Below, in pieces: positions 1 through 64,000 of a stretch of 64,000 bases of DNA; positions within the stretch are counted from its first letter, which is position 1; every line of letters starts with the position of its first letter. Both the position numbers and the translations under genes were made by a program. Location of the stretch: the NCBI GenBank assembly GCA_038744685.1, contig JBCDMB010000002.1:62001-126000 (forward strand). Reading direction: 5' to 3'. The notes below the pieces were generated by a model. That model was not told where the DNA came from, ran no database searches, and saw nothing but the letters and a program-made list of their open reading frames with translations. This DNA is from Verrucomicrobiota bacterium. GTDB taxonomy: Bacteria; Verrucomicrobiota; Verrucomicrobiia; Opitutales; Puniceicoccaceae.

Positions 1-2
1 CA

Positions 3-851
3 AAGGTTCCTTCACTTTTTTCCTCCCGATACCTCGCATCCTCAAGATCCTACATGAGAAATCTCGTGAGAGGTCTCGGTGCGGAGAACTTTCTCTATTT
101 TGAGACTACCGTAGAGCCTCAGTTCATGGGCGCGCAGTGGCTGGATTATAGCAGTTCTGCAAAGTCCGCTTATGAAGAATGGATTGATCGTGGACGGGTA
201 ACCGATGCGATTCCGTTTCCTGCGGAGTTTCCAGCGGATGAGACCTTTCGACTTTCTGAGAAGTGGAATCTATTCCGCGCTCAAACTCTTGCTGATTGGA
301 TAAATGAGGATGCGCGCGCCTTGCGTGCAGGTGCAGGAAACGCGCCCCTTTGGATCGCCTCCGACTACCTCGACGCAGAATCATTCACGGAATCTCAGCG
401 ATGCGGAGATGCCGTTGCCCTTTTGAGGGGGATGAGCGAAATCCAGATCGTCCAAATCAACTGGTCTTGGTGCAACATCGACCGAAAGCCAAATCTACGA
501 GCTTACAGAAGGGTAAGACAGGTTATGGAGGAAACGGGCAGAGATTGGGCCGTAACCGAACACATGACGATCAATGGAGCAGATTACCATGAGAGCGATA
601 TGAAAGGTCTGTTGATGAACACCATTGAAAATGGAAGCCATTTCGGGTGGGAGTTTGTCGACATTGCTGCGGATCGTGACAGCCCCAGCACAAAGCCCAA
701 TGACGTTTTACCGGGAGATTTCAAACCGCAGCACTTTGCAGTCTACGATGAGAACTGGGAACCAAAGGCACCTATGAAAGTTGTTGATGAGGAATGGGAG
801 GTATGGATGCAAATGGTTCAGCAATCTCTCCACTCTGAGGTATCTGAGTAG
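3..851 (+). CDS. C-terminal part of a putative TIM-barrel glycoside hydrolase (5' end outside window)
   Basis: The reading frame is open to the left edge of the window, so the first visible ATG at 54 is probably internal and the gene begins upstream. The visible 265+ residues have the texture of a clan GH-A (beta/alpha)8 glycosidase: a stretch around WLDYSSSAKSAYEEWI resembles the helix after the acid/base strand in beta-galactosidase-like enzymes, and later there are strand-like segments (QIVQINWSW, DWAVTEHMTI, SHFGWEFVDIAAD). A glutamate in the VTEH segment could be a catalytic residue, but I cannot verify this. No signal peptide can be judged because the N-terminus is missing. It converges on the ankyrin gene with a 38-base gap. 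The family assignment is inference; the existence of the gene is well supported. Confidence 0.5.
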   Translation, partial: KVPSLFSSRYLASSRSYMRNLVRGLGAENFLYFETTVEPQFMGAQWLDYSSSAKSAYEEWIDRGRVTDAIPFPAEFPADETFRLSEKWNLFRAQTLADWINEDARALRAGAGNAPLWIASDYLDAESFTESQRCGDAVALLRGMSEIQIVQINWSWCNIDRKPNLRAYRRVRQVMEETGRDWAVTEHMTINGADYHESDMKGLLMNTIENGSHFGWEFVDIAADRDSPSTKPNDVLPGDFKPQHFAVYDENWEPKAPMKVVDEEWEVWMQMVQQSLHSEVSE

Positions 852-889
852 AAAGAGTCCCCCTTCTGTACTTGGAGGGTCAACACGGT

Positions 890-1519
890 TCACTGGCTCA
901 AGAGTTCCACCGCAACCTGATTCTTGTATTTGCGGGCAACATCCAAAGCTGTCCCTCCGTAGGACGCTACAATTGATTGGTCAATGCCTTGGTCTATCAA
1001 AAGCAGAATGATTTCGCGACCTCCACTTGCAGCTGCTTCGTGAAGAGGTGTTCCGCCCAATTCCGAAAGAAAGGTAGGGTCCGCTCCACCCTCGATCAAT
1101 ACCTCCGCAACTTCAAAGTAATCTTTAGCAGCCGCATGATGAAGCGGTGTCCAACCTCTTTTGTCCCACGTGTCAGGCTTGGCCTCCGCTTCGAGAAGCG
1201 CGAATGCGACTTTCGGAAGATTACGTTCCACAGACAAATGCAGGGGCGTGCGCTTACTCGGATCCGTGGCATCTACGTCAGCACCCGCTTCGATGAGCAC
1301 TAAAGCTATTTTCGGCTTTTTCCGCAAAATCGCCTGATGAAGGGGGGTGAGCTTCGGATGAGCACCTATGTTGGCCCGATCGGGATCCGTCTCTAAGTGT
1401 AGCTTTACATCGGCGATGTCGCCACGGGCAATCGACTCGTCGATAGTAACGTACTTTGTCGTCGCGGCACTTGCCGAAACGACGAAAAGGAGAGATAAAG
1501 CGAATCCTAGATGGCCCAT
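890..1519 (-). CDS. Secreted ankyrin-repeat protein
   Basis: A 209-residue protein with a clear signal peptide (hydrophobic FALSLLFVVSASAA at residues 5-18, likely cleavage after ASA). The rest is a stack of about five ankyrin repeats, recognisable by TPLH at the start of each repeat (TPLHQAI, TPLHLSV, TPLHHAA, TPLHEAA) and by the GAD-type turn at repeat ends. Ankyrin stacks bind other proteins, so the likely job is as a periplasmic or extracellular binding partner; no catalytic domain is present. It lies 16 bases downstream of the MFS transporter on the same strand and may be co-transcribed with it. The partner is unknown. Confidence 0.85.
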   Translation of the reverse strand: MGHLGFALSLLFVVSASAATTKYVTIDESIARGDIADVKLHLETDPDRANIGAHPKLTPLHQAILRKKPKIALVLIEAGADVDATDPSKRTPLHLSVERNLPKVAFALLEAEAKPDTWDKRGWTPLHHAAAKDYFEVAEVLIEGGADPTFLSELGGTPLHEAAASGGREIILLLIDQGIDQSIVASYGGTALDVARKYKNQVAVELLSQ

Positions 1520-1535
1520 CGGAAAGATCCTTCCA

Positions 1536-3086
1536 TCAATGTTGAGCGAGCACTTTTGGCTTATAGCCTCCTCTTGACTTGAAGTAGAGGATAAGGCCGA
1601 GGTAACAAACCAGCATAAAGGCAGGAAACACGGTCATCTTCGCCAGTGCACCCTGAGATTCCCGGTCAGCGATCGCTTCAATATCCGCCTGTGTGCTCTC
1701 CGGCAATGCGGCAACTGCCTCGGCATTCAACGAACTGTAATCACCTAAAGCGTACGCTTTTTCAACGGTTACTTGTTCGTAGATCCCAGGCATATCAGCC
1801 AAGACCGAGCTAGTGACTGAACTGTCCTGAAGGAAACCAATAAACGGAAACCCGAGGATACCAACCGCCAGCATACCAACCCCTGCGATCGCATTCAAAG
1901 TCAGCGCACCTCCCCTGGGGGTCTGCTCAGCGACAACCCCTAGCATCGTGGGCCAGAAGTAAGTCTTCCCAACTCCGTAGAGGGTAGCCGCCGCAAAAAT
2001 CATCGCCAGGCCAGTCGAAAAAGACAGAAGCCATAGCCCGATTATGGCAAGAACCGAGCAGATGGCCAGGAGGCCCAGTGGCTTGAAGAAGGCAATGACC
2101 GGGCCAGCAAAAAAGCGAAGCACCATCATGATCGCCGATGTATAAACCAAAACCCAGGCTGCGTTGAATCCAGCTTCACCCATTGGCTTTTCCATTAACC
2201 CGGAAATCCAGCCATCGGTCCCGATCTCAGTTGTTGCCAAGGGCATCATGATAATCACCAGTACAAACAAAATGAGGCTGCCGAAGGAACGGCAATACAG
2301 TCCGTAGGCGATGAGAGTCACGATCAGCAGCCCAACAACTAAACCTGTCGACCAACCGAAAACCAGACCGAGCTGCCAGTATACCAAGCCAAATGCGATG
2401 GTTGCACTGGCTACTCCAAATTCCGCAAGCATTTCGCGGTAAGTGGCACCCGCAGCCACCCGCTCGTTCACAGGGAACTTTGGTTTTGCGAGCGTGATCA
2501 CATAGACGATTGCAGGAAGGAAAATGAGACCGATAAAGATCCGCCAGTCGCTTCCGATGACTCCAGTGAGCGCAATCGTCAAAATACCCCCAAGGACTAA
2601 TCCTCCTGGCCAGCCAGCGTGGAGGATATTCAACCATTTTGATTTCTCGTCCTTAAAGAGAGTGGCAACGACTGGGTTGATGAAAGCTTCCACCGTTCCG
2701 TTTCCAAGCCCGAGAATCACGGAGCCCCAGTAGAGCAAAGACCACGCCTTGGCTTGGGCTGCGGCAAGATCAGTTACCTCTCCAGTGATTGTGCTATAGG
2801 CCATCACAGCCATGACTCCGAAGACCGCGTAACAGCCAAAGCTGAAAAACATCGCAAACTTGTAGCCAACCCGATCAATCACTAGACTGAAAACGATAAT
2901 GCTGATCGCAAACGGCCAGATACCGGCCCCGAGAAGTGCACCGCTTTGGGTATTGTCGAGACCGAATTGCTCTGGCCATACCCCGCTGTTGATTAGGATG
3001 ACCCGAATGACGAAAGCCATCGAGGTAGTAACGAGGGCGATAAAGCAGCCCCAGAATATGATTTGGTCGTTTTTGCTATGCTTCAC
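1536..3086 (-). CDS. MFS transporter, sugar/organic solute type
   Basis: A 516-residue polytopic membrane protein with roughly twelve hydrophobic segments. The hallmark loop of the major facilitator superfamily is seen near residues 68-75 (VIDRVGYK, the region between TM2 and TM3). Conserved glycines in GVGKTYFWPTMLG suggest the TM10 region. It carries an unusual extracellular loop late in the protein (about residues 410-480, rich in acidic and alanine residues) before the last membrane segment. The start is GTG at 3086; no better ATG lies upstream. The substrate cannot be read from sequence; the setting among sulfatases and oxidoreductases suggests a sugar or sugar acid. It is divergent from the DoxX gene across a 383-base gap. 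Confidence 0.85.
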   Translation of the reverse strand: MKHSKNDQIIFWGCFIALVTTSMAFVIRVILINSGVWPEQFGLDNTQSGALLGAGIWPFAISIIVFSLVIDRVGYKFAMFFSFGCYAVFGVMAVMAYSTITGEVTDLAAAQAKAWSLLYWGSVILGLGNGTVEAFINPVVATLFKDEKSKWLNILHAGWPGGLVLGGILTIALTGVIGSDWRIFIGLIFLPAIVYVITLAKPKFPVNERVAAGATYREMLAEFGVASATIAFGLVYWQLGLVFGWSTGLVVGLLIVTLIAYGLYCRSFGSLILFVLVIIMMPLATTEIGTDGWISGLMEKPMGEAGFNAAWVLVYTSAIMMVLRFFAGPVIAFFKPLGLLAICSVLAIIGLWLLSFSTGLAMIFAAATLYGVGKTYFWPTMLGVVAEQTPRGGALTLNAIAGVGMLAVGILGFPFIGFLQDSSVTSSVLADMPGIYEQVTVEKAYALGDYSSLNAEAVAALPESTQADIEAIADRESQGALAKMTVFPAFMLVCYLGLILYFKSRGGYKPKVLAQH

Positions 3087-3360
3087 GGTCAGTTGTGGGT
3101 ATCTGGATGGTTTTTTTAGGGAATTTTTCGCTCACTTAGGGCTCATAGAAAGAACAGATCATCTGCCTTTATTTTGGGGTATTCTACGTCTCCTATTTGA
3201 ACCGTTTTGCAAGAAAGTCATCTTTATCCATATCGAGCAAGAGTGTTTTTTACGTTTGTCGAAATACGTCAAATCCTCTAGGCACATCCGCTCAAACCCA
3301 TCGTGATTTCTAAAGAAAAGCCTTTCTTCTGATCGCGATGAACTCCACTTATTCCAAATT

Positions 3361-3380
3361 ACGTAAAACGTTTTTTCACC
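3361..3380. promoter_or_regulatory. Candidate LacI-type operator in the MFS/DoxX divergent gap
   Basis: Contains the perfect 10-base palindrome AAAACGTTTT at 3365-3374. Read on the minus strand, the site is TGAAAAAACGTTT, one of several variants of a motif (consensus TGAWWAAACGWTT) found in non-coding gaps across the window. It lies about 90 bases before the DoxX gene and about 275 bases before the MFS gene. Otherwise the gap 3087-3469 holds no gene that I can support. Confidence 0.45.
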
Positions 3381-3469
3381 TTTGTATGCTTGATTTACTG
3401 AGTCCGAACCAACAAGTTCCCCAAGGCACTGGAGAAAGACTCCGCGTCGGCTCAAGCTAGATAAAACCT

Positions 3470-3988
3470 ATGAATTCAGACGAAACTACCTCCGAAAAAC
3501 TCGGCATGATCCTGGCCATGCTATTGCTACGCATTTGGCTTTCGATGAGAGCTATCCAAAGTGGATTGGAAAAATATGCCGGAACTGCTCCTTCTTCAAA
3601 AGTTGTTGAGATCGATGGGGTCGCGAATGAATATGACCTAACCGAGGCTACTACGATCAAGACTTACTCGATCGAGAGTTATCAAGGAGTGCCGGCACCG
3701 CTCTATGAAAAATTCACCACGGAGCCGTTGATTCCAGTTTGGGGTCTGGACCTCTACAACCTTATCCTGGGACCCGCCCTGATTGTTCTCGGCGTCACGT
3801 TGCTATTGGGTCTGGCCACACGCTACACACTCTTTGCTATGGGGCTACTCTACACCAGCCTGACTTTCGGGCTAATCCTCATCAAACAAGACGCTGGAAT
3901 CGCTTGGCTTGCCACCCACATTCTGCTGATTGTAGCAGCTCTCTCGCTTGCCAAGTGGAATCGATTTGCTATACTGAAAAAGTGGTAA
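3470..3988 (+). CDS. DoxX-like integral membrane protein
   Basis: A 172-residue protein with about four membrane segments: one near residues 14-30, and three in the C-terminal half (LYNLILGPALIVLGVTLLLG, YTLFAMGLLYTSLTFGLIL, and WLATHILLIVAALSLA). The layout (first helix, extracytoplasmic stretch, then helices with GLATR between TM2 and TM3) fits the DoxX/DoxD superfamily, membrane proteins linked to quinone or redox partners. In PVC bacteria such genes often precede exported Gfo/Idh/MocA oxidoreductases, and here one follows after 12 bases, which suggests an operon. Function beyond membrane redox support is inference. Confidence 0.7.
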   Translation: MNSDETTSEKLGMILAMLLLRIWLSMRAIQSGLEKYAGTAPSSKVVEIDGVANEYDLTEATTIKTYSIESYQGVPAPLYEKFTTEPLIPVWGLDLYNLILGPALIVLGVTLLLGLATRYTLFAMGLLYTSLTFGLILIKQDAGIAWLATHILLIVAALSLAKWNRFAILKKW

Positions 3989-4000
3989 ATTACAGTTAAA

Positions 4001-5380
4001 ATGAAAGATAACCCACCCTCTCTCTCCCGTCGAGACTTCCTCACCAAAGCCTCCTTAGGCGCAGGGCTTGTCCTGGGCGCACCGACCATCCTTAGAGGCA
4101 AGGCTGCTGGCAGCCCATCAGATGACATCCGAGTCGGCTTTATCGGCTGTGGAAAGCAACAGGAGGTCCTGTTTAATGCCATGGTAAATATTCCCGGCAT
4201 CCACTACGTAGCCGCTGCTGACCTCATGAAGGATCGCCTTGGGCAACGATACGGTTGGGTCCAAAGCCGATTTGACACCAAGATGAAGAGATACTTCGAC
4301 GTTGAGGAAATGTTGAATACGGAAGATCTCGACGCAGTCTTCGTTTCGACTCCGGATTTCTGGCACGCCCCGCATACCGTCATGGCTCTCGAGGCAGGCT
4401 GCCATGTTTACTGTGAGAAGATGATGTCGAATACCCTCGAAGGAGCTAGGAGCATGGTAGAGGCCATGGACCGGACGGGTAACCTTTGCCAAATTGGCCA
4501 CCAAAGGCGTAGCAACCCCCGCTATCGGTTTACCCTCAATGAGCTCATCAAAAAGCACAATATATGTGGTGAAATTCTCAACATAAATGGCCAGTGGAAT
4601 CGGGCTCTAGGTTCATCCCAAGACATCCAAGTAAAAGCATCTACTCTCCCGGAGAAGGATGCACTGCTAAAAGCTGGTTTTGATGGAGGGGCAGAAGGTA
4701 ATTTGACGGAAGAGCAGCTCCGGCATCGCTTTCTCAACTGGCGCTTTTACACCGCGTTGTCCGGTGGTCCTATCTCAGACCTCGGAGCCCACCAGATCGA
4801 CATTTTCAACTGGTTCCTCGACACCCAGCCTACTTCCGTCATGGCATCCGGTGGTCGTAGTTATTTTAAGGATCGTGAACACTTCGACAACGTCATGTGC
4901 GTCTTCGATTATGATACGCCCAGCGGCTCTGCGCGGGCATTCTATCAGGTGCTCACCACTACCAGTGCGGGAGGCGGCTACTACGAGTCATTCATGGGCA
5001 CCGACGGCACTATCGAAATATCCGAACGCGAAGCCTTCACCAATATCTACAAGGAGTCTGGAGCGGAAAACGCGAAGTGGGACGATCTTGTTAGGCGCGG
5101 TGTCTTGAAAAAAGAGGCTGCAGGAGTTGCTGCAGGTGGTAGTGACGCTATCGCCTCCTACGAATCGGCACCACCCGACAAGTACGCTATGCCCGGAGGT
5201 TTGGACAAGCCCCCCCACCAGCCGCACATCGAAAACTTCTTCAACGCGATCCGCGGAAAGGAAGAACTGACTTGTGATGCTCGCCATGCCCTGGAGTCCG
5301 AGGCACCGATTTACTGGGTGAATCCAGCTGCCGAAAGTAGGGAAATCATTCAATTCACTGACGAACATCTACACACCTAA
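4001..5380 (+). CDS. Tat-exported Gfo/Idh/MocA family oxidoreductase
   Basis: A 459-residue protein starting with a twin-arginine signal: SRRDFLTKA at residues 9-17, then a hydrophobic stretch ending near AGS. After the leader comes a Rossmann fold (VGFIGCGKQQEV) for NAD(P) binding, then CEKMMSNT in place of the usual EKP catalytic motif, and the alpha/beta C-terminal domain typical of glucose-fructose oxidoreductase-like enzymes. Export of a folded, cofactor-loaded protein fits a Tat leader. It is followed after 2 bases by a lipoprotein gene and preceded by the DoxX-like gene, so the three form a probable membrane-associated redox unit. The EKM in place of EKP may change chemistry. The substrate is unknown, probably a sugar. 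Confidence 0.85.
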   Translation: MKDNPPSLSRRDFLTKASLGAGLVLGAPTILRGKAAGSPSDDIRVGFIGCGKQQEVLFNAMVNIPGIHYVAAADLMKDRLGQRYGWVQSRFDTKMKRYFDVEEMLNTEDLDAVFVSTPDFWHAPHTVMALEAGCHVYCEKMMSNTLEGARSMVEAMDRTGNLCQIGHQRRSNPRYRFTLNELIKKHNICGEILNINGQWNRALGSSQDIQVKASTLPEKDALLKAGFDGGAEGNLTEEQLRHRFLNWRFYTALSGGPISDLGAHQIDIFNWFLDTQPTSVMASGGRSYFKDREHFDNVMCVFDYDTPSGSARAFYQVLTTTSAGGGYYESFMGTDGTIEISEREAFTNIYKESGAENAKWDDLVRRGVLKKEAAGVAAGGSDAIASYESAPPDKYAMPGGLDKPPHQPHIENFFNAIRGKEELTCDARHALESEAPIYWVNPAAESREIIQFTDEHLHT

Positions 5381-5382
5381 TT

Positions 5383-6108
5383 ATGAAAAACCTCGTTTTG
5401 CTATCCGCGCTGTCCGGCGCACTTGTATTCACCGGCTGCGAAAAAGCGGCAGAGAGTCCTGATGATCCGTCAGCTGCTTCTAACGCACCAGCAGCTGCAC
5501 AGCCCGATGCTGCTGGCAGTATGCCTTTGGTCACTGAAATCCCTCCGGAATTGATCGAGGGGACCCCAATGCCCGTTCAAGCGCCGAATCTTGAGCAGGC
5601 TCCCACCAGAGCACCCTCGATGTTGGTTCCAGAAGGGACTGTTCTCGTTTCTCAGGGTAAGGAAGTGACCGGTAGCGACGACTTTCCTTTGATCGGCGAA
5701 CTGAGCTACATCACCGACGGTGATAAGGAAGCTGGTGAAGGATATTTTGTAGAACTGCTGAATGACCCCCAATGGGTCCAGATTGATCTTGGTGAGCCAG
5801 TGGACATTAGCGCGATTTGGGTGTGGCATTTCCACTCTCAGAAACGCGCGTATAATGACGTCGTTGTTCAAGTGTCTAACGACCCAAGCTTCGAATCCGA
5901 AGTCACGACCCTGTTCAACAATGACTACGACAACTCGTCTGAACTGGGTAAAGGCAAAGACAAACCGTATGTAGAAAGCCGCTTTGGGAAACTGATCGAT
6001 GGAAAAGGAACCAATGCCCAATACGTTCGACTATGGAGTAACGGAAACACTTCCAACGACATGAATCACTACATTGAGGTGGAGGTCTTCGGAGTGCCAA
6101 AAGCGTAG
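5383..6108 (+). CDS. Lipoprotein with a discoidin-like (F5/8 type C) domain
   Basis: A 241-residue lipoprotein: the N-terminus has a lipobox LVFTGC with the cysteine near residue 19, followed by a low-complexity Ala/Pro/Glu linker (residues about 20-85). The C-terminal 150 residues have features of the galactose-binding/discoidin fold: WVQIDLGEPVDISAIWVWH, then VVVQVSNDPSFESEV, and AQYVRLWSNGNTSNDMNHYIEVEVFG. Such domains bind carbohydrates, so this is likely a surface or periplasmic sugar-binding lipoprotein. It lies 2 bases after the exported oxidoreductase, so the two are probably co-translated. The ligand is unknown. Confidence 0.8.
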   Translation: MKNLVLLSALSGALVFTGCEKAAESPDDPSAASNAPAAAQPDAAGSMPLVTEIPPELIEGTPMPVQAPNLEQAPTRAPSMLVPEGTVLVSQGKEVTGSDDFPLIGELSYITDGDKEAGEGYFVELLNDPQWVQIDLGEPVDISAIWVWHFHSQKRAYNDVVVQVSNDPSFESEVTTLFNNDYDNSSELGKGKDKPYVESRFGKLIDGKGTNAQYVRLWSNGNTSNDMNHYIEVEVFGVPKA

Positions 6109-6412
6109 GACTCCCGAAACACCGCCTCTCTTGCTATCGACCGCAGGGGTCGTACGCGTTTCGACCGTGAATCTTAAGCACGACTCCCCTTCCGTAGCTC
6201 GTGGCCGAATAGCTTAGTTAGGTTGGCTGATTCCATCTTTTTTTTCCGCAAAAAACAGACCTATCGAATCAGGCTTTGAACACATACGGTTTCACTGGGA
6301 CGATCCGCAGAATTAGCCAAGGCTGGTAACAGTATCAAGATCCCCGGTTAAGTAGAAACTTCCACTCGAAAACCCATACCCACCAAAAAAACTCCCCTAC
6401 GGCTCTTCTGTT

Positions 6413-6430
6413 TGATTAAACGTTTTTTAT
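6413..6430 (+). promoter_or_regulatory. Candidate LacI-type operator upstream of the first sulfatase run
   Basis: TGATTAAACGTTT at 6413-6425, with AAACGTTT as palindromic core. The 14 bases TTGATTAAACGTTT are identical (opposite strand) to a site in front of the sulfatase at 32944-34479. It lies about 215 bases before the start of the sulfatase gene at 6643. The rest of the 534-base gap 6109-6642 shows no gene and no clear hairpin terminator to me. Confidence 0.5.
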
Positions 6431-6642
6431 TTACTGGTCAGTCTATGAAATGCTGCGATTCTTACACGCTTGATAGGTAAAGTCTCCCTCTTGAATACTC
6501 TGTCTGTATGCAACCTTGTCCGAAATAAATAGAGCCTTGTAGTAAGCTCGACCCACACCCGAACCCATTAGTCGAGCAGCAACTATGAATCTCGTATCGT
6601 TCTAAATCCGAGTCTTTTGAACCTCAGCTAATTGGTTAACTC

Positions 6643-8034
6643 ATGAAACCCCATCCCTCAAAGTTCATATCCGCAACCCTACTACTCCTTGCACTTCTCG
6701 CTGTAAGTCTTTCCGCAAGTGAAGAGCGTCCAAATGTGGTTCTTTACCTATCTGACGACCTTGGTTACGCGGACCTAGCCTTCATGGGTCACCCTTACGC
6801 GATCACCCCTAACCTCGACGAATTGGCAGAACAAGGAACCGTTTTCCTCCAGCACTATGTCACAGGCGTCACATGCGCTCCAAGTCGCGCAGGTCTGATG
6901 ACTGGTGTTCATCCAGCCCGCTATCCCTACTATCCGGGCCACTATGGAACGGGGGACCAACCAACCATAACCAGCATACTTGACGGAAACGGCTACGCGA
7001 CCGGTCACTTTGGAAAGTGGCATATGGGTCCAGACGAATCGGTGGGCACCTACGGCTATGAGGTCGTTTTCACTGAAAGTAACAACAAGAACGCATTCAA
7101 CACTCCGGCTCGGGACGACCCAGCGACAGATCGGGCTATCGAGTTTATCGAACAAATGGCCGAAGAAGGCCGCCCATTTTACGTCAGTCTTTGGGGACAT
7201 AGCACACACTACCCCGTCACAAGCTACCCAGAGCTCATTGAAGATTTTGGCGAAGTCCCTTTCGACCGAAACGACTTCTCGAAGACCATTCAGGAACGTT
7301 TCGATAGGAGTGCCTCTTGGAAACCAGACTTGAAAGACTCAATGACTCAGTACGTTGCCGACGTCTACGGCATCGACAAGAACGTAGGGCGTATCATGGA
7401 AACGCTCGAACGCCTCGACATTGAGGACAACACGATCTTTGTTTTCTCCAGTGACCATGGTCCACAGAACGAAAACCGGGAGCGGGATTATGCCGAGCAC
7501 ATGCTGGGTTACGCTGGCGACCTCAGAGGGTACAAAGGCACCCAGTTTGAAGGAGGCGTCCGGGTTCCGTTCATCGTGAGGTGGCCGTCCAAAGTAGAGG
7601 CTGGGCGTGTCGACTCAGAAAGTATCACTTCGTTTATTGATTGGTTGCCCACGATCTCAAGTATCACGGGAAACAACGATATCCCCGATCAGCTCGATGG
7701 TGAGGATATCTCTGATATCTGGATAGAGGGCCCAAGAGAGCGATCCACTGATCTATATTGGCGTGTATCCGGCACCAATGCGGGGATCTCAATGCGAGCA
7801 GGCGATTGGAAATTTCATGAATCGAGAAACGGCCCTCTGCTCTATGATCTATCCAATGATCGTGGAGAAGAAATAAATCTGGCACCACAGAACCCGGAAC
7901 TGGTTTCAAGATTTCAAGGGAAAGCCGATGAGTGGCGCAACTCGCTCCCCGAGAGTTACAACAAGGACAAGCGTTTCGGAAAGCGACGGACTGACGATAT
8001 TCATTCGGTGGTGATTCCGAGCCCTCTGTTCTAA
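6643..8034 (+). CDS. Secreted sulfatase (S1 family), CAPSR type
   Basis: A 463-residue formylglycine sulfatase with a signal peptide (hydrophobic residues 8-24, cleavage near SAS). Metal-binding aspartates sit in [10 protein letters not shown]; the catalytic motif [12 protein letters not shown] has Cys78, the residue oxidised to formylglycine; GKWHMG supplies the lysine and histidine that contact sulfate; and SSDHGPQ contains the second metal-site Asp/His. Length and motifs are complete. The enzyme should hydrolyse sulfate esters on a carbohydrate in the periplasm or outside. It is the first of a plus-strand run of sulfatases and a clear paralogue of the one at 8418-9761 (same [11 protein letters not shown] and DDPA segments). 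The position of the sulfate it removes is not readable. Confidence 0.95.
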
Positions 8035-8060
8035 TCCTCGACGGAATTCGATTTTCGGAA

Positions 8061-8398
8061 ATGAGAGCGTCAAGAAACATCAGGTTTTTGGTGGTTTTCT
8101 TATTCCTAATCATCTGCAAGGAAACCTATGTGTCCGCAGATTCCGAAGACGTCGAGCTGCCCAACATCGTTCTGTTCTTTGCTGACGACCTGGGGTACGG
8201 AGACCTCGCCTGTTACGGACACCCTTATGCCGAGACTCCAACCTTGGATGAACCCGCAGCGGAAGGAATCCGTTTTGAGCAACAGTATGTCACGGGAGTC
8301 ACCTGCATACCGAGCCGAACGGGTTTCATGACCGGGTGGTTTTTGAGCTCGAGAGCATTGTAGACCGCTGGCGCCAACAGCTTCCTCCATACTAGTAG
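8061..8398 (+). pseudogene. Sulfatase gene collapsed by an internal deletion
   Basis: The first ~92 codons encode a signal peptide and a good sulfatase N-terminus ([10 protein letters not shown], then [12 protein letters not shown] with Cys82). Immediately after the active-site motif the reading frame runs off into WFLSSRAL and a stop. In another frame the DNA directly after the break (8336-8392) encodes [17 protein letters not shown] followed by two stops, which matches the C-terminal tails of the neighbouring sulfatases (for example RLADLAEDWRGTLPSEY). So about 350 codons of the middle are missing and head and tail are fused out of frame. The product would lack the GKWH and SDHG parts of the active site and cannot be a working enzyme. 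Confidence 0.85.
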
Positions 8399-8417
8399 AT
8401 CCTACCCGTTGAGTCCT

Positions 8418-9761
8418 ATGGAAAAGTCAAAAACCCTATCTTCAGTTCTGATTGGAATCGTCTGCTCAATTTGTCTTTTACCTGCAGATACAAGACCCAA
8501 CATCATTCTCTATTTATCTGATGACTTAGGCTACGCGGATGTAGGGTTTATGGGGCATCCCTACGCAATCACCCCAAATCTAGACAAACTTGCCGAACAG
8601 GGAACGGTTTTCACTCAACATTACGTAACGGCCATTACCTGTGCGCCAAGCCGCACCGGAATCATGACAGGCGTCCACACTGCCCGCTTTCCCAAGTATC
8701 CAAAGGATTTTGGTTACGGTGATCAAATAACCGTCGTCGAACTTTTAAAAAACAGTGGATACACTACGGGCCATTTCGGTAAATGGCATCTTGGGCCAGA
8801 CGAGTCGGTGGGAACGCACGGATACGATGAAATATTTTCGGAAACGAACAATAATAATGGAGCTGAGACCCCAGCTCGTGATGACCCTGCCGTAGATCAT
8901 GCGATCAATTTCATCAAGAAACACGCTAACGGAGAACAGCCATTTTACATCAACATCTCCGGACACAGCACCCACTACCCTGTGAAGACATACCCAGAGT
9001 ATGTCGGCCAATTTGAAGACCTTGATTTTGATCGTCGTGATTTTTCAGCGACTATGCAGAAGAAGTTTGATGAAAGTGCTTCGATTGATCCCGATCTGAG
9101 GGAGTCCATGACTCAGTATCTGGCGGACGTTTACGGTATGGATGTGAATGTGGGAAGAATTTTGGATACGCTTGATGAGCTTGGAATTGCAGAAAATACG
9201 ATCTTTGTTTATTCCAGTGATCATGGCCCGGCGCCCGTGACACCCGGAAAGGGAGTTAAACCCTACTCCAAGAACATGCTGGGCTACGCAGGTGAATTCC
9301 GGGGCGGAAAACATGATCAGACTGAGGGTGGAGTTAGAGTACCCTTCGTAATTCGCTGGCCAGGAAAAATTGAAGCCGGTCGGGTGGATGAGGAGAGCGT
9401 GACGTCGTTCATGGATTGGTTGCCAACGCTAGGCTCCATAACAGGCATAGAGAATTTACCTGAGAATTTGGACGGAGAGGATATTTCGGACATCTGGCTC
9501 GGGGAATCCCGTCCTCGCAAAACCACCCTTTTCTGGAAGACTTCCTCCGCAAGATCTGGAGTATCTCTCCGAAAAGAAGATTGGAAGTTTCATCAAACGA
9601 GGAATGGACCGCAACTATTCGACCTTTCGGACGATGCAAGTGAGTCGAACAACCTCGCCGACGCGTATCCGGAGATTACCAGCCGGTTGGCGGACCTTGC
9701 CGAGGATTGGCGGGGAACCCTTCCATCTGAGTACGAAAAGAAACAAGGGAGAGAGCGCTGA
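8418..9761 (+). CDS. Secreted sulfatase (S1 family), CAPSR type, paralogue of 6643-8034
   Basis: 447 residues from ATG 8418 (an in-frame TTG at 8409 is a less likely start). The signal peptide has the core VLIGIVCSICLLPA. Motifs: [10 protein letters not shown] (metal), TCAPSRTGIMTG with the formylglycine cysteine at residue 75, GKWHLG, and YSSDHGPAP. Close similarity to the 6643 protein runs through the whole length, including the insert region DPDLRESMTQY, so the two arose by tandem duplication; the collapsed copy lies between them. All key residues are present, so it should be active after maturation. Probably an exported exo- or endo-sulfatase on the same polymer as its paralogue, perhaps at a different position. 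Confidence 0.95.
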   Translation: MEKSKTLSSVLIGIVCSICLLPADTRPNIILYLSDDLGYADVGFMGHPYAITPNLDKLAEQGTVFTQHYVTAITCAPSRTGIMTGVHTARFPKYPKDFGYGDQITVVELLKNSGYTTGHFGKWHLGPDESVGTHGYDEIFSETNNNNGAETPARDDPAVDHAINFIKKHANGEQPFYINISGHSTHYPVKTYPEYVGQFEDLDFDRRDFSATMQKKFDESASIDPDLRESMTQYLADVYGMDVNVGRILDTLDELGIAENTIFVYSSDHGPAPVTPGKGVKPYSKNMLGYAGEFRGGKHDQTEGGVRVPFVIRWPGKIEAGRVDEESVTSFMDWLPTLGSITGIENLPENLDGEDISDIWLGESRPRKTTLFWKTSSARSGVSLRKEDWKFHQTRNGPQLFDLSDDASESNNLADAYPEITSRLADLAEDWRGTLPSEYEKKQGRER

Positions 9762-9848
9762 GAAAACCTTGGTATCTCTTCACTGATGCCAATACTCCAG
9801 CCTATCCTTTAGCTCTTCTCAACCATCATCCCAGCTGGCACCAAGACT

Positions 9849-11303
9849 ATGATTCATCGTGGAAGCATTCCGGCTCTTCTGCTGCTGTGCCATGTATCAC
9901 TGCTGTCCTCTCCTCCGAATATCCTCTTGATCTGTGTCGACGATCTAAGGCCAGAGCTCGGATGTTACGGCGTAGACTATATCCACAGTCCAAACATCGA
10001 TCTGCTTTCGTCAGAAGGACGAACATTCGCCAACCACTACGTGCAGGCACCAACCTGCGGAGCATCGCGTTACGCAATGCTGACTGGCACCTATGGACCT
10101 GCTGGAAACCATGCTCTCTTTGAAAGGGCTAGAAAAATTAACAAAAATCCGGGGGCGGTAGTCCCAAGCATGCCAGCATGGTTCCGACAAAACGGCTATG
10201 AGACGATCTCGATCGGAAAGGTGTCACACCATCCTGGAGGTCTGGGTGGAAACGACTGGGATGAAGAAAACCTCCTCGAGATGCCACTCTCATGGGATCA
10301 GAACCTGATGCCTTCAGGCATGTGGGATCATCCCAGAGGTGCGATGCATGGACTAGCAAACGGAGAGAAACGAGGGAAAGCGAGTGAGATGGATGTTTAT
10401 CAGGTCTTTGATGGACCTGACACCGCTTACCCGGATGGCTTAATTACCAATGGTGCGCTGGAGGAGCTGGATCGTCTTGCTCAGTCCGACAAGCCATTCT
10501 TCCTCGCCGTTGGACTGATTCGTCCACACCTCCCCTTTGGAGCTCCAGCCCGATACATGCAGCCTTATGAAAAGGTCGAGCTTCCAGAAATCCTCTATCC
10601 CGACAAACCCAATCATCGAACAACCTGGCATCGATCCGGCGAATTCATGAAGTACAATCGATGGGGAAGAGACCCCAACAGCGATGAAGGCTTTGGCGAG
10701 GAAGTCCGTAGACATTATGCCGCCTGCGTCACTTACGTTGATGCTCAGGTCGGTCGACTCCTCAATCGAATTGAGACACTTGGGCTTGAAGAAGATATGA
10801 TTGTAGTCCTCTGGGGTGACCATGGCTGGCATCTGGGAGAACACGCGATCTGGGGAAAACACTCACTCTTCGAGGAGTCGTTGCGCTCTCCTTTGATTAT
10901 TCGTCCCATTGATTCTCAATCACCCGGCGTAATGACAGAAGCAATTGTCGAATCGATCGACCTCTACCCGACCCTCTGCGAGCTTGCCGGCCTACCTATA
11001 CCGGACTCTCTCGACGGACATTCTCTGGTCCCGCAGATTGAGGATCCAGAGGTTCCAGGCCAAAGTGCAGTCTCGTATTCAGGATCGCAGGTAACTCTTC
11101 GGTCAGACCAATATCGCCTTATCATTCATAAGGATGGATACACCGAATTGTATGATCATCATTCGACCGATAAAGAAACCAAGAACCTCGCGCAAATAGC
11201 ACCCGAAACGGTTACTCAGATGGCTTTAGAGATCCGCGAACGCGTTCCGGAAAAGCTTCCGACAGGGTTTTTCAAAACTGTAAATTCCGGTAACGGAAAT
11301 TAG
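9849..11303 (+). CDS. Secreted sulfatase, iduronate-2-sulfatase-like
   Basis: A 484-residue sulfatase with a short signal peptide (residues 8-20). It belongs to the iduronate-2-sulfatase-like branch: [14 protein letters not shown] near the N-terminus, [12 protein letters not shown] with catalytic Cys70 (C-x-A-x-R variant, which is accepted for formylglycine formation), GKVSHH where other branches have GKWH, and [11 protein letters not shown] for the second metal site. Related enzymes act on 2-O-sulfated uronic acids or related sugars; here the substrate is unknown. It is 87 bases downstream of the previous sulfatase and probably closes that operon. Confidence 0.93.
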
Positions 11304-11388
11304 CTACTCGCCGCCCCTCCCTTCAGTCGACAATAGGGCAAAATCCTTCCGACGGCACGAAAGTTCGACTAGCCTGGTCTACAGAGAA

Positions 11389-11772
11389 ATGAATCATATC
11401 GAGACATACCTTCTTTGCGGCAATCAAGCCCATGACCTCGAAAGTCTAGACGAAGGAAAAGATGAGCTCCGAATCTGGATCACCCCATGTGGAGAACTTG
11501 ATTCAAAAGAAGAAGGAAAAGGTTTTCTCTTCCGAAAATACGAAAGAAAGTATCTGGAACTGCTTCTCGCCCCAGACGAAGAACTGGAGCCATATCTGCC
11601 ATTCATTGGTGGCGATTCAAATCGAGACCGAGAGAATGGAAAGGAATTCTTTTGTTTAAATTTTAGTGATTTCGAAATCGGATTCTGGGCTGAATGGCCA
11701 GAAAAGACCGAGGTAGAACCAAGCTGTGGTATCAATTTCGTTCGCTCCGCTTACTCCGTCGATACACCGTAA
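11389..11772 (+). CDS. Hypothetical acidic protein
   Basis: A 127-residue protein with no signal peptide and no family that I recognise. It is rich in Glu/Asp and aromatic residues and lacks membrane segments, so it is probably cytoplasmic and soluble. The codon pattern and length look genuine, and the next gene starts 22 bases downstream, so the two may be a unit. The base composition is more AT-rich than that of the sulfatase genes, which could mean a recent arrival. No function is offered. Confidence 0.55.
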   Translation: MNHIETYLLCGNQAHDLESLDEGKDELRIWITPCGELDSKEEGKGFLFRKYERKYLELLLAPDEELEPYLPFIGGDSNRDRENGKEFFCLNFSDFEIGFWAEWPEKTEVEPSCGINFVRSAYSVDTP

Positions 11773-11794
11773 TGTTCAAGAAAAGAGAGATTTA

Positions 11795-12127
11795 ATGAAA
11801 AGAACTTACGTAATCGGAGTTTCATTAGCGCTCGGCTTTTACTTTCTAGCTTACCTCTTGAATGTAGAACGGGGATGGCCCGGTTCACGGACAATGGAAT
11901 CTCTAGAAGAACAATTGCCACATCCTGCTCAATACAAGTGGAACAATAGAGTTTCACGGAGAGTTTTTTACCCAATCCATTACGTTGACAGGAAGGCGAG
12001 ATCTAGCTTTTGGAGTCCGACCGTAAGCGAATCTCGTGAGATTTGGGAATATGAAACCAACTCGAGCAACGCGGAGCAGGTCAATCCGACAACCATTCCG
12101 AAAAACCCTAAAAATCAATTGGACTAG
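11795..12127 (+). CDS. Hypothetical single-pass membrane or secreted protein
   Basis: 110 residues from the ATG at 11795, which has an AAGAGAGA purine run 6 bases upstream; an earlier in-frame start at 11726 would overlap the previous gene and spoil the signal sequence. The N-terminus MKRTYVIGVSLALGFYFLAY is a typical signal anchor; the remainder is polar, with many Arg, Ser and Asn and no recognisable motif. Likely membrane-anchored with the C-terminal part outside the cytoplasm. Family unknown. Confidence 0.5.
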   Translation: MKRTYVIGVSLALGFYFLAYLLNVERGWPGSRTMESLEEQLPHPAQYKWNNRVSRRVFYPIHYVDRKARSSFWSPTVSESREIWEYETNSSNAEQVNPTTIPKNPKNQLD

Positions 12128-12254
12128 GTGGCTTGCTGACGGGTTGCCTGTCCTCTACGGTCGCTAAAGAATCGTTGAGTCTGCAATTCGTGCGAAACCA
12201 CTCGACCTACCCAGTCTGTAAACTCACCCACACCCATCCCAAACCACAGTCCGT

Positions 12255-13397
12255 ATGAAATTTCCTAAAATCCGTTCAGTCGCTCTCTTTACGCTATTTG
12301 GCCTTTCCGGCGTCGCTGAAGATTTGACGGTCTTCTTTGGCACTGGTGGGCGAGGATCAGAGGGCATCTACAAAACCACCTTCAATACGAGTACCGGAAA
12401 GTTTGGAACCATCGATTTAGCCGCTGAGTCACAATCACCCGGTTTTCTGGCCCTCCATCCCGACGGCGACAAACTTTATGCCGTTGAACGGTGGGACAAC
12501 GATGCGGGTGCGGCTGGCTATCGGATTGAGGAAGATGGCAGTCTCACGCTCGTAAATCGCGTCTCCAGTGGCGATGGCCCGGGGGCCCATCTTGCCGTCC
12601 ACCCAACAGGCAAGTTCCTGATCACTGCGCAGTATGGAGGAGGATCAGTTGCACTCTTTCCGATCAATACAGAGGGCCAGTTGGGAATCCCTAAACTCTA
12701 CGAACACGAAGGGTCTTCGGGAGTAGTAGAAAGACGTCAGAAGGCCCCGCATCCCCATTGGACAGGGTTCTCACCAGACGGCCGTTTTGCTCTCGTGCCT
12801 GATCTCGGGAAAGATGGCATCGTCATCTACCGGGTTGATGCAGAGACACCGTCTCTCGTGCCACACGGTTTCGCAGCCTCCGTTCCCGGAGGCGGAGCGC
12901 GCCACATGCGCTTCTCCCCAAACGGAGAGTATATCTATCTGCTGAACGAGCTAACGCTCGATGTAAGCACTTTCAAATGGAATGGTGACACGGGAACAGC
13001 AACTCTCCTTACAACTACGCCTACACTCACTGAGGCGGCCAAATCTGCAGAATCGTTTAATTCAGCCGCAGAGATTCTCGTGCACCCTGATCTGCCGACT
13101 CTCTACACCTCTAACCGCGGCCATGATTCAGTTTCAGTCTTTCAAATAGGGTCAAATCCAGAAGATCTGGAAGTTGTCCAGGTCCAGCCCGTTCGAGGTG
13201 CTTTTCCCCGTAATATCAATCTCGATCCCAGTGGATCATGGCTATTGGCAGCCGGAGCAGACTCAAACACTGTATCCGCCCATCGGATTGATAGCGAGTC
13301 TGGGAAGCTCACGTACCAGCGGCGGAGCGTGATCAACGTCCCGAACCCGATCTGCATTCTCTTCGTTCCGGGAAAAAATGCACCGCCAAAAGGCTAA
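12255..13397 (+). CDS. Secreted lactonase-family beta-propeller protein
   Basis: A 380-residue protein with a signal peptide (residues 9-20) followed by a seven-bladed beta-propeller of the 6-phosphogluconolactonase (YbhE/Pgl) type. The repeated blade signatures are visible: SPGFLALHPDGDKLYAVE, GAHLAVHPTGKFLITAQYGG, HWTGFSPDGRFALVPDLG, RHMRFSPNGEYIYLLNE, and FPRNINLDPSGSWLLAAG. Family members hydrolyse sugar lactones or remain unassigned; the exported location argues for an external sugar lactone rather than 6-phosphogluconolactone. It ends tail to tail with, and overlaps by 4 bases, the AraC-type regulator. Confidence 0.85.
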   Translation: MKFPKIRSVALFTLFGLSGVAEDLTVFFGTGGRGSEGIYKTTFNTSTGKFGTIDLAAESQSPGFLALHPDGDKLYAVERWDNDAGAAGYRIEEDGSLTLVNRVSSGDGPGAHLAVHPTGKFLITAQYGGGSVALFPINTEGQLGIPKLYEHEGSSGVVERRQKAPHPHWTGFSPDGRFALVPDLGKDGIVIYRVDAETPSLVPHGFAASVPGGGARHMRFSPNGEYIYLLNELTLDVSTFKWNGDTGTATLLTTTPTLTEAAKSAESFNSAAEILVHPDLPTLYTSNRGHDSVSVFQIGSNPEDLEVVQVQPVRGAFPRNINLDPSGSWLLAAGADSNTVSAHRIDSESGKLTYQRRSVINVPNPICILFVPGKNAPPKG

Positions 13398-14137
13398 TGC
13401 ATATGCTCTTTCCGGTAAACACTTGGGCTCATTCCCGTCTGAGTTCGGAAAGCACGGGAGAAATGGCTATGATCATAAAATCCACAGCGCAAGCCCACTG
13501 ATGCGACGGTTGAATCGGTTGTTTCCAGTAGTCGACACGCCTTCCTTACGCGCACCCGTTGGAGATACTCCTTTGGACTCATGCCAAAAACCGAATGGAA
13601 ACGACGGACGAACTGGCTGTGGGATAAGCCGCAACTTCTGGCAAGCTCCGAAATCCTTAGATCACTTCCATAGTTTTCCTGCATAATTCGCACGGCTTTA
13701 AACAAACGCCCGAAACGATTTTCGATCACACGATCTTCGGCAAATAGCTGATGAATTCCTGCAACCCCAATCACTTCTCCTTCGCTGTTTCGCACTGGAA
13801 ACTTGCTGTAAATCACTATGTTTTCTGATCCAGCTTCCTCGGGCGCCGGTGCCAACTGATTGAGTATAGGCCTACCTGATCTCATGACCATCCGATCCCC
13901 TTCCACATAGTTATCCGCCCGCGAATCCGGCCAGTAATCAGCGTCCCTTCTACCCAGTGTTTCGCCCTCATCAGCAGCGTTACAATACTCACACCCGCGG
14001 CGATTCTGCATCACGAACCTACCCTCGCGATCCTTCATAAAAAAAGCCTGCTCGACCAGTGCATCACTCAATTCTCGGGTCAACGAACGCCAATTCACCT
14101 GTTGCAAAAAGCTCTCGGCATCAAACTCCGTTTTCAT
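13394..14137 (-). CDS. AraC-family transcriptional regulator with PAS sensor domain
   Basis: A 247-residue protein. Residues about 20-130 form a PAS-like sensor (FFMKDREGRFVMQNRR, then FPVRNSEGEVIGVAGIHQLF), and residues about 150-247 carry the two helix-turn-helix motifs of the AraC/XylS family (LRISELARSCGLSHSQFVRR and VASVGLRCGFYDHSHFSRAF, ending in TGMSPSVYRKEH). A CEYC pair in the PAS domain could bind metal or sense redox. It is transcribed divergently from the long catabolic operon starting at 14210, with a 72-base gap, so it probably controls that operon in response to an intracellular metabolite. The ligand is inferred, not seen. Confidence 0.93.
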   Translation of the reverse strand: MKTEFDAESFLQQVNWRSLTRELSDALVEQAFFMKDREGRFVMQNRRGCEYCNAADEGETLGRRDADYWPDSRADNYVEGDRMVMRSGRPILNQLAPAPEEAGSENIVIYSKFPVRNSEGEVIGVAGIHQLFAEDRVIENRFGRLFKAVRIMQENYGSDLRISELARSCGLSHSQFVRRFHSVFGMSPKEYLQRVRVRKACRLLETTDSTVASVGLRCGFYDHSHFSRAFRTQTGMSPSVYRKEHMH

Positions 14138-14209
14138 GCGTAATTTTTACACGAAGAAGCGTCAGAGTTACAAGACAAGATTGCAGGTCGTCTGTAAGGT
14201 CGCAGGACG

Positions 14210-15013
14210 ATGTCAAAACCCCGACTCGAGAAGACGTCTATTGTCGTAGTAGGCGGCACTACGGGCTTAGGCCTTTCCTCGGCGCTCGCGTTTATCGGTG
14301 CAGGTGCGAGTGTTGCGGTGATCGGTCGCAATCCCGAAAGCGCGGCAAGAGCACTGACCAAGCTGGAAGAGGTTGATCCGAATCGTTGTCTGGCCATTTG
14401 CGGTGACGCAATTGATCCTGCGACAACACCGAAAGCAATCGATGCCTGTCTGGAAAAGTTCGGAAGCTTCGAAGGCCTGTATCATGTAGCCGGTGGGAGT
14501 GGGCGTCGTTTCGGAGATGGACCGTTACATGAAGTCGCGGACGAGGGGATCGACTTCACCCTAAACCTCAATTTGAAGTCACTGATCCTGAGCAACCGTG
14601 CTGCGATCCGGGTCTTTCTCGAGCGAAAGACTGCGGGTCGAGTTCTGAATATGGGATCTGTCCTCGGTTACTCCCCTTCCCCGCGTTATTTCTCTACCCA
14701 CATTTATGCTGCCGCCAAGTCAGCTATTATCGGGTTTACCAAGTCGATCGCCGCTTTCTATTCTCGGGAAAACATCCGCTGCAACGTGATCGCTCCTGCG
14801 CTGGTTGAAACACCGATGGCTCAGCGAGCTGCAGAGGATGACGTCATTCAGGGTTTCATCAAAACCAAACAGCCTCTGGATGGCGGCCGGATTGGCCGCC
14901 CGGAAGACCTCGATGGTCTCGCGACTTATCTTTTGTCCGAGGAAAGTCGTTTCGTCACCGGACAAGTCATTGCCGTCGACGGCGGTTGGACCGTATCGGA
15001 GGGGCAGTTTTAG
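14210..15013 (+). CDS. Short-chain dehydrogenase/reductase (SDR)
   Basis: A 267-residue classical SDR. The cofactor motif is a variant VVGGTTGLGL (residues 13-22) in place of TGxxxGxG; the catalytic Ser150, Tyr166 and Lys170 are in NMGSVLG and IYAAAKS. The C-terminal VTGQVIAVDGGWT is the usual substrate-loop end. It is the first gene of the compact operon, 72 bases from the divergent AraC regulator, and the next gene follows after 11 bases. It likely oxidises or reduces a hydroxyl of the sugar-derived substrate with NAD(P)H. The exact substrate is unknown. Confidence 0.93.
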   Translation: MSKPRLEKTSIVVVGGTTGLGLSSALAFIGAGASVAVIGRNPESAARALTKLEEVDPNRCLAICGDAIDPATTPKAIDACLEKFGSFEGLYHVAGGSGRRFGDGPLHEVADEGIDFTLNLNLKSLILSNRAAIRVFLERKTAGRVLNMGSVLGYSPSPRYFSTHIYAAAKSAIIGFTKSIAAFYSRENIRCNVIAPALVETPMAQRAAEDDVIQGFIKTKQPLDGGRIGRPEDLDGLATYLLSEESRFVTGQVIAVDGGWTVSEGQF

Positions 15014-15024
15014 GGAGGTCTTGC

Positions 15025-16152
15025 ATGACAAAGGATTACACAGACTTGCTTCCTTTACTTCGCGAAGCCCTGAAACAGCCTTCCGAGCTACGGGCGATGC
15101 TGGGCTTTGACGGAACAGTCGATGTCATTTGCAGACCTGTGGAATCCCGTCAGGGCAGTGGCAACGCGTTCACACCCTTCGCAACTCTAGGTGATTTCGG
15201 GCAGCGGGTGGTCGATGCGGACGGGAAGAGCGCCTTGATAGAGATTGTCAAGGAGCGGGAAAAAATCGGTGGAAACGGACCGATCATGGCCCATGCGCTT
15301 TCCCGGTCGGGAGTGGACATCGACTACATCGGTCCTCTCGGCACTCCGGAACTCCATCCTGCCTACGCGGATTTCGCCGAAAGGATCAAAGTCCACTCTG
15401 TGGCCGAGCCTGCCGTAACCCACGCTTTGGAGTTTTCGAACGGCAAGCTCATGCTTTCGACAATCTCAAACTACGAAGGGGTGACCGCCTCCTCGATCGA
15501 AGAAGTCCTTGAAAAGAACGCCCTGATCGAAACGGTCCGGCACACCCGACTCTGTTGCTTCCTGAACTGGACCTGCTTACCCGAATTGGAGTCGATCATG
15601 GCTTGGTTCCTTGCAGATGTTCTGCCACTGGTCGGCGAGGAAAGGGAACGCATTTTCTTTTTCGATCTCGCCGATCCGTCCATGCGCTCCGACGAAGATT
15701 TGCGCCGCGTCCTTTGGCTGATCGGAAAATTCAGTGCGTTCAGCAAAGTTGTCCTCGGGATGAATCTAAACGAGGCCCAACAGGTTGCTCGTGCGTTTTC
15801 GATTGATGAACCCATTTCCGAAGCAGGTTCGCTGAGTCAGGCCCTCGAGGCGATTCGCTCCAAGCTTGGGATCTACTGCGCAATGGCTCACCCGGTCGAT
15901 TTCGCAGCCTGCGCGACCGCAGAAGGGCAATGGGCCGTCGCCGGCCCACACACCACCAAGCCAAGGATCACGACCGGTGCAGGCGATCATTTGAACGCCG
16001 GTTTTTGCCTAGGGCTGATGCTTGGCTTCCAGCCCTTACATGCTCTTCAACTTGGGGTTCTCTTCTCGGGCTTCTACGTCCGCACCGCGACCTCACCCCG
16101 CCTTCAAGACATCCCAGAATTTATCGATCAGCTTAGAACAAATCCGGAATGA
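15025..16152 (+). CDS. PfkB-family carbohydrate kinase-like protein
   Basis: 375 residues from ATG 15025, which has a strong GGGAGGT Shine-Dalgarno 5 bases upstream; the longer frame from 14986 would overlap the SDR and is unlikely. The second PfkB signature is present near the C-terminus (TTGAGDHLNAGF, catalytic base Asp about residue 321), and an early GGNGPIMAHALSRSG matches the N-terminal sugar-site region of ribokinase-like enzymes. Such proteins phosphorylate sugars or sugar acids with ATP. It overlaps the SIS gene by 4 bases. Its divergence from ordinary ribokinases and its setting suggest an unusual sugar as substrate. Confidence 0.85.
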   Translation: MTKDYTDLLPLLREALKQPSELRAMLGFDGTVDVICRPVESRQGSGNAFTPFATLGDFGQRVVDADGKSALIEIVKEREKIGGNGPIMAHALSRSGVDIDYIGPLGTPELHPAYADFAERIKVHSVAEPAVTHALEFSNGKLMLSTISNYEGVTASSIEEVLEKNALIETVRHTRLCCFLNWTCLPELESIMAWFLADVLPLVGEERERIFFFDLADPSMRSDEDLRRVLWLIGKFSAFSKVVLGMNLNEAQQVARAFSIDEPISEAGSLSQALEAIRSKLGIYCAMAHPVDFAACATAEGQWAVAGPHTTKPRITTGAGDHLNAGFCLGLMLGFQPLHALQLGVLFSGFYVRTATSPRLQDIPEFIDQLRTNPE

Positions 16153-16931
16153 CTCCTACTGAACAGTATCTCGAAAAATCCCGAGGCATTCTTGAAGCGG
16201 TTGCCGCCCAGGAATCCACGATTAACCAAGTCGCCGACCTCTTCTCCAAAACAATTCTGGCAGGGCAGATGGTCCACCTCTTCGGCTCCGGGCACAGTCG
16301 GATGATGACAGAGGAAATGTGGCCCCGTTACGGATCCTTCCCCGGCTTTAACCCGATCGTCGAGCTATCGCTTTCCTTCCACAACCTCGTTGTGGGAGCA
16401 AACGGCCAGCGACAAGCCATGTTTCTGGAGAATGTAAGCGGCCTCGCCGACCGGATCCTCCGCAACTACGATCTGACTGCAGAAGACTCGGCCTTGGTCA
16501 TCTCATCAAGTGGTTGCAACATTGTGCCGATTGAGATGGCGGAAATTTTTCAACGACGCAGTGTCAAAGTCGTTGCTCTGATCAGCAAACTTCATTCTGA
16601 GCCGAGTGCCAGCAAGCGGGGCGATGGTAAAAAACTCCAGGACTTCGCCGACATCGTTCTGGATACAGGCGCACCTCTCGGTGACGCGATGGTAAGGATA
16701 GACGGGTTGGATACGCCGGTTGCACCGGGTTCGACAGTGGGAGGCTGCTTGATCATCAACTCAATCAAAGCCGAAGTTGCTCATCGGCTTACCGCAGCGG
16801 GTCATCCGCCAAAGGTCTTGAGTGCCGGAGCGGTGGTTGGGGCCGAAAGAGCCGTCGAGCTCTTCGAGAGCGCCTACGATGAGCATGCCCACCGGATCGC
16901 CCGCTACTATGAGAATGTCGGCAAACCGTAG
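16149..16931 (+). CDS. SIS-domain protein (UPF0309-like sugar isomerase/phosphosugar binder)
   Basis: A 260-residue single SIS domain. Phosphosugar-binding signatures are seen: LFGSGHSRMMTEEMWPRYGS near residues 44-63 and ALVISSSGCNIVPIEMAE near 118-135. The GSGHS start and the PRYGSFPGFNP stretch are typical of the UPF0309 group related to N-acetylmuramic acid 6-phosphate etherase and phosphosugar isomerases. Start overlaps the kinase stop by 4 bases (translational coupling), and the FAD oxidoreductase follows 3 bases later. It probably isomerises or deaminates a phosphorylated intermediate made by the adjacent kinase. Exact chemistry not known. Confidence 0.88.
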   Translation: MTPTEQYLEKSRGILEAVAAQESTINQVADLFSKTILAGQMVHLFGSGHSRMMTEEMWPRYGSFPGFNPIVELSLSFHNLVVGANGQRQAMFLENVSGLADRILRNYDLTAEDSALVISSSGCNIVPIEMAEIFQRRSVKVVALISKLHSEPSASKRGDGKKLQDFADIVLDTGAPLGDAMVRIDGLDTPVAPGSTVGGCLIINSIKAEVAHRLTAAGHPPKVLSAGAVVGAERAVELFESAYDEHAHRIARYYENVGKP

Positions 16932-16934
16932 TGT

Positions 16935-18326
16935 ATGAATATTCTCGATACGAAAAGGATCCCCATCATCCTCGAAACCGACGTGCTTGTGATCGGGGCC
17001 GGCTCGGCTGGATGCAGTGCGGCCATCGCCGCGGGGCAGACGGGAGAGATTCAGGTGGCATTGGTCGATCGCGGTGGCTTCCCGGGAGGGATCTCAACTC
17101 AAGCGCTTGACACATTCTATGGATTCTTCACTCCCGGTGAGACCGCAAAAAAGGTCGCCGGTGGTATTGGTGATCAAGTGGTCGACTCCCTCGATGCTGT
17201 TGGAGCGGTGTTTTTGCGGCCCAATACCTACGGCGCCGGAGCAGGCGTCAACTATAACCCCGAGCGCCTTAAACTGGTTTGGGACCAATTACTCGCCGAG
17301 GCCGGCGTCTCCGTACTTCTCCATACGACATTGGTCGAGGTCGAAAAAGAATCCGGGCGGATCGAATCTGTTGTCGTGCACGGCAAACAGGGCTTTGGAC
17401 GAGTCAAGGCAAAGCAATACATCGATGCGTCAGGCGATGCGGATTTTTGCCATCTTGCGGAAATTCCCTACGAGATCGCCGGCGAGCATGAGCCGGTGCA
17501 GACGATGACAACGACTTTTCGAATGTCCAATGTAGATCTCGATGCATACCAGCGGGCGGGAGGAAAGAAGATGCTCATGGAAAAGATGGAGGAAGCGGTC
17601 GAGAGCGGTACCCACGCCCTTCCACGAAAAGCAGGCAGTGTTCACAAAATGAATGCGGAAGGGTGCATATCGACAGTAGCGGTGCGGGTAGCCGGATTCT
17701 CCGGACTCGATGCCCGGGAGCTGAGCTTGGCCGAACGCGAAGGTCGCCGCCAAGCTTTTATCTATGAGGATTTTCTGCGCGATTGCGTCCCCGGCTTCGA
17801 GCGGTCAAACATCATCGGTCTTTCGACGGGAATCGGTGTTCGCGAAAGCCGCCGGGTCTACGGGCACTACCGTTTGACTCGCGAGGATTGTCTGGAAAGG
17901 GCTACATTCGACGACAAGGTCCTGATCTGCGGAGCACCGATTGAGGACCACCGGCAGTCGGCAGATGGGGAAGAAGAAACCCACTGGGCATACGTTCCAG
18001 AGAGCGGGGTTTATGAGGTGCCGTTCCGCTGCCTCGTTCCAAAAAACACCGATCAGGCTCTTGTTTGCGGACGCTGTTTTAGTGCGACCCATGATGCACA
18101 TGCCTCCTGTCGCTCGATGGCTCAAACCATGGCCATGGGTCACGCAGCTGGAGTTGCTGCAGCCTTTGCGGTAGACTCAGGAATCGCTCCAATGGATGTC
18201 CCTACCCTAACCCTTCAAGACACCCTGCGATCCCAGGGTGCTGTTCTCGAGATTCCCGATGCACTCGCCGATACATCGGAAAACGGCTGGTCCAACAATC
18301 GGAAAGCCTCGACTCCCCGAACCTAA
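16935..18326 (+). CDS. FAD-dependent oxidoreductase
   Basis: A 463-residue flavoprotein of the FAD_oxidored type. The N-terminus has the dinucleotide-binding motif VIGAGSAGCSAAIAAG followed by an acidic-tipped strand (VALVDRGG), and the C-terminal FAD contact is CGRCFSATHDAHASCRSMAQ. A conserved ASGDADFCHLAE segment (about residues 160-171) is the usual second FAD region. No signal peptide, so cytoplasmic. Members are widespread in PVC and soil bacteria near sugar catabolism genes and are mostly uncharacterised; a role as sugar or polyol dehydrogenase is inferred from the operon. It sits 3 bases after the SIS gene and 21 before the MetE-like gene. Confidence 0.9.
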   Translation: MNILDTKRIPIILETDVLVIGAGSAGCSAAIAAGQTGEIQVALVDRGGFPGGISTQALDTFYGFFTPGETAKKVAGGIGDQVVDSLDAVGAVFLRPNTYGAGAGVNYNPERLKLVWDQLLAEAGVSVLLHTTLVEVEKESGRIESVVVHGKQGFGRVKAKQYIDASGDADFCHLAEIPYEIAGEHEPVQTMTTTFRMSNVDLDAYQRAGGKKMLMEKMEEAVESGTHALPRKAGSVHKMNAEGCISTVAVRVAGFSGLDARELSLAEREGRRQAFIYEDFLRDCVPGFERSNIIGLSTGIGVRESRRVYGHYRLTREDCLERATFDDKVLICGAPIEDHRQSADGEEETHWAYVPESGVYEVPFRCLVPKNTDQALVCGRCFSATHDAHASCRSMAQTMAMGHAAGVAAAFAVDSGIAPMDVPTLTLQDTLRSQGAVLEIPDALADTSENGWSNNRKASTPRT

Positions 18327-18347
18327 GAAAACCCAGAGAGTTTATTC

Positions 18348-19388
18348 ATGAAAGAACGACCCCTTCGAACCTCCGTAATCGGTAGCTATCCTTTCCCTTC
18401 GTGGCTGAACTTTGCGAGCCAGCATCTCGATGAATTCGGTGTGTCTGACATAGCCGAGATCCAGGACGATGCTGTAATCGCAGCCATTCACGATCAGGAG
18501 TCCGCAGGCCTCGATGCGATCACGGATGGAGAGCAGACGCGGCTCGATTTCAATCTCTCCTTTTATGGCTACCTGAGCGGAATTGAACTCGAGTCGAAAA
18601 GTCCACGCCTGCATGGCCCCCCTGCCCACGACCAACGAGGAAAGCACCGCTTGACGGGAACGTTAACGGCACCTGCAGGTCTGGGTGCAGTGGAGGAATT
18701 TGAGCGATTGAAACGATTGGCGCCCGATAGCGAGGCTACTTTGAAAGCCTCGGTCCCCGGGCCTTACACAATGAGTGGTCGTCTTCTTCCGAATGAAGAG
18801 TATCCGGATCGATGGGCGATCACTGAAGCCTTGCTACCTTTGATCAGAGAAGAGCTGATCAAACTGGCAGAAGCCGGGTGCACCGAGATCTGCGTGGATG
18901 AACCGTCCATGAGCTGCTATGCGTTCAAAGAGAACACTTCTCGCTTCGTCGACATCTTCAACCGGACGGTCGAGGGAATTCGTGGAAAAGTGCGCATCTG
19001 CACGCACCTTTGTTTCGGTAATTTCAAGGGGCACGCAGTCGGCTTAAGGAAAATTGCGCCCATGTTTCCTGCGTTTCTTGATTTTCATGTCGACGAAATG
19101 CATGTCGAGATGGCGAGCCGGGAGTTTTCGGAAATCGAGGCGATCAGCCAAATCGCCGAGTGCATGGATGTGGCTGTGGGAATCGTCGACGTAAAAAGCT
19201 ACTACATCGAAAGTGAGGCCGATATCGTCGAGCGGGTAAATCTCTGTCTCGAACACGCTCCAGCCGAAAAGCTTGTCTTCGCACCGGACTGCGGTCTCAG
19301 CCAAACCGCTCGCTGGGCCGCGAAGAAGAAGCTCGTTAATATGGTCGCCGGAGTACACAAGGTGCGCAAATCCATCGGCTGCGAATGA
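18348..19388 (+). CDS. Half-size MetE-core (cobalamin-independent methionine synthase C-domain-like) protein
   Basis: A 346-residue (beta/alpha)8 protein matching only the catalytic half of MetE, with the zinc ligands in place: His220 and Cys222 in CTHLCFGN, Glu254 in MHVEMASREF, and Cys315 in FAPDCGLSQTARW. It starts with SVIGSYPFPSWL, the usual opening of this family, and has DEPSMSCYAF. Full MetE is about 750 residues, so the N-terminal domain is absent. In archaea and some bacteria such short proteins transfer methyl groups between different donors and thiols. Within this sugar operon a role in methionine synthesis is unlikely; removing or moving a methyl group from a methylated sugar is one idea (inference). 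It overlaps the next gene by 4 bases. Confidence 0.88.
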   Translation: MKERPLRTSVIGSYPFPSWLNFASQHLDEFGVSDIAEIQDDAVIAAIHDQESAGLDAITDGEQTRLDFNLSFYGYLSGIELESKSPRLHGPPAHDQRGKHRLTGTLTAPAGLGAVEEFERLKRLAPDSEATLKASVPGPYTMSGRLLPNEEYPDRWAITEALLPLIREELIKLAEAGCTEICVDEPSMSCYAFKENTSRFVDIFNRTVEGIRGKVRICTHLCFGNFKGHAVGLRKIAPMFPAFLDFHVDEMHVEMASREFSEIEAISQIAECMDVAVGIVDVKSYYIESEADIVERVNLCLEHAPAEKLVFAPDCGLSQTARWAAKKKLVNMVAGVHKVRKSIGCE

Positions 19389-20233
19389 TCATTCCAAAGC
19401 AGAAGGACGAGGAGCTCCTTGCCGATATCGCGAGTGCAAACAACGCGTACCTGCACATCTGGTGGCTGGGGCAAAGTGGTTTTTTGGTCAAGTACGCCGA
19501 AACCACCCTTCTCTTTGATCCTTACCTTTCGGATAGCCTTACCGAGAAATACGCTGGCACGGACAAACCTCACGTCAGAATGACCGAGCGGGTCATTGCT
19601 CCCGAAAGGCTTGGATTCGCCTCGATTGTGACCTCCAGCCATGTCCACACGGATCATCTCGATCACGGAACGTTGCTTCCGCTGCGCGAGACGAACCCTT
19701 CGATCAGGCTCATCCTTCCACGAGCGATCAAAGAATCGGCGATTGGACGATTGGGTGACTGGGGAAAGGATTTTCATTGGGTCAACGCGGGCGACACTGT
19801 CGAAGATTCGGGCACCCGGGTTCGGGTTATCCCGGCAGCACACAATGCCCTGAAAGAGGACGAAGCTGGAAATCATTACTTCATCGGATTCGTGGCCGAA
19901 ATCGGCCCATGGCGCATCTACCACAGCGGCGACACCCTGCTCTACGACGGTATCGAGCAATGGATCGATGGACCGGTCGATGTCGCGATTCTTCCGATCA
20001 ATGGGAACAAGCCCGAGCGACGGGTTGCCGGAAATCTAGATGGGAAAGAGGCGGCTCTACTAGCGAAGCGGATTGGGGCACAGACGGTCATCCCCTGCCA
20101 CTTCGATATGTTCGAGTTCAATACTGCGACGCCCGAACTCTTCGAAAAATCCTGCCGGGAGCTGGACCAGAATTTTTGCGTAATGGAGGCGGGGGAACGG
20201 CTCTCTTTGATGAATCCAGAAATGGTTCGATGA
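19385..20233 (+). CDS. UlaG-like metallo-beta-lactamase-fold hydrolase
   Basis: A 282-residue cytoplasmic protein with the MBL metal motif HVHTDH (His86, His88, Asp90, His91), a later AAHNA histidine, HSGDT and the final PCHFDMF histidine, so the two-metal site is complete. The overall layout (IWWLGQSGFLVKY at the N-terminus, HSGDTLLYDG in the middle) resembles L-ascorbate-6-phosphate lactonase UlaG and its relatives. A lactone ring-opening role fits a pathway that first oxidises a sugar to a lactone. It overlaps both neighbours by 4 bases. UlaG identity in the strict sense is not claimed, as no other ula genes are present. Confidence 0.85.
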   Translation: MIIPKQKDEELLADIASANNAYLHIWWLGQSGFLVKYAETTLLFDPYLSDSLTEKYAGTDKPHVRMTERVIAPERLGFASIVTSSHVHTDHLDHGTLLPLRETNPSIRLILPRAIKESAIGRLGDWGKDFHWVNAGDTVEDSGTRVRVIPAAHNALKEDEAGNHYFIGFVAEIGPWRIYHSGDTLLYDGIEQWIDGPVDVAILPINGNKPERRVAGNLDGKEAALLAKRIGAQTVIPCHFDMFEFNTATPELFEKSCRELDQNFCVMEAGERLSLMNPEMVR

Positions 20234-21183
20234 TACGCACTGTTCTGAAAGATGTTCCCCCGGATGAGCTTGGCGTGTGCTACGCACACGAGCACCTGAT
20301 TATTGACGGAAGTGTTGCGACGATTCGATATCCTGAGTTTGCACTCTCTTCGGTCGAAAACGGCGTTTCTGAGTTGACTCGTTTTTATGCGGATGGCGGG
20401 CGGGCAATGGTTGACTCGATGCCCTGCGATGCGGGTCGAAACGTAACAAAGCTTGCGGAAATCTCTAAAGGCTCTGGGGTCCATATTCTCTGCCCCACCG
20501 GTCTGCACCTGGCGAAATACTACGACGATGGACACTGGAGTCATCGTTATACCTCCGATCAGATTGCCCAACTTTTCCGGGCCGATATTGAGCAAGGTAT
20601 AGACCGGAATGATTACTCGGGTCCTTTCGTAGAGCGCACAAACCATCGGGCCGGATTGATCAAAGTGGCGACAGCTGGCGAATTATTTAGCCCGAGAGAA
20701 GAAAAGATCTTCGAAGCAGCAGCTCAAACTCATCAGGCAACCGGCTGCCCGATTTTGACTCACGTGGAAGAGGGTATCGGCGCCATTCAGCAAGTAGAAA
20801 ACTTTGCTTCACACGGAGTCGACCTTGCGAAAGTGGTGCTTTCTCACACCGATCGTTCGCCGGACCCTGCCTACCATCGCGAACTCCTGCAAACGGGTGT
20901 GAAAGTGGAGTACGACAGCGCCTTTCGCTGGAGAACGGAAAACAACCCGACCCTCGATCTTGTCATCGAGCTGATGAGCGAATTTCCGGATCAAATCATG
21001 CTCGGCATGGACGCTGCCCGGCCGGCGTATTGGAAATCCTATGGCGGCAGTCCGGGGCTGAGTTTTTTACTCAACGAATTCACCGAGCAAATGCGTGATC
21101 GCGGTCTGACCGAAGAGCAATGGCAACGGATTTTTGTCTCTACTCCTGCTCAAACCTACAGCTTCAAACCCCAGGTTAACTGA
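20230..21183 (+). CDS. Phosphotriesterase-like (PTE family) lactonase/amidohydrolase
   Basis: 317 residues from the ATG at 20230, which overlaps the previous stop by 4 bases (ATGA); the longer frame from 19777 runs through the MBL gene and is not credible. The binuclear metal site of the PTE family is complete: His20 and His22 (CYAHEH), Lys145 (GLIKVATAG, the carbamylated lysine), His178 (ILTHVEEG), His206 (VVLSHTDRS) and Asp261 (LGMDAAR). PTE-like proteins in sugar operons act mostly as lactonases. Having an MBL-type and a PTE-type lactonase side by side suggests two lactone intermediates or two ring sizes. It is 1 base from the next start. Confidence 0.9.
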   Translation: MIRTVLKDVPPDELGVCYAHEHLIIDGSVATIRYPEFALSSVENGVSELTRFYADGGRAMVDSMPCDAGRNVTKLAEISKGSGVHILCPTGLHLAKYYDDGHWSHRYTSDQIAQLFRADIEQGIDRNDYSGPFVERTNHRAGLIKVATAGELFSPREEKIFEAAAQTHQATGCPILTHVEEGIGAIQQVENFASHGVDLAKVVLSHTDRSPDPAYHRELLQTGVKVEYDSAFRWRTENNPTLDLVIELMSEFPDQIMLGMDAARPAYWKSYGGSPGLSFLLNEFTEQMRDRGLTEEQWQRIFVSTPAQTYSFKPQVN

Positions 21184-22265
21184 TGGCTAAAAAATGGAAA
21201 ATCGCAGGCATCGAGTTCTCTCACATGCACATGGGGGACTTGCTTCGATGCGTTGAACAACACCCCAACGCAGAAATCGTAGGCATTTGCGACCCGAGAC
21301 CGGAGCGCATGCAGGATGCCCAGAGGAGTTTTCAGCTGAGGGATTCTCAAGTCTTCACGGACTACCAGCGGTGCATGGAAGAGACTGAACCTGATCTGGT
21401 TGTTCTCTGCCCGACGACCGCAGAGCATGGGGATTGGGTCGAGCGAATCGCGCCCTATTGCACCCATGTTTTGGTCGAGAAGCCTTTCGCCGGTTCATTG
21501 GCTGATGCAGATCGCATGATTCGTGCAGTCGGAGCGACTGGTAAAGAGCTTGTTATCAATTGGCCGCTTCGCTGGGTGGAGAGTCATTTCACGACACACC
21601 GACTCATCAGCGAAGGATTGATCGGCACTGTAATCGAGGTGCACTACTACGATGGTAATCGCGGCCCTCTCTATCACGGTGCGGATAAGATCGAGCTTGA
21701 GCCAACCGCGGAGAAGAAAAGCGAGAGCTGGTGGTATAAAAAGAAATCAGACGGAGGTTCCCTCCGCGACTATCTTGGTTATGGGGTGACCCTCGGCACC
21801 TGGTTCAACCGGGGCCAAAAACCCGACGAAGTCACTGCGATCGCGACCGGCACCTCTGGCCTCGAGGTCGATGAGCATAGCGTGACGGTCGCCCGCTACG
21901 GCGATCATCTTTCCAAATTTGAAACCCGCTGGGGCACCTTTTCGGATCCCTGGACGCATCAGCCGCAACCGAAGTGCGGTTTTGTGATCCGTGGAACCGA
22001 GGGGACGATCAGCAGCTACGATTATGAGCCGACCATTCGGATTCAGACCCGCGAGAAACCCGAGGGCTATGACCAGACGGTCGATGCACTTCCAGACGGG
22101 GAAAGGAATGGTATCGAGTATAGTCTGAGTCGTATCGAGGCAGGACTACCGATCGAAGGCCCGTTGAGCCCGCCGCTCGCGCGCATCGGGCAACAGATTG
22201 TCGATAGTGCGATCCGCAGCAGCGAAGAAGGCCGCTCCGTGCCCTTAGAAGGAGAACCGTCATGA
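21183..22265 (+). CDS. Cytoplasmic Gfo/Idh/MocA family oxidoreductase
   Basis: A 360-residue enzyme without signal peptide. The N-terminal region WKIAGIEFSHMHMGDLL is an atypical Rossmann start in which the usual GxGxxG is replaced by GIEFSHMH; IVGICDPRPERMQDA follows as the second strand. The catalytic motif VLVEKPFAG is standard (Lys of EKP). The C-terminal half fits the substrate domain, ending before an acidic region. The altered glycine loop may weaken or shift cofactor use; this family also contains aldolase-like and non-redox members. Start overlaps the PTE-like stop by 1 base, and its end overlaps the next oxidoreductase by 4. Confidence 0.88.
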   Translation: MAKKWKIAGIEFSHMHMGDLLRCVEQHPNAEIVGICDPRPERMQDAQRSFQLRDSQVFTDYQRCMEETEPDLVVLCPTTAEHGDWVERIAPYCTHVLVEKPFAGSLADADRMIRAVGATGKELVINWPLRWVESHFTTHRLISEGLIGTVIEVHYYDGNRGPLYHGADKIELEPTAEKKSESWWYKKKSDGGSLRDYLGYGVTLGTWFNRGQKPDEVTAIATGTSGLEVDEHSVTVARYGDHLSKFETRWGTFSDPWTHQPQPKCGFVIRGTEGTISSYDYEPTIRIQTREKPEGYDQTVDALPDGERNGIEYSLSRIEAGLPIEGPLSPPLARIGQQIVDSAIRSSEEGRSVPLEGEPS

Positions 22266-23371
22266 GCAAGGACGACGCGAGAGAACTCAAGGCAGTCGAA
22301 GTGGCAAAGACGGAAGCGCCCGTTTTATCCTATCAACCTCCGCTGCCGAAAGGACTTCCGCCAAAGATCGGGTTAATCGGATGCGGAGGTATCGCGCGGA
22401 ATCATCTCGACGCCTACCGTCAGAAGGGCTTTCCGGTGGCGGTGCTTTGCGATATCAACCTTGAGGCTGCAAAAAAACTACGCGACGAGTTTTTCCCCGA
22501 TGCAGAAGTCACCGATGATGTAGACTCTGTCTTTGGAAGAGATGCTATCGGGGTGCTCGACCTTGCCACCCATCCGGACCACCGAGTCGGCCATATACGC
22601 AAGGCATTGGAAAACGGAAAACATGTTCTCAGCCAAAAGCCGTTTGTCCTCGACCTGGAAACCGGTCGCGAACTGGTGGCCCTCGCCCAGAGTCACGACC
22701 TCAAACTAGCAGTGAATCAAAACGGGCGCTGGGCGCCGTATTTTGCTTACCTGCGTGAAGCGGTGAGCGCCAATTTGCTCGGAGAGATTGTGAGCTGTGA
22801 TATCCACATCGCTTGGGATCATACTTGGATCCAAGGCACTCGATTCGAGGAGATCCACCACATCGTTCTTTACGATTTTGCCATTCACTGGTTTGATCTG
22901 GTGCGCTGTGTCTTTGGCGAGCGGGAAGCCAAACAGGTCTTTGCTCAAGTCGAAAAAGCACGAGGACAGGAACTGGCACCGCCGCTCAGCGCGCAAAGCG
23001 CAATTCAGTTCGACGGCGGTTTGGCCTCACTTGTTTTTCATGCAAATACCAAGTTTGGGCCTTCCGAGAGCACGGTGATCACGGGCACAAAGGGAACCTT
23101 TCGCAGCACTGGTCCGGTTTGTGCCAACGAACAGATTCAACTGATTACTGAAGCGGGCGAAGCTGAGGTTGAGTTGAAAGGGAATTGGTTTAACGACGGG
23201 TTTGCCGGGACGATGGGAGAGCTTCTCTGTGCGATCGAGGAAGACCGCGAACCCGCGAATTCTGCAGACCAGAACTTGAAGAGCCTCGAATTGTGTTTCG
23301 CAGCCGTGGCCAGCGCAGATAGCGGTAATCCAGTAGCACCCAGCTCTATATCCACCCTTAGTTATACCTAG
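22262..23371 (+). CDS. Cytoplasmic Gfo/Idh/MocA family oxidoreductase (QKP variant)
   Basis: A 369-residue NAD(P)-dependent oxidoreductase with a standard cofactor loop (IGLIGCGGIARNHLDAY) after a 35-residue extension. The catalytic EKP is QKP here (HVLSQKPFVLD), keeping the lysine but losing the glutamate. Later, HHIVLYDFAIHWFDL contains the histidines typical of the substrate domain. Together with the SDR, the FAD enzyme and the other Gfo protein, the operon carries four oxidoreductases, implying stepwise oxidation and reduction of a sugar. There is a 48-base gap to the following transporter gene. Confidence 0.9.
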   Translation: MSKDDARELKAVEVAKTEAPVLSYQPPLPKGLPPKIGLIGCGGIARNHLDAYRQKGFPVAVLCDINLEAAKKLRDEFFPDAEVTDDVDSVFGRDAIGVLDLATHPDHRVGHIRKALENGKHVLSQKPFVLDLETGRELVALAQSHDLKLAVNQNGRWAPYFAYLREAVSANLLGEIVSCDIHIAWDHTWIQGTRFEEIHHIVLYDFAIHWFDLVRCVFGEREAKQVFAQVEKARGQELAPPLSAQSAIQFDGGLASLVFHANTKFGPSESTVITGTKGTFRSTGPVCANEQIQLITEAGEAEVELKGNWFNDGFAGTMGELLCAIEEDREPANSADQNLKSLELCFAAVASADSGNPVAPSSISTLSYT

Positions 23372-23419
23372 AATCGTCGATCCACCAAAAATAGAATCTG
23401 CCTTGACCAATTTATCCCC

Positions 23420-24631
23420 ATGACCCCGAAAACACGCATCCAACTCTCGTCCATGATGTTTCTCCAGTTCTTCATCTGGGGCGCATGGTTCGTCACGCTA
23501 GGCACCTACCTCGGAAGGGGACTAAATCTCGACGGCGTTTCAATTGGCGCGGCTTATAGCACGATGCCCTGGGGTGCGTTGATTGCCCCGTTTTTTATCG
23601 GTATGATTGCTGACCGCTTCTTCAACTCGGAGCGAGTCCTTGCCGTGTGCCACATCCTCGGCGCAGCAATCCTATACTACGCATCGACCGTGGTTGACCC
23701 GGGCCTTCTCTTCTGGGTCCTGCTCGCTTATGCCTTGGCCTACAACCCGACACTTGCACTCGTAAACGCGATTTCCTTCAACCAAATTGACAATGTAGAG
23801 AAGCAATTCCCGATGATTCGCGTGTTTGGCACGATCGGCTGGATTGTTGCCGGCATTTTGGTCGGTTCGCTTGGGATCGAGGCGACCGCGAATCCGATGC
23901 GGATTGCTGCAGGTGCAAGCCTGTTGCTCGGCATTTTGTCCTTCTTTTTGCCGAAGACGCCTCCCAAATCCAAGGAAAGTGGAGTCAGTATTTCCGGCAT
24001 CCTTGGTCTGGATGCTTTGGCCCTGCTCAAGGATAAGTCTTTTGCCGTTTTTACGCTGGGCTCGCTCCTTCTCTGTATTCCGTTGGCCTTCTACTACAAT
24101 TTTACCAATCTATTTCTGAACGACATGGGTGTCGAAAACGCGGCCGGAAAAATGACCATGGGCCAGATGTCGGAAATTGTTTTCATGCTGGTTATGCCGT
24201 TCTTCTTTGTCCGGCTCGGCGTGAAAAAGATGCTTTTGGCCGGTATGATTGGATGGGTTCTCCGTTATGTCCTCTTTGCTTTTGGTGACCCCGGAGGGCT
24301 TGTCTGGATGTTTTACCTAGGCATTCTTCTCCATGGTATTTGCTACGATTTCTTCTTCGTAACAGGACAGATTTATGTCGACAAAGCTGCCGGAGAAAAG
24401 ATTCGAGCAAGTGCCCAGGGGTTCATCACCCTGATCACTTACGGTCTCGGTATGCTGATCGGAGCCTGGGCGTCGGGACTGATCGTGAAATCATTTGAAA
24501 CGACAGACCCAGTTGGAGAAATCCTCCGCAATTGGTCAGACATCTGGCTGATTCCTGCTGCCATGGCAGCAGTCGTTATCGTCCTCTTTGCAATCTTCTT
24601 TAAACCCACCGAAACCTCTGCAGAAAAATGA
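23420..24631 (+). CDS. MFS nucleoside/sugar:H+ symporter (NupG-like)
   Basis: A 403-residue membrane transporter with about twelve segments. The start MFLQFFIWGAWFVTLGTYL and the MIADRFFNSERVLA loop between TM2 and TM3 are typical of the nucleoside:H+ symporter branch, a branch commonly found beside sugar catabolism operons in PVC bacteria. KIRASAQGF in the second half is the second conserved loop. It likely brings the depolymerised sugar or a derivative into the cytoplasm for the enzymes encoded upstream. Its stop overlaps the GH26 gene start by 4 bases, which ties uptake to extracellular hydrolysis. Confidence 0.88.
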   Translation: MTPKTRIQLSSMMFLQFFIWGAWFVTLGTYLGRGLNLDGVSIGAAYSTMPWGALIAPFFIGMIADRFFNSERVLAVCHILGAAILYYASTVVDPGLLFWVLLAYALAYNPTLALVNAISFNQIDNVEKQFPMIRVFGTIGWIVAGILVGSLGIEATANPMRIAAGASLLLGILSFFLPKTPPKSKESGVSISGILGLDALALLKDKSFAVFTLGSLLLCIPLAFYYNFTNLFLNDMGVENAAGKMTMGQMSEIVFMLVMPFFFVRLGVKKMLLAGMIGWVLRYVLFAFGDPGGLVWMFYLGILLHGICYDFFFVTGQIYVDKAAGEKIRASAQGFITLITYGLGMLIGAWASGLIVKSFETTDPVGEILRNWSDIWLIPAAMAAVVIVLFAIFFKPTETSAEK

Positions 24632-25704
24632 AAGTAGTGAAAAAAATCCCGCAAATAGTCGGAATCAGCCTCTCCCTGGTCATCCCGGTATCCGCCGGTT
24701 TGGTTGACCCGAACGCAACCCCTGAAACGGTAGCACTTTTCGAAAAGATGAAAGCGATACCCGAGGACCGTATCCTTTTCGGCCAACAACACGCGACCTG
24801 TTACGGTATCGGCTGGGAAAATACAGATGGGACCCGTTCAGACGTGAAGACTCTAACCGGATCACATCCGGCCGTCTATGGCTGGGATATGGGGCACTTT
24901 GGAACCAATGACGATAGACAACTCTTGATCGAAGCGCATGAACGGGGTGGCATCAATACCATCAGTTGGCATATGGACAACCTATTGACCGGAGAGAAAT
25001 CGTGGAGCGGAGGTGAGGGTGTCATTGCTGCTCACCTGCCCGGTGGCGAGGCTCATGAAAAATTGAAGGAGCAGTTGGACTGGTTTGCTGAATTTGCAGA
25101 CAGCCTGAGGGATAGTGACGGGAAACTGATTCCCGTTATTTTCCGGCCGTGGCATGAGCACACGGGTGGATGGTTTTGGTGGGGACCGAACGGCGGAACC
25201 GACGAGGAGTTTACTGAGCTTTGGAGATTTACAATCGAGTATCTTCGCGATGAGAAGGGGGTGCACAATCTTCTCTACGCCTATTCACCTATTCAGGCTA
25301 AGTTTGAAACCGTGGAAGACTATATGACGGTCCGTTTTCCCGGGATTGAATACATGGATGTGGTTGGCTTCGATACCTACAGCAAAATACCTGAACGGTT
25401 GGCCGAACGATCGGTAATTGTCGCTGAGGTCGCGCGGGAACACGGTAAATTTGCCGCTATTTGCGAGTTTGGAATCTCGAAAGGCTTGGACAATCATGAC
25501 GATCCCAACTGGTTCATGAACGTGTTGAATCATTTCAAAGAGACGGAAGGATCCGGTGGCATCGCATACATGCTCACCTGGCGAAACGGCAGCAAGGAAC
25601 GTTTCTGGGTTCCTTACGAAGGGCATCGAAACGAAGCTGATTTCAAGCAGTTCGCGGCCGATCCGTTCATCGTTTTGGAAAACGATCTTGCGCAGTTCGA
25701 TTGA
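24628..25704 (+). CDS. Secreted GH26 family glycoside hydrolase (beta-mannanase-like)
   Basis: A 358-residue enzyme with a signal peptide (residues 1-23). Family 26 signatures are clear: RPWHEHTGGWFWWG contains the acid/base Glu177 next to the conserved histidine, and AAICEFGISKG supplies the nucleophile Glu280. GH26 members are mostly endo-beta-1,4-mannanases, with some xylanases and lichenases. It is translationally coupled to the symporter upstream and followed after 40 bases by a sulfatase, so it probably acts on desulfated or partly sulfated polymer. It is the most diverged of the three GH26 proteins in the window. Confidence 0.93.
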   Translation: MKVVKKIPQIVGISLSLVIPVSAGLVDPNATPETVALFEKMKAIPEDRILFGQQHATCYGIGWENTDGTRSDVKTLTGSHPAVYGWDMGHFGTNDDRQLLIEAHERGGINTISWHMDNLLTGEKSWSGGEGVIAAHLPGGEAHEKLKEQLDWFAEFADSLRDSDGKLIPVIFRPWHEHTGGWFWWGPNGGTDEEFTELWRFTIEYLRDEKGVHNLLYAYSPIQAKFETVEDYMTVRFPGIEYMDVVGFDTYSKIPERLAERSVIVAEVAREHGKFAAICEFGISKGLDNHDDPNWFMNVLNHFKETEGSGGIAYMLTWRNGSKERFWVPYEGHRNEADFKQFAADPFIVLENDLAQFD

Positions 25705-25744
25705 TCGCATCCCTTGTTGTTCTACTTCGAATGAAGATCTTTTT

Positions 25745-27322
25745 ATGATACATTCGCTTAAACGTTTACCTTACTTGCTTTTCGTGGCGTTTTGCTTTGC
25801 TCCCCGGGCGAATGCGGAGTCCCAGCCAAACATCATCTGGATTTTTTCAGATGATCATGCCTATCAGACGATTGGTGCCTATGGGGGTCGATTTGCGCCG
25901 CTTGATCCTTCCCCAAATATCGATCGCCTCGCTAGCGAGGGAATGCGCTTTGACCGCTCTTATGTTTGTAACTCCATTTGTGGGCCAGCGCGGGCGGCTA
26001 TCCTGACCGGGAAGCACAGTCACATGAATGGATTCATGGACAACTACTCACGCTTCGATGGCAACCAGCAGACATTCCCAAAACTCTTGCAGGATGCGGG
26101 CTACGAAACCGCAGTCATTGGAAAGTGGCACCTCGAGAGCAATCCGGTCGGCTTTGACCATTGGGACATCCTGCCCGACCAGGGACACTACTACAATCCT
26201 GACTTTATTAATTCCGACGGTAAGTATCGAGTGCCTGGTTATGTGACCGAGGTGATCACCGATAAAACGCTCGAATGGCTCGAAAATCGGGATTCCTCGA
26301 AACCATTCATGCTGATGATGCAGCACAAAGCCCCCCACCGGGAGTGGTCGCCTGCACCGAAGTATCTGACGCTCTATGACGATGTCATGATCCCCGAGCC
26401 TTATACTCTTTTTGACGATTACAGCGGTCGCGGAACGGCAGCCAAGAACCAGGACATGTCGATCGCTGAAACCATGACCTACGGCAAGGATTTAAAGATC
26501 CAGGAAAAGGATGAACGAGACCTCTTACAGCGAAGACTTCTTCGAAGGATGAATCCTAAGCAGCTTGCCGCTTGGAATGCGGCCTACCAGCCCAAGAACG
26601 ATGCGTTTCTCGAAGCGAACCTGGATGGGGAAGAGTTGGTTCGGTGGAAGTATCAGCGCTATCTGAAAGACTATTTGCGCTGCACAAAGTCGGTCGATGA
26701 CTCGGTCGGTGCGATCATGGACTGGCTTGAAGAAGCCGGTTTGTCCGACGACACGATCGTCTTCTACAGCTCTGATCAGGGCTTCTACATGGGCGAGCAT
26801 GGCTGGTTCGACAAACGTTTCATGTATGAAGAGTCGTTTCGAACACCGCTCATTGCTCGCTGGCCGGGAAAAATCGAGCCGAACTCTGTGAATACGGACC
26901 TCGTCCAGAACATAGACATGGCCAGCACTTTCCTTGAGTTGGCCGGGGCTCCGGTCCCGCCTGATATTCAGGGTGTCAGCACCCTGCCCCTATTGGAGGG
27001 CGAAAAACCAGATGAGTGGCGCGACTCTCTCTACTATCACTACTACGAGTATCCGGGTTTCCATAGCGTCCGTCGCCACGAGGGAGTTTTCGACAAACGA
27101 TACAAATTGATGCGCTTTTACGGGAAAGACGTCCCGAACGGAGAGGAATGGGAACTCTACGATCTCAAGAACGATCCCGACGAGATGAACAGTGTCTATG
27201 CAAACCCGGAATACGCTGGCGTCGTTGAAGAGCTCAAGCTTGAGCTGGTTGCTCTTCGGGATAGGTATGGTGTAACCGAGGAAAACACCCAGCCGATCCA
27301 GGGAAACCGGAAAAAGCGATAG
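25745..27322 (+). CDS. Secreted sulfatase, N-acetylglucosamine-6-sulfatase/heparan-sulfatase-like branch
   Basis: 525 residues from ATG 25745 (an earlier in-frame start would overlap the GH26 gene). Signal peptide with core YLLFVAFCFAPRANA. Motifs: IFSDDHAYQTIGAYG (metal), SICGPARAAILTG with catalytic Cys79, GKWHLESN, and YSSDQGFYMGEHGWF for the second metal site. The layout (YQRYLKDYLRCTKSVDD, YHYYEYPG, RYKLMRFYG) matches the branch with glucosamine-6-sulfatases, but many bacterial members act on algal galactans or fucans. A close paralogue is cut off by the right edge of the window. It is the only sulfatase inside the long operon. Confidence 0.94.
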   Translation: MIHSLKRLPYLLFVAFCFAPRANAESQPNIIWIFSDDHAYQTIGAYGGRFAPLDPSPNIDRLASEGMRFDRSYVCNSICGPARAAILTGKHSHMNGFMDNYSRFDGNQQTFPKLLQDAGYETAVIGKWHLESNPVGFDHWDILPDQGHYYNPDFINSDGKYRVPGYVTEVITDKTLEWLENRDSSKPFMLMMQHKAPHREWSPAPKYLTLYDDVMIPEPYTLFDDYSGRGTAAKNQDMSIAETMTYGKDLKIQEKDERDLLQRRLLRRMNPKQLAAWNAAYQPKNDAFLEANLDGEELVRWKYQRYLKDYLRCTKSVDDSVGAIMDWLEEAGLSDDTIVFYSSDQGFYMGEHGWFDKRFMYEESFRTPLIARWPGKIEPNSVNTDLVQNIDMASTFLELAGAPVPPDIQGVSTLPLLEGEKPDEWRDSLYYHYYEYPGFHSVRRHEGVFDKRYKLMRFYGKDVPNGEEWELYDLKNDPDEMNSVYANPEYAGVVEELKLELVALRDRYGVTEENTQPIQGNRKKR

Positions 27323-27342
27323 CCTTCCCAAAACAAAGTCCG

Positions 27343-28173
27343 ATGAAACCGATCGTCTACTTACTTTCTGTTTTAGTCCTCCCGACCCTTTCGCCGGCAG
27401 TCGATTCGCTCTATCCGCTGGATAACGCCTTCAACGGGCGCGACAGCTCAGCTTCAGAGAGAGCTGCTCTCTTAAAGGAACTGGGATATCCGGGGACCGT
27501 AACCGAGCAAAAGACCTACACGAAAGAATGGGGTGAGGCTTTGGCCGATGCCGGACTCGAGGTCGAGGCGACCTACATTATCTTGAGGCCAACGAAAAAG
27601 GGAATTCCCGTTCCGAAAGACGTTGCGACTCATCTTGCGGAATTCGAAGGCACCGAGACTGACGTCTGGGTGACGGTGGGGAAGCCACGGAAATTCGACG
27701 TGAGCGAAGAGCAGGTTGTGGAAGCCATTAGCGAAGTGGCTGATATTGCCCGGGCAAACGGTCTTAGGACCGTAGTCTATCCACACTACAGTTTTGTTAC
27801 CGATACAAATGCTAGAGTGCTGCAAATTGCCCAAGCCATTGACCGAGAAGATCTTGGAGTCGCCTTCAGCCTTTGCCACTTTCTGAAACAGGAGGATCCC
27901 TCGGAGCTCGAAGTTACCCTCGAAGCGGCAAAGCAACATCTCATGGCAGTTCAAATCAACGGTGCCGACGAAAACGGCAAAGAAACCGGCGATTGGTCCC
28001 GATTGATCCTTCCACTCGGCGAGGGCGATTTCGACGTCATGAGAGTCCTCGAAACGCTCGAATCTATCGGGTATGATGGCCCAATTACGCTCCAATGCTT
28101 CGGAATTCAGTCACCTCCAGAGGACCACCTCGCAAAGAGTATGGCAGAGTGGAATACAATGTTAGCAGAATAA
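27343..28173 (+). CDS. Exported sugar phosphate isomerase/epimerase-like TIM barrel
   Basis: A 276-residue protein of the xylose isomerase-like (AP endonuclease 2) TIM-barrel superfamily, with an N-terminal signal peptide (YLLSVLVLPTLSPA). Segments such as GLRTVVYPHYS, LGVAFSLCHFLKQEDP and GYDGPITLQCFG are the conserved strands with metal-binding residues (His, His, Glu/Gln). Members normally isomerise or epimerise keto sugars or act as dehydratases; an exported form is common in PVC bacteria and less so elsewhere. It sits between the sulfatase and an exported oxidoreductase, so the three probably work together on released sugar outside the cytoplasm. Substrate unknown. Confidence 0.82.
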   Translation: MKPIVYLLSVLVLPTLSPAVDSLYPLDNAFNGRDSSASERAALLKELGYPGTVTEQKTYTKEWGEALADAGLEVEATYIILRPTKKGIPVPKDVATHLAEFEGTETDVWVTVGKPRKFDVSEEQVVEAISEVADIARANGLRTVVYPHYSFVTDTNARVLQIAQAIDREDLGVAFSLCHFLKQEDPSELEVTLEAAKQHLMAVQINGADENGKETGDWSRLILPLGEGDFDVMRVLETLESIGYDGPITLQCFGIQSPPEDHLAKSMAEWNTMLAE

Positions 28174-28182
28174 CTCTTAATC

Positions 28183-29475
28183 ATGATGAATCGTAGACAT
28201 TTTCTCAAGGGCACCACTCTCGCGGCGGCTCCACTTTTCTTACCTCGTAGCCTTTTTGGATCCAGTTCTCCGTCTAATACGATCAATCTTGGGTTTATCG
28301 GAATGGGAGGTCAGGGTCAGGGCCGAAACCTCCGCGGATTTATCAGCAACGAGAACGTCCGGGTTATCGCGGTCTGCGACTGCCATCTGAAACGCGCGAG
28401 ACAGGCAAAACGTGCGGTCGATAAGACTTATCAAAACAAAGAGTGTGCCCTGTATCAGGATTTTCGGGATTTGCTTGCCAGAGAGGATATCGATGCCGTT
28501 GTGATTTCGACCCCTGACCAGTGGCATGTCCCGATGTCGCTGATGGCCCTTGAAGCCGGAAAGCATGTATTTTGCGAAAAGCCAACTCTTACCATTGTTG
28601 AGGGTCGGGATCTTGTTGGCGCCTTTGCTGCAAGTGACCGAGTTTTCCAATGGGGAATAGAAGACCGCACGATGACCAAATACTACCTTCTTGCCGGCTG
28701 GGCCCGAAGTGGACTCATCGGGGACATACACGAAGTCAACTGCACTCTGCCAAAGCACGATCCTTTCTCCCGCGAAGAACCTGTAGCTCCGCCCAAGGAG
28801 CTTGACTGGAACCTCTGGCTTGGACCGGCACCATTTGTCGAATACACGCCCAGCGCGTTGGACATGTTTCACTGGCGTTTGAACAGCGATTACGGTGGAG
28901 GGATGCTTTCGGATTGGGGTACTCACCTTTGCGACACGGCTCAGGTCGGTCTTGGAGTCGATGAAACAGGACCGGTTGAAGCCTTCGGAACCAGCCGTGA
29001 ACTGGATTCTTCCGCTTGGAACACGGATACTCCCATCGATTTTGAACTCACCCTCAAGTATGAAAACGGTGCCGAGCTCCACGTTGCTGACAACGCTACC
29101 TACAAGACTCTTCTTCTTGAATTCAAAGGCTCAAATGGCTGGGTCCGCTGCACCGGTTGGGATGGAAAGCTTGAAGCCAGCGATCCAACAATCCTTCGAA
29201 CACGAAACTTCGGTCCAGAGGCAAATTATTGGCCCAAACCGAAAGTTGAACACGAAGACTTTATCGACGCGATTGTAGCCGGTCATCGTGAAACCGCTTA
29301 CGACCCGGAAGCCGGCCACCGCCTGTGCACCGCTTTGCATGTGGGCCACATTGCACTGCGGGAAGGGCATCGTGTCGGATGGGACCCTCGGGAAGAATCG
29401 TTTACGACCGACCGGACCTCAAACGAGGCGAGCAAAGTTTACACGCGAGAAGATCGCGATTGGGAAAACGCGTAA
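28183..29475 (+). CDS. Tat-exported Gfo/Idh/MocA family oxidoreductase
   Basis: A 430-residue protein with a twin-arginine leader (NRRHFLKGTTLAAAPLFL, residues 3-20) and a second ATG at 28186 as an alternative start. Rossmann motif LGFIGMGGQGQGRN, second strand VIAVCDC, and the catalytic motif HVFCEKPTLT with Lys in EKP. Substrate-domain signature DYGGGMLSDWGTHLCDTAQ has the conserved Asp and His. Export suggests oxidation of a free sugar in the periplasm with a tightly bound cofactor, as in glucose-fructose oxidoreductase. Last gene of the 15-kb operon; an inverted-repeat element follows directly. Confidence 0.9.
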   Translation: MMNRRHFLKGTTLAAAPLFLPRSLFGSSSPSNTINLGFIGMGGQGQGRNLRGFISNENVRVIAVCDCHLKRARQAKRAVDKTYQNKECALYQDFRDLLAREDIDAVVISTPDQWHVPMSLMALEAGKHVFCEKPTLTIVEGRDLVGAFAASDRVFQWGIEDRTMTKYYLLAGWARSGLIGDIHEVNCTLPKHDPFSREEPVAPPKELDWNLWLGPAPFVEYTPSALDMFHWRLNSDYGGGMLSDWGTHLCDTAQVGLGVDETGPVEAFGTSRELDSSAWNTDTPIDFELTLKYENGAELHVADNATYKTLLLEFKGSNGWVRCTGWDGKLEASDPTILRTRNFGPEANYWPKPKVEHEDFIDAIVAGHRETAYDPEAGHRLCTALHVGHIALREGHRVGWDPREESFTTDRTSNEASKVYTREDRDWENA

Positions 29476-29510
29476 CGGTTGGAGTCGAATTCCAGCTGCG
29501 TGAGTCAGAA

Positions 29511-29685
29511 AAGTCAGTGAAACCCTGAACTGTGGAGGGACGCCGTCTCGGCGTTCGCAACGCTTGGCAATTCAGATAATCAAACGGTCCGCGAGACGCG
29601 GACCCTCCAGCGACTCTTTGGCTGAAAAAGCGAATTCGCTACTCAAAGATCTTTTTAGAAACAAACTTCACAAACGACAAACTAG
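29511..29685. repeat. Palindromic intergenic repeat / MITE-like element, copy A
   Basis: About 175 bases between the operon end and the beta-helix gene. The core begins GGAGGGACGCCGTCTCG near 29534 and is balanced by CGAGACGCGGACCCTCC near 29592-29608, a long imperfect hairpin. The tail (AGATCTTTTTAGAAAC, then CAAACGACAAACTAG) matches copy B at 32696-32921 with few differences. The left end is eroded compared with copy B, so the exact boundary is uncertain. It may also end transcription of the operon through its hairpin. The element has no coding capacity. Confidence 0.75.
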
Positions 29686-29764
29686 CCGAACGAAAAGTTA
29701 GAGGCTCCGCCTTATCTCCCCGCTGATGCGAAAGATCTATTCAAGATCAAGCCGACGGCCTGGG

Positions 29765-32419
29765 CTAGTCATTGAATTCCGAAGATTCATTGAGCTCCTC
29801 GCCGATGCTGATGTTGCGTTTGGTAAAAATCCCTCCATTGATCTCAACCGCCGCCCGACCGTAATCATGCACCTGCTCCATCTGCTTAAAGGCAAGGGTG
29901 CCGCCGCTCACATCAAAGCCCAGTTCGACCTCATCGCGTCCGTAAAACTTTGAGATAGTCATATTGATGGGTGTCGATTGAGGAACCGATGGATCGATCC
30001 GCATCACCATACCCTTCGGTAAATTGCCCTCAGGTATGTCTTCGGGAGAAACGTAGGGAAGCCGAGTCATGGGATTGATGCTGAAGTTCACAAAAGTCAC
30101 GCCTCGATCACCCAAGGATTGAATCCAAGCACCCCATCCAGCTTCACTTCCGCCAATCAGAATGTTGGCATTACCACCGCCGGTTCCCTTGTGGTCGACA
30201 AAATCGAAGGCGCGCGTGCTTCCATTGGTGAAATAACCCGTGATCTGTTCGTTGGCCCCACTCCCTATCGTGATTGCACCGTTTCCGCGCATGTTCGGGA
30301 TCAAACTGTAAGGCGTCCCGCGAAAGATCGCTTTCTTGTCCGGTTTGTTCTCCCCGGGGAACTCCAAGGTCAGTCCTTTCTGCGTGCTCAGAGCCCAGTC
30401 CTGCGGGCGGATGTGGCAGTTGTCGATCCAACCGATCGTTGGAGTTTGCCCCACCATTATCCCAATATTAAGAGCGGATCCATTCACTCTCGAAAGCACA
30501 TGTCGGTCACTGTTGTGGGAGGCAAAATCAATTCCGTTGTAGCAGTTTCCCATGTAAATCCGGCGAACCCAGCATTGAGGTCCTAAACTCCGGACGGTCC
30601 ACGGATAAGGTCTAATCTCCCTGTAGTCTTGGTTCGGATACCAGAAGGTTACCCCGCTGACTCCCGATCCGCCGCGGATCTCCGATGACTCAAGACTTAT
30701 CAAAGGAGGATTATCCGGTTTACCTACATCACCGGGTATATCGGCAACCAGCATAGTCCGAACCTGTTTCCCGCGAGGCATGAAGTCATTGACACCCCTC
30801 AATTCAACACCTGAAGGAACTCTTAGATGGCTGGTTATTAGGTAATGACCCTGCGGAAGATATACCGTTCCGCCGCCATCCCGGCCCGCTGTATCAAGTG
30901 CCTTCTGAATCGCGGCAGCAGCATCGGATTTCCCATCGTTGGGAGCGTTGAACGGCTGCTCTGTCACGATGTAAAGGGAATCGGTTCCGACTCGCGAGGG
31001 CAGCGTGTTTGGCACCGGCTGCAGAGGAATCAACTCCTGGCCGCGATCTGATTTGCTCTCATGATCGATCTGTGCGGTCACACCCGAGCTCACGTCTAGA
31101 TCAGGCTTTCCGGCAAATTGATTGCCGAATAGATTCAGCTGACTCGCCCTTCCGTCTACGCGGACCTGCTGTCTACTTTGACTGAAAACCGAGTCAAAAA
31201 CGTCTACATTTGCATCAATCGCATCGATCGCATACTGCCCGCTCCCCCACGATTCAAAGAGGCAATTCTGCACGTCGACTTTTTGTCGAAAGGTTCCATC
31301 TAGGCGAATGCTGTTCCCGCTGCCTCTAAACTCACAATCAAAAAGACGTAGTTCGGCTGAGTCTCTTGCCAGTCCATACTCTTTTCCGCTCTTGCTGTAT
31401 CGGGCCCATCGAGGATCCCAATCCGACTTGTCCATCGACATCAAAATACCGGCGCGTCGGGCAAAAATCCGGCTCCCTGTAATATTCACTCGATGATTGG
31501 AGCCACCAGTGAAATGAAAGCCAACGTCTGCGTTGAGAATATAGACGTCGTGCCAGTAGGTCCATCCGTGCGGGGGCATGACTTTGACTGCAGTTGGGTA
31601 GTTGGCGATGTTTATATCGATAAAGATTCCTGCATCCTGTCGGTTCAACTGAATCGCATGCGCGTCACGGTCTGCCAAAGCTCTTGTCAGTGCCTCCAAT
31701 TCCGGCGCTCCTGGAAGTCCCGAGGAAGCCCAGTAATGGGGTGCAAACCTTACACCATTGCACCGGGGAACCGCGGCAGCCCGCAGCATAACGATCCCGA
31801 CATCCAATGGTGAACCATAAACATTGATTACGGTCGAAAAGGAACCCGTCACAATACCGCGGTAAGCGTTCAAAAGGTTGACATTCTTGATCGCGGAATT
31901 ACCGCCCAAGTCAACTGTGGTCGGATACGGAACAATGTTGGTGATCGTCTGCTCCGGGTAGAGAATACTCAGATCACGGAGTCCACCTTCCTTCACGCTA
32001 ATAAATGCCTTTCCATCGGCATCTCCCCGGCCGGCAAAAGCCAACAGAACCGTTCCGAAAACAGCAATGTTGTCCGAAGTTGGCTTCCGAAAGTCCCCCC
32101 GAAGAGTGACTCCAGCCGGTATTTCAAGGTTTCCATCAATTCGGTACCGGCCAGCCGGTGCGAAAACCGTTCCACCCCGTTGATTCGCGTCCGACAAAGC
32201 CTCCTGAAAGGCAGCCGTGGAGTCCTTTTTGCCCAATCGATCCGCGTGGTAGGGAGCAGCTGTTACGTCGAAGGAAACTACAGGCACCAAATCTTCGCTC
32301 GGATAGGTCAGATCGGCGATCCATGCATAGGATTCCTCTGCTTGCGCAGTTGTGGGAGCAAAGAGACTGCCAAAAGCCAATGCTAGACCGAGATAGGTCT
32401 TTAATCTGGTATTAACCAT
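29765..32419 (-). CDS. Secreted double beta-helix protein, pectate-lyase-3-like
   Basis: 884 residues from ATG 32419 (a GTG directly before it is the alternative). Signal peptide with core LGLALAFGSLFAPTTAQA. Two similar halves each begin with the pectate-lyase superfamily signature: DSTAAFQEALSDANQRGG followed by VFAPAGRYRIDGNLEIP near residues 60-100, and AAAAIQKALDTAGRDGG followed by VYLPQGHYLITSHLRVP near residues 505-545. Such right-handed beta-helices include polysaccharide lyases and GH55-like or epimerase enzymes. The window has no other lyase candidate, so this may cleave uronic acid-containing parts of the polymer. Flanked on both sides by the same repeat element, which raises the possibility of cassette-like mobility. 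Confidence 0.82.
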   Translation of the reverse strand: MVNTRLKTYLGLALAFGSLFAPTTAQAEESYAWIADLTYPSEDLVPVVSFDVTAAPYHADRLGKKDSTAAFQEALSDANQRGGTVFAPAGRYRIDGNLEIPAGVTLRGDFRKPTSDNIAVFGTVLLAFAGRGDADGKAFISVKEGGLRDLSILYPEQTITNIVPYPTTVDLGGNSAIKNVNLLNAYRGIVTGSFSTVINVYGSPLDVGIVMLRAAAVPRCNGVRFAPHYWASSGLPGAPELEALTRALADRDAHAIQLNRQDAGIFIDINIANYPTAVKVMPPHGWTYWHDVYILNADVGFHFTGGSNHRVNITGSRIFARRAGILMSMDKSDWDPRWARYSKSGKEYGLARDSAELRLFDCEFRGSGNSIRLDGTFRQKVDVQNCLFESWGSGQYAIDAIDANVDVFDSVFSQSRQQVRVDGRASQLNLFGNQFAGKPDLDVSSGVTAQIDHESKSDRGQELIPLQPVPNTLPSRVGTDSLYIVTEQPFNAPNDGKSDAAAAIQKALDTAGRDGGGTVYLPQGHYLITSHLRVPSGVELRGVNDFMPRGKQVRTMLVADIPGDVGKPDNPPLISLESSEIRGGSGVSGVTFWYPNQDYREIRPYPWTVRSLGPQCWVRRIYMGNCYNGIDFASHNSDRHVLSRVNGSALNIGIMVGQTPTIGWIDNCHIRPQDWALSTQKGLTLEFPGENKPDKKAIFRGTPYSLIPNMRGNGAITIGSGANEQITGYFTNGSTRAFDFVDHKGTGGGNANILIGGSEAGWGAWIQSLGDRGVTFVNFSINPMTRLPYVSPEDIPEGNLPKGMVMRIDPSVPQSTPINMTISKFYGRDEVELGFDVSGGTLAFKQMEQVHDYGRAAVEINGGIFTKRNISIGEELNESSEFND

Positions 32420-32695
32420 CACAGATAAAACGGAGCTCTGAAGACGAAGTTAGAAACTGGGAACAGCTCCAAAAACGAAGAAAACTCACGAGCACTACTG
32501 TTCATTGAATTCGCTTACGACCCTCTGCACGTGCTACTCGAATAGAGGTCCTATACAAATCTCCATAGCAACGTCTTGTCCGTTTCTATTCAGATCCATT
32601 GGAAAACTCTTCTTTCGTAAATGATTGGGTGTCGGTGCGTAGTTTACTGGGCGAACAGATCTCCTTTCTCTTGGTTTTAGGACTATGAAAAGGCT

Positions 32696-32921
32696 CTAGT
32701 GTGGTGTCAGGGAATTAACCTGCAGACTAACATCCCCCAACCATGGAGGGACGCCGTCTCGACTCGGCTGAGCTCGTGACCGGTCGGTGTCCACAACGCT
32801 TGGCAATCCAGATAATCGAACGGTCCGCGAGACGCGGACCCTCCAGCGACTCTTTGCCTGAAACAGCGAATTGGCTACCAAGAGATCTTTTTAGAAACGA
32901 ACTTCGCAGACACCACACTAG
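32696..32921. mobile_element. MITE-like element with 13-base terminal inverted repeats, copy B
   Basis: A 226-base element bounded by perfect inverted repeats CTAGTGTGGTGTC (32696-32708) and GACACCACACTAG (32909-32921). The ends carry TA, compatible with TA target duplication as in IS630/Tc1-type elements. Inside is the same GGAGGGACGCCGTCTCG...CGAGACGCGGACCCTCC hairpin as copy A, with an extra ~22 bases in the loop. No transposase is encoded, so any movement would have needed one in trans. The rest of the gap 32420-32943 shows no gene. Confidence 0.75.
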
Positions 32922-32943
32922 GTAGCAGAATCTTACTATTCCC

Positions 32944-34479
32944 CTATTTCTCATCGTAAGCCGGAGGGCGCTCCTCCACAAAAGGCCCCCACGCCATAAA
33001 CGTATCGTATTTGTCCATCTGCTGGTACTCTTGCGGATCGTAATTGGGATTCTCCTTCGGAAACCGAGCGCCCACCTCTTCAAGGTACACCATCATCTGG
33101 TCAAAAAGCCTTTGATGTGTTTCAGGATATTTCCTCGCGACGTTGACGGATTCTCCTGGATCCTCTCTCAGATTGAAGAGCATTGGAACATCGGGGCGTT
33201 CGTAGAAATGCATGACCTTTGCGTTCCCAGCGATGATTGCAGAATGAGGAATCTCCGACCGATAGTGAGGAAGATGGAAGAAAAGTGGACGGTTATAAAA
33301 AGCAGCGTCGGGTTTCTCCCCAGCCAAAAACCGAGCCAAGCTGACTCCATCAATGTCTTCAAGCTCATCAGGATCGCCACCAGCCCATTCAAAAAAAGTC
33401 GGAAGAAAATCGTAGTTGATCACATTAGCAGAGAAGACCGAACCCGGCTCGATCCCAGGTCCTTTGACAATCATCGGCACCCGAATACCTCCTTCCCAGA
33501 GCCACCACTTACTCCCGTGCAGGGGTTGAACTTTCCCCTCAGTCAAAAGTAACTCCTTGTGGCGATAGCCATTATCAGAGACGAGGATCACATAGGTATT
33601 CTCTTCGATCCCGAGGTCGGAAATCGCCTCCAATACCATGCCAATTGCACGGTCGAGATCATCTCCCATAGCAAACCAATTGGCCGGATCACTTTTTCGG
33701 CTCAGTTCGTCGGGCGAAGTTCCCTTCTCCTCATAGAATTCTAAGACGGTCGGATGGTTCACGTATTTCTCCCGGGCCTGCTGGGTGGATTCCCTCCCCT
33801 CATGCATCGCGTAGTGAGAGATCTGCAAATAAAACGGATTCCCAGCTTCTACCTGCTCTTCCATGAAGCCGATAGCCTTATCAGTCATACTGAACATTAA
33901 CTTTGGATCCGTTAAATCGTCAGGCATAGTTCTGGCCTTGCCGACAGTATTTCCGGGTGTGTTGGTCGTATCTCCGTCATGCAACACATAACCCGCATCA
34001 CCGGGATCGCTATACATGTGCCACTTTCCCACATGGGCACTTACATACCCAAGGGGAGCGAGTGCTTTCGGAATGGTGACTGCATCGGCCTTCAGCGATG
34101 GCTCTGCGACTGTAGGAATCACTGGCATCCGAAGATATTGTGGCCGCATATCGTAATAATCATGCTTAGTCCTTCCTAGAACCAGCGTTAAGCCATGCCG
34201 TGGAACAGACTGCCCAGTCTGCACCGACACCCGTGCCGGAGCACACTGGTGTGAACCGTAAGCGTTGGTAAATTTCATTCCGTCCTCTGCAAGCCTTTCA
34301 AGGTTCGGCATTTCCAAAATGGGCATGGCAGAGTTTTCCATGGAATCATTCATTTTCACAGGCGTCCCGTTCCAAGCCCAATCATCCAGATAGATCAGGA
34401 CAATATTCGGGCGATCCGCACTGGAAGCCGTTGAAGTGAGGAATATCCCTAGAAAGAGCAGAAATGGTAACATTTTCAT
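32944..34479 (-). CDS. Secreted sulfatase, CAPAR type
   Basis: 511 residues from ATG 34479 (the frame extends 6 bases further to a TTG). Signal peptide [19 protein letters not shown]. Motifs: IYLDDWAW (metal Asp pair), [14 protein letters not shown] with catalytic Cys79, [18 protein letters not shown] for the second metal site, and GGIRVPMIV. It belongs to the same branch as the C-terminal half of the giant protein at 55747-59286, with matching [17 protein letters not shown] and [14 protein letters not shown] segments. A predicted operator lies about 40 bases upstream. Substrate unknown; a role in removing sulfate from the same polymer as the fusion enzyme is likely. Confidence 0.94.
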
Positions 34480-34516
34480 AACCAATCGAGAAAAACAGAG
34501 AGAATCAAAGGAAAGA

Positions 34517-34534
34517 GTATAAACGTTTAATCAA
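34517..34534. promoter_or_regulatory. Candidate LacI-type operator before the 32944-34479 sulfatase
   Basis: TAAACGTTTA (34520-34529) is a perfect 10-base palindrome. On the minus strand the site reads TTGATTAAACGTTT, identical over 14 bases to the site at 6412-6425. It lies about 40 bases upstream of the sulfatase start, where an operator overlapping the promoter would be expected. Confidence 0.55.
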
Positions 34535-34639
34535 CAAACAACGCTTAATAGCTCAGGGTTTTTTTAAGGGAAGAAGTATGAGCAAACCCGAAAATACAAG
34601 AAAACCAAGAGTCACTGATTTCTCATATCCTCAAGAACA

Positions 34640-37600
34640 TTAAATTCCGCCAATCCACTTACTCTCTAAGTACAGGCATTCAGAAATCAGGCTCTCAATC
34701 GACATTCCTTCCTTAAGGATACGGACTTCACCAATCTGTCCGTCAATGCGTTGACCTCCGTTTCCACTTCCACCCGCGTAGATTTCTTTCGACCCTGTAA
34801 AATCTGCGGCCGGAGTATTACCAGATATCGTTGTCCCGGCTTTGCTTTCAAAAAGGGTCCAATCGCCCGTTGATTTGTCGTAACTAAAGCCAAGTATAAT
34901 CGTATCGCCCCCCGTGATCGTCACTCCGGTGTTCTGATAGAGAGCTCCTCCGATGTAGACTTCCGGGTTTCCGCCGCTACTGATACGAATCCCAAAGCCA
35001 CTGCTTGTGCTACCCGACGTGGCTACTACAGGATTTTTCGCACTCGTGATATTGTCGAAGCGGATGGCACATAAAGTGGTAAACCCAGAATTGTTCTCTG
35101 CTCCACCACCAGCTGAGAAATTTAGGATGTTGCCTGCCTCGGAAACACTGATCAAACGGAAGCGATTCGATCCATCGAATTCGATCATGTCTAGGCTAGT
35201 CGGAGATTGGATCACCGAAGGATAGGTTTGCGTCTCAGACGATTGCGGGACCGCATCAAATCCAAAGCCAGAAACATCGTTCCACTGAGTGACCCGATCG
35301 TTTGAATCGACCAGTACATTAACCGCTACACTCGCGTCGTAGCTGTAATGGGCACCAACCTTTAGAACTGAAGCCGAGTTGTCTCCCTCTTCAAGCGAGG
35401 TAACTGGGTTGACATAGTATTCGTATAATGCCCCATCAATGAATCCAGTGTCATCAAAACCGAGGGGTAGCATGGTTGCGCCACTCGTAAGCTCCGTAAA
35501 GCCGCTCTCGTTTGCGGCACGACGGTAGACTTTGAACCCAAATAAATCAATGTTGGGTGTTCCAAACCATTGCAACAAGTCAACGCCACTCGAGTAGTTT
35601 GTCAGGAAAGTCCAGTCAGGCAGCACGGCTCCAAGCGCACTCGGAAGTGTCTGATTCTTGGTCGAAGAATCGACTGACTCATTGCCCGCGGCATCGACGG
35701 CTGTTACGACGTAGCTGTATTCAACGCCAGGCCACGCGGTATCGTCAAAATACTGGCCATAGAGCCGCGTATGAAGATCTTTATTCAACTTCACCGCATC
35801 CAACCTTGTTTCAACTGCAGATGCCCATCGATAGATATTGTAACCAATAAACGGTTCATTGTCCGCTGCGTTTGGCTGAAAGCGGATCTTGATGCCGAAA
35901 TCACCATTCGCAATGGTCGCCTTGATGTTAGTAGGAGCAAAAGGAGCAATACTGTCCACAACGGGGCTAGCATCTTCGACCAATACATTATCGAGATAGA
36001 TATCCCCATTTCCGCTTCCTCCTCCGCGACTCCATCTCACTCGAACCTGAGTCAGATTGGTTGAACCAGCAGGAACATTGAACTCAGTCTCTAGACTTTG
36101 GAACTTATAGTTGTAGAGATCCGGGTTCATCGTGATGAAAGGTCCCCAGATTTGGGTAGTTGAATCAAAGGTCAGGATGATTCGCCCGGAGATCGTTCCG
36201 TGCCCGGTGTTGTCCTGATCGCTGAAGCCGGTCCGAATGGATGTTTTCAGACGAGTTTTTCCATTTAAAGGAATCGTCACACCTGCCTGCGTATCCCGAC
36301 TCTGCCCTGGGTTCAATCTGCGGCTTGCGACATATGCTCCTCCTCCGTTACGGGGAATCGTGCTGCTGACCAAGTTAACGTAGTTTGAATCCTTAATCAT
36401 CTCCCGACTGAGTCCGCTAAAGTCACTGCTCGTCTCGAAATTCTGCAGATAGAGATTTCGAGGCACAATTAGGTCATCCCAATGTGGAACACCAGCAGCA
36501 TCCCAGTCTGCACCATTCGGGTTGTCTTGAACCTTCGGAAAAGCCCTACCCAGCCAGCGAGCGAAATCTAGCAGCAGAGCTTCATTGACTCCGGCATCTT
36601 GAAGAAGATTCTTCTGCAGAAGACGATAGGTCGCCTCAGAGAAAATCTCATCCGGTAACAGGAAGATCTTCGCGGTGCTTTGCACATCGGATGGCTTGTC
36701 CCAGGGTGCCGGGATGTAGTCCATGTGTTCAATGATGTTACGGTCATTTTTATAGACGCCGTTTTTCGGAGGTGGGTCACGGGGGATCGTATTTACATCC
36801 TCGGACTCGTAGATGTAGAGCCACTCGTGCAAGTATTCCTCGAAGAGTCTACGCCACAAATCAGGGGCGTATTTGTCAGCAGACAAAAAGAGTCCGCGGT
36901 TGGCGGTTTCGTCAGAGTAAAAGAAATTCGGCGCGAGGGTGCGTTGAGAAAAGCCCAGTTTACTAAAAAGGCTTTCGGTGCCTGAGGGATTTCCGGGAAC
37001 CCAGGGCAAGGCCGGTTTCCCGGTATAACGCGATTGCATCATATTGATTTGGTAGGCTGCTCGCGTGATAAAGAAGTCATGCTTAGTCACATTGTAGGCA
37101 TCAATCATGTGGTTCTTGACGTAGCCCCAATCCACATAGCTATTCATTCCTGCTGGTCGCCGGGGACCCGAATTGAGGAGTACTTCGAGAAGATACCATT
37201 GATTGGATTCCTGTTTACCCGTCCGGTAGAGTTGTTCCTCGAAATTACTCCAGTTTTTACTAATGATGTGGGCAGCATGAGCCCAGACCCACTGACGTGT
37301 GCCCTGTGCGGGTAGTGACAAGGGATCCGGATCGTATTCGGGTGTGTAATCCGGCGCAAAAACTCCGGCTGCATCGGGTTGCACATCCTCCAGCTCAAAT
37401 CGGCGGACCAGGTAAAGGCCTTTTACGGCACGCCACTTAACGATTGATTTGCGCATCTCGTCCCTACTGATGTGTGGGAAAATAATCGGAGCCGAGGTGG
37501 TTCCATAGAGTTCATCGTCGCCATTATTGAACTCAGCTTGGCTCATCCTCATGTCGCCATACCATTTGTCTTCGATATCAGACATGTATGCACTGAATCT

Positions 37601-38872
37601 CGACCAGAGTGTGCCATCTGAAACATAGGATGCGACTCCATTGGTAATCAGGTCGGTAAGTAGCCGCTCATAGATGATTTGGGGCCCTTCATTGACTTTC
37701 GTTCCCGCAAGATAGTCTGGACGTTCTGGCTGGATCGCATCGATCATAAGGTCGTCCGGCCATATATCCACTGGCGCGTGGTCAGGTAGCCAGGCATTCC
37801 AGTCGGGTAGCTGAATCGTCATACGGATGTCGCGCATGCTGAGATTTTTTGTGTAGTCCATGATCTCTGCTACCGAACCAAAGTCAGTGCCCTCGGGGAG
37901 AAGTTCGCTAATGATCTCTCCGTCCGTTTCCGCGACAGCATCAAGCCCCTGGCCAGCCAACCATGAGGCCGCCTTTTGGTCTTTTGTGAGTTGAGAATCG
38001 CCCTGCTGAGGGTCGGTGTCCGGACCAGGCTGAAAGGGTGGATCCCAAGGACGACCAGGGGCATTCATCCCACCAGGCAGGTTCAAGTTGAGCGAACGAA
38101 TATACGCTGCTATCTGATTCCCCTGATGTTCACTCAAACCGTGAAATTGTGAACGGCTGACTATCGATTCATTGGAAAAATTGAAATACCTCAGATCGCT
38201 ACCGTCGTCAAAGTGACAGGCTGCACAGGAAGCTTTGATCGAACGCTGGGCGACGATGTTATCAAGAAGAATTCCATCCGAATCCCAGAGTATCCTACCT
38301 GCGTCTATACTAGCTGCATCTTGGTATCCTACCGGCGCAGTCCAAGTCGAAGGATCTTCATCCGAAAAGCTGGTGGAAACCGCCGAAACGTTGCTGGCAT
38401 CAACAAAATCAAGGTCCAAGACACGAATCGTTGTACTGCGTCCATCCGTGCCGTTGACTCGAATACGCACGTAATTCTCACCACCCTGCACAATATCAGC
38501 TGGATCAATATCCACATAAAAGCGAATTGTTGAGTTGATACCGCCAATCCCGTCCTGTTTCAGTTCGAAATCAGGAAACGAGACCTCAGGAGAATTGTTA
38601 TAAATCGTGATCCAATCGCCACTGTTGACTTGCACAGAGACCTGTCCTCCAAAACGGAGATTATGGACTCGCAAATAAAGGTCTTCCGCTGTTACCGCCG
38701 AAGTCAGATTTACCGTCACCGTTTCGATTTGGGGTGTAATATCCCAGCTGGTCACGCGGACGGGGAATTGTAGGCCGAAGGATTGATGCGCTAGGAAGAC
38801 TAACGAGAGACTTGAACTGGCGATTTGAGTGAATGTAAGACAATACTTTTTGAAGAACTTTAGGGGTGTCAT
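34640..38872 (-). CDS. Large secreted haem c-, Fn3- and LamG-containing protein
   Basis: A 1410-residue exported protein. Signal peptide near residues 15-33; a beta-rich domain to about 165; then a c-type haem site CAACH at 216-220, with GGMNAPGRPWDPP further on providing a candidate methionine ligand; a long middle region (about 300-950) of unknown fold rich in Trp, Tyr and Asp; a fibronectin type III module (APTNIKATIANGDFG...VVTAVDAAGNES); and a C-terminal LamG/concanavalin-like module (about 1180-1410, VTQWNDVSGFGFDA, then IGEVRILKEG). The last module resembles the LamG region in the giant sulfatase at 55747. The haem suggests a redox activity, for example oxidative attack on a polysaccharide, with LamG and Fn3 for binding; this is inference. 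Not a sulfatase. Confidence 0.85.
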   Translation of the reverse strand: MTPLKFFKKYCLTFTQIASSSLSLVFLAHQSFGLQFPVRVTSWDITPQIETVTVNLTSAVTAEDLYLRVHNLRFGGQVSVQVNSGDWITIYNNSPEVSFPDFELKQDGIGGINSTIRFYVDIDPADIVQGGENYVRIRVNGTDGRSTTIRVLDLDFVDASNVSAVSTSFSDEDPSTWTAPVGYQDAASIDAGRILWDSDGILLDNIVAQRSIKASCAACHFDDGSDLRYFNFSNESIVSRSQFHGLSEHQGNQIAAYIRSLNLNLPGGMNAPGRPWDPPFQPGPDTDPQQGDSQLTKDQKAASWLAGQGLDAVAETDGEIISELLPEGTDFGSVAEIMDYTKNLSMRDIRMTIQLPDWNAWLPDHAPVDIWPDDLMIDAIQPERPDYLAGTKVNEGPQIIYERLLTDLITNGVASYVSDGTLWSRFSAYMSDIEDKWYGDMRMSQAEFNNGDDELYGTTSAPIIFPHISRDEMRKSIVKWRAVKGLYLVRRFELEDVQPDAAGVFAPDYTPEYDPDPLSLPAQGTRQWVWAHAAHIISKNWSNFEEQLYRTGKQESNQWYLLEVLLNSGPRRPAGMNSYVDWGYVKNHMIDAYNVTKHDFFITRAAYQINMMQSRYTGKPALPWVPGNPSGTESLFSKLGFSQRTLAPNFFYSDETANRGLFLSADKYAPDLWRRLFEEYLHEWLYIYESEDVNTIPRDPPPKNGVYKNDRNIIEHMDYIPAPWDKPSDVQSTAKIFLLPDEIFSEATYRLLQKNLLQDAGVNEALLLDFARWLGRAFPKVQDNPNGADWDAAGVPHWDDLIVPRNLYLQNFETSSDFSGLSREMIKDSNYVNLVSSTIPRNGGGAYVASRRLNPGQSRDTQAGVTIPLNGKTRLKTSIRTGFSDQDNTGHGTISGRIILTFDSTTQIWGPFITMNPDLYNYKFQSLETEFNVPAGSTNLTQVRVRWSRGGGSGNGDIYLDNVLVEDASPVVDSIAPFAPTNIKATIANGDFGIKIRFQPNAADNEPFIGYNIYRWASAVETRLDAVKLNKDLHTRLYGQYFDDTAWPGVEYSYVVTAVDAAGNESVDSSTKNQTLPSALGAVLPDWTFLTNYSSGVDLLQWFGTPNIDLFGFKVYRRAANESGFTELTSGATMLPLGFDDTGFIDGALYEYYVNPVTSLEEGDNSASVLKVGAHYSYDASVAVNVLVDSNDRVTQWNDVSGFGFDAVPQSSETQTYPSVIQSPTSLDMIEFDGSNRFRLISVSEAGNILNFSAGGGAENNSGFTTLCAIRFDNITSAKNPVVATSGSTSSGFGIRISSGGNPEVYIGGALYQNTGVTITGGDTIILGFSYDKSTGDWTLFESKAGTTISGNTPAADFTGSKEIYAGGSGNGGQRIDGQIGEVRILKEGMSIESLISECLYLESKWIGGI

Positions 38873-39085
38873 GATTTTTTGGGGTGCAAGGGATAGTCCC
38901 GGAGCTGAGCGAGGTAGGTATTCCCAATCAACTGGAAAGAGAACAAATCAAATTGCGTGGTAAATGCGTACAAGGACGAGTGAGAATTTCGGGGGCAGAT
39001 GATCGATCACTCACCTAACTCCACTCCAATCACATACACTAAATTCCACAAAAAAGATTTCTGATGATTGACGAACGAGGAATTG

Positions 39086-39102
39086 GCTAAACGTTTTATC
39101 AC
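39086..39102. promoter_or_regulatory. Candidate LacI-type operator before the haem/LamG giant gene
   Basis: On the minus strand reads TGATAAAACGTTT, one mismatch from the 6413 and 34521 sites, with AAACGTTT as palindromic core. It lies about 215 bases upstream of the start at 38872, rather far for direct repression but similar to the spacing at 6413. The 468-base gap 38873-39340 otherwise contains a short hairpin (TTTCGG...CCGAAA near 39167-39189) and no gene that I can support. Confidence 0.45.
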
Positions 39103-39340
39103 AAACTGTCAAGTCGTGGATTTGTCCCTAAAAAACCCTGAACTCCAAAGGTCGCACTGCGAATTTCGGTAGGGAGCGTAGCCGAAAATCAAGTTACCTT
39201 CTGAATTACCCCGTGCAAAATTGCGCAAACCGAATCAGCTTACCTCTTTTTTTGAAAGCAACCAAACGGTTTGAGGAGAACCTTATTTTCCCGCAAATGA
39301 GACTCTTGAGAGGAAACGAATATTCTTCGCCCTAAGCCGT

Positions 39341-40765
39341 CTATCTCTTGTCCCTAGGCGTGGAAATTACCGAACCTAATGGAGGCTTTATAGATCCGAT
39401 CTCCCGCTGGCTACTCTCCAGCTCAGCCATAAACGACTCCATAATCTTCGACAATTCCTGCACCTTCTCAGGATACTCTTTGGACAGATCAGTGGTTTCT
39501 CCCGGATCATCAGCCAGGTTGAACAAACTTCCCGCAGGAGCAGCGACCCTATCCTGCTTTCCGCGTCCTGGCCTCACCCCGCCTCCAGGCTTTTGTCGCG
39601 CGACGAGTAACTTCCACTCATTGTGCCGGATCGTTGAACCCGGAACAATAAAGGTTTCATGGATTGGCGAAGAGACCTCACCCCCTTGCAGATAGGGCGT
39701 AATGTTGCGTCCGTCCAGCACCCGATCAGTCGGCAACTCTACCCCAGCCAGTGCCGAAAAGGTGGGTAACATATCGATGATTCCGACAATTTCACCATTC
39801 TCTGAACCGGACGGTATCACCCTAGGCCATCGCATGATGCACGGAACGCGAATGCCACCCTCAAAATTCGTCCACTTGCCGTCACGCAAAGGACCGGCAC
39901 TTCCATACCCATCGATATTCAACTGGGGACCGTTGTCAGAGGCATACACTACCAAGGTATTTTCAGTAAGATCCAGCTCGTCGAGGATCTTCAAGATTTC
40001 ACCCACCTGCCAATCGATCTCCTGCACCACATCTCCGTAGGTTCCCTGTTTCGATGAGCCTTTGAAGCGCTCACTCGGAAGCCATTTTACGTGAGGTAGT
40101 GGTGAAGCGTAGTAGAGAAAAAAGGGATGATCCTTATTCTCTCTGATGAATCGGATTCCCTCCTCCAATAGCTTCGGCGAATGGATGCCGTCTGTTTTAC
40201 TTCCAGCAGTCTCCTCAAAAGTCTCATTTCGAAAGATGCCGGTACCCGACTCGGTTTCCATGAATCCGTAAAAGAAATCAAAGCCATGGTGAACCGGATT
40301 ACTTTCAGGCCATTCACCCAAATGCCACTTTCCAATTATGCCAGTGGCGTAGCCTGCTTCCTTCAGTTGTTCGGCAACAGCAATTTCGTCCGGATGGATT
40401 CCGACCAGACTCCGACGGTAGATCACTTTTGAATACCCTGCCCGATCGGCATGTGATCCGGTCATAAAGGCCAAACGAGTAGGCGAGCACCGATTGTGGA
40501 CGTAAAAGTCTGTAAATTTCATGCCCTCCTCTCTGAGTCGATCAATCGCTGGAGTGGCAATATCAACCGAGCCATACGACCCGAGATCACCGTATCCTTG
40601 GTCATCTGTCAGAATGAAAACGATATTAGGCCTCAGCGCCCCGGTCTCATGGTCATCTATTTGACCGTTCGTTTCGCCTGCAAACGCATAATGGGAGCCT
40701 CCCAAAAAAAAGAAGGCACAGAGTAAAGCCTTTCGAAGACTAGCGTGGGCTATTTTCCTTTTCAT
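39341..40765 (-). CDS. Secreted arylsulfatase-type sulfatase, CSPTR type
   Basis: 474 residues from ATG 40765 (an in-frame TTG 15 bases earlier is less likely). Signal peptide with core LLCAFFFLGGSHYAFA. Motifs: ILTDDQGYGDLGSYG, NRCSPTRLAFMTG with catalytic Cys93, GKWHLGEW, YASDNGPQLN and GGIRVPCIMRWP. These fit the arylsulfatase A-like branch with a typical PLLR-type end (SLFNLADDPGETTDLSKEYP). Complete active site, so probably an active exported sulfatase. Upstream of it, 40766-41280 has no well-supported gene. Confidence 0.94.
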   Translation of the reverse strand: MKRKIAHASLRKALLCAFFFLGGSHYAFAGETNGQIDDHETGALRPNIVFILTDDQGYGDLGSYGSVDIATPAIDRLREEGMKFTDFYVHNRCSPTRLAFMTGSHADRAGYSKVIYRRSLVGIHPDEIAVAEQLKEAGYATGIIGKWHLGEWPESNPVHHGFDFFYGFMETESGTGIFRNETFEETAGSKTDGIHSPKLLEEGIRFIRENKDHPFFLYYASPLPHVKWLPSERFKGSSKQGTYGDVVQEIDWQVGEILKILDELDLTENTLVVYASDNGPQLNIDGYGSAGPLRDGKWTNFEGGIRVPCIMRWPRVIPSGSENGEIVGIIDMLPTFSALAGVELPTDRVLDGRNITPYLQGGEVSSPIHETFIVPGSTIRHNEWKLLVARQKPGGGVRPGRGKQDRVAAPAGSLFNLADDPGETTDLSKEYPEKVQELSKIMESFMAELESSQREIGSIKPPLGSVISTPRDKR

Positions 40766-40903
40766 CTTTCGTTTTCCCAAAATGGATGCTCTGCCTCTTC
40801 TTTTAGAGTCTCCAATTCCTATTTTAGTCCTTTGATTTTACTGCATAAATCTCCAAGTTGCTGGATCTTTTGACCCGCGGTAAAGGGGAAACAGAAATAG
40901 TCA

Positions 40904-41305
40904 TCAGGAGGAGTGTGACTCTACTGGTTCTCTATTGAGGGATCCGAGCGGCTCATTTCGTAGCATCCAGCGAATCGACTGAGCAGGGCCGAAGTCCGTG
41001 AGGTGGATGAAAACTGAGGTAATGTTCCTTAAGCCTTTCCTAGTCATCGGTCTCACGACCGATGGTACGGGAGACCGACCCGAAAAGACCCTATCTAAGT
41101 GCCAGAGAGGTAAGAGCCATTCCTGATTGTCGCTGCTAAGTCCCTGACCGGAAAACTCCCTACCATCGTTTAGCACCGCCCGCACTCCAAACGAGTGTTT
41201 TTGACCACAGTCGAAACTGTTCAAAAAATTGAGGAAAGCGTTCATCGTCGCGTCTGTATTACCACCATAGGAAGCCCCGTTCACTTTTGGGCCGGTGGCT
41301 GCCAA
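40904..41305 (-). CDS. Doubtful open frame behind a sulfatase gene; possible remnant
   Basis: A 133-residue frame with only a TTG start inside the end of the neighbouring sulfatase gene. The stretch MNAFLNFLNSFDCGQKHSF and following residues look protein-like in composition, so it may be the decayed C-terminal end of a former secreted protein, but no family is recognised and there is no plausible ribosome site. The last part (LTDFGPAQSIRWMLRNEP) is also unassigned. Included because the 515-base gap otherwise has no feature. Confidence 0.2.
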   Translation of the reverse strand: MAATGPKVNGASYGGNTDATMNAFLNFLNSFDCGQKHSFGVRAVLNDGREFSGQGLSSDNQEWLLPLWHLDRVFSGRSPVPSVVRPMTRKGLRNITSVFIHLTDFGPAQSIRWMLRNEPLGSLNREPVESHSS

Positions 41306-42624
41306 GGCACCGATCCGGCTTTTTGAATATACCGCCTCATTTCTCCTTGAAGTTGTCTGAGCCGCTCTGGCTCCTCAGATGCCAGGTTTCTCTCCTCAAA
41401 AGGGTCCTCTACGAGATTGTATAACTCCAGGGCGGAGTAAGGATTGTTTCGCATCAATTTCCAACCGTCCTGGATAATCGCGTGATAAGCGTTTCCCCCG
41501 AAGGCTACTCCGCCTTCCCGACGGACGAAGTAGAGACTGCGACCCTCCGGCATGTCTTCTCCCCGAAACAGCGGAGAAAGATCAACCGCATCAATACCAC
41601 CTGCGCGCGGCGCGCCCGCGAGCTCAAGAAAAGTCGGGAACACGTCAAAAGTCAGACCCTCGTAGTCGGATTCGGATCCGGCTGGGACCTCGCCGGGCCA
41701 CCTGACGATAAAGGGCACTTTCAAACCTCCATCAAAATGACTTTGCTTACCGTCCCGCCACGGCAGGTTTCGCTGGGCATACCAAAGAGCACCACCATTA
41801 TCCGAGGTAAACACCACTACCGTGTTTTCGGCTAGGCCTGTGTCGTCAAGTGCTTTCAAGACGCGCCCAATGCAATCGTCCGTGTGCTCGACGAAAGCCA
41901 CGTTGAGTGCACGCTTTTCCTCCATCTCGGGCGAGCGATTTTGCACCCTTTTCAGCCATTCATCGGGCGGCTCAATCGGGAAATGCGGTGCGTTGTAGGC
42001 GAGATAGAGAAAGAAGGGCTCATCCTGAATCTCAGACCGCTCTTCAATATAATCGACTGCCCAGTCTGAAAACAGTTCGGTGGCATGACCCCGCGGTTCG
42101 ATCACAATATCGTTCAATCGCATGTAGTTAAATCCACGCCGAAGGTGAGTCGTGTAGCTGTCCATCATATCCCCGAGAAAGCCGTGGAAGAAGTCGAAGC
42201 CCCTCTCGTTCGGCGTATTCGGAGACTCCAAACCGAGATGCCATTTGCCAATAATCGCCGTGTGGTAGCCAGCGTCACTGAGTTTGTCGGCCAACGTCGG
42301 GACCGAAGGATCGAAGTAGCCCCATGAATTTTCGGCCCGGGTGCGAATCACCCCAGGAACCCCAACTTGATCCGCGTAACGACCAGTCAGGATCGCAGCG
42401 CGCGTTGGCGAGCAAACCGTGCAGTTCGCCCGCATCGAATTGAAGAGCATTCCTTCGCTCGCCAGTCGATCGATGTGAGGGGTTTCCAAATCAGGAGCTC
42501 CGTAGACTGAGGTATCCCCATACCCGTGATCATCGGTTAAGATAAAGAGAAAGTTTGGGCGTTCTGCTGAAACAACGGTGCACAGGACAGCTAGGGAAAT
42601 ACAGACTGGGATTTTTCTAAGCAT
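41281..42624 (-). CDS. Secreted arylsulfatase-type sulfatase, CSPTR type
   Basis: A 447-residue sulfatase with signal peptide (residues 4-20, cleavage VVSA/ER). Motifs: ILTDDHGYGDTSVYG, CTVCSPTRAAILTG with catalytic Cys71, GKWHLGLESP, TSDNGGALW and [12 protein letters not shown]. The branch is the same as that of 39341-40765 (arylsulfatase A-like), but the two are clearly diverged rather than a recent duplication. It is 200 bases downstream of a GH26 gene on the same strand. All catalytic residues present. Confidence 0.94.
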   Translation of the reverse strand: MLRKIPVCISLAVLCTVVSAERPNFLFILTDDHGYGDTSVYGAPDLETPHIDRLASEGMLFNSMRANCTVCSPTRAAILTGRYADQVGVPGVIRTRAENSWGYFDPSVPTLADKLSDAGYHTAIIGKWHLGLESPNTPNERGFDFFHGFLGDMMDSYTTHLRRGFNYMRLNDIVIEPRGHATELFSDWAVDYIEERSEIQDEPFFLYLAYNAPHFPIEPPDEWLKRVQNRSPEMEEKRALNVAFVEHTDDCIGRVLKALDDTGLAENTVVVFTSDNGGALWYAQRNLPWRDGKQSHFDGGLKVPFIVRWPGEVPAGSESDYEGLTFDVFPTFLELAGAPRAGGIDAVDLSPLFRGEDMPEGRSLYFVRREGGVAFGGNAYHAIIQDGWKLMRNNPYSALELYNLVEDPFEERNLASEEPERLRQLQGEMRRYIQKAGSVPWQPPAQK

Positions 42625-42824
42625 AAACCAAAGTACCCGGAAGATCTCAGCCCTTCAACCGTCTATTCGACAGCTGCGCAGCAATAAGAAGCGGGTTTAA
42701 AGAGCCTTTGAGATCCAAAGGGAAAGACTCTACTTTTCCAACAATCCACCGGGTTGGACCAGCAGCCGGTAAATGGTTTAAGCACGGGTAACTTCCCTTC
42801 GGAAAGTTCAGCGGATAGCTTCTT

Positions 42825-43994
42825 TTAGCGGTTCGCTTCAAACGTGTACAGGTTTGGCAGATCACCCTCAAAAACCGTCCAAGGATCCTCAGAAAACTCA
42901 ACAAAGTCTGGATAGATATGCTTTGTCATCGGCTCGTCCTTGTAGGGGCTCCAATTGCTTCCTCCGTCATCGCTATCGTTTCCAAACCACGTTAGCGCGT
43001 AGGCAACCTCATGGGCTACAGGATCGTTCTTAATGTTGTCGAGGAACATCCGGCTGTAGTGATCGGCAGCCGTTTCGTTCGTGAGCCCGTTCTTGTATCC
43101 AAACTCCGTGATCGCCGCGACTTTACCGTCCTCCCTCGCCAGTTCAACGACTACTCGGGAGCACTCGAGAAGCACCTCAGGCCCATCGTCGTAGGCGTAG
43201 CTATCGAAAGCGTACACATCGACATAGTCTTCACCCGGGAAACGGCTCAGGAATCTTTCCCGCGTCGTCGGCTTACTCGGCGAAATCACCAGGATGAGGT
43301 TATGAAGATCCATCTCATCACGCAGGAAGTCGATCGTCATCTTCCAGAGCTCATTATATTGCTCCGGGGTGCAGGTCCTTGTGCCCCACCAGAACCATCC
43401 GCCGGTGTGTTCGTGATACGGCCTGAAAAGCACAGGGATCGGACGACCCTGATCATCCTTGAGACCTCGAATAAACTCACCATAACGACGCAAGACCTTC
43501 ATGTATTCCCGATGGTCCGCACTGTCTCGATCGAGCACTTTGGTCACTGGGTCCCCTTCGTTGCTTTTGTGCGAATTGTTATGGGGCACCTCAAGATCCG
43601 GGTTCTTCGAGTGAGCACTAAGGCTAATCAAAATGCCGCGACGATGCAGTTCCGGAGCGATGGTCTGCCAGAACTCGTAATCATCGTAGAGATGAAGGCC
43701 AAATTCGACGACCGCAGGGTTCTTTCCAACTAAAGCCAGTGTGTCTGACTTCAAATCCAACGGATTCGCCTCCCTCTCCTTCGCATTCGGGGCGTGCTTC
43801 CCCCGGCTAAACGCCCGCATCTGTCCATAAAGCAATCGATGTTTTGCCGCTAACTTAAGATTTTCGTAGAGACGAATGGTCTCGGGAGTAGCCTCCGGAT
43901 CCGAAAGCGGCGAAGACGAAGTCTGAGCCAGAACCGTCGCCGAGAACAGGACCAGTGTGGCAAAAAAACTACAACAGCAGCGAATTAGCATCAT
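42825..43994 (-). CDS. Secreted GH26 family glycoside hydrolase
   Basis: 389 residues starting at the tandem ATGs 43994/43991; an earlier in-frame ATG at 44114 overlaps the upstream sulfatase and hides the signal peptide (LIRCCCSFFATLVLFSATVLA). Acid/base Glu195 in RPYHEHTGGWFWWG, nucleophile Glu297 in AAITEFGYKNG. A close paralogue lies at 53559-54701; both have RTCTPEQ after the catalytic loop and the ending DPWTVFEGDLPNLY. As a beta-mannanase-like endo-enzyme it would cut the backbone between desulfated residues. It lies 25 bases after the sulfatase at 44020-45510, so the two are likely co-transcribed. Confidence 0.93.
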   Translation of the reverse strand: MMLIRCCCSFFATLVLFSATVLAQTSSSPLSDPEATPETIRLYENLKLAAKHRLLYGQMRAFSRGKHAPNAKEREANPLDLKSDTLALVGKNPAVVEFGLHLYDDYEFWQTIAPELHRRGILISLSAHSKNPDLEVPHNNSHKSNEGDPVTKVLDRDSADHREYMKVLRRYGEFIRGLKDDQGRPIPVLFRPYHEHTGGWFWWGTRTCTPEQYNELWKMTIDFLRDEMDLHNLILVISPSKPTTRERFLSRFPGEDYVDVYAFDSYAYDDGPEVLLECSRVVVELAREDGKVAAITEFGYKNGLTNETAADHYSRMFLDNIKNDPVAHEVAYALTWFGNDSDDGGSNWSPYKDEPMTKHIYPDFVEFSEDPWTVFEGDLPNLYTFEANR

Positions 43995-44019
43995 TTGAAT
44001 CTGCAGAAAAAAGAAAGCT

Positions 44020-45510
44020 TCAAAGAGAAGAGGAGGCTTTTGCCTTGGCATCCCATTCCCAAAGCAACTTGGCCAGTCTTTCACGTTCTTTGGCATACTC
44101 CGGATTGTCTGCAACGTTGATGCGCTCCTCCGGATGCTTTAGATAATCGTAGAGTTCAACATCCATGATCTTGCTATCACGCTCCCAACTCTTGCGCCAT
44201 TCAACGTAGCGGAATCGCTCATCCCGGACTGCCCGACCGAGAGGAGGCCCCCCTCTTCGAACGAGGTGGTAGCCGGGGTAGGTCCATTCTTCGCTCATCG
44301 GCTCTTCCAGCAGTGGCCGAAGACTCTTCCCGTCAGTGATTTCGAGAGGTGCGAGGCCACACAGATCCACCAGCGTCGGAAAGAGATCCACGGATTCGAC
44401 CACCCGGGTCGTCTTCGCCCCTTCGGCAAAATTAGGCGCGGAAATGATGAGCGGTGAACCGGCGGTCATCTCAAGGTTCGTGCCCTTTGTCCAACTTCCC
44501 AAGTGTCCAAGCTGAAAGCCATGGTCGCTCCAAAATACTATAATTGTGTTGTCGCGGATACCAAGCCGATCGACCTCGGCCAAAATTTTGCCGATCTGTG
44601 CATCCACAAAACTGATACACGCAGCATACGCATGACGAAGACGGTTGGCAGCTTCTCCGGAAGGCGGTTTATTCAATCGGAAGCCCTCCGCGTAGCGCCA
44701 CAGCTCATGGTTTGTGCGGATTTCATATTTAGATCCCCCTTCAGGGAGTTCCTCAAGCCTGGGTGTTCCGGGAGGGTTTTGTGGATCGTACAAATCCCAG
44801 TATTTCTTGGGTGCATTGAACGGGAGATGCGGCTTTTGAAATCCAACAATAGCCAGAAATGGCTCTCCCGCCTCCACTGAATTCTCAATGAACTGCATGA
44901 CCTCTCCTACCATCTGACCGTCACCATATGCTTCATCGGGAACGTCAAACGGTCCTTCAGCTGCAGGCAGTTGCGCCTTGATTCGTCGCACCCCTTCTCT
45001 GTCGCTGTAGTCCAGCTCTTGACGAAGTTTCGAAAGTTCAGGGTCGGCGTAGATGCTGTCGTCGGAACGTTTCCAAACGACATCGAAGCGATCCGCAAGT
45101 TCAGGGTCGACCCGGCCCGTAGTGTGCCAGACTTTCCCGAAGGACGCGGTAGAATAACCTGCATCTCCAAAGGTCCGACCAACTGTTTGCACGCCCTCGA
45201 CATCCACCCACTTCGCAGGACCGTAGACCTGTTGAGTGCGTTCGGACCGTAAACTGGTCAGCAAAGCGGCCCTCGACGGAATACAGATTGGGTGTGAAAC
45301 GTAGTGGTGTTCAAATAGAACACCGTCGGCTGCCAGCGAATCAATATTCGGCGTAACCATGTCTTCGTAACCGTAGCACCCCAGTTGGGAGCGGAGGTCG
45401 TCCACCGCTATAAAGAGCACGTTCGGGCGACTCTCATCAACTGCCAAAGCCAGACCGGAGCCACTGACCAGCCCGAGGAAGATTCCAATTTTCCAATAAT
45501 TCTTCATCAT
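44020..45510 (-). CDS. Secreted sulfatase, iduronate-2-sulfatase-like, CIPSR type
   Basis: 496 residues from ATG 45510 (second ATG at 45507). Signal peptide WKIGIFLGLVSGSGLALA. Motifs: IAVDDLRSQLGCYGYEDMVTP, HPICIPSRAALLTSLRSERT with catalytic Cys76, GKVWHTTGR, FWSDHGFQLGHLGSWTKGTN for the second metal site. It belongs to the iduronate-2-sulfatase-like branch and is a tandem paralogue of 45539-46981 (identical SERT and YGYEDMVTP segments). A C-terminal YLKHPEERINVADNPEY completes the fold. Together with its neighbours it forms a minus-strand operon 48378 to 42825. Confidence 0.94.
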   Translation of the reverse strand: MMKNYWKIGIFLGLVSGSGLALAVDESRPNVLFIAVDDLRSQLGCYGYEDMVTPNIDSLAADGVLFEHHYVSHPICIPSRAALLTSLRSERTQQVYGPAKWVDVEGVQTVGRTFGDAGYSTASFGKVWHTTGRVDPELADRFDVVWKRSDDSIYADPELSKLRQELDYSDREGVRRIKAQLPAAEGPFDVPDEAYGDGQMVGEVMQFIENSVEAGEPFLAIVGFQKPHLPFNAPKKYWDLYDPQNPPGTPRLEELPEGGSKYEIRTNHELWRYAEGFRLNKPPSGEAANRLRHAYAACISFVDAQIGKILAEVDRLGIRDNTIIVFWSDHGFQLGHLGSWTKGTNLEMTAGSPLIISAPNFAEGAKTTRVVESVDLFPTLVDLCGLAPLEITDGKSLRPLLEEPMSEEWTYPGYHLVRRGGPPLGRAVRDERFRYVEWRKSWERDSKIMDVELYDYLKHPEERINVADNPEYAKERERLAKLLWEWDAKAKASSSL

Positions 45511-45538
45511 TTCTACAGCCTTTCGAATTTCCTTTTTC

Positions 45539-46981
45539 CTACTGCCAAGTCCAGAGAAGCTCTGCCAACCGATCCCGTTCTCCACGGTATTCGGGATTGT
45601 CGGCCACATTGATCCGCTCTTCGGGGTGTTTTGCGTAGTCGTACAGTTCGACATCAAGGACTTGATCAGAGTCCTCCCAGCCGTCGCGCCACTCGATATA
45701 CCGGAAGCGAGCATCACGAACTGCCCGGCCCACTTTGCCACCACGATTCACGCTGTGAAAGGCCGGCTCATTCCATTCACTCGAAGAGGGGTCCTCAAGA
45801 AGCGGGCGCAGGGTCACACCATCCGTCACCTGCAGCTCCGCTATTCCGCAGAGATCAAGTAAGGTTGGAAAAAGGTCGACGGACTCGACGATCTTCTTGG
45901 TTTTTAGCCCGCGCTCATACCCAGGCGCAGAGATGATCAGTGGCGAACCGGCCGTCATTTCAAAGTTGGTCAGCTTCGTCCAGCTTCCCAAATGCCCCAG
46001 CTGGTAGCCATGGTCTGACCACAAGACGACAATCGTGTCATCTCTCAGACCCAAGCGGTCCAATTCAGCGAGAACTTTCCCGACTTGAGCATCAACAAAG
46101 CTGACGCAGGCAGCATAGGCATGCCGCAGGTGACGGGCTTCTTCTCCCTCGGGAGGGTTGTTGAAGGTAAATCCTTCCTGGTATCCCCACAGATCATGTC
46201 TCTTTCGAAGTTCGAACTGCGAAGCGCCCTCAGGCAGGCTTTCCAGTTCCGGGGTTCCCGGCAGATTATCGGGGTCGTAGAGATCCCAGTATTTTTTCGG
46301 TGCATTGAAGGGTAAATGCGGTTTGTAGAATCCAACCATGATGAAGAATGGCTGTCCCGACTGTGCCGCTTCATCCAAGACCCGAATGGCCTCTTGGGCC
46401 AACAAGCCATCCCCATAAGCTTCATCCGGAACATCGATGGGGCTCTCAGCGGCGGGGAGCTGACCTTTCTTCTTTTTCGAGTTTTCGTTTTCTCTCTCCC
46501 AAATTGCCGATAACTCTGGAGTCGCATAGCGCGAATCCAGTGATCGTCCCCACTCGTAATCGAAGCGATCCAGAACGCTTTCCTTGAATCTCCCACCCGA
46601 GAGATGCCAGATCTTCCCGAGCGATGCCGTAAAATACCCCGCATCTCCAAACGTCCTGCCGATCGTCTGAACACCGGGAACTCTGGCCCAACCACCGTTA
46701 CTCTTCGTACGCTCGGATCGGAGACTGGTCAGCAGTGCCGCCCGCGACGGGATGCAAATCGGCTGCGAAACATAGTGCTGTTCGAAAAGAATTCCCTCGC
46801 GAGCCAGTTGGTCAATGTGAGGGGTGACCATATCCTCGTATCCATAACATCCGAGCTGCGACCGGAGATCATCGATAGCGATAAATAAGACATTGGGTCG
46901 CTTATCCGCTACGGCCTTGGCTAAGGGGGCGCAGGCAAAGGCGGAAATGATACCGAGAAGGAACAGCGATCGTTTTCTCAT
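45539..46981 (-). CDS. Secreted sulfatase, iduronate-2-sulfatase-like, tandem paralogue
   Basis: A 480-residue sulfatase with signal peptide (residues 4-22, cleavage near AVA). Motifs: IAIDDLRSQLGCYGYEDM, QPICIPSRAALLTSLRSERT with catalytic Cys76, GKIWHLSGG, LWSDHGYQLGHLGSWTK. It is closest to the 44020 protein, from which it is separated by only 28 bases, and its ATG overlaps the stop of the next upstream gene by one base (TAATG), which implies translational coupling. The duplication has diverged in the region after SERT, so the two copies probably prefer different positions or sugars. Confidence 0.94.
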   Translation of the reverse strand: MRKRSLFLLGIISAFACAPLAKAVADKRPNVLFIAIDDLRSQLGCYGYEDMVTPHIDQLAREGILFEQHYVSQPICIPSRAALLTSLRSERTKSNGGWARVPGVQTIGRTFGDAGYFTASLGKIWHLSGGRFKESVLDRFDYEWGRSLDSRYATPELSAIWERENENSKKKKGQLPAAESPIDVPDEAYGDGLLAQEAIRVLDEAAQSGQPFFIMVGFYKPHLPFNAPKKYWDLYDPDNLPGTPELESLPEGASQFELRKRHDLWGYQEGFTFNNPPEGEEARHLRHAYAACVSFVDAQVGKVLAELDRLGLRDDTIVVLWSDHGYQLGHLGSWTKLTNFEMTAGSPLIISAPGYERGLKTKKIVESVDLFPTLLDLCGIAELQVTDGVTLRPLLEDPSSSEWNEPAFHSVNRGGKVGRAVRDARFRYIEWRDGWEDSDQVLDVELYDYAKHPEERINVADNPEYRGERDRLAELLWTWQ

Positions 46982-48378
46982 TACTTTTTACTCCTTTTCT
47001 TCGTCGGAAGAGGAACCGCCATCTCATCAAATGCCGGAACCGCGTCCCGGTGGGATTCGATGATTGCAGCGTATTCCGGGTTTTGGACGAGATTGTTCCA
47101 TTGGTGCGGATCTCTCTTCATATCGTAAAACTCTTCCTGCCTCTCGCCGTAGCGGATGTAGCGATAACCATCCGTCCGAATGGAAATGAATCGTTCATAA
47201 AGCGCACTGATTGCGGTGCTCTCCCAGGGAGCGTCAGGGTTTTTCAGGAGTGGCACCAGTGAGCGTCCATCCACACACTCCGGCACGGGAATTCCACAAA
47301 GCTCAGCCAGGGTGGGATAAATATCCTGCAACGAGACAAAACGTGCGCTGACCTGCCCAGGCCGCGTCAGACCGGGGACGCGGATCATCATCAGGCAGTG
47401 GGTCGCCTCCTCCCAGAGAGTTGCCTTTTGCCAGTGATTCTTTTCCCCCAAGTGAAAGCCATGATCACTGATCAAAATCACGATGGTATTGTCGCGATAA
47501 GCACTGTTATCGAGAGCATCAAGGACGCGTCCAATCTGTGCATCTGCGTAGGCAGTCGTTGCGAGATATCCCTGAACCGCTTTCGCGTGCTCCCCTGTTT
47601 TGATCGTTCGATCAACGGTCCTCTGTTTTGTAAGGACCCGCGTCGCCAAAGGTGGTAAATCGTCAAGATCGCCGTCTTTCAATTCGGGAAGGACGACCTC
47701 GTCGAGTGGAAACAAGTCGAAATACTTCTGCGGTACATACCACGGCATGTGCGGATGAAAGAGCCCACATGCGATAAAGAAGGGTTTCTCATGCTCTCTT
47801 TGAAGCTGGGCGATTGTCCGATCCGCATACTGCGTATCCCGCATCTCGCTTTCATCGAGGTGGGTCGGTCCCCAATCGTGCTCTCCCTGAGCTGCCGGAG
47901 AGTAAGGAGCGTTGGGAGGAATCGGATTTCGCCGGTGCGGCATCTCATCATCCCACGAACTCCGCATCTTCCACCCGTGCTCAATCTTTCCGTAGGATGC
48001 AGTGTAGTAGCCGGATTGCTTGAAGAGCATCGAAAGCGAGGTCGCCTCCTGCAGCGGAACACTTTGATCCGTCAAAACCGCATTGTCGTAAACTCCCGAA
48101 TTCCAAGGGCTCACCCCAGACAGGAAAGCCGTGCGGGAAGGTGAACAGTAGGGGCTGGAAGTGTAGGCATGTTCAAAGAGAACCCCGCTCTCTGCCAACT
48201 GACGAATGTTCGGCGCCACAACCTTACCGGTGTAGCGATTCTCATCTCCAAGCAGCCAGGTATTCAGGTCATCAACTGCCAGAAAAAGAACGTTCATCGG
48301 CTTTTCGCTCGCCGACAAGGAGACAACGCTTCGAAGCAGCAGAAGCGCAAATAGGAAGACAAATAGATGGGGTTTCAC
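46981..48378 (-). CDS. Secreted sulfatase, iduronate-2-sulfatase-like, CSPSR type
   Basis: A 465-residue sulfatase starting with GTG at 48378; signal peptide [18 protein letters not shown]. Motifs: [40 protein letters not shown] with catalytic Cys78, [38 protein letters not shown] and the tail with [16 protein letters not shown] place it with 49892-51382, its closest relative in the window. First gene of a minus-strand operon that runs through two further sulfatases to a GH26 enzyme. A predicted operator lies 40 bases upstream. Confidence 0.93.
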
Positions 48379-48417
48379 TGTCCGTATCGTTGTTTAGTCC
48401 CGGGTGAGCTGCAAGGG

Positions 48418-48432
48418 TGAATCGTTTATTCA
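48418..48432. promoter_or_regulatory. Candidate LacI-type operator before the 46981-48378 sulfatase operon
   Basis: TGAATCGTTTATTCA has perfect 5-base outer arms (TGAAT/ATTCA); on the minus strand it reads TGAATAAACGATTCA, matching the window's TGAWWAAACGWTT consensus. It is 40 bases upstream of the GTG start at 48378. The gap 48379-48959 (580 bases) otherwise holds one doubtful 120-codon frame and a ribosome site (AAAAGGAG at 48946-48953) for the PEP-CTERM gene. Confidence 0.5.
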
Positions 48433-48959
48433 AATTCCCAAGTAAGAATCGAGAAATACGAGCCAAGAATATTCCTGAACCAATCGACTGTCCTTTCTTT
48501 TGTTCGGCTTGCCCAACTCCTCTTGGTGTTCACGAAACCGATCAATTGCCGGCGGATAGGACTCCAACAGTGGTAGACATTTTAAACGATCTGAACGAGC
48601 TTCCTCCTATCGCAGAACCGACTCTGCCCGATCTACCATCCAAACCGCTTCTCGAAGCAAAGGGCAGCTGGTTTCGAACCAATATCGATTCCATTCAAAG
48701 AACTCTCTGGCCAACGACTACAACGTCTCGAAAATTAAAGGAAAAGTGCTTTTTGGCCTGTCCCCTTCCTGCCGATTAATTCCGTTTGTCACTTGTTGGC
48801 TACTACTAGAAAGACTCACCCGTCTTTTTATTTCTTCCATCCGCAAACTGGCCGTTCACCTTCCCTGCTTCAAACGTGTGATTCTGCTTGTCTTCACTAC
48901 CAAATGGTTCACGGTTTTGTCTGGTTCAACTTTTACTTCAAAATGAAAAGGAGCCTCCA

Positions 48960-49691
48960 ATGAATTCTTGTAAACTCATCTCCCTCCGTTCTCTTGGCTT
49001 TTTGTCTGCGGCGTCTATCTCGAGTGCGCAGATCATGGTCGATTTTGACGGCATTGACCAAGACTCCGCCCCCACGGCACCTTGGGATTGGACGATTGAT
49101 GTCGCCACGCTAGGCATCACTGTAGTCGGTGGTGGCACTCCCGATGTAGTAGGGGATTTTACTAACTCAGGATCTACCGGCACCTTTACCCTCAGCCTTT
49201 TGGGCCGTGGTGACACCGATAACTTCTACAACTTTGTGGATTACAATAGCGCCGACGCTGGAGGAATTCGTCGTATAGTCGCGAACAACGATGGTGCTGG
49301 TGTCAACGGCTCGACGAACAACGCAATCAATTCGGGCCAAGCGATTCTCTTTGAGTTTGACACGGGTAGTTTGAATTCAAACGGCAACACTTTTGTCCTC
49401 ACAGGCATTGACATTGATGGAGATTCCTCCGGCGTTCTCTACTCGTATGGGACCGGAACAACAGGAACTCAGGTAGCAACCTACGTGGACGGCATTCTTT
49501 CCACTCCGGTCGTGATCAATGATGGTGACCGCTTCGCAATTGGCAGACTGGCATCATCCGGCTCAGGAGGATTTCGAGTGGACTCCTTTTCGCTAAACCT
49601 CGTTCCAGAGCCATCTTCGTATGCTGCCATCGGCGGGTTGTGTGCGTTGGTTTTCGCTCTCTCTCGCCGCCGTCGGGCGGAGAACAGATAG
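48960..49691 (+). CDS. PEP-CTERM surface protein with a domain shared with the 55747 sulfatase
   Basis: 243 residues from ATG 48960, which has AAAAGGAG close upstream (48946-48953); a longer frame from 48888 would hide the signal peptide (SLRSLGFLSAASISSAQ). The C-terminus is a PEP-CTERM sorting signal: VPEPSSYAAIGGLCALVF then an RRRR cluster. The body is a beta-sandwich-like domain with VVGGGTPDVVGDFTNSGS, IRRIVANNDGAGVNGST and a final FRVDSFSLNLVPEPSS. These recur in the N-terminal 220 residues of the giant sulfatase at 55747-59286. Sorting should place it in the outer membrane or capsule zone; a sugar-binding role is inferred. Plus strand between two minus-strand sulfatases. Confidence 0.85.
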   Translation: MNSCKLISLRSLGFLSAASISSAQIMVDFDGIDQDSAPTAPWDWTIDVATLGITVVGGGTPDVVGDFTNSGSTGTFTLSLLGRGDTDNFYNFVDYNSADAGGIRRIVANNDGAGVNGSTNNAINSGQAILFEFDTGSLNSNGNTFVLTGIDIDGDSSGVLYSYGTGTTGTQVATYVDGILSTPVVINDGDRFAIGRLASSGSGGFRVDSFSLNLVPEPSSYAAIGGLCALVFALSRRRRAENR

Positions 49692-49891
49692 ATAAGAGCA
49701 TTTTCCCACGCGAGGGCTGCCCAGACAAAACAGAGCAGCCGCCCAAATCGTCCGGTTTTGGTGGTGCCAACGAGACTTGAATAGCCTTTGTCCGGGAAAA
49801 GAAGTTACTGGGATTTCCCGCATGGAGCTTCAGGTCGTGTTCGGTAGGATTTTTGTAGCTCCCTACAGGTGATGCTACCCTCTGTGCGCAA

Positions 49892-51382
49892 TCAGGTTTG
49901 AGACCGTCCTTTTTTCTTTCCTGCTTCCGGAGCCATTTCACTTGGGGACGGCACCCTCTTCCTCAGTTCTTCAATCGCTTCTTTGTATTCGGGATTGTCG
50001 ATTTGGTTCGTCCACTCGTAAGGATCTCTCACACAATCGTAGAACTCTTCAAACCCCGTTGAATACCGAATGTATCGATACCTTTCGGTTCGAATCGAGA
50101 TGTCGGAATCGAAGGCGGATATGGCCCGGGATGGAGTCGGTTCCGCTGGATTTCGAAGCAAGGGGACGAGCGAGGTGCCATCGAGTTGTCCTTCCGGAGG
50201 CTCGACGCCCGCCAGCTCGGTCAGAGTCGGGTAAATGTCCAAAAGAGACACGAATTGCTCGGAGACTTGTCCAGCGGAAGTCAGGCCTGGCACCCGGATC
50301 ATGAGCAACGAATGGGTCGACTCCTCCCAGAGGGTCGCCTTCTTCCAATGGAGCTTTTCTCCCAAATGCCAACCGTGGTCACTCCACAAGACGACAATCG
50401 TGTTGTCGCGGTAGGGACTTGCCTCCAGTCCGTCCAGCACACGTCCAATTTGCTCATCCGCAAACGTTGTGGCCGCCAGGTAGGCCTGAATCCCTTCTTT
50501 GTGAAGACCGCGCTCACGAATCTCCGGCAGGAAAGACATTCTTTGCACAAGCCTCTGCGCCTTGGGAGCTACATCTTCGAGATCACTCTCAAGAATCTCG
50601 GGAATCACGATTTCATCGAGCGGGTAGAGGTCGAGGTATTCCTGTGGCACATACCACGGATTATGAGGGCGGAAGATTCCGCAAGTGATGAAAAACGGCT
50701 GTGTATGTTCTTTCTGGAGTTGCTCGATCGCGAAATCCGCAAATTTCCAGTCGTTGATCTCCTCCTTGGGCAAGTGGTAAGGACCCCAGTCCGCAGTGAG
50801 GACCCTACCTGTCTTGTCGGCCGCCCATCCATTCAATGGCACGTTTGGCGGCTTGGGATCTTTAAACTGATTGAAAAAGTCATCCCAGTCACTCTTGGGA
50901 ATCTTGTAGCCATGTGAGACTTTTCCAGAACCGGCTGTGTAGTAACCTGCCTGTCGAAACAATCCTGGGAGCGATATCGAGTCACGAATCACTAGGCTGG
51001 CATCCGTTGGATAGCCGTTGTTGTAGATTCCCGAACGCCACGGTGCGATTCCCGAGAGAACCGCCGTTCGAGAGGGCGTGCAAACCGGCGATGCTGTGTA
51101 CGCTGAAACGAAATTCACGCCGCTTTCGGCCAGTCCCTTGATATTTGGCGCAACTACCCTCCCCGAGTAGCGATCTGCGTCCTCGAGCAACCAAGTGTTC
51201 AGATCATCAACAATAAGGAAAAGCACATTGGGAGGAGCAGAAGGCTCCGACTGAGACTGCGCTTGAATCGGATGAGGAACCAAAAGAGGCGAAACAATCA
51301 CCATGACTGCACATGCAATCCAAATGAATAAACCTTTATTCAAGATTTCCGACGTTCGCGGGATTTGAAGTTTTGGGGGCAT
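49892..51382 (-). CDS. Secreted sulfatase, iduronate-2-sulfatase-like, CTPSR type
   Basis: About 496 residues if the ATG at 51382 is used; a TTG at 51343 would give a cleaner signal peptide beginning NKGLFIWIACAVMVIV, and a GTG at 51403 extends it. Motifs: [40 protein letters not shown] with the catalytic cysteine near residue 101, [32 protein letters not shown]. Close relative of the 46981-48378 protein. Divergent from the sulfatase at 51590 with about 200 bases between. Active-site residues complete. Confidence 0.92.
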   Translation of the reverse strand: MPPKLQIPRTSEILNKGLFIWIACAVMVIVSPLLVPHPIQAQSQSEPSAPPNVLFLIVDDLNTWLLEDADRYSGRVVAPNIKGLAESGVNFVSAYTASPVCTPSRTAVLSGIAPWRSGIYNNGYPTDASLVIRDSISLPGLFRQAGYYTAGSGKVSHGYKIPKSDWDDFFNQFKDPKPPNVPLNGWAADKTGRVLTADWGPYHLPKEEINDWKFADFAIEQLQKEHTQPFFITCGIFRPHNPWYVPQEYLDLYPLDEIVIPEILESDLEDVAPKAQRLVQRMSFLPEIRERGLHKEGIQAYLAATTFADEQIGRVLDGLEASPYRDNTIVVLWSDHGWHLGEKLHWKKATLWEESTHSLLMIRVPGLTSAGQVSEQFVSLLDIYPTLTELAGVEPPEGQLDGTSLVPLLRNPAEPTPSRAISAFDSDISIRTERYRYIRYSTGFEEFYDCVRDPYEWTNQIDNPEYKEAIEELRKRVPSPSEMAPEAGKKKGRSQT

Positions 51383-51589
51383 TCTTCGAGTATTCTGCAG
51401 CACAAGCTGCGTCTTGGGGACTACACGTTTCTTTCTTCCTTCGACTCTCGAAAACTAAGTCTAATAAACCACGAGAGTCCAGCCCAGAGAGTCGATCAGA
51501 CTTGTCTGCTGCCCCGAAAAACTGGAATAACTGGGTTGGAAGGATTATCGATATCCAGCATCCTTTCCTCTTCCCAATCGCTGCGTCCC

Positions 51590-53146
51590 ATGAAACCCCG
51601 GCAACTCTTCTCCTTTGCTCTAAGCACCCTTTTCGGACTCCTCGTCATCGATGCACGCGCAGAACTGCGCCCGAACATACTCGTGATCATGGTTGATGAT
51701 CTCGGCTACGCGGATTTTGGATGCTATGGCAGCGAGATAGAAACTCCGAATATCGACAAACTCGCAGAAAATGGCCTGCGCTTCACTCAGTTCTACAACA
51801 CATCGAAATGCCATTCATCACGGGTAAGTCTTCTAACCGGACTGTATTGTGAGCAAGCGGGCAGCCGTAGCCTGAGCCGAGGCACCACCCTCGCTGAAGT
51901 GACGGCTAGCGCCGGCTACACAACGAGCATGAGCGGAAAGTGGCATCTGGACGGCAATCCGCTGGATTTCGGTTTCGAGCGCTACTGGGGCCATCTTTCC
52001 GGTGCAACCGACTTTTTCCGCGGAAACGAAACCTTCCGCCATGGGCGTGAGAAATGGACGGAATTCGACGAGGACTTCTACGCGACCGACGCAATGGTCG
52101 ACTTTAGTTTGGAGTTTCTCGGGGAATCGATTGATTCGGGGAAACCCTTTTTCCACTACCTCGCCTTCAATGCTCCGCATTATCCGCTACAGGCAAGAAA
52201 GGAAGACATTCTGAAATATCTGGGGCGTTATGACTCCGGATGGGAAGCCATTCGGAACAGCCGATTCGCCAAGCAGAAGGCGATCGGCCTGTTCCCGGAC
52301 GAAATGAGGTTGCCGCCGCTTCCAAACCACGTGCCGCGGTGGGAAAGTCTCTCGGACGAACAACGGGACTTCGAAAGCTTCCGGATGGCCGTCTATGCGG
52401 CCATGGTAGACAGCCTCGATCAAAACATGGGTCGGCTCGTTGATTTTCTAAAGCAGAAGGGTGTTTATGAAGACACCCTGATCATGCTGCTTTCCGATAA
52501 TGGAGCCTGCCCGTTTGATCGGACCAAAAGGATGGACAAGGCCGCTTGGGAGGGCGGCTCGCACCTTTGCTACAGCGGTAGTTGGGCCACCGTGGGTAAT
52601 ACCCCGTTCAAACACTACAAGCAGACCCAGCACGAGGGTGGAATTTCAACACCTTTCATTGTTCATTGGCCGACTGGTATTCAGAAACCGGGGACCTTCG
52701 AAACTGAACCATCCCATTTAATCGATGTTATGGCCACTGTGCTTGAAGTTTCCGGAGCTGAATATCCGGAAGAAGAGGGTATTCAGCCGCTTCAGGGCAA
52801 AACGCTTGTTCCCTTCTTCGAAGGCAAAACCCGCGAGCCGCACGAGCAACTCTTCTTTGAGTTTGCGAATTGTCGGGCGCTGAGGCAGGGCGACTGGAAG
52901 ATTGTGAGTCTCTACCATCACGACTGGGAACTTTATAATCTAGAGGAGGATCGAACCGAACAAGTCGATCTTGCAGCAGAATATCCCAAGCGGACTGAAG
53001 AAATGGTCGCCAAATGGCACGAAATGGCTGAAGGAATCGCACGCATTCCTCCAGACCGGCAGGATCCCGTCAATGGTGTTCCGGCTCCCGAGAACTGGAG
53101 AAGTTGGCACGAACCGGGAACCTATCGGCAATGGGTGCGTCCCTAG
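51590..53146 (+). CDS. Secreted sulfatase with unusual CHSSR active-site motif
   Basis: 518 residues from ATG 51590 (the frame is open from 51365, but only this start gives a signal peptide, FSFALSTLFGLLVIDARA). Motifs: IMVDDLGYADFGCYGSEIETP, TSKCHSSRVSLLTGLYCEQ with Cys74, GKWHLDGNP, LLSDNGACPFDR and GGISTPFIVHWP. The formylglycine motif C-x-P/A-x-R is C-H-S-S-R here, with serine in the third place, which is less usual for maturation. The stop codon TAG is formed by the left inverted repeat of an insertion element, so the last residues may have been altered by it. Confidence 0.9.
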   Translation: MKPRQLFSFALSTLFGLLVIDARAELRPNILVIMVDDLGYADFGCYGSEIETPNIDKLAENGLRFTQFYNTSKCHSSRVSLLTGLYCEQAGSRSLSRGTTLAEVTASAGYTTSMSGKWHLDGNPLDFGFERYWGHLSGATDFFRGNETFRHGREKWTEFDEDFYATDAMVDFSLEFLGESIDSGKPFFHYLAFNAPHYPLQARKEDILKYLGRYDSGWEAIRNSRFAKQKAIGLFPDEMRLPPLPNHVPRWESLSDEQRDFESFRMAVYAAMVDSLDQNMGRLVDFLKQKGVYEDTLIMLLSDNGACPFDRTKRMDKAAWEGGSHLCYSGSWATVGNTPFKHYKQTQHEGGISTPFIVHWPTGIQKPGTFETEPSHLIDVMATVLEVSGAEYPEEEGIQPLQGKTLVPFFEGKTREPHEQLFFEFANCRALRQGDWKIVSLYHHDWELYNLEEDRTEQVDLAAEYPKRTEEMVAKWHEMAEGIARIPPDRQDPVNGVPAPENWRSWHEPGTYRQWVRP

Positions 53147-53241
53147 CAGCCTGTCGGACTGAGCGTCTACGTGATCTTCACGGACGAAGATAGCGTCTTA
53201 GGGTTGCGGCAGATCGAAGAAGTTCCGGAGACAGGCTGCTA
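53144..53241. mobile_element. 98-base element with perfect 12-base inverted repeats
   Basis: Bounded by TAGCAGCCTGTC (53144-53155) and its perfect inverted repeat GACAGGCTGCTA (53230-53241). No coding capacity inside. The first three bases of the left repeat are the stop codon of the sulfatase gene, so the element lies exactly at the gene's end. It may be a solo pair of ends left by deletion of a transposase, or a MITE. It lies next to the transposase remnant at 53418-53557. Confidence 0.7.
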
Positions 53242-53417
53242 TTATTCGACTTTGGCGTGGCAAAGTCCAAGAGGATGGTTGAGTGTTTGCAGATGTCAGC
53301 AAGGTCTGTGAGCGAAGTCCAGCCTTCGCCTTGACAGATGTTTTCGTTTGCTACGGCGCGGCACAAGCCGCAATACGCCAGTGCGGTTGCCCTCTCCAGT
53401 CCTAAGCTTGTCGAAGG

Positions 53418-53557
53418 GCGGCTCTGAGGGACTGGCTGCCCGAAGACAATTTGGTTCACTTTCTGTTGGAAGTGATCGAGACTATGGATACGGGCGGGTT
53501 CAAGGTGAACTACCGTGGCACTGGCAGTCGGCAATATCCACCGTCAATGATGCTCTC
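53418..53557 (+). pseudogene. N-terminal fragment of an IS1182-family transposase
   Basis: In one frame the DNA encodes LRDWLPEDNLVHFLLEV, IETMDTGGFKVNYRGTGSRQ and YPPSMMLSLLV, a good match to the conserved opening of IS1182-family DDE transposases (LPEDHLVxF...YRGxGxxxYxPxMLLxLL). Coding similarity stops at about 53557, where the frame runs into the antisense of the GH26 gene. Only ~45 residues remain, so it is a dead fragment. Preceding bases 53242-53417 include AGCTTGTCGAAGG, a short motif seen in many repeats, and no gene I can name. Confidence 0.8.
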
Positions 53558-53558
53558 G

Positions 53559-54701
53559 CTACTGGTAAAGATTTGGCAAGTCGCCTTCGAAAACCGTCCA
53601 CGGGTCATTTCGAAATTTCACGAAGTCCGGGTAAATGTGCATCGTGGTTGGCTCATCATCGTAAGCAGTCCAATTGACCGGCTCTTCACTCCCCTCCGGT
53701 TTCCGACCGAACCAAGTCAACGCGAAAGCCATTTCATTAGCCACCGGATCCTCCTGAATGTTTTCCAAGAACATCTTTGTGTAGAACTGGGGATCCGTTT
53801 GCTGGCTAAACCCCCTGCGAAAGCCGAATTCTGTGATGGCCGGGATCTTATTGTGTTCGCGGGCCAACTCCACGGTGTTTCGAGCGCAGAGTAAAAACTG
53901 TTCAGGATCACCCATGTAGGCATCCATCCCCATGATATCAACGTATTCGAGATCGGGAAGACGTGAAAGATACTTTTCCTTAGTGAACGGTTTGTCCGGC
54001 GAGATGACCAGAATCAGGTTGTGCAGGTCCATTTCGTCACGGAAGAAGTCAATCGTCATCTTCCAAAGCTCATTGAACTGCTCGGGAGTGCAGGTTCGAC
54101 TCCCCCACCAGAACCAGCCACCCGTATGTTCGTGGTAAAGGCGCAAAAGAACCGGGATGGGTTTACCTTCATCGTCACGCAAATCACGGATGAATTCACC
54201 ATAGCTTCTCAGCACCTCCATGTAGGCCTGGTGGTCAGCACTGCTACGGTCGAGGACCTTGGTCACCGGATCACCCCGGTTGTCTTTGTGGGAGTCGTTG
54301 TAAGGGATCTCGAGGTCTGGATTCCGTGAGTGTGAGCTGAGGCTGATGATCACGCCGCGCCGGTGCAGTTCGGGCGCCAGTTTTTTCCAATAGTCGTAAT
54401 ATTCGGGTTTATGGAGACCAAACTCAACGACCGCCGGGTGCGCGCCAACGAGAGCGCCGGCGTCAGTCTGATCAAACCTTGGCTCTTTCTCACGATGCTC
54501 TTCCGGCTGCGTATGCTTTCCGAACGTGTAGGCCCGATATTGACCGTAAAGAAGATGGTCTTTCGCCGCCTCTCGGAGGTTTTCGTAAAGCACAATCGTC
54601 TCCGGCGTGGCATCCGGATCACTCAGAACCGTGGAAGCACTCGATGGCTTAAAGGTAGCCACGACACAGAAAAGAAAAAGTGCTGGCAGGAAACGAATCA
54701 T
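53559..54701 (-). CDS. Secreted GH26 family glycoside hydrolase, trimmed by an IS remnant
   Basis: 380 residues from ATG 54701 (a frame extension to 54779 is unlikely). Signal peptide FLPALFLFCVVATFKPSSA. Acid/base Glu191 in RLYHEHTGGWFWWG (Leu where the other copies have Pro), nucleophile Glu291 in PAITEFGFRRG. It is a close paralogue of 42825-43994 throughout, but ends after EGDLPNLY with Q and a stop supplied by the transposase fragment, missing the TFEANR tail of its relative. The catalytic core is intact, so activity is probably retained. It converges on the sulfatase at 51590-53146. Confidence 0.92.
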   Translation of the reverse strand: MIRFLPALFLFCVVATFKPSSASTVLSDPDATPETIVLYENLREAAKDHLLYGQYRAYTFGKHTQPEEHREKEPRFDQTDAGALVGAHPAVVEFGLHKPEYYDYWKKLAPELHRRGVIISLSSHSRNPDLEIPYNDSHKDNRGDPVTKVLDRSSADHQAYMEVLRSYGEFIRDLRDDEGKPIPVLLRLYHEHTGGWFWWGSRTCTPEQFNELWKMTIDFFRDEMDLHNLILVISPDKPFTKEKYLSRLPDLEYVDIMGMDAYMGDPEQFLLCARNTVELAREHNKIPAITEFGFRRGFSQQTDPQFYTKMFLENIQEDPVANEMAFALTWFGRKPEGSEEPVNWTAYDDEPTTMHIYPDFVKFRNDPWTVFEGDLPNLYQ

Positions 54702-54808
54702 TGAAGACGCCGAAATGACAAAACGGTAGAGGGACGGTGCACTTGGAATAACCCGAACCGTCTCGAAGACAGCCTCCAACCGTAACCGTTCAGGCTAGGA
54801 TGACTGCG

Positions 54809-55564
54809 CTACCGTCTGCGGCGTAAAAACACGAAGGCGAGTGCGAGACCACTCATTATGAAGCCGTAGGAAGATGGCTCCGGAACGATATCCAAGGACC
54901 AATTCGCTATTCTAAAGTCGCTATTTGCAAGGTCCCCTGGACCGACGATCACTTGGTCGCCTACTTCAATATTTGCGATAAACCCGGACGTTCCACTCCC
55001 TGCGCCGGCACCCCCGACGACAGTCTGGGCGAGAGAATTTTCTGAGGCATCATAGTGGAATATATCAAACTGGAAGTTGTTATTTGAACCACTAGTGTCG
55101 GTAAGCAGCATATCCGAGAACTCCAAAACGCCGCCCACACCCAGCGAAACTGTTGTAAAGGTGAACAAGAGGATTTCGTCTGCCCCGTCGATTTCATTGT
55201 TGCCGTTTGCATTCCCAAGTCCAATCCCGCCCTGATTGTGGACATTTCCGCCGGAGGTTAGTCCGGAAATGTATGCACTAGGGTCAGCCGCGAGCAAGGC
55301 CGCGGAATCGTCCCATCCAAGTTGAGCGAGAATGTTCCATTGAATCAAATCACCGTCCGAAGGAGCAGTAAAACTGCCTCCTTCGAAAATGGTTCGCTGC
55401 GCGACTGTCACTCCGTCGATCGAAGAAAAACCAAGGGTGAATGCAGGGTTGGAATTATTACCCGATTGGGCATCCACAACAACCTGTGCCTGAGAAACGG
55501 TCCCAAACGAAAAAACTGCGCTGATTACAGAAACAATACGGAGGATCTTGGAGGAATTGAACAT
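54809..55564 (-). CDS. PEP-CTERM surface protein
   Basis: A 251-residue protein with signal peptide (residues 8-26, cleavage near SQA) and a C-terminal PEP-CTERM signal, IVPEPSSYGFIMSGLALAFV followed by RRRR. The body is Gly/Ser/Asn-rich beta structure with EFSDMLLTDTSGSNNNFQFD and no match to the other PEP-CTERM bodies that I can see. Sorting would place it on the outer surface. A predicted operator lies about 50 bases upstream. Possibly an adhesin or sugar-binding protein; ligand unknown. Confidence 0.82.
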   Translation of the reverse strand: MFNSSKILRIVSVISAVFSFGTVSQAQVVVDAQSGNNSNPAFTLGFSSIDGVTVAQRTIFEGGSFTAPSDGDLIQWNILAQLGWDDSAALLAADPSAYISGLTSGGNVHNQGGIGLGNANGNNEIDGADEILLFTFTTVSLGVGGVLEFSDMLLTDTSGSNNNFQFDIFHYDASENSLAQTVVGGAGAGSGTSGFIANIEVGDQVIVGPGDLANSDFRIANWSLDIVPEPSSYGFIMSGLALAFVFLRRRR

Positions 55565-55610
55565 AGGGGTATCTTGCTTATCTCGAAATTAACAAATTTC
55601 CGACCCACGA

Positions 55611-55627
55611 AGAATCGTTTTATCATT
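55611..55627. promoter_or_regulatory. Candidate LacI-type operator before the 54809 PEP-CTERM gene
   Basis: On the minus strand reads TGATAAAACGATT, one base from the 39086 site and within the window's TGAWWAAACGWTT consensus. It lies about 50 bases upstream of the start at 55564, a position where a repressor could cover the promoter. Confidence 0.45.
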
Positions 55628-55746
55628 ATCCGATGTCAACTTATTTTGCCACTGAATTACTTCGCCAAAAGGACTCATTTTCGCTGGTTCTTCGGTTCTT
55701 CAGCGACTACAAAAACGCTGAAGAACGACAGATCATTGATCGAAGG

Positions 55747-58700
55747 TTACCTACTGACCTCGAGTCGCACGAAGACTCTACTTTGGTCTGGTAGCACAGC
55801 TTCAACCCAATCAAAATCACTACCGCTACGACTAATCTGCAGATTTTCGTCAGTCAATTGGGTCCAATTCGTTAAATCAACGGACGTCCAAACGGTGTAG
55901 TCGAGTCCCCCCTCCTGCGCTCGCTGAGCGAAACTGAACAGCCACTCACCATCCCTGATTTCAAAAATTGGCGCACCTTCACCGGGAGATTCTGCGAAGG
56001 TAGGATTACGACCCAGTGCGTATTCGAGCAGGTTGAACACTCCATCCAAGTCGTAGTCCTCCTCGTCACCTCCTAGATTTACCCCCCAAGATTCAAACCA
56101 GTCGTCCACGGGTGAGCTCCCACTGCCGCGACTCCCTTCAAATGGTGGAAATTTGTCTTTGTCACTGTTACTCGAAAAACTCGCTCCACCATCCGCCAGA
56201 AATGCCTGTTCGTTATTCAGCGGACGCCACGCACTCACGCTGGACAGATAGCTGTCGAGATCTGCCCACAAGAGACTTGCCGTTTCATTGTCACCTGGAC
56301 TCGTGTTGATGTTGTTAAACTCGCCGGGATCCTTGGAAAGATCGAAGAGCATATTCGGGTTCTCCATCGAAATGTCTGTCCGAATCGTCCCGTCCCAGCT
56401 GTGTGCCAGTTTATACTTGCCCTTCACGATAGCAGACATCGGCATCGAACTCCGGTAGTGCGGGTAATGGAAGTAGAGAGAGCGATCCAAAAATGCGTCC
56501 CAGGGGGTCTCACCCTCCAGCAAGCCTTCCAAACTTACCCCATCGATATTCGCCAAATCTTGAGGGTCGCCTCCAGCCCAATCATAAAAGGTGGGGAGCA
56601 GGTCATAAGTCACTACATTGGCGGTTGAGATCTGACCACCAGGAATTCCCGGCCCGGTAATCGACATCGGGATGCGGAGGCCGCCCTGCCAGAGGAACCA
56701 TTTGTCCCCGTAATGTGGTTGTCCTACCTCGTCGCCGTTGAAACGACGGTATCCATTGTCGGATTTAAAAACAATGTAGGTGTTGTTCAGCATGCCGAGT
56801 GCCTCGATCTCATCCAGAATGCGACCAATACTCTGATCCAGATCATAAAGCATCCCAAAGAAGACCGCGTAATCCCGCTTCCGGTTCAACTGAGTCACAT
56901 CCGTTTCGCCCTTGTTGTTCGCAAGGATATCAGGGTCGTTCTGAAAAAGTGCCCGCGAGGACGGGTAACACTCCCACGGGTTATGAACCGCGTAGTGAGA
57001 AAGCTGGATGTAGACGGGCTTACCGTTTGCAGCGTAGTTATTCAAAAATTCAATTGTCCGGTCGGTGATGCCTTTAATGTCTTTCGGATTTTCGATGTCT
57101 ACCGGAATTTGCTCGTTGTTGGAGTCGTAGGTTTTACCCTCGTCATTATTCGTATCCCCATCTGATTCGATGTAACCTTCGACTGCAGGGTCCGAACTCA
57201 AATGCCATTTCCCGTAGTGGGCACAGTAATACCCCATTGGGCTCAGCGCTTCCGGAATGGTCACCATGGTATCCGGGAATGGTAATTCGATGCCGTTCGG
57301 AATTACCGGGTAATTGCTGAAGGAGTTGCGCGCATCGTACTCCGAGTAGCGGCTACTTCCAGAGAGAAAGACACCGACTCGATTGCGTGCGGTGGTTTGG
57401 CCTGTTTGCAAACTTCCGCGGGTCGGCGTGCACTGCGGTGCGGCTGAATAGGCGTTGCGAAAGAGCATGCCCTCATCCGCCAGTCTCTGCATATTCCAAC
57501 GATAGAGTTGTCCGGGGTTTTCGGGGTCCTCGAGGCGACGCATAATATACTGCGCCGAGTTCAGCATACGATCATCCATCAGCACCGGAGTGTCATACCA
57601 AGCCATGTCATCGCCCAGGATCATGATAATGTTTGGCGGAGAGACCCACCGGTGAAGTAGTGCCTCACGATTCTTCCTAAACAGCCCATCGTCGAGTGCA
57701 GTGTCAAAGATTCGCACCTCGCCGACGATTCCGTTGAGAAATTGACTGCTAACATCAATGCTTCCAAGGGTCACCGCGTTCGCTGTCGAAAAATCCTGCC
57801 TACTCAACGAGCCTGTCACGGAGGCAAAGTTCTTCGTTTCCCACAATTCGTAGGTTTGCGTGTCAGCATTGTAGTTGAGCGCGATCACCACCGTATCACC
57901 GGGCTGAACTCTTTGATCACCGGTGCTTGCTATTTGCTGACCTCCTAAGAATGCCTGAATCTGCCCGCTCGACGTGTAGCCAATTTGTAACCCCGCAATA
58001 CCATTGGTGGAGTTTCCGAGAAGATCGTTGAATCCACCAGAAACCAACTGGTTACACTTGAAGGCGATCAGAACGCAAAATCCGTCAGCACTAGCGGATT
58101 GGTCTAGCCAAGCATCTGATTCTGACGATGAAAATAGCGCCAGACTGTTGCTGACTGAGCCAAACTCAATCCCTGCAAGGCCAGACTCCAAAAAACCCGA
58201 CCCAGTATAAAAGACGCTACCTACGGCCGCCGAAGCGTTGTTCCCGCTCCCCGATTGGTCTGTCCACTGGACAACTGGAGACCCCACCACGCTCGCCGCC
58301 TGACTCGCATCCAACTGTTGGATAGGACCCGGCTCCGCCAACATGGCCGAAACTTCAGTGCTGAGAGCACTTTCGACGCCGTTCAATCCTGTAGCAGTGA
58401 CTGCGTAATAGTAGGTCGTGTTGTTGTCTGCGGTGACATCAAAATACCCACTATTGAACTTCACCGCTAGAACCTCGTCGTCAGTCGTTACCGGAGAGGA
58501 GGTGGAGCGATAGATCGTAAAGAAGTCAAAGGTCTCCGAATTGTTTTCATCCCAGTCGAGCTGAACCTGCCAATCAACAACGGTTGCTCTCAAATTGGAT
58601 GGGGGGCTTGCATTTACCGAAGGAATAACGTCGAAGGTCAAGCTAAGCAACCGGCTACCACCTGTGGTCAGATTATGGACTAGGGCGATTTGGTCACTCG

Positions 58701-59286
58701 GACTGATCGTGATCCCCGCAAACAAATCCGTGCTACTCACCCGCGTTTCGTTCAGGTAGATATCTACGTCGGAAGCAGTATTCGCATCCACTGCCGAAAG
58801 CTCCAAAGAGCTGGCCGCACTCATACCGGAAAGACTGTCAAAAGTAATCAGAATCCCTTCGTTGGTCTGAAGGCTTCCATTACCGGTAGTTACGCCGGCA
58901 CCTGTACTATTCGCTCTGATCTGCGCTGCCGAGCCGCTCGTAAAATCAAGTGGGTCAAAATTGGTATCCAAGCCCTGCAAAGTAATCGTGAAGGCGTCCG
59001 ACGTTTCGTTGGTGAAGGTTCCGCTCAATGCAGGTTGCCCGCCACCCACTACTGTCCCATACGCGGGACTGCCAGCATTGTTAGTTACTTCAATGGCCCA
59101 GGGTCCGCTACCGTCACTGTCTTGTCCATTTGTCCAGTCCAGAGAGACCTGTCCAGATAGCTGCATCACAGCGAACAAGATCGCGAAACCATAAATAAGA
59201 CTCTTGATTTTCGCGGGGAGATAAGCAGGTAAGCCGAAGGTCGAGACCAACCTACACTTGTTCAAACTTCTGCATCGACTGGACAT
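55747..59286 (-). CDS. Giant modular sulfatase: PEP-CTERM-body-like domain + Fn3 + LamG + sulfatase
   Basis: A 1179-residue exported protein. After a long N-terminus with a signal segment (LIYGFAILFAVMQLSG) come residues about 45-225 homologous to the body of the PEP-CTERM protein at 48960-49691 (shared VVGGG, FTN, GAGV and IxF patterns). An Fn3 module follows (about 228-318, DFFTIYRSTSSPVTT, TYYYAVTATG), then a LamG-like region (320-545, VVQWTDQSGSGNN, VGEVRIFD), then the sulfatase domain from 550 (ILGDDMAWYD, QCTPTRGSLQTG with catalytic Cys619, GKWHLSSD, KSDNGYRRF). The tail has a DLDGVFNLLEYALGRNP motif common in PVC surface proteins. The sulfatase part is closest to 32944-34479. Probably a cell-surface enzyme with its own binding modules. 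Confidence 0.9.
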   Translation of the reverse strand: MSSRCRSLNKCRLVSTFGLPAYLPAKIKSLIYGFAILFAVMQLSGQVSLDWTNGQDSDGSGPWAIEVTNNAGSPAYGTVVGGGQPALSGTFTNETSDAFTITLQGLDTNFDPLDFTSGSAAQIRANSTGAGVTTGNGSLQTNEGILITFDSLSGMSAASSLELSAVDANTASDVDIYLNETRVSSTDLFAGITISPSDQIALVHNLTTGGSRLLSLTFDVIPSVNASPPSNLRATVVDWQVQLDWDENNSETFDFFTIYRSTSSPVTTDDEVLAVKFNSGYFDVTADNNTTYYYAVTATGLNGVESALSTEVSAMLAEPGPIQQLDASQAASVVGSPVVQWTDQSGSGNNASAAVGSVFYTGSGFLESGLAGIEFGSVSNSLALFSSSESDAWLDQSASADGFCVLIAFKCNQLVSGGFNDLLGNSTNGIAGLQIGYTSSGQIQAFLGGQQIASTGDQRVQPGDTVVIALNYNADTQTYELWETKNFASVTGSLSRQDFSTANAVTLGSIDVSSQFLNGIVGEVRIFDTALDDGLFRKNREALLHRWVSPPNIIMILGDDMAWYDTPVLMDDRMLNSAQYIMRRLEDPENPGQLYRWNMQRLADEGMLFRNAYSAAPQCTPTRGSLQTGQTTARNRVGVFLSGSSRYSEYDARNSFSNYPVIPNGIELPFPDTMVTIPEALSPMGYYCAHYGKWHLSSDPAVEGYIESDGDTNNDEGKTYDSNNEQIPVDIENPKDIKGITDRTIEFLNNYAANGKPVYIQLSHYAVHNPWECYPSSRALFQNDPDILANNKGETDVTQLNRKRDYAVFFGMLYDLDQSIGRILDEIEALGMLNNTYIVFKSDNGYRRFNGDEVGQPHYGDKWFLWQGGLRIPMSITGPGIPGGQISTANVVTYDLLPTFYDWAGGDPQDLANIDGVSLEGLLEGETPWDAFLDRSLYFHYPHYRSSMPMSAIVKGKYKLAHSWDGTIRTDISMENPNMLFDLSKDPGEFNNINTSPGDNETASLLWADLDSYLSSVSAWRPLNNEQAFLADGGASFSSNSDKDKFPPFEGSRGSGSSPVDDWFESWGVNLGGDEEDYDLDGVFNLLEYALGRNPTFAESPGEGAPIFEIRDGEWLFSFAQRAQEGGLDYTVWTSVDLTNWTQLTDENLQISRSGSDFDWVEAVLPDQSRVFVRLEVSR

Positions 59287-59321
59287 GGGGAGTGGCTCTT
59301 GGAAACTTGTAAAAAACCCTG

Positions 59322-62234
59322 TTACTGCTGAAAATCCTCGGCCGTCTTGAATTCGCCAAAGATGTGCTCAAGCCCCTGACAGTATTCAGTCAGGATCGCC
59401 CGCAACTCGGCCTGCTTGTCGGCGTAGTCTGGATCGTCATAGAGATTCGTTCTCTCTCTGGGATCGTTGTTCAAATCATAGAGCTGATTCTGGTCAAAGT
59501 AGCGCGGGTAATTGCTGCTCGCATTGTAGCGAACATCCCGGTTCTCGTCGAACGGAACCAAGGTGGCATCGTGGCCGTAGAGCGTTCCGTTGGCGTCGAT
59601 ATCCGCTTGGATATCGGGCGGGAAGCGAATCGCCATATACTTGAAACCGTCATCGGTAACGACCGCTCGCTCGCTCGCAATTTCGAGGAAGATGTGCTCC
59701 CGCACGTATTCCTCTCCCATCAGCTCAGCGAGGAAGCTCACCCCATCCACCGTCACCGCCGGATCAATCTGCAGATCAAGGATATCATAAACCAAAGCCG
59801 GGACATCATAGTTTGTCGCCAACGCGTCAGAGACCCGTCCCGGTTCGATTACCGCCGGCCAGCGAGCGATTCCGGGGACGCGGGCTCCTCCGTCATAAGA
59901 GGTCATTTTGCTTGGCTGCGACCCATGATCGCTGATGTAGAGGATCAAGGTGTTCTCGGCGATATTCAGCTGATCGAGCTTATCAAGAATAGCTCCCACT
60001 CCGTCATCGAACCAGGTAGACCCGCGGTCACTGCTGTTTGAGACACGGTCCAAGACACTCTGGCGAGAAGGTTGGACCCCTTCCAGCTCTGGCAAGACCC
60101 CTATTGGAGTTCGAAAGTCATCGTTTTGAAGAGACACACCCGGATTCGGGCTGTGCGGAACGGTTGCCGCCATGTAGAGGAAGAAGGGCTTCTCAGCAGC
60201 CACACTCTGGTCGATAAAATCGAGCCCGGCCTTTGTGATGAACTCCTGACAATGCACTTCCAAATACCTCGGAAGCCAATCTCCGAGCACGTTGCTGATG
60301 AAAACCCCATCCGCAAAATCAAACCCCTGTTCCTTGATCCGATTTACGATGGCAGCGTAGTTGGCCTCCAACTTTGGCACCGTATCCGTGAACCAATCAA
60401 GGTCCGTAGGTTCAGCGCGATTGTCTATCTCATCGCTGCCGTTCCCGATCGCATGAGGTAGGATTGACTTGGGTGTGTTGTGCCACTTGCCGACCATTCC
60501 GGTCATGTATCCATTCGCCTGTAGGACACCCGGCAGGGAATGCATTACTGGGTCGCCATCGAGCCCTGGCTGCCACTGCACGTTATTGTGCGTCCCGGCG
60601 GGAACGTCGTCTTGATACTTGAGACTTCGTGAGGCATGACGACCGCTAAGCAGACTATAGCGGCTCGGAGAGCAGACTGCGGATCCCACGTAAAAACTGT
60701 TAAAAAGGAGTCCGTCCGTTGCCAAACTGTCGATGTGCGGTGTGTCCGCATTCTGGTCGCCATAAGCCCCCAAATGCTCCTTATCCTGATCGTCCGAGAA
60801 GAAGATAATGATGTTTGGCTTCGAGGGCACGGAAGTCTCCGCCCGGAAAAAGGTCGCATCTTTGGAACCTACATTGAACTGAACAGTGGCTTCTCCCTGA
60901 CCGTCTGTAGAAATTTTATCCAAATACTCTCCCAACACTCCGCGACTCGCTCCGGTGAATGGAACCGGATCCTCGTCTGGGCTTTCAAAATCCAGATTAT
61001 CCGAGTTTACCAGTTTATATATCTTGTTTGCAGACCCGTGGATCGTCACTTCGCCATCACCGCTCGACGGGTTGATGCTGAAACCGGAAAGGAAAAGCTC
61101 CGAAGTAGGCGGTGCGGCTATCATGGGGGTAGCGGCGACTTCTTCACTCAAAACCGACGAGTTACCATCCGTTGCTGTTGCGAGAACCGCGTAGTAGTAA
61201 GTCGTGCCGTTGGTCACGCCCGTATCCGTGAAGCTGCTGTCGCTGGGGCTTCCAACAACCGAAGCGAAAGTGGTGACCGGAGAACTCTCCGACCGATAGA
61301 CCGAGTAAAAATCAAGAGCCCCGGAAGTGTCGTCAGCCCAGTCCAGAACAACTTGACCGTCGGTAGCCTGAACCGTCAAATTGATCGGGCTGTCGGGGGT
61401 TGGCAAGGGACCAGGGTTGGTGTTGGTCACTAGAATGTTGTCGAGTTGGTAGCCCGTCGAGGCCTCAAAGCTAAACTCGATTCGAGCGAGCTGGGACGCG
61501 GTTCCATTGTAAGGAATCGAGCTTGCTGTAAACTGGTTGTTGCTGTTAAACGCACCGTCGAAATCCAAAGCGTAACTACTGGCACCAAGCGTCAATTGGA
61601 TTCCCGCTTGGCTTCCAACATTCGCAGTTTGAAAGAGGTCGTCATCCAACGGCGTACCGGTCCCCCCAAACTCCGTAACCAGATCGTATTCCGGTCCAGT
61701 CCCACCGTCGTAGACAACACCCATGCGGTTTCGACTACCGGGGTTGTTCAGCTTGTCGGCGCTCACAAAGAGATGAAAAGACTCGTTGCCCGAGCTATCG
61801 TAGCCAACAATCCGGTAGGAGCCATCACCTGAATTCGTTCCGCGGCGGGTGGCCAGATCGAAAGAAACGACGAGTCCGTCAAGATTCCGCACTGAACTCA
61901 GATTCGCACTAAAACTTCCGGTTGCGTTTGGTTGATTTTCGTCCGGGCGATCAAGAAACAGCGAAGTATCACCGGAACCCTCAACAAACCCGATCAACTC
62001 TGGCTGAAATTGCCCCTGACCCCCTCCCGAGGTCGCTGCGGTCGGCAAGCTCCCCGAAAAGCTACCGACCAAACCAGACATACCATTACCAATATTTGCA
62101 GCGTTTGTTCCAACCGTCGGGGATCCAGACGCATACTCAAAATCTGCATAAAACAGCGTCTCGGCAGGTAACCTCGAGCAGACCACCAGGAGCAAAGCCG
62201 TAGAAAGAAGGGCGGAAAAAACCGGCGGCTTCAT
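59322..62234 (-). CDS. Giant modular sulfatase: 62313-type domain + Fn3 + sulfatase
   Basis: 970 residues from ATG 62234 (a TTG 15 bases earlier is less likely). Signal peptide SALLSTALLLVVCSRLPA. Residues about 26-272 are homologous to the whole body of the PEP-CTERM protein at 62313-63200 (ADF, GMxGLVGxFSG, RIVGYDSSGNESFHLF, YNGTASQLARIEF). An Fn3 module covers about 280-372 (LDFYSVYRSESSPVTT). A short beta region precedes the sulfatase domain, which starts near 471 (IFFSDDQDKEHLGAYG, AVCSPSRYSLLSG with catalytic Cys521, GKWHNTPKS, YISDHGSQPSKMTSYDGGARVP). It sits between its domain donor and the other giant sulfatase in one minus-strand operon. Confidence 0.9.
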   Translation of the reverse strand: MKPPVFSALLSTALLLVVCSRLPAETLFYADFEYASGSPTVGTNAANIGNGMSGLVGSFSGSLPTAATSGGGQGQFQPELIGFVEGSGDTSLFLDRPDENQPNATGSFSANLSSVRNLDGLVVSFDLATRRGTNSGDGSYRIVGYDSSGNESFHLFVSADKLNNPGSRNRMGVVYDGGTGPEYDLVTEFGGTGTPLDDDLFQTANVGSQAGIQLTLGASSYALDFDGAFNSNNQFTASSIPYNGTASQLARIEFSFEASTGYQLDNILVTNTNPGPLPTPDSPINLTVQATDGQVVLDWADDTSGALDFYSVYRSESSPVTTFASVVGSPSDSSFTDTGVTNGTTYYYAVLATATDGNSSVLSEEVAATPMIAAPPTSELFLSGFSINPSSGDGEVTIHGSANKIYKLVNSDNLDFESPDEDPVPFTGASRGVLGEYLDKISTDGQGEATVQFNVGSKDATFFRAETSVPSKPNIIIFFSDDQDKEHLGAYGDQNADTPHIDSLATDGLLFNSFYVGSAVCSPSRYSLLSGRHASRSLKYQDDVPAGTHNNVQWQPGLDGDPVMHSLPGVLQANGYMTGMVGKWHNTPKSILPHAIGNGSDEIDNRAEPTDLDWFTDTVPKLEANYAAIVNRIKEQGFDFADGVFISNVLGDWLPRYLEVHCQEFITKAGLDFIDQSVAAEKPFFLYMAATVPHSPNPGVSLQNDDFRTPIGVLPELEGVQPSRQSVLDRVSNSSDRGSTWFDDGVGAILDKLDQLNIAENTLILYISDHGSQPSKMTSYDGGARVPGIARWPAVIEPGRVSDALATNYDVPALVYDILDLQIDPAVTVDGVSFLAELMGEEYVREHIFLEIASERAVVTDDGFKYMAIRFPPDIQADIDANGTLYGHDATLVPFDENRDVRYNASSNYPRYFDQNQLYDLNNDPRERTNLYDDPDYADKQAELRAILTEYCQGLEHIFGEFKTAEDFQQ

Positions 62235-62260
62235 TACAAATCTGTGCAAGGGTAAAACAC

Positions 62261-62290
62261 AAATCCCGCCACCTCGCAGAGACGGGATTT
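62261..62290 (-). terminator. Hairpin between the PEP-CTERM gene and the first giant sulfatase gene
   Basis: AAATCCCG (62261-62268) pairs with CGGGATTT (62283-62290), giving an 8-base stem with a 14-base loop in the 78-base gap between the two minus-strand genes. On the minus strand it is followed by GTGTTTTACC, only moderately T-rich, so it may be a partial terminator that makes the upstream PEP-CTERM gene more strongly expressed than the giant sulfatases. Confidence 0.45.
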
Positions 62291-62312
62291 CAAGTTCTCG
62301 AGTTCAAGTGAC

Positions 62313-63200
62313 TCAGCGACGCCTCCTGACTGCGACGAGTCCGAATGATAAAAACCCTCCGACGAGAGCTAATCCTGACGGTTCAGGAATGATCGAAACG
62401 TTTAGATCGTCTAAATAAATCCCGGACCGGTTAGCGTTGTTTCCACCCGGAGCACCTGCAAGCTGGAACTCTATCCTAGACAGTGATGTTGCAGCTCCGT
62501 TGTACGCAATTGTATCCGTGAGGTACCCAATGCTATCCGCAACCGGTCCTCCAGTGACGGAAGAAAATCCAATCGTATACCCATCAGTGTTCAACGTGAG
62601 GGTGATAAAACCGCCGGCCAACACGCTGTTTGTGGCGTCTAGATCTTCAATAGCGTCAACACCGGATACTGTCGTCAGATCGAAAGTTGTGGTTGCTCCA
62701 CCGCCTGTCACGACGCCAATGCGCTCAGTCTGACCTCCACCGTTTTTGTCGGTGCCAATCGCTAAATGAAAGGCTTCGTTGTCGAAGGCATCATAGCCAA
62801 CGATGGAGTAGTCGTCGCCTGCATTATTATTTCCCCTACGAGAAGCGAGGAAAAAAGAAGCTTGGAGACCCCCACCGAAAGCGGCGGCAGAGGTAAGATT
62901 TGCTGTCAATACTGTAGCTGCAATTTGGTCGTCCACACCTAGCGCATCGATTACTTGCGGTGGGGCATTCGTTTCATCACTAGCAAAACTCAAAACGGCG
63001 CTGTTTGTTGCGCCCGAGAAAGTTCCCACTAGACCAGTCATTCCTGCGTTCAGGTCGGAGAAGTCTGTGGTGCTCGAGAAATCTGGCGTCGACGAGTAGG
63101 AGAAGTCGGCGTTAAAAAACGTCTGCGAATGGGCGGTTATCGTTAGAGATACCAAGGCTAAGAAGCCGGCAGAACAGCGGATGCAACTGGAGGGTTTCAT
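62313..63200 (-). CDS. PEP-CTERM surface protein with a domain shared with the 59322 sulfatase
   Basis: 295 residues from ATG 63200 (a longer frame from 63266 is unlikely). Signal peptide SAGFLALVSLTITAHS. C-terminal sorting signal IPEPSGLALVGGFLSFGLVA followed by RRRR. The body, about residues 22-265, contains FNADFSYSS, MTGLVGTFSG, SFFLASRRGNNNAGD, YSIVGYDAFDNEAFHL, RIGVVTGG and YNGAATSLSRIEFQ, and matches the N-terminal domain of the adjacent giant sulfatase from end to end. It is the first gene of a likely minus-strand operon with both giant sulfatases, and a perfect 16-base palindrome lies 29 bases upstream. Likely a surface-anchored polysaccharide-binding protein (inference). Confidence 0.88.
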   Translation of the reverse strand: MKPSSCIRCSAGFLALVSLTITAHSQTFFNADFSYSSTPDFSSTTDFSDLNAGMTGLVGTFSGATNSAVLSFASDETNAPPQVIDALGVDDQIAATVLTANLTSAAAFGGGLQASFFLASRRGNNNAGDDYSIVGYDAFDNEAFHLAIGTDKNGGGQTERIGVVTGGGATTTFDLTTVSGVDAIEDLDATNSVLAGGFITLTLNTDGYTIGFSSVTGGPVADSIGYLTDTIAYNGAATSLSRIEFQLAGAPGGNNANRSGIYLDDLNVSIIPEPSGLALVGGFLSFGLVAVRRRR

Positions 63201-63228
63201 GGTGGTATGGGGTAGACTGTGGTTTTTA

Positions 63229-63244
63229 GCGAAAACGTTTTCGC
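63229..63244. promoter_or_regulatory. Perfect palindromic LacI-type operator
   Basis: GCGAAAACGTTTTCGC is a perfect 16-base palindrome centred on the CG typical of LacI/GalR-family operators. It lies 29 bases upstream of the PEP-CTERM start at 63200, in promoter position for the three-gene operon running to 55747. The remainder of the gap 63201-63560 shows no gene. Confidence 0.65.
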
Positions 63245-63560
63245 ATTCTTGCGGCAAAGTGTCCAACTCTCACCGAAATAGTCAACTATTTTTCAAAATT
63301 CCGCCTCTACAGAAACGCTAGCCCAAAGCAAGAAAAGCTCGATACCGGTTTCCTTGTGCACTGAACCCCAAGTAACCGCACAACAAGCTGTTCATTCTAT
63401 TTTGAGTAGCTAGGACGCGATAAGAAAAGTAAATCCGGTTGAGGTTTGATCCAAAAATCCTGATCTTCCCGAATCAGGACTTTGAAAACGCACCACAGCT
63501 GATACGCCTGACAAAATTTCCGGTCCGTCAGTCAATAGGTGTAGATCCGAGAACCCTAAG

Positions 63561-64000
63561 CTAGGAACTATTTTTTCTCCTGCGAATGTTTCCTTGGGTG
63601 TTCTCTTGGTTCGCCCCGTATTGAGCCCGAAGAGTCTCCAATTCGTCTTTTAAGCTGGCGACAATTCCTGAGTATTCCGGGTTGTTGTAAACATTGTTCA
63701 TTTCAGAAGGGTCCTTTTCCAGGTCGAAAAGCTCCCACTCTTCTCCTCCCGGCACATCCCGACCGTAAAAGCGGATCAATTTGTAACGACCTCCAAAAAC
63801 CCCTTCATGCCGGCGCACGCTGTGGATACCCGGATACTCGTAATAGTGGTAGTAGAGGGAATCGCGCCAATCAGATGGTTTCGTTCCTGCAAGAAGCGGA
63901 ACGATGCTCCTTCCATGAAGATCTTCCGGAACCGGCTCTCCAGCCAATTCCAAGAAGGTGCCCGCCATGTCAATATTCTGGACGAGATCCTCGTTGACGG
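63561..64000 (-). CDS. Secreted sulfatase, C-terminal part (5' end outside window)
   Basis: The last ~146 codons of a sulfatase reading in from the right edge; the frame remains open to 64000. It matches the end of the 25745-27322 enzyme closely (VQNIDMAGTFLELAG, DSLYYHYYEYPGIHSVRRH, GEEWELFDLEKDP, ending ENTQGNIRRRK). The active-site cysteine is outside the window. It should be an N-acetylglucosamine-6-sulfatase/heparan-sulfatase-like branch member; the second such gene indicates a duplication at the two ends of the region. Confidence 0.9.
   Translation of the reverse strand, partial: VNEDLVQNIDMAGTFLELAGEPVPEDLHGRSIVPLLAGTKPSDWRDSLYYHYYEYPGIHSVRRHEGVFGGRYKLIRFYGRDVPGGEEWELFDLEKDPSEMNNVYNNPEYSGIVASLKDELETLRAQYGANQENTQGNIRRRKNSS

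Follow-up and report, generated by a model that had tools for sequence, protein, structure and literature searches.

IS630-derived MITEs are known, RUP of Streptococcus pneumoniae among them (PMC2229807, PMC2817692, in their accessible parts), and IS630-family elements are described as inserting at TA and duplicating it (PMC2170065, from an excerpt). QMITE2 of Coxiella burnetii is presented, in the available part of its description, as a MITE of 150–190 bp that holds a REP inside and often lies in 3′ untranslated regions (PMC5896051). In Anabaena variabilis, GTAG-15 REP dimers lie inside long palindromes, and the heads of published REPs read GTAG or GTRG (PMC3733652). According to excerpts of the same paper, published REPs are mostly found downstream of genes. 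Finally, inverted doublets of such units, termed REPINs, are defined in PMC3116915, as far as its accessible text goes.

Here, we analyzed a 64,000-nt stretch of a Verrucomicrobiota genome (the window; contig JBCDMB010000002.1 of assembly GCA_038744685.1), in which two repeats, copies A and B, lie on either side of a gene for a beta-helix protein. We consider it highly probable that the repeats are non-autonomous MITEs of the IS630 type, each inserted on its own and built around a REPIN-like core, and that the beta-helix gene lies between the two by coincidence. The features concerned are collected in Table 1.

Table 1. Positions of the two repeat copies, their internal units and the surrounding genes in the window
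Feature	Position	Strand	Remarks
MITE copy A	29523..29685	+	Lacks its left end; damage at the right end (CTAG, 29682-29685)
First REP-like unit, copy A	29533..29556	+	TGGAG head, 8-bp stem, 3-nt loop
Second REP-like unit, copy A, inverted	29586..29609	-	Stem doubles as a terminator-like match (29604-29586)
MITE copy B, complete	32697..32920	+	224 nt TA to TA; inside CTAG on both sides (32696, 32921)
First REP-like unit, copy B	32744..32792	+	Long-loop form, ~25 nt longer than in copy A
Second REP-like unit, copy B, inverted	32822..32845	-	
885-aa beta-helix protein gene	29765..32422	-	Pfam Pect-lyase_RHGA_epim; between copies A and B
GFO/IDH/MocA oxidoreductase, neighbor of the beta-helix gene	28183-29475	+	Pfam
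Sulfatase, neighbor of the beta-helix gene	32944-34485	-	Pfam

Copies A and B and their family in the genome

Copies A (29511–29685 as originally given) and B (32696–32921) lie in the same orientation on either side of the 885-aa open reading frame, and their pairing by the direct-repeat families D1 (138 nt, 88%) and D2 (28 nt, 86%), together with the list of reading frames, bears out the arrangement given in the preliminary description. The inverted ends of copy B (32696–32714 and 32903–32921) are 89% complementary over 19 nt; their first 13 bases are identical and TA lies one base inside, in agreement with the perfect 13-base ends bordered by TA that had been claimed for this copy. Copy A had been called eroded on the left, and it is indeed recognizable only from 29523, with damage at the right end as well. 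Within the window, the 18-mer TGGAGGGACGCCGTCTCG, at three or fewer mismatches, has four matches against 0.06 expected, and the repeats therefore exceed chance and form a real family. The window holds no Rfam match at the gathering threshold. A scan of 29300–33100 gave one promoter-like match, over the left end of copy B, against 2.3 expected, and a 1410-aa open reading frame on the minus strand at 34640–38872 has no Pfam match at E ≤ 0.001.

A search of the whole 3.64-Mb genome returned 15 rows, which reduce to 13 dispersed copies: L013 and L015 represent a single copy, and L014 was excluded as a 48-nt REP fragment that lacks the arms. Short, dispersed and devoid of a transposase gene, these copies have the properties of a MITE; this count, together with ends common to an IS630 element (see below), upholds the earlier designation of the repeat as MITE-like. 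Both ends are recognizable in 7 of the 13 copies, which measure 182–224 nt and run from TA to TA in every case, while the other six were left out of the border analysis for want of a recognizable end. Moreover, G follows the right TA in all seven copies and C precedes the left TA in five of them; a CTAG preference is named in the title of a 1991 paper. With at most one mismatch, TAGTGTGGTGTCA occurs 13 times in the genome, at the places of the family copies, and not at all in the control. No match to the repeat at E ≤ 0.001 was obtained in 34 other genomes, of which only two are congeners and a third belongs to the same family. The exact sequence CTAGTGTGGTGTCA occurs once in one of these relatives (G023), and this single match looks like chance.

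The copies tend to lie close to gene 3′ ends: by simple open reading frame calls, 10 of 13 are within 110 nt of one, against 40% of the intergenic bases of the window; this null is rough, and a contig end is near three of the copies. The placement resembles the distribution reported for REPs in the accessible text of PMC3733652. Furthermore, four copies (L002, L007, L008, and L012) have a contig end within 1,174 nt, which is more than expected (binomial 0.0014). A contig-end artefact was considered for this excess, and the flanks of L012 and L007 point to what may be a repeat-rich neighborhood; to the right of L012, 144 nt are repeated at 99% at C22:58391. In the right flank of L007, a motif of 25–32 nt (GCTCGCCGAAGTCCGCCGAGGCGG-like) recurs in several relatives, at seven places in G011.

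The joined flanks of the seven copies with both ends were also compared with 35 genomes, in many of which scoring was limited to eight first-look candidates. No alignment crossed an insertion junction in this search, and the matches outside the own genome extended over only parts of the flanks. The genes to the left of L009 are present in G001, G002, and G003 and those to the left of L003 in G002 and G003, and the right-hand reading frames of both sites have no tblastn match in the loci of five relatives. As no relative aligns across an insertion site, the TA duplication that probably accompanied insertion is read from the borders of the copies.

The hairpin doublet inside the repeat

The interior of the repeat consists of two inverted units, each with a TGGAG head and an 8-bp stem. 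In the short-loop form, the units are GGACGCCG-TCT-CGGYGTYC and GGTCCGCG-TCT-CGCGGACC; in 5 of the 13 copies, copy B included, the first loop is about 25 nt longer. As in REPINs, short palindromes behind a head tetranucleotide form an inverted doublet. The head is GGAG instead of the published GTAG or GTRG, and we therefore call the doublet REPIN-like. The hairpin GGAGGGACGCC...CCTCC, which had been suggested to be structured, thus stands as structured at the sequence level, while its reading as a single hairpin gives way to two adjacent hairpins, which fit better. Folding the strand of the copies as DNA also yields a joined, long-stem form (z of −3.0 for A and −3.6 for B).

Similar units also occur on their own. 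The sequence TGGAGGGACNNCGNC has 49 matches in the genome, against one in the control and at most two in any of the 34 relatives; seven of the 49 lie inside MITE copies, and the 49 include ten heads-outward pairs, 69–204 nt in size. In a set of 26 distinct units, chosen for pairing at 7 or more of the 8 stem positions, two-sided changes are found in 31 stem cells, where shuffles give 6.9. When the stem partner is slid, pairing falls from 97.1% to 25.8–50.0%. The signal is weak in two further measures: 3 pairs show a two-sided change against 2.1, a count reached in 148 of 500 shuffles, and there are 10 further pair types against 7.8, a count reached in 27 of 500. By eye, one free-standing REP unit (L100, at C24:45765) and the MITE copies L001, L004, L005, L008, and L010 contain similar long-loop inserts (ACTCGGCT-like). 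Loop variants may thus be common to free-standing units and MITE copies.

The genome holds 15 Y1_Tnp matches, and the flanks of ten of them were read. One of the ten, the RAYT C15 (L157:1185–1871), is matched by the NCBIfam model for REP-associated tyrosine transposases at 80.4 bits (cut-off 80) and sits between two identical GGAG hairpins whose stem is unlike that of the MITE units. Among the 10 of 15 matches with flanks read, no RAYT specific for TGGAGGGAC units was found; recognition of the core by a RAYT is presumed. Also among the 15 matches are three Y1_Tnp open frames (304–340 aa) clustered on one short contig, at G000 C25:1727–7143 (L156).

IS630 ends in other Verrucomicrobia

A scan of genome_contigs with TAGTGTGGTGTCAGSGAA returned 26 stretches, of which 22 belong to Cerasicoccus frondis or C. 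maritimus, one to a Pelagicoccus MAG and one to a Verrucomicrobiales MAG. The remaining two are single matches in Psychrobacter and Rhodococcus (L051 and L056), and these look like chance. In Cerasicoccus, the N-terminal half of a transposase lies beside one MITE-type end (L053), the C-terminal half of a transposase stops just inside the other end (L059), and a longer transposase gene has the right end at one mismatch (L062). The cut-off of the NCBIfam model for IS630 family transposases is exceeded by L062 and L059 and just missed by the L053 fragment (99.2 of 100), and Pfam DDE_3 is found in L062 and L059. No single locus among those inspected in Cerasicoccus combines an intact transposase gene with both ends. 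Many Cerasicoccus contigs (L034–L057) stop within approximately 60–75 bases inside the IS630 end, as though assembly failed at the element, and L047 looks rearranged. Since the terminal sequence of the repeat also bounds IS630 transposase sequence in Cerasicoccus, the repeat is, on sequence grounds, an IS630-type MITE.

Searched with the Cerasicoccus transposase fragment, the genome that carries the window gives nothing at E ≤ 1e-10, and the one DDE_3 match there (C1:36117) is a truncated remnant without MITE ends. A partner transposase in the same genome is usual for IS630-derived MITEs, though it is no requirement. As no transposase of matching type was found in this genome, we infer that the MITE moved in trans; a partner transposase may also be missing from the assembly, which is 97.8% complete in 56 contigs.

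The same design is seen in the Pelagicoccus MAG, with a REPIN type different from that of the window genome. At L039:7195–7395, IS630 ends surround the doublet type of that MAG; this element was identified by reading, as the automatic count skipped it because of one stem mismatch. A second element (L192:15008) is cut by a contig end; of its 33 initial bases, 31 agree by eye with the right end in Cerasicoccus. In addition, 31 stretches of this MAG (533,461 nt) hold four GGAG doublets without IS630 ends (two each in L190 and L211), and no DDE_3 match was found in the MAG. Two observations speak against a general design: the element of the Verrucomicrobiales MAG (L033) has the ends and lacks the GGAG doublet, and with a strict rule for stems no such doublet was found in ten Cerasicoccus stretches (200,000 nt). 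Because the window genome and the Pelagicoccus MAG share the ends and carry different REPINs, each like the free-standing REPINs of its own genome, we tentatively raise the possibility that Verrucomicrobia repeatedly build chimeric miniature transposons, in which IS630 ends, moved by a cut-and-paste DDE transposase, are placed around the resident REPIN type of the genome, moved by a single-strand HUH transposase. If so, two unrelated transposases could both spread one small element and bring it into new hosts.

Origin of the arrangement and comparison with known systems

The preliminary description had proposed a cassette moved by recombination between the repeats or by a transposase acting in trans, and the pair could be what is left of a composite transposon or recombination cassette with which the beta-helix gene arrived, the outer end of copy A having decayed later. 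The direct orientation of the copies around the gene is as expected of such a unit, none of the 34 relatives gives a hit to the gene at E ≤ 1e-30, and an IS630-associated composite transposon is named in the title of a 1991 paper. However, a composite transposon has usable outer ends on both sides, and the left end of copy A is unrecognizable. Furthermore, A and B are only 74% identical, whereas B shares 91% identity with L002 and 89% with L003 and L009, and the copy tree groups B with the short-loop copies L002 and L003 (supports 0.87 and 0.89). A and B are thus not nearest relatives, which leads us to reject their duplication as a pair, and their loop forms differ. The long- and short-loop forms are interleaved on this tree, which suggests repeated changes in loop length. 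Two of 13 random points in 3.64 Mb come within 3,211 nt of each other in 12.9% of simulations. The sole paralog of the gene found in the genome at E ≤ 1e-30 (C2:150404–152437) lies more than 50 kb from the nearest repeat copy, and the GC content of the gene (0.525) matches that of four other genes measured (0.498–0.532) and of the window (0.519). Collectively, these observations leave the cassette very improbable; A and B most likely flank the gene by coincidence, and we judge the beta-helix gene to lie outside the mobile element. The case also shows that, where a MITE family is dispersed, two of its copies on either side of a gene say little in favor of a cassette.

Alternatively, the copies could be retained for a regulatory function in RNA or DNA, for example as terminators or as hairpins that stabilize mRNA at gene 3′ ends, instead of being neutral insertions. 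Their concentration at gene 3′ ends and the two-sided changes in the stems fit such a role, as does the mostly downstream position of REPs in the accessible text of PMC3733652. However, the positional null is rough and insertion near 3′ ends may simply be tolerated, several copies are decayed, and a terminator scan of 29300–33100 gave three sites where shuffles give 4.5; the second hairpin of copy A is among the three. A regulatory role is therefore rather unlikely in our view. Less probable still is that a RAYT inserted the core into MITE copies, or exchanged it between them, so that core and arms move separately. Free-standing units in both this genome and the Pelagicoccus MAG, the 15 Y1_Tnp matches and the interleaving of loop forms on the copy tree would all be compatible with such traffic, but wherever the arms are preserved, the alignment has the core at one and the same place between these homologous arms, as expected of one pre-assembled element, and the search of the own genome returned no copy of the ends without the core.

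In the favored explanation of separate insertions, the MITE most likely entered by cut-and-paste insertion into the TA of a CTAG-like site, driven by an IS630 transposase that would have been supplied in trans and was not found in the own assembly. Most copies sit just past gene 3′ ends; after the separate insertions, copy A decayed and copy B remained complete.

We found no description of an IS630-ended MITE with a REPIN doublet in the one open-licence library searched, covered mostly as titles and abstract openings. To our knowledge, the route by which REPINs reach new genomes is unsettled, and they are thought to be passed down with their RAYT. An IS630-ended MITE built around a REPIN-like doublet offers a testable carrier for such transfer.

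As far as the available parts of the respective reports go, the present element resembles RUP and other IS630-derived MITEs in being short and non-coding, in its IS630-family ends and TA insertion site, and in its dispersal between genes; it differs from RUP in the REPIN-like doublet inside and in that no matching transposase was found in its own genome. Like QMITE2, it is a MITE with REP-like hairpins inside; in contrast, QMITE2 is described, in the text accessible, with direct repeats of 7–11 nt and a GTAG REP, whereas the present element has a TA border, IS630-type ends and an inverted GGAG pair. The GTAG-15 dimers of A. variabilis are similarly REP dimers within longer inverted repeats, but they have GTAG heads and are reported only as palindromes, with no transposase family tied to them there (PMC3733652). 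With REPINs and RAYTs, as excerpted from PMC3116915, the element shares a head followed by a short palindrome, inverted doublets and Y1 transposase genes in the genome, while its head is GGAG and its doublet is carried inside a DDE-type MITE. A MITE with a REP inside has a precedent in QMITE2, and the present element joins IS630 ends to an inverted GGAG doublet.

Follow-up and report, generated by a model that had tools for sequence, protein, structure and literature searches.

The locus analysed here raises the question of whether a large exported protein encoded among sulfatase genes binds haem c and, if so, what such a protein could contribute to polysaccharide breakdown. The window, that is, the whole stretch of 64,000 nucleotides that was analysed, comes from a Verrucomicrobiota bacterium of the Puniceicoccaceae, and the protein is referred to as P0001. 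The first-pass annotation had described an exported protein of 1410 residues with a CAACH motif. The open reading frame and the motif lie exactly where it had placed them, and the N-terminus, as read from the sequence, resembles a Sec signal peptide; its word "giant" is an overstatement for a protein of this length. The features of the gene and its surroundings are listed in Table 1.

Table 1 Features of P0001 and of the genes around it. Positions are those of the window; residues are those of P0001.
Feature	Position	Strand	Basis or remark
P0001, whole gene	34640..38872	(-)	intact ORF, ATG start, 1410 aa, exported
Predicted Sec signal peptide, residues 1-33	38774..38872	(-)	read from sequence
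CBM-like jelly-roll domain, residues ~35-160	38393..38770	(-)	AlphaFold model and VIA-align
Cytochrome-c-like domain, residues ~166-262	38087..38377	(-)	AlphaFold model and Pfam Cytochrom_C
CAACH haem-attachment motif, residues 216-220	38213..38227	(-)	family invariance
His244, candidate distal haem ligand	38141..38143	(-)	family invariance
RPWDPPFQPGP loop, family signature, residues 274-284	38021..38053	(-)	family alignment, partly circular
Family-specific helical domain, residues ~264-800	36473..38083	(-)	AlphaFold model
Weak Fn3 domain, residues 979-1065	35678..35938	(-)	Pfam, 16.6 bits
Weak LamG/ConA-like domain, residues 1260-1387	34712..35095	(-)	Pfam, 19.7-21.6 bits
Flanking sulfatase	32944..34485	(-)	same strand as P0001
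Flanking sulfatase	39341..40780	(-)	same strand as P0001
Exported xylose-isomerase-type TIM barrel	27343..28173	(+)	homologous to genes beside members in L017, L062, L064
Exported Gfo/Idh/MocA protein	28183..29475	(+)	adjoins TIM barrel 27343..28173

A single-protein search yielded the first relatives, in Caballeronia (32% identity over 520 residues) and in the Verrucomicrobiota genome G249. When an alignment of three sequences was scanned against one genome per species (84,980 species), 154 stretches were found to encode a relative. The best 80 of these 154 were retained and span nine phyla: Pseudomonadota (mostly Burkholderiaceae, also Marinicella and Alteromonadaceae), Bacteroidota, Acidobacteriota, Myxococcota, Verrucomicrobiota, Bdellovibrionota, Chloroflexota, Deinococcota, and Rhodothermota. 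The spread is patchy, with the family gene in two of 388 sampled Verrucomicrobiota genomes including that of P0001, and a sensitive profile recovered the same two genomes and no more. In the tree, P0001 and Pelagicoccus form a group (SH-aLRT 99), which falls within a clade that includes other Verrucomicrobiota and Marinicella. The sequences suggest that the gene may have been transferred between phyla. Some members were found on viral contigs; these are probably pieces of chromosome that had been assigned to viruses. A compact form of the core, about 735 residues long and devoid of most accessory modules, is encoded in Paraburkholderia (for example at 9818-12016 of L030). Pfam and NCBIfam hold no entry for the haem or the helical part of the family, and no description of the family was found in the open-access literature, subscription papers lying outside the search.

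CAACH is the sole CxxCH of P0001, and about 0.0002 such motifs are expected by chance from its composition. The CxxCH was invariant in all 92 family sequences covering the region, and the spacing from the motif His to His244 was 24 residues in every one of them; C216, C219, H220, D226, S233, I237, H244, and R259 were likewise invariant. Exactly one CxxCH was present in 92 of the 93 family open reading frames, the remaining one being truncated before the motif. The patterns used to search for homologues were the RPWxPPxQ and QLPDWN stretches, and CxxCH and His244 lie outside both. Hence, the conservation of the two stretches is partly circular, whereas that of CxxCH and His244 is not. Furthermore, Cytochrom_C (PF00034) was the commonest Pfam match, weak, in 43 of 78 members, with a best E of 0.00096; P0001 itself scored 12.4 bits against a cut-off of 21.3 (E 0.41), which is below threshold. 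Because the motif and His244 are invariant and Cytochrom_C is the commonest match, the haem c reading proposed at first is much stronger than a lone motif would make it, and it is very probable that P0001 binds a single haem covalently.

In class I cytochromes, the sixth haem ligand usually lies just before the C-terminal helix and is commonly methionine. The AlphaFold model of P0001 shows helix 186-197, the CxxCH, helix 234-243, His244, and helix 248-260 in this order; the distal Met is absent before the C-terminal helix, and the invariant His244 stands at the equivalent place. The modelled haem region is arranged like a class I cytochrome c that has been shortened and has His in place of the usual Met. 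The ligation is probably bis-His, the assignment of His244 as the sixth ligand being based on its conservation. The genome of P0001 encodes cytochrome c assembly genes as well as haem-copper oxidases.

The remainder of the core was examined by structure prediction. The model of residues 31-810 had a mean pLDDT of 85 and a pTM of 0.89, and the fold searches of the PDB with the whole core returned matches to the jelly roll only. This domain aligned with the C-terminal domain of a GH86 agarase (8h97; VIA-align Z 8.6, rmsd 2.9, 105 residues), a middling score, and with a PL4 rhamnogalacturonan lyase (2xhn; Z 6.9). In addition, the CBM-like Pfam family PF14683 matched the jelly-roll region of the homologue in G249 (L007) at 6.2e-6, just under the cut-off. 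Residues ~165 to 850 of P0001 gave no match when Pfam, NCBIfam, and the PDB sequences were searched. The first-pass annotation had set a stretch of unfamiliar fold at residues 300-950 and had suggested its structure prediction; such a stretch does exist, but it shrinks to residues ~264-800 because the boundaries of the jelly roll and the cytochrome had been overlooked. This helical domain was predicted confidently also when modelled alone (pLDDT 81, pTM 0.87). No significant PDB match was obtained for its ~500 residues, the best Foldseek E being 1.5, which is not proof of a new fold; the best VIA-align score (Z 7.4, rmsd 4.7, 205 residues) was also not significant, and the matches were mostly to helical-repeat proteins. 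In the family alignment, W361, D369, W559, Y560, and D581 of this domain are highly conserved, and His366 is present in 82 of 92 sequences, with alanine in the clade of P0001 and in one further member (L067).

The sugar-binding modules noted earlier at the C-terminus are present, whereas the CBM-like jelly roll at the N-terminus had escaped notice. The Fn3 and LamG matches of P0001 are weak, both under the Pfam cut-offs, but the LamG region recurs in the family. Residues 1166-1389 resemble a module of the sulfatase encoded at 55747-59286 (31% identity, E 6e-12). Outside the core, the family carries T9SS tails (18), LamG (13), Big_2 (6), and ricin-B lectin (4) modules, and further malectin, PA14, CBM_4_9, and other modules. 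Since these modules are of sugar-binding or surface types, the family appears to be secreted and often directed to glycans.

Subsequently, the gene neighbourhoods were compared. P0001 lies among sulfatases, as the first-pass annotation had stated; same-strand sulfatases flank it on both sides, and a GH26 gene is also in its surroundings. Among the 26 Verrucomicrobiota and Bacteroidota loci, a sulfatase lies near the family gene in seven, against 3.2 expected from genome-wide counts (P ~0.02), these genomes being sulfatase-dense; the linkage above expectation is thus modest. The proposed partnership with exported Gfo/Idh/MocA enzymes fared less well, and such a gene was found near only two (L015 and L064) of about 80 other loci, drawn from the best 80 of 154. 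The TIM barrel and the Gfo/Idh/MocA protein of the window are possible pathway partners of P0001. A neighbour conserved across the whole family was looked for among the family loci, and none was found; GH99-like genes recur in five loci. In two Bacteroidota, Tamlana (L064) and Polaribacter (L062), the family gene forms an operon with an SMP-30/SGL-type propeller gene and an exported xylose-isomerase-type TIM-barrel gene, both directly upstream. A close orthologue of the propeller (at least 56% identity) was present in six genomes; in four of the six, only a few kb separate it from the family gene, a frequency that greatly exceeds what chance predicts for genomes of 4-6.5 Mb. The propeller orthologue was not found in the genome of P0001. 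In G249, a 3-keto-disaccharide hydrolase (DUF1080) is encoded beside the family member. The neighbourhood is not universal, because four Acidobacteriota loci have different neighbours, namely two uncharacterised genes of ~160 and 410-550 residues.

The known 3-keto-glycoside pathway comprises LacABC, DUF1080 hydrolases, the AtOGE TIM barrel, and a Gfo oxidoreductase, and the 3-oxidation of sugars requires an electron acceptor. Some family members likewise adjoin xylose-isomerase-type TIM barrels, DUF1080 (G249), or Gfo/Idh/MocA; however, no LacA-type dehydrogenase was seen beside a family gene, and the association is patchy. A TIM-barrel enzyme of Agrobacterium that bears the annotation sugar phosphate isomerase splits 3-keto-glycosides and acts together with a Gfo oxidoreductase (PMC10628242). 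Given the TIM-barrel, Gfo/Idh/MocA, and G249 hydrolase neighbours, a 3-keto-glycoside role for the family is conceivable by analogy.

The nearest designs among described proteins are Cbp2D of Cellvibrio japonicus and TERTU_2913 and TERTU_3803 of Teredinibacter (PMC8981238, PMC10916295, PMC12542752), which, like P0001, are large, secreted, and multimodular and combine carbohydrate-binding modules with a c-type cytochrome. TERTU_3803 contains an SMP-30-type (pf08450) propeller domain, whereas in the P0001 family the propeller is a neighbouring gene. Unlike X183, the cytochrome domain of Cbp2D, which is small and has His/Met haem ligation, P0001 has a His as the candidate ligand, followed by the helical domain of about 500 residues; when the PDB sequences were searched with the family profile, no X183 chain was among the matches with an E of 10 or less. 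The planctomycete-type PSCyt/PSD proteins, including X132 (DUF1587/PF07626), also have a long helical region after a CxxCH, and PSCyt/X132 proteins have been reported to occur together with CBMs and close to sulfatases in Verrucomicrobia (PMC5615132). The P0001 family, in contrast, has no PSD/PSCyt Pfam match, and PF07626 was not found in the genome of P0001. Kinship with PSCyt/X132 was rejected: hhalign aligned the CxxCH patch only (12-23 columns, probability at most 27%), whereas the within-family control gave 100% in the same profile-profile comparison. The RoxA/MauG proteins are secreted c-type haem proteins with a core of similar size, but they are di-haem proteins with two motifs against one in the P0001 family, and no sequence relation was detected. 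Judged from these comparisons of sequence, P0001 belongs to an undescribed family, distinct from PSCyt/X132 and probably also from Cbp2D-type X183.

We propose, with moderate confidence, that P0001 is a secreted, polysaccharide-anchored monohaem c-type electron-transfer protein that serves glycan oxidation by a partner; it is probably a redox component of sulfated-polysaccharide breakdown. The haem would be bound by C216, C219, and H220, and its sixth ligand is probably His244. The jelly roll and the C-terminal Fn3/LamG-type modules would anchor the protein to an extracellular polysaccharide, which, from the module types and the neighbours, is probably sulfated. The helical domain may pack against the cytochrome and form a docking or substrate site including the invariant or near-invariant W276, Q281, W361, D369, W559, Y560, and D581. 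P0001 would then exchange electrons, in either direction, with a partner oxidising the glycan or the released sugars, and this exchange may link glycan oxidation to the aerobic respiratory chain. For some relatives, the adjoining SMP-30-like propeller and xylose-isomerase-type TIM barrel, a set which resembles 3-keto-glycoside cleavage, could make up this partner pathway.

Several findings speak against this reading: no neighbour is shared family-wide, the propeller orthologue is missing from the genome of P0001, the proximity of sulfatases is modest, and the match to the cytochrome c profile is weak. The invariance of residues beyond the haem site could likewise point to an enzyme instead of a carrier. 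A direct haem enzyme is, indeed, a serious rival, which we consider somewhat unlikely: P0001 would be a peroxidase or oxygenase that attacks a polysaccharide or other polymer as RoxA does, with the helical domain as the substrate pocket and His244 as a catalytic residue. The large conserved helical domain with its many invariant residues and the presence of sugar-binding modules fit such an enzyme. However, RoxA/MauG-type enzymes have two CxxCH motifs instead of one, His244 occupies the usual place of a sixth ligand and would block O2 or peroxide, and no CCP/MauG-type match is among the Pfam matches listed for 78 members. Still less probable is a family of undescribed monohaem enzymes that work outside the cell, have a new helical fold, and oxidise polysaccharides directly at the cell surface.

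The similarity in design to Cbp2D, in which sugar-binding modules are joined to a c-type cytochrome, and the ability of CjX183 to reduce copper monooxygenases (LPMOs; PMC8981238) would also be consistent with P0001 donating electrons directly to a secreted LPMO on the polysaccharide. This is very unlikely, given that the TtX183 domains failed to supply electrons to their LPMO (PMC10916295), that X183 is His/Met-ligated whereas the candidate ligand here is His, and that AA10 (PF03067), the sole LPMO family covered, was not found in the genome of P0001; such a partnership was rejected for this genome. With its many adhesion-type modules and a helical part that resembles TPR/SusD-type scaffolds very weakly and not significantly, P0001 might instead serve chiefly as an adhesin at the surface or as a scaffold that binds glycans, its haem being structural, sensory, or for haem uptake. 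That the haem site and the ligand spacing are absolutely conserved while the accessory modules vary freely makes this improbable, although less so than the LPMO donor. Least probable of all is a metal or disulfide motif in place of a haem site; the low cytochrome score of P0001 alone would agree with it, but the invariance of the complete CxxCH and His244 in 92 sequences, the export of the protein, its helices resembling those of cytochrome c, and the Cytochrom_C matches across the family argue against it. Electron transfer by a monohaem protein thus remains our preferred reading.

To our knowledge, redox proteins encoded beside bacterial glycan hydrolases are poorly understood, and the functions of Cbp2D and PSCyt are unsettled. 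By its sequence, the present family appears independent of either; it spans nine phyla and has a compact and clearly defined haem site; its hosts include soil Burkholderiaceae, Acidobacteriota, and marine algae degraders. The compact Paraburkholderia core makes haem loading, ligation, potential, and the partner directly testable. If direct oxidation by the haem were true, it would represent an attack on glycans by neither a hydrolase, a lyase, nor a copper monooxygenase.

The histidine of the WLPxxHPxD motif was found in 82 of the 92 family members reaching the haem region. At this position (residue 366, window 37775-37777), P0001, the exported protein predicted to be a monohaem c-type protein, carries alanine instead, and the substitution was shared by its whole clade (loci L008-L013 and L015).

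Some genomes were observed to hold more than one paralogue of the family (L031 and L042; L021, L023, and L025). Tandem pairs of family genes were detected in Paraburkholderia and Burkholderia, and Hymenobacter montanus had three copies. Members also occurred on eight IMG/VR contigs (L088-L095), which are probably bacterial DNA binned as viral. In the Acidobacteriota loci L054 (4117-8009), L053, L068, and L073, two genes of approximately 410-550 and 160 aa adjoined the family gene, the smaller immediately abutting it in L054; those of these neighbours that were scanned gave no Pfam match.

Features of the window
Feature	Position	Strand
Sulfatase, N-terminally extended	55747-59286	(-)
Exported xylose-isomerase-type TIM barrel, then Gfo/Idh/MocA protein	27343-29475	(+)

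The N-terminal extension of the tabulated sulfatase comprised approximately 550 residues and contained a LamG-type module, which showed 31% identity to the C-terminal module of P0001 in a sequence comparison. The 3.6-Mb genome of the organism (G000) encoded at least 59 sulfatases, a lower bound with at most 59 of the 74 candidates scored, and many of these genes lay in the window. The pair of TIM barrel and Gfo/Idh/MocA proteins resembled the enzyme set for 3-keto-glycoside cleavage.
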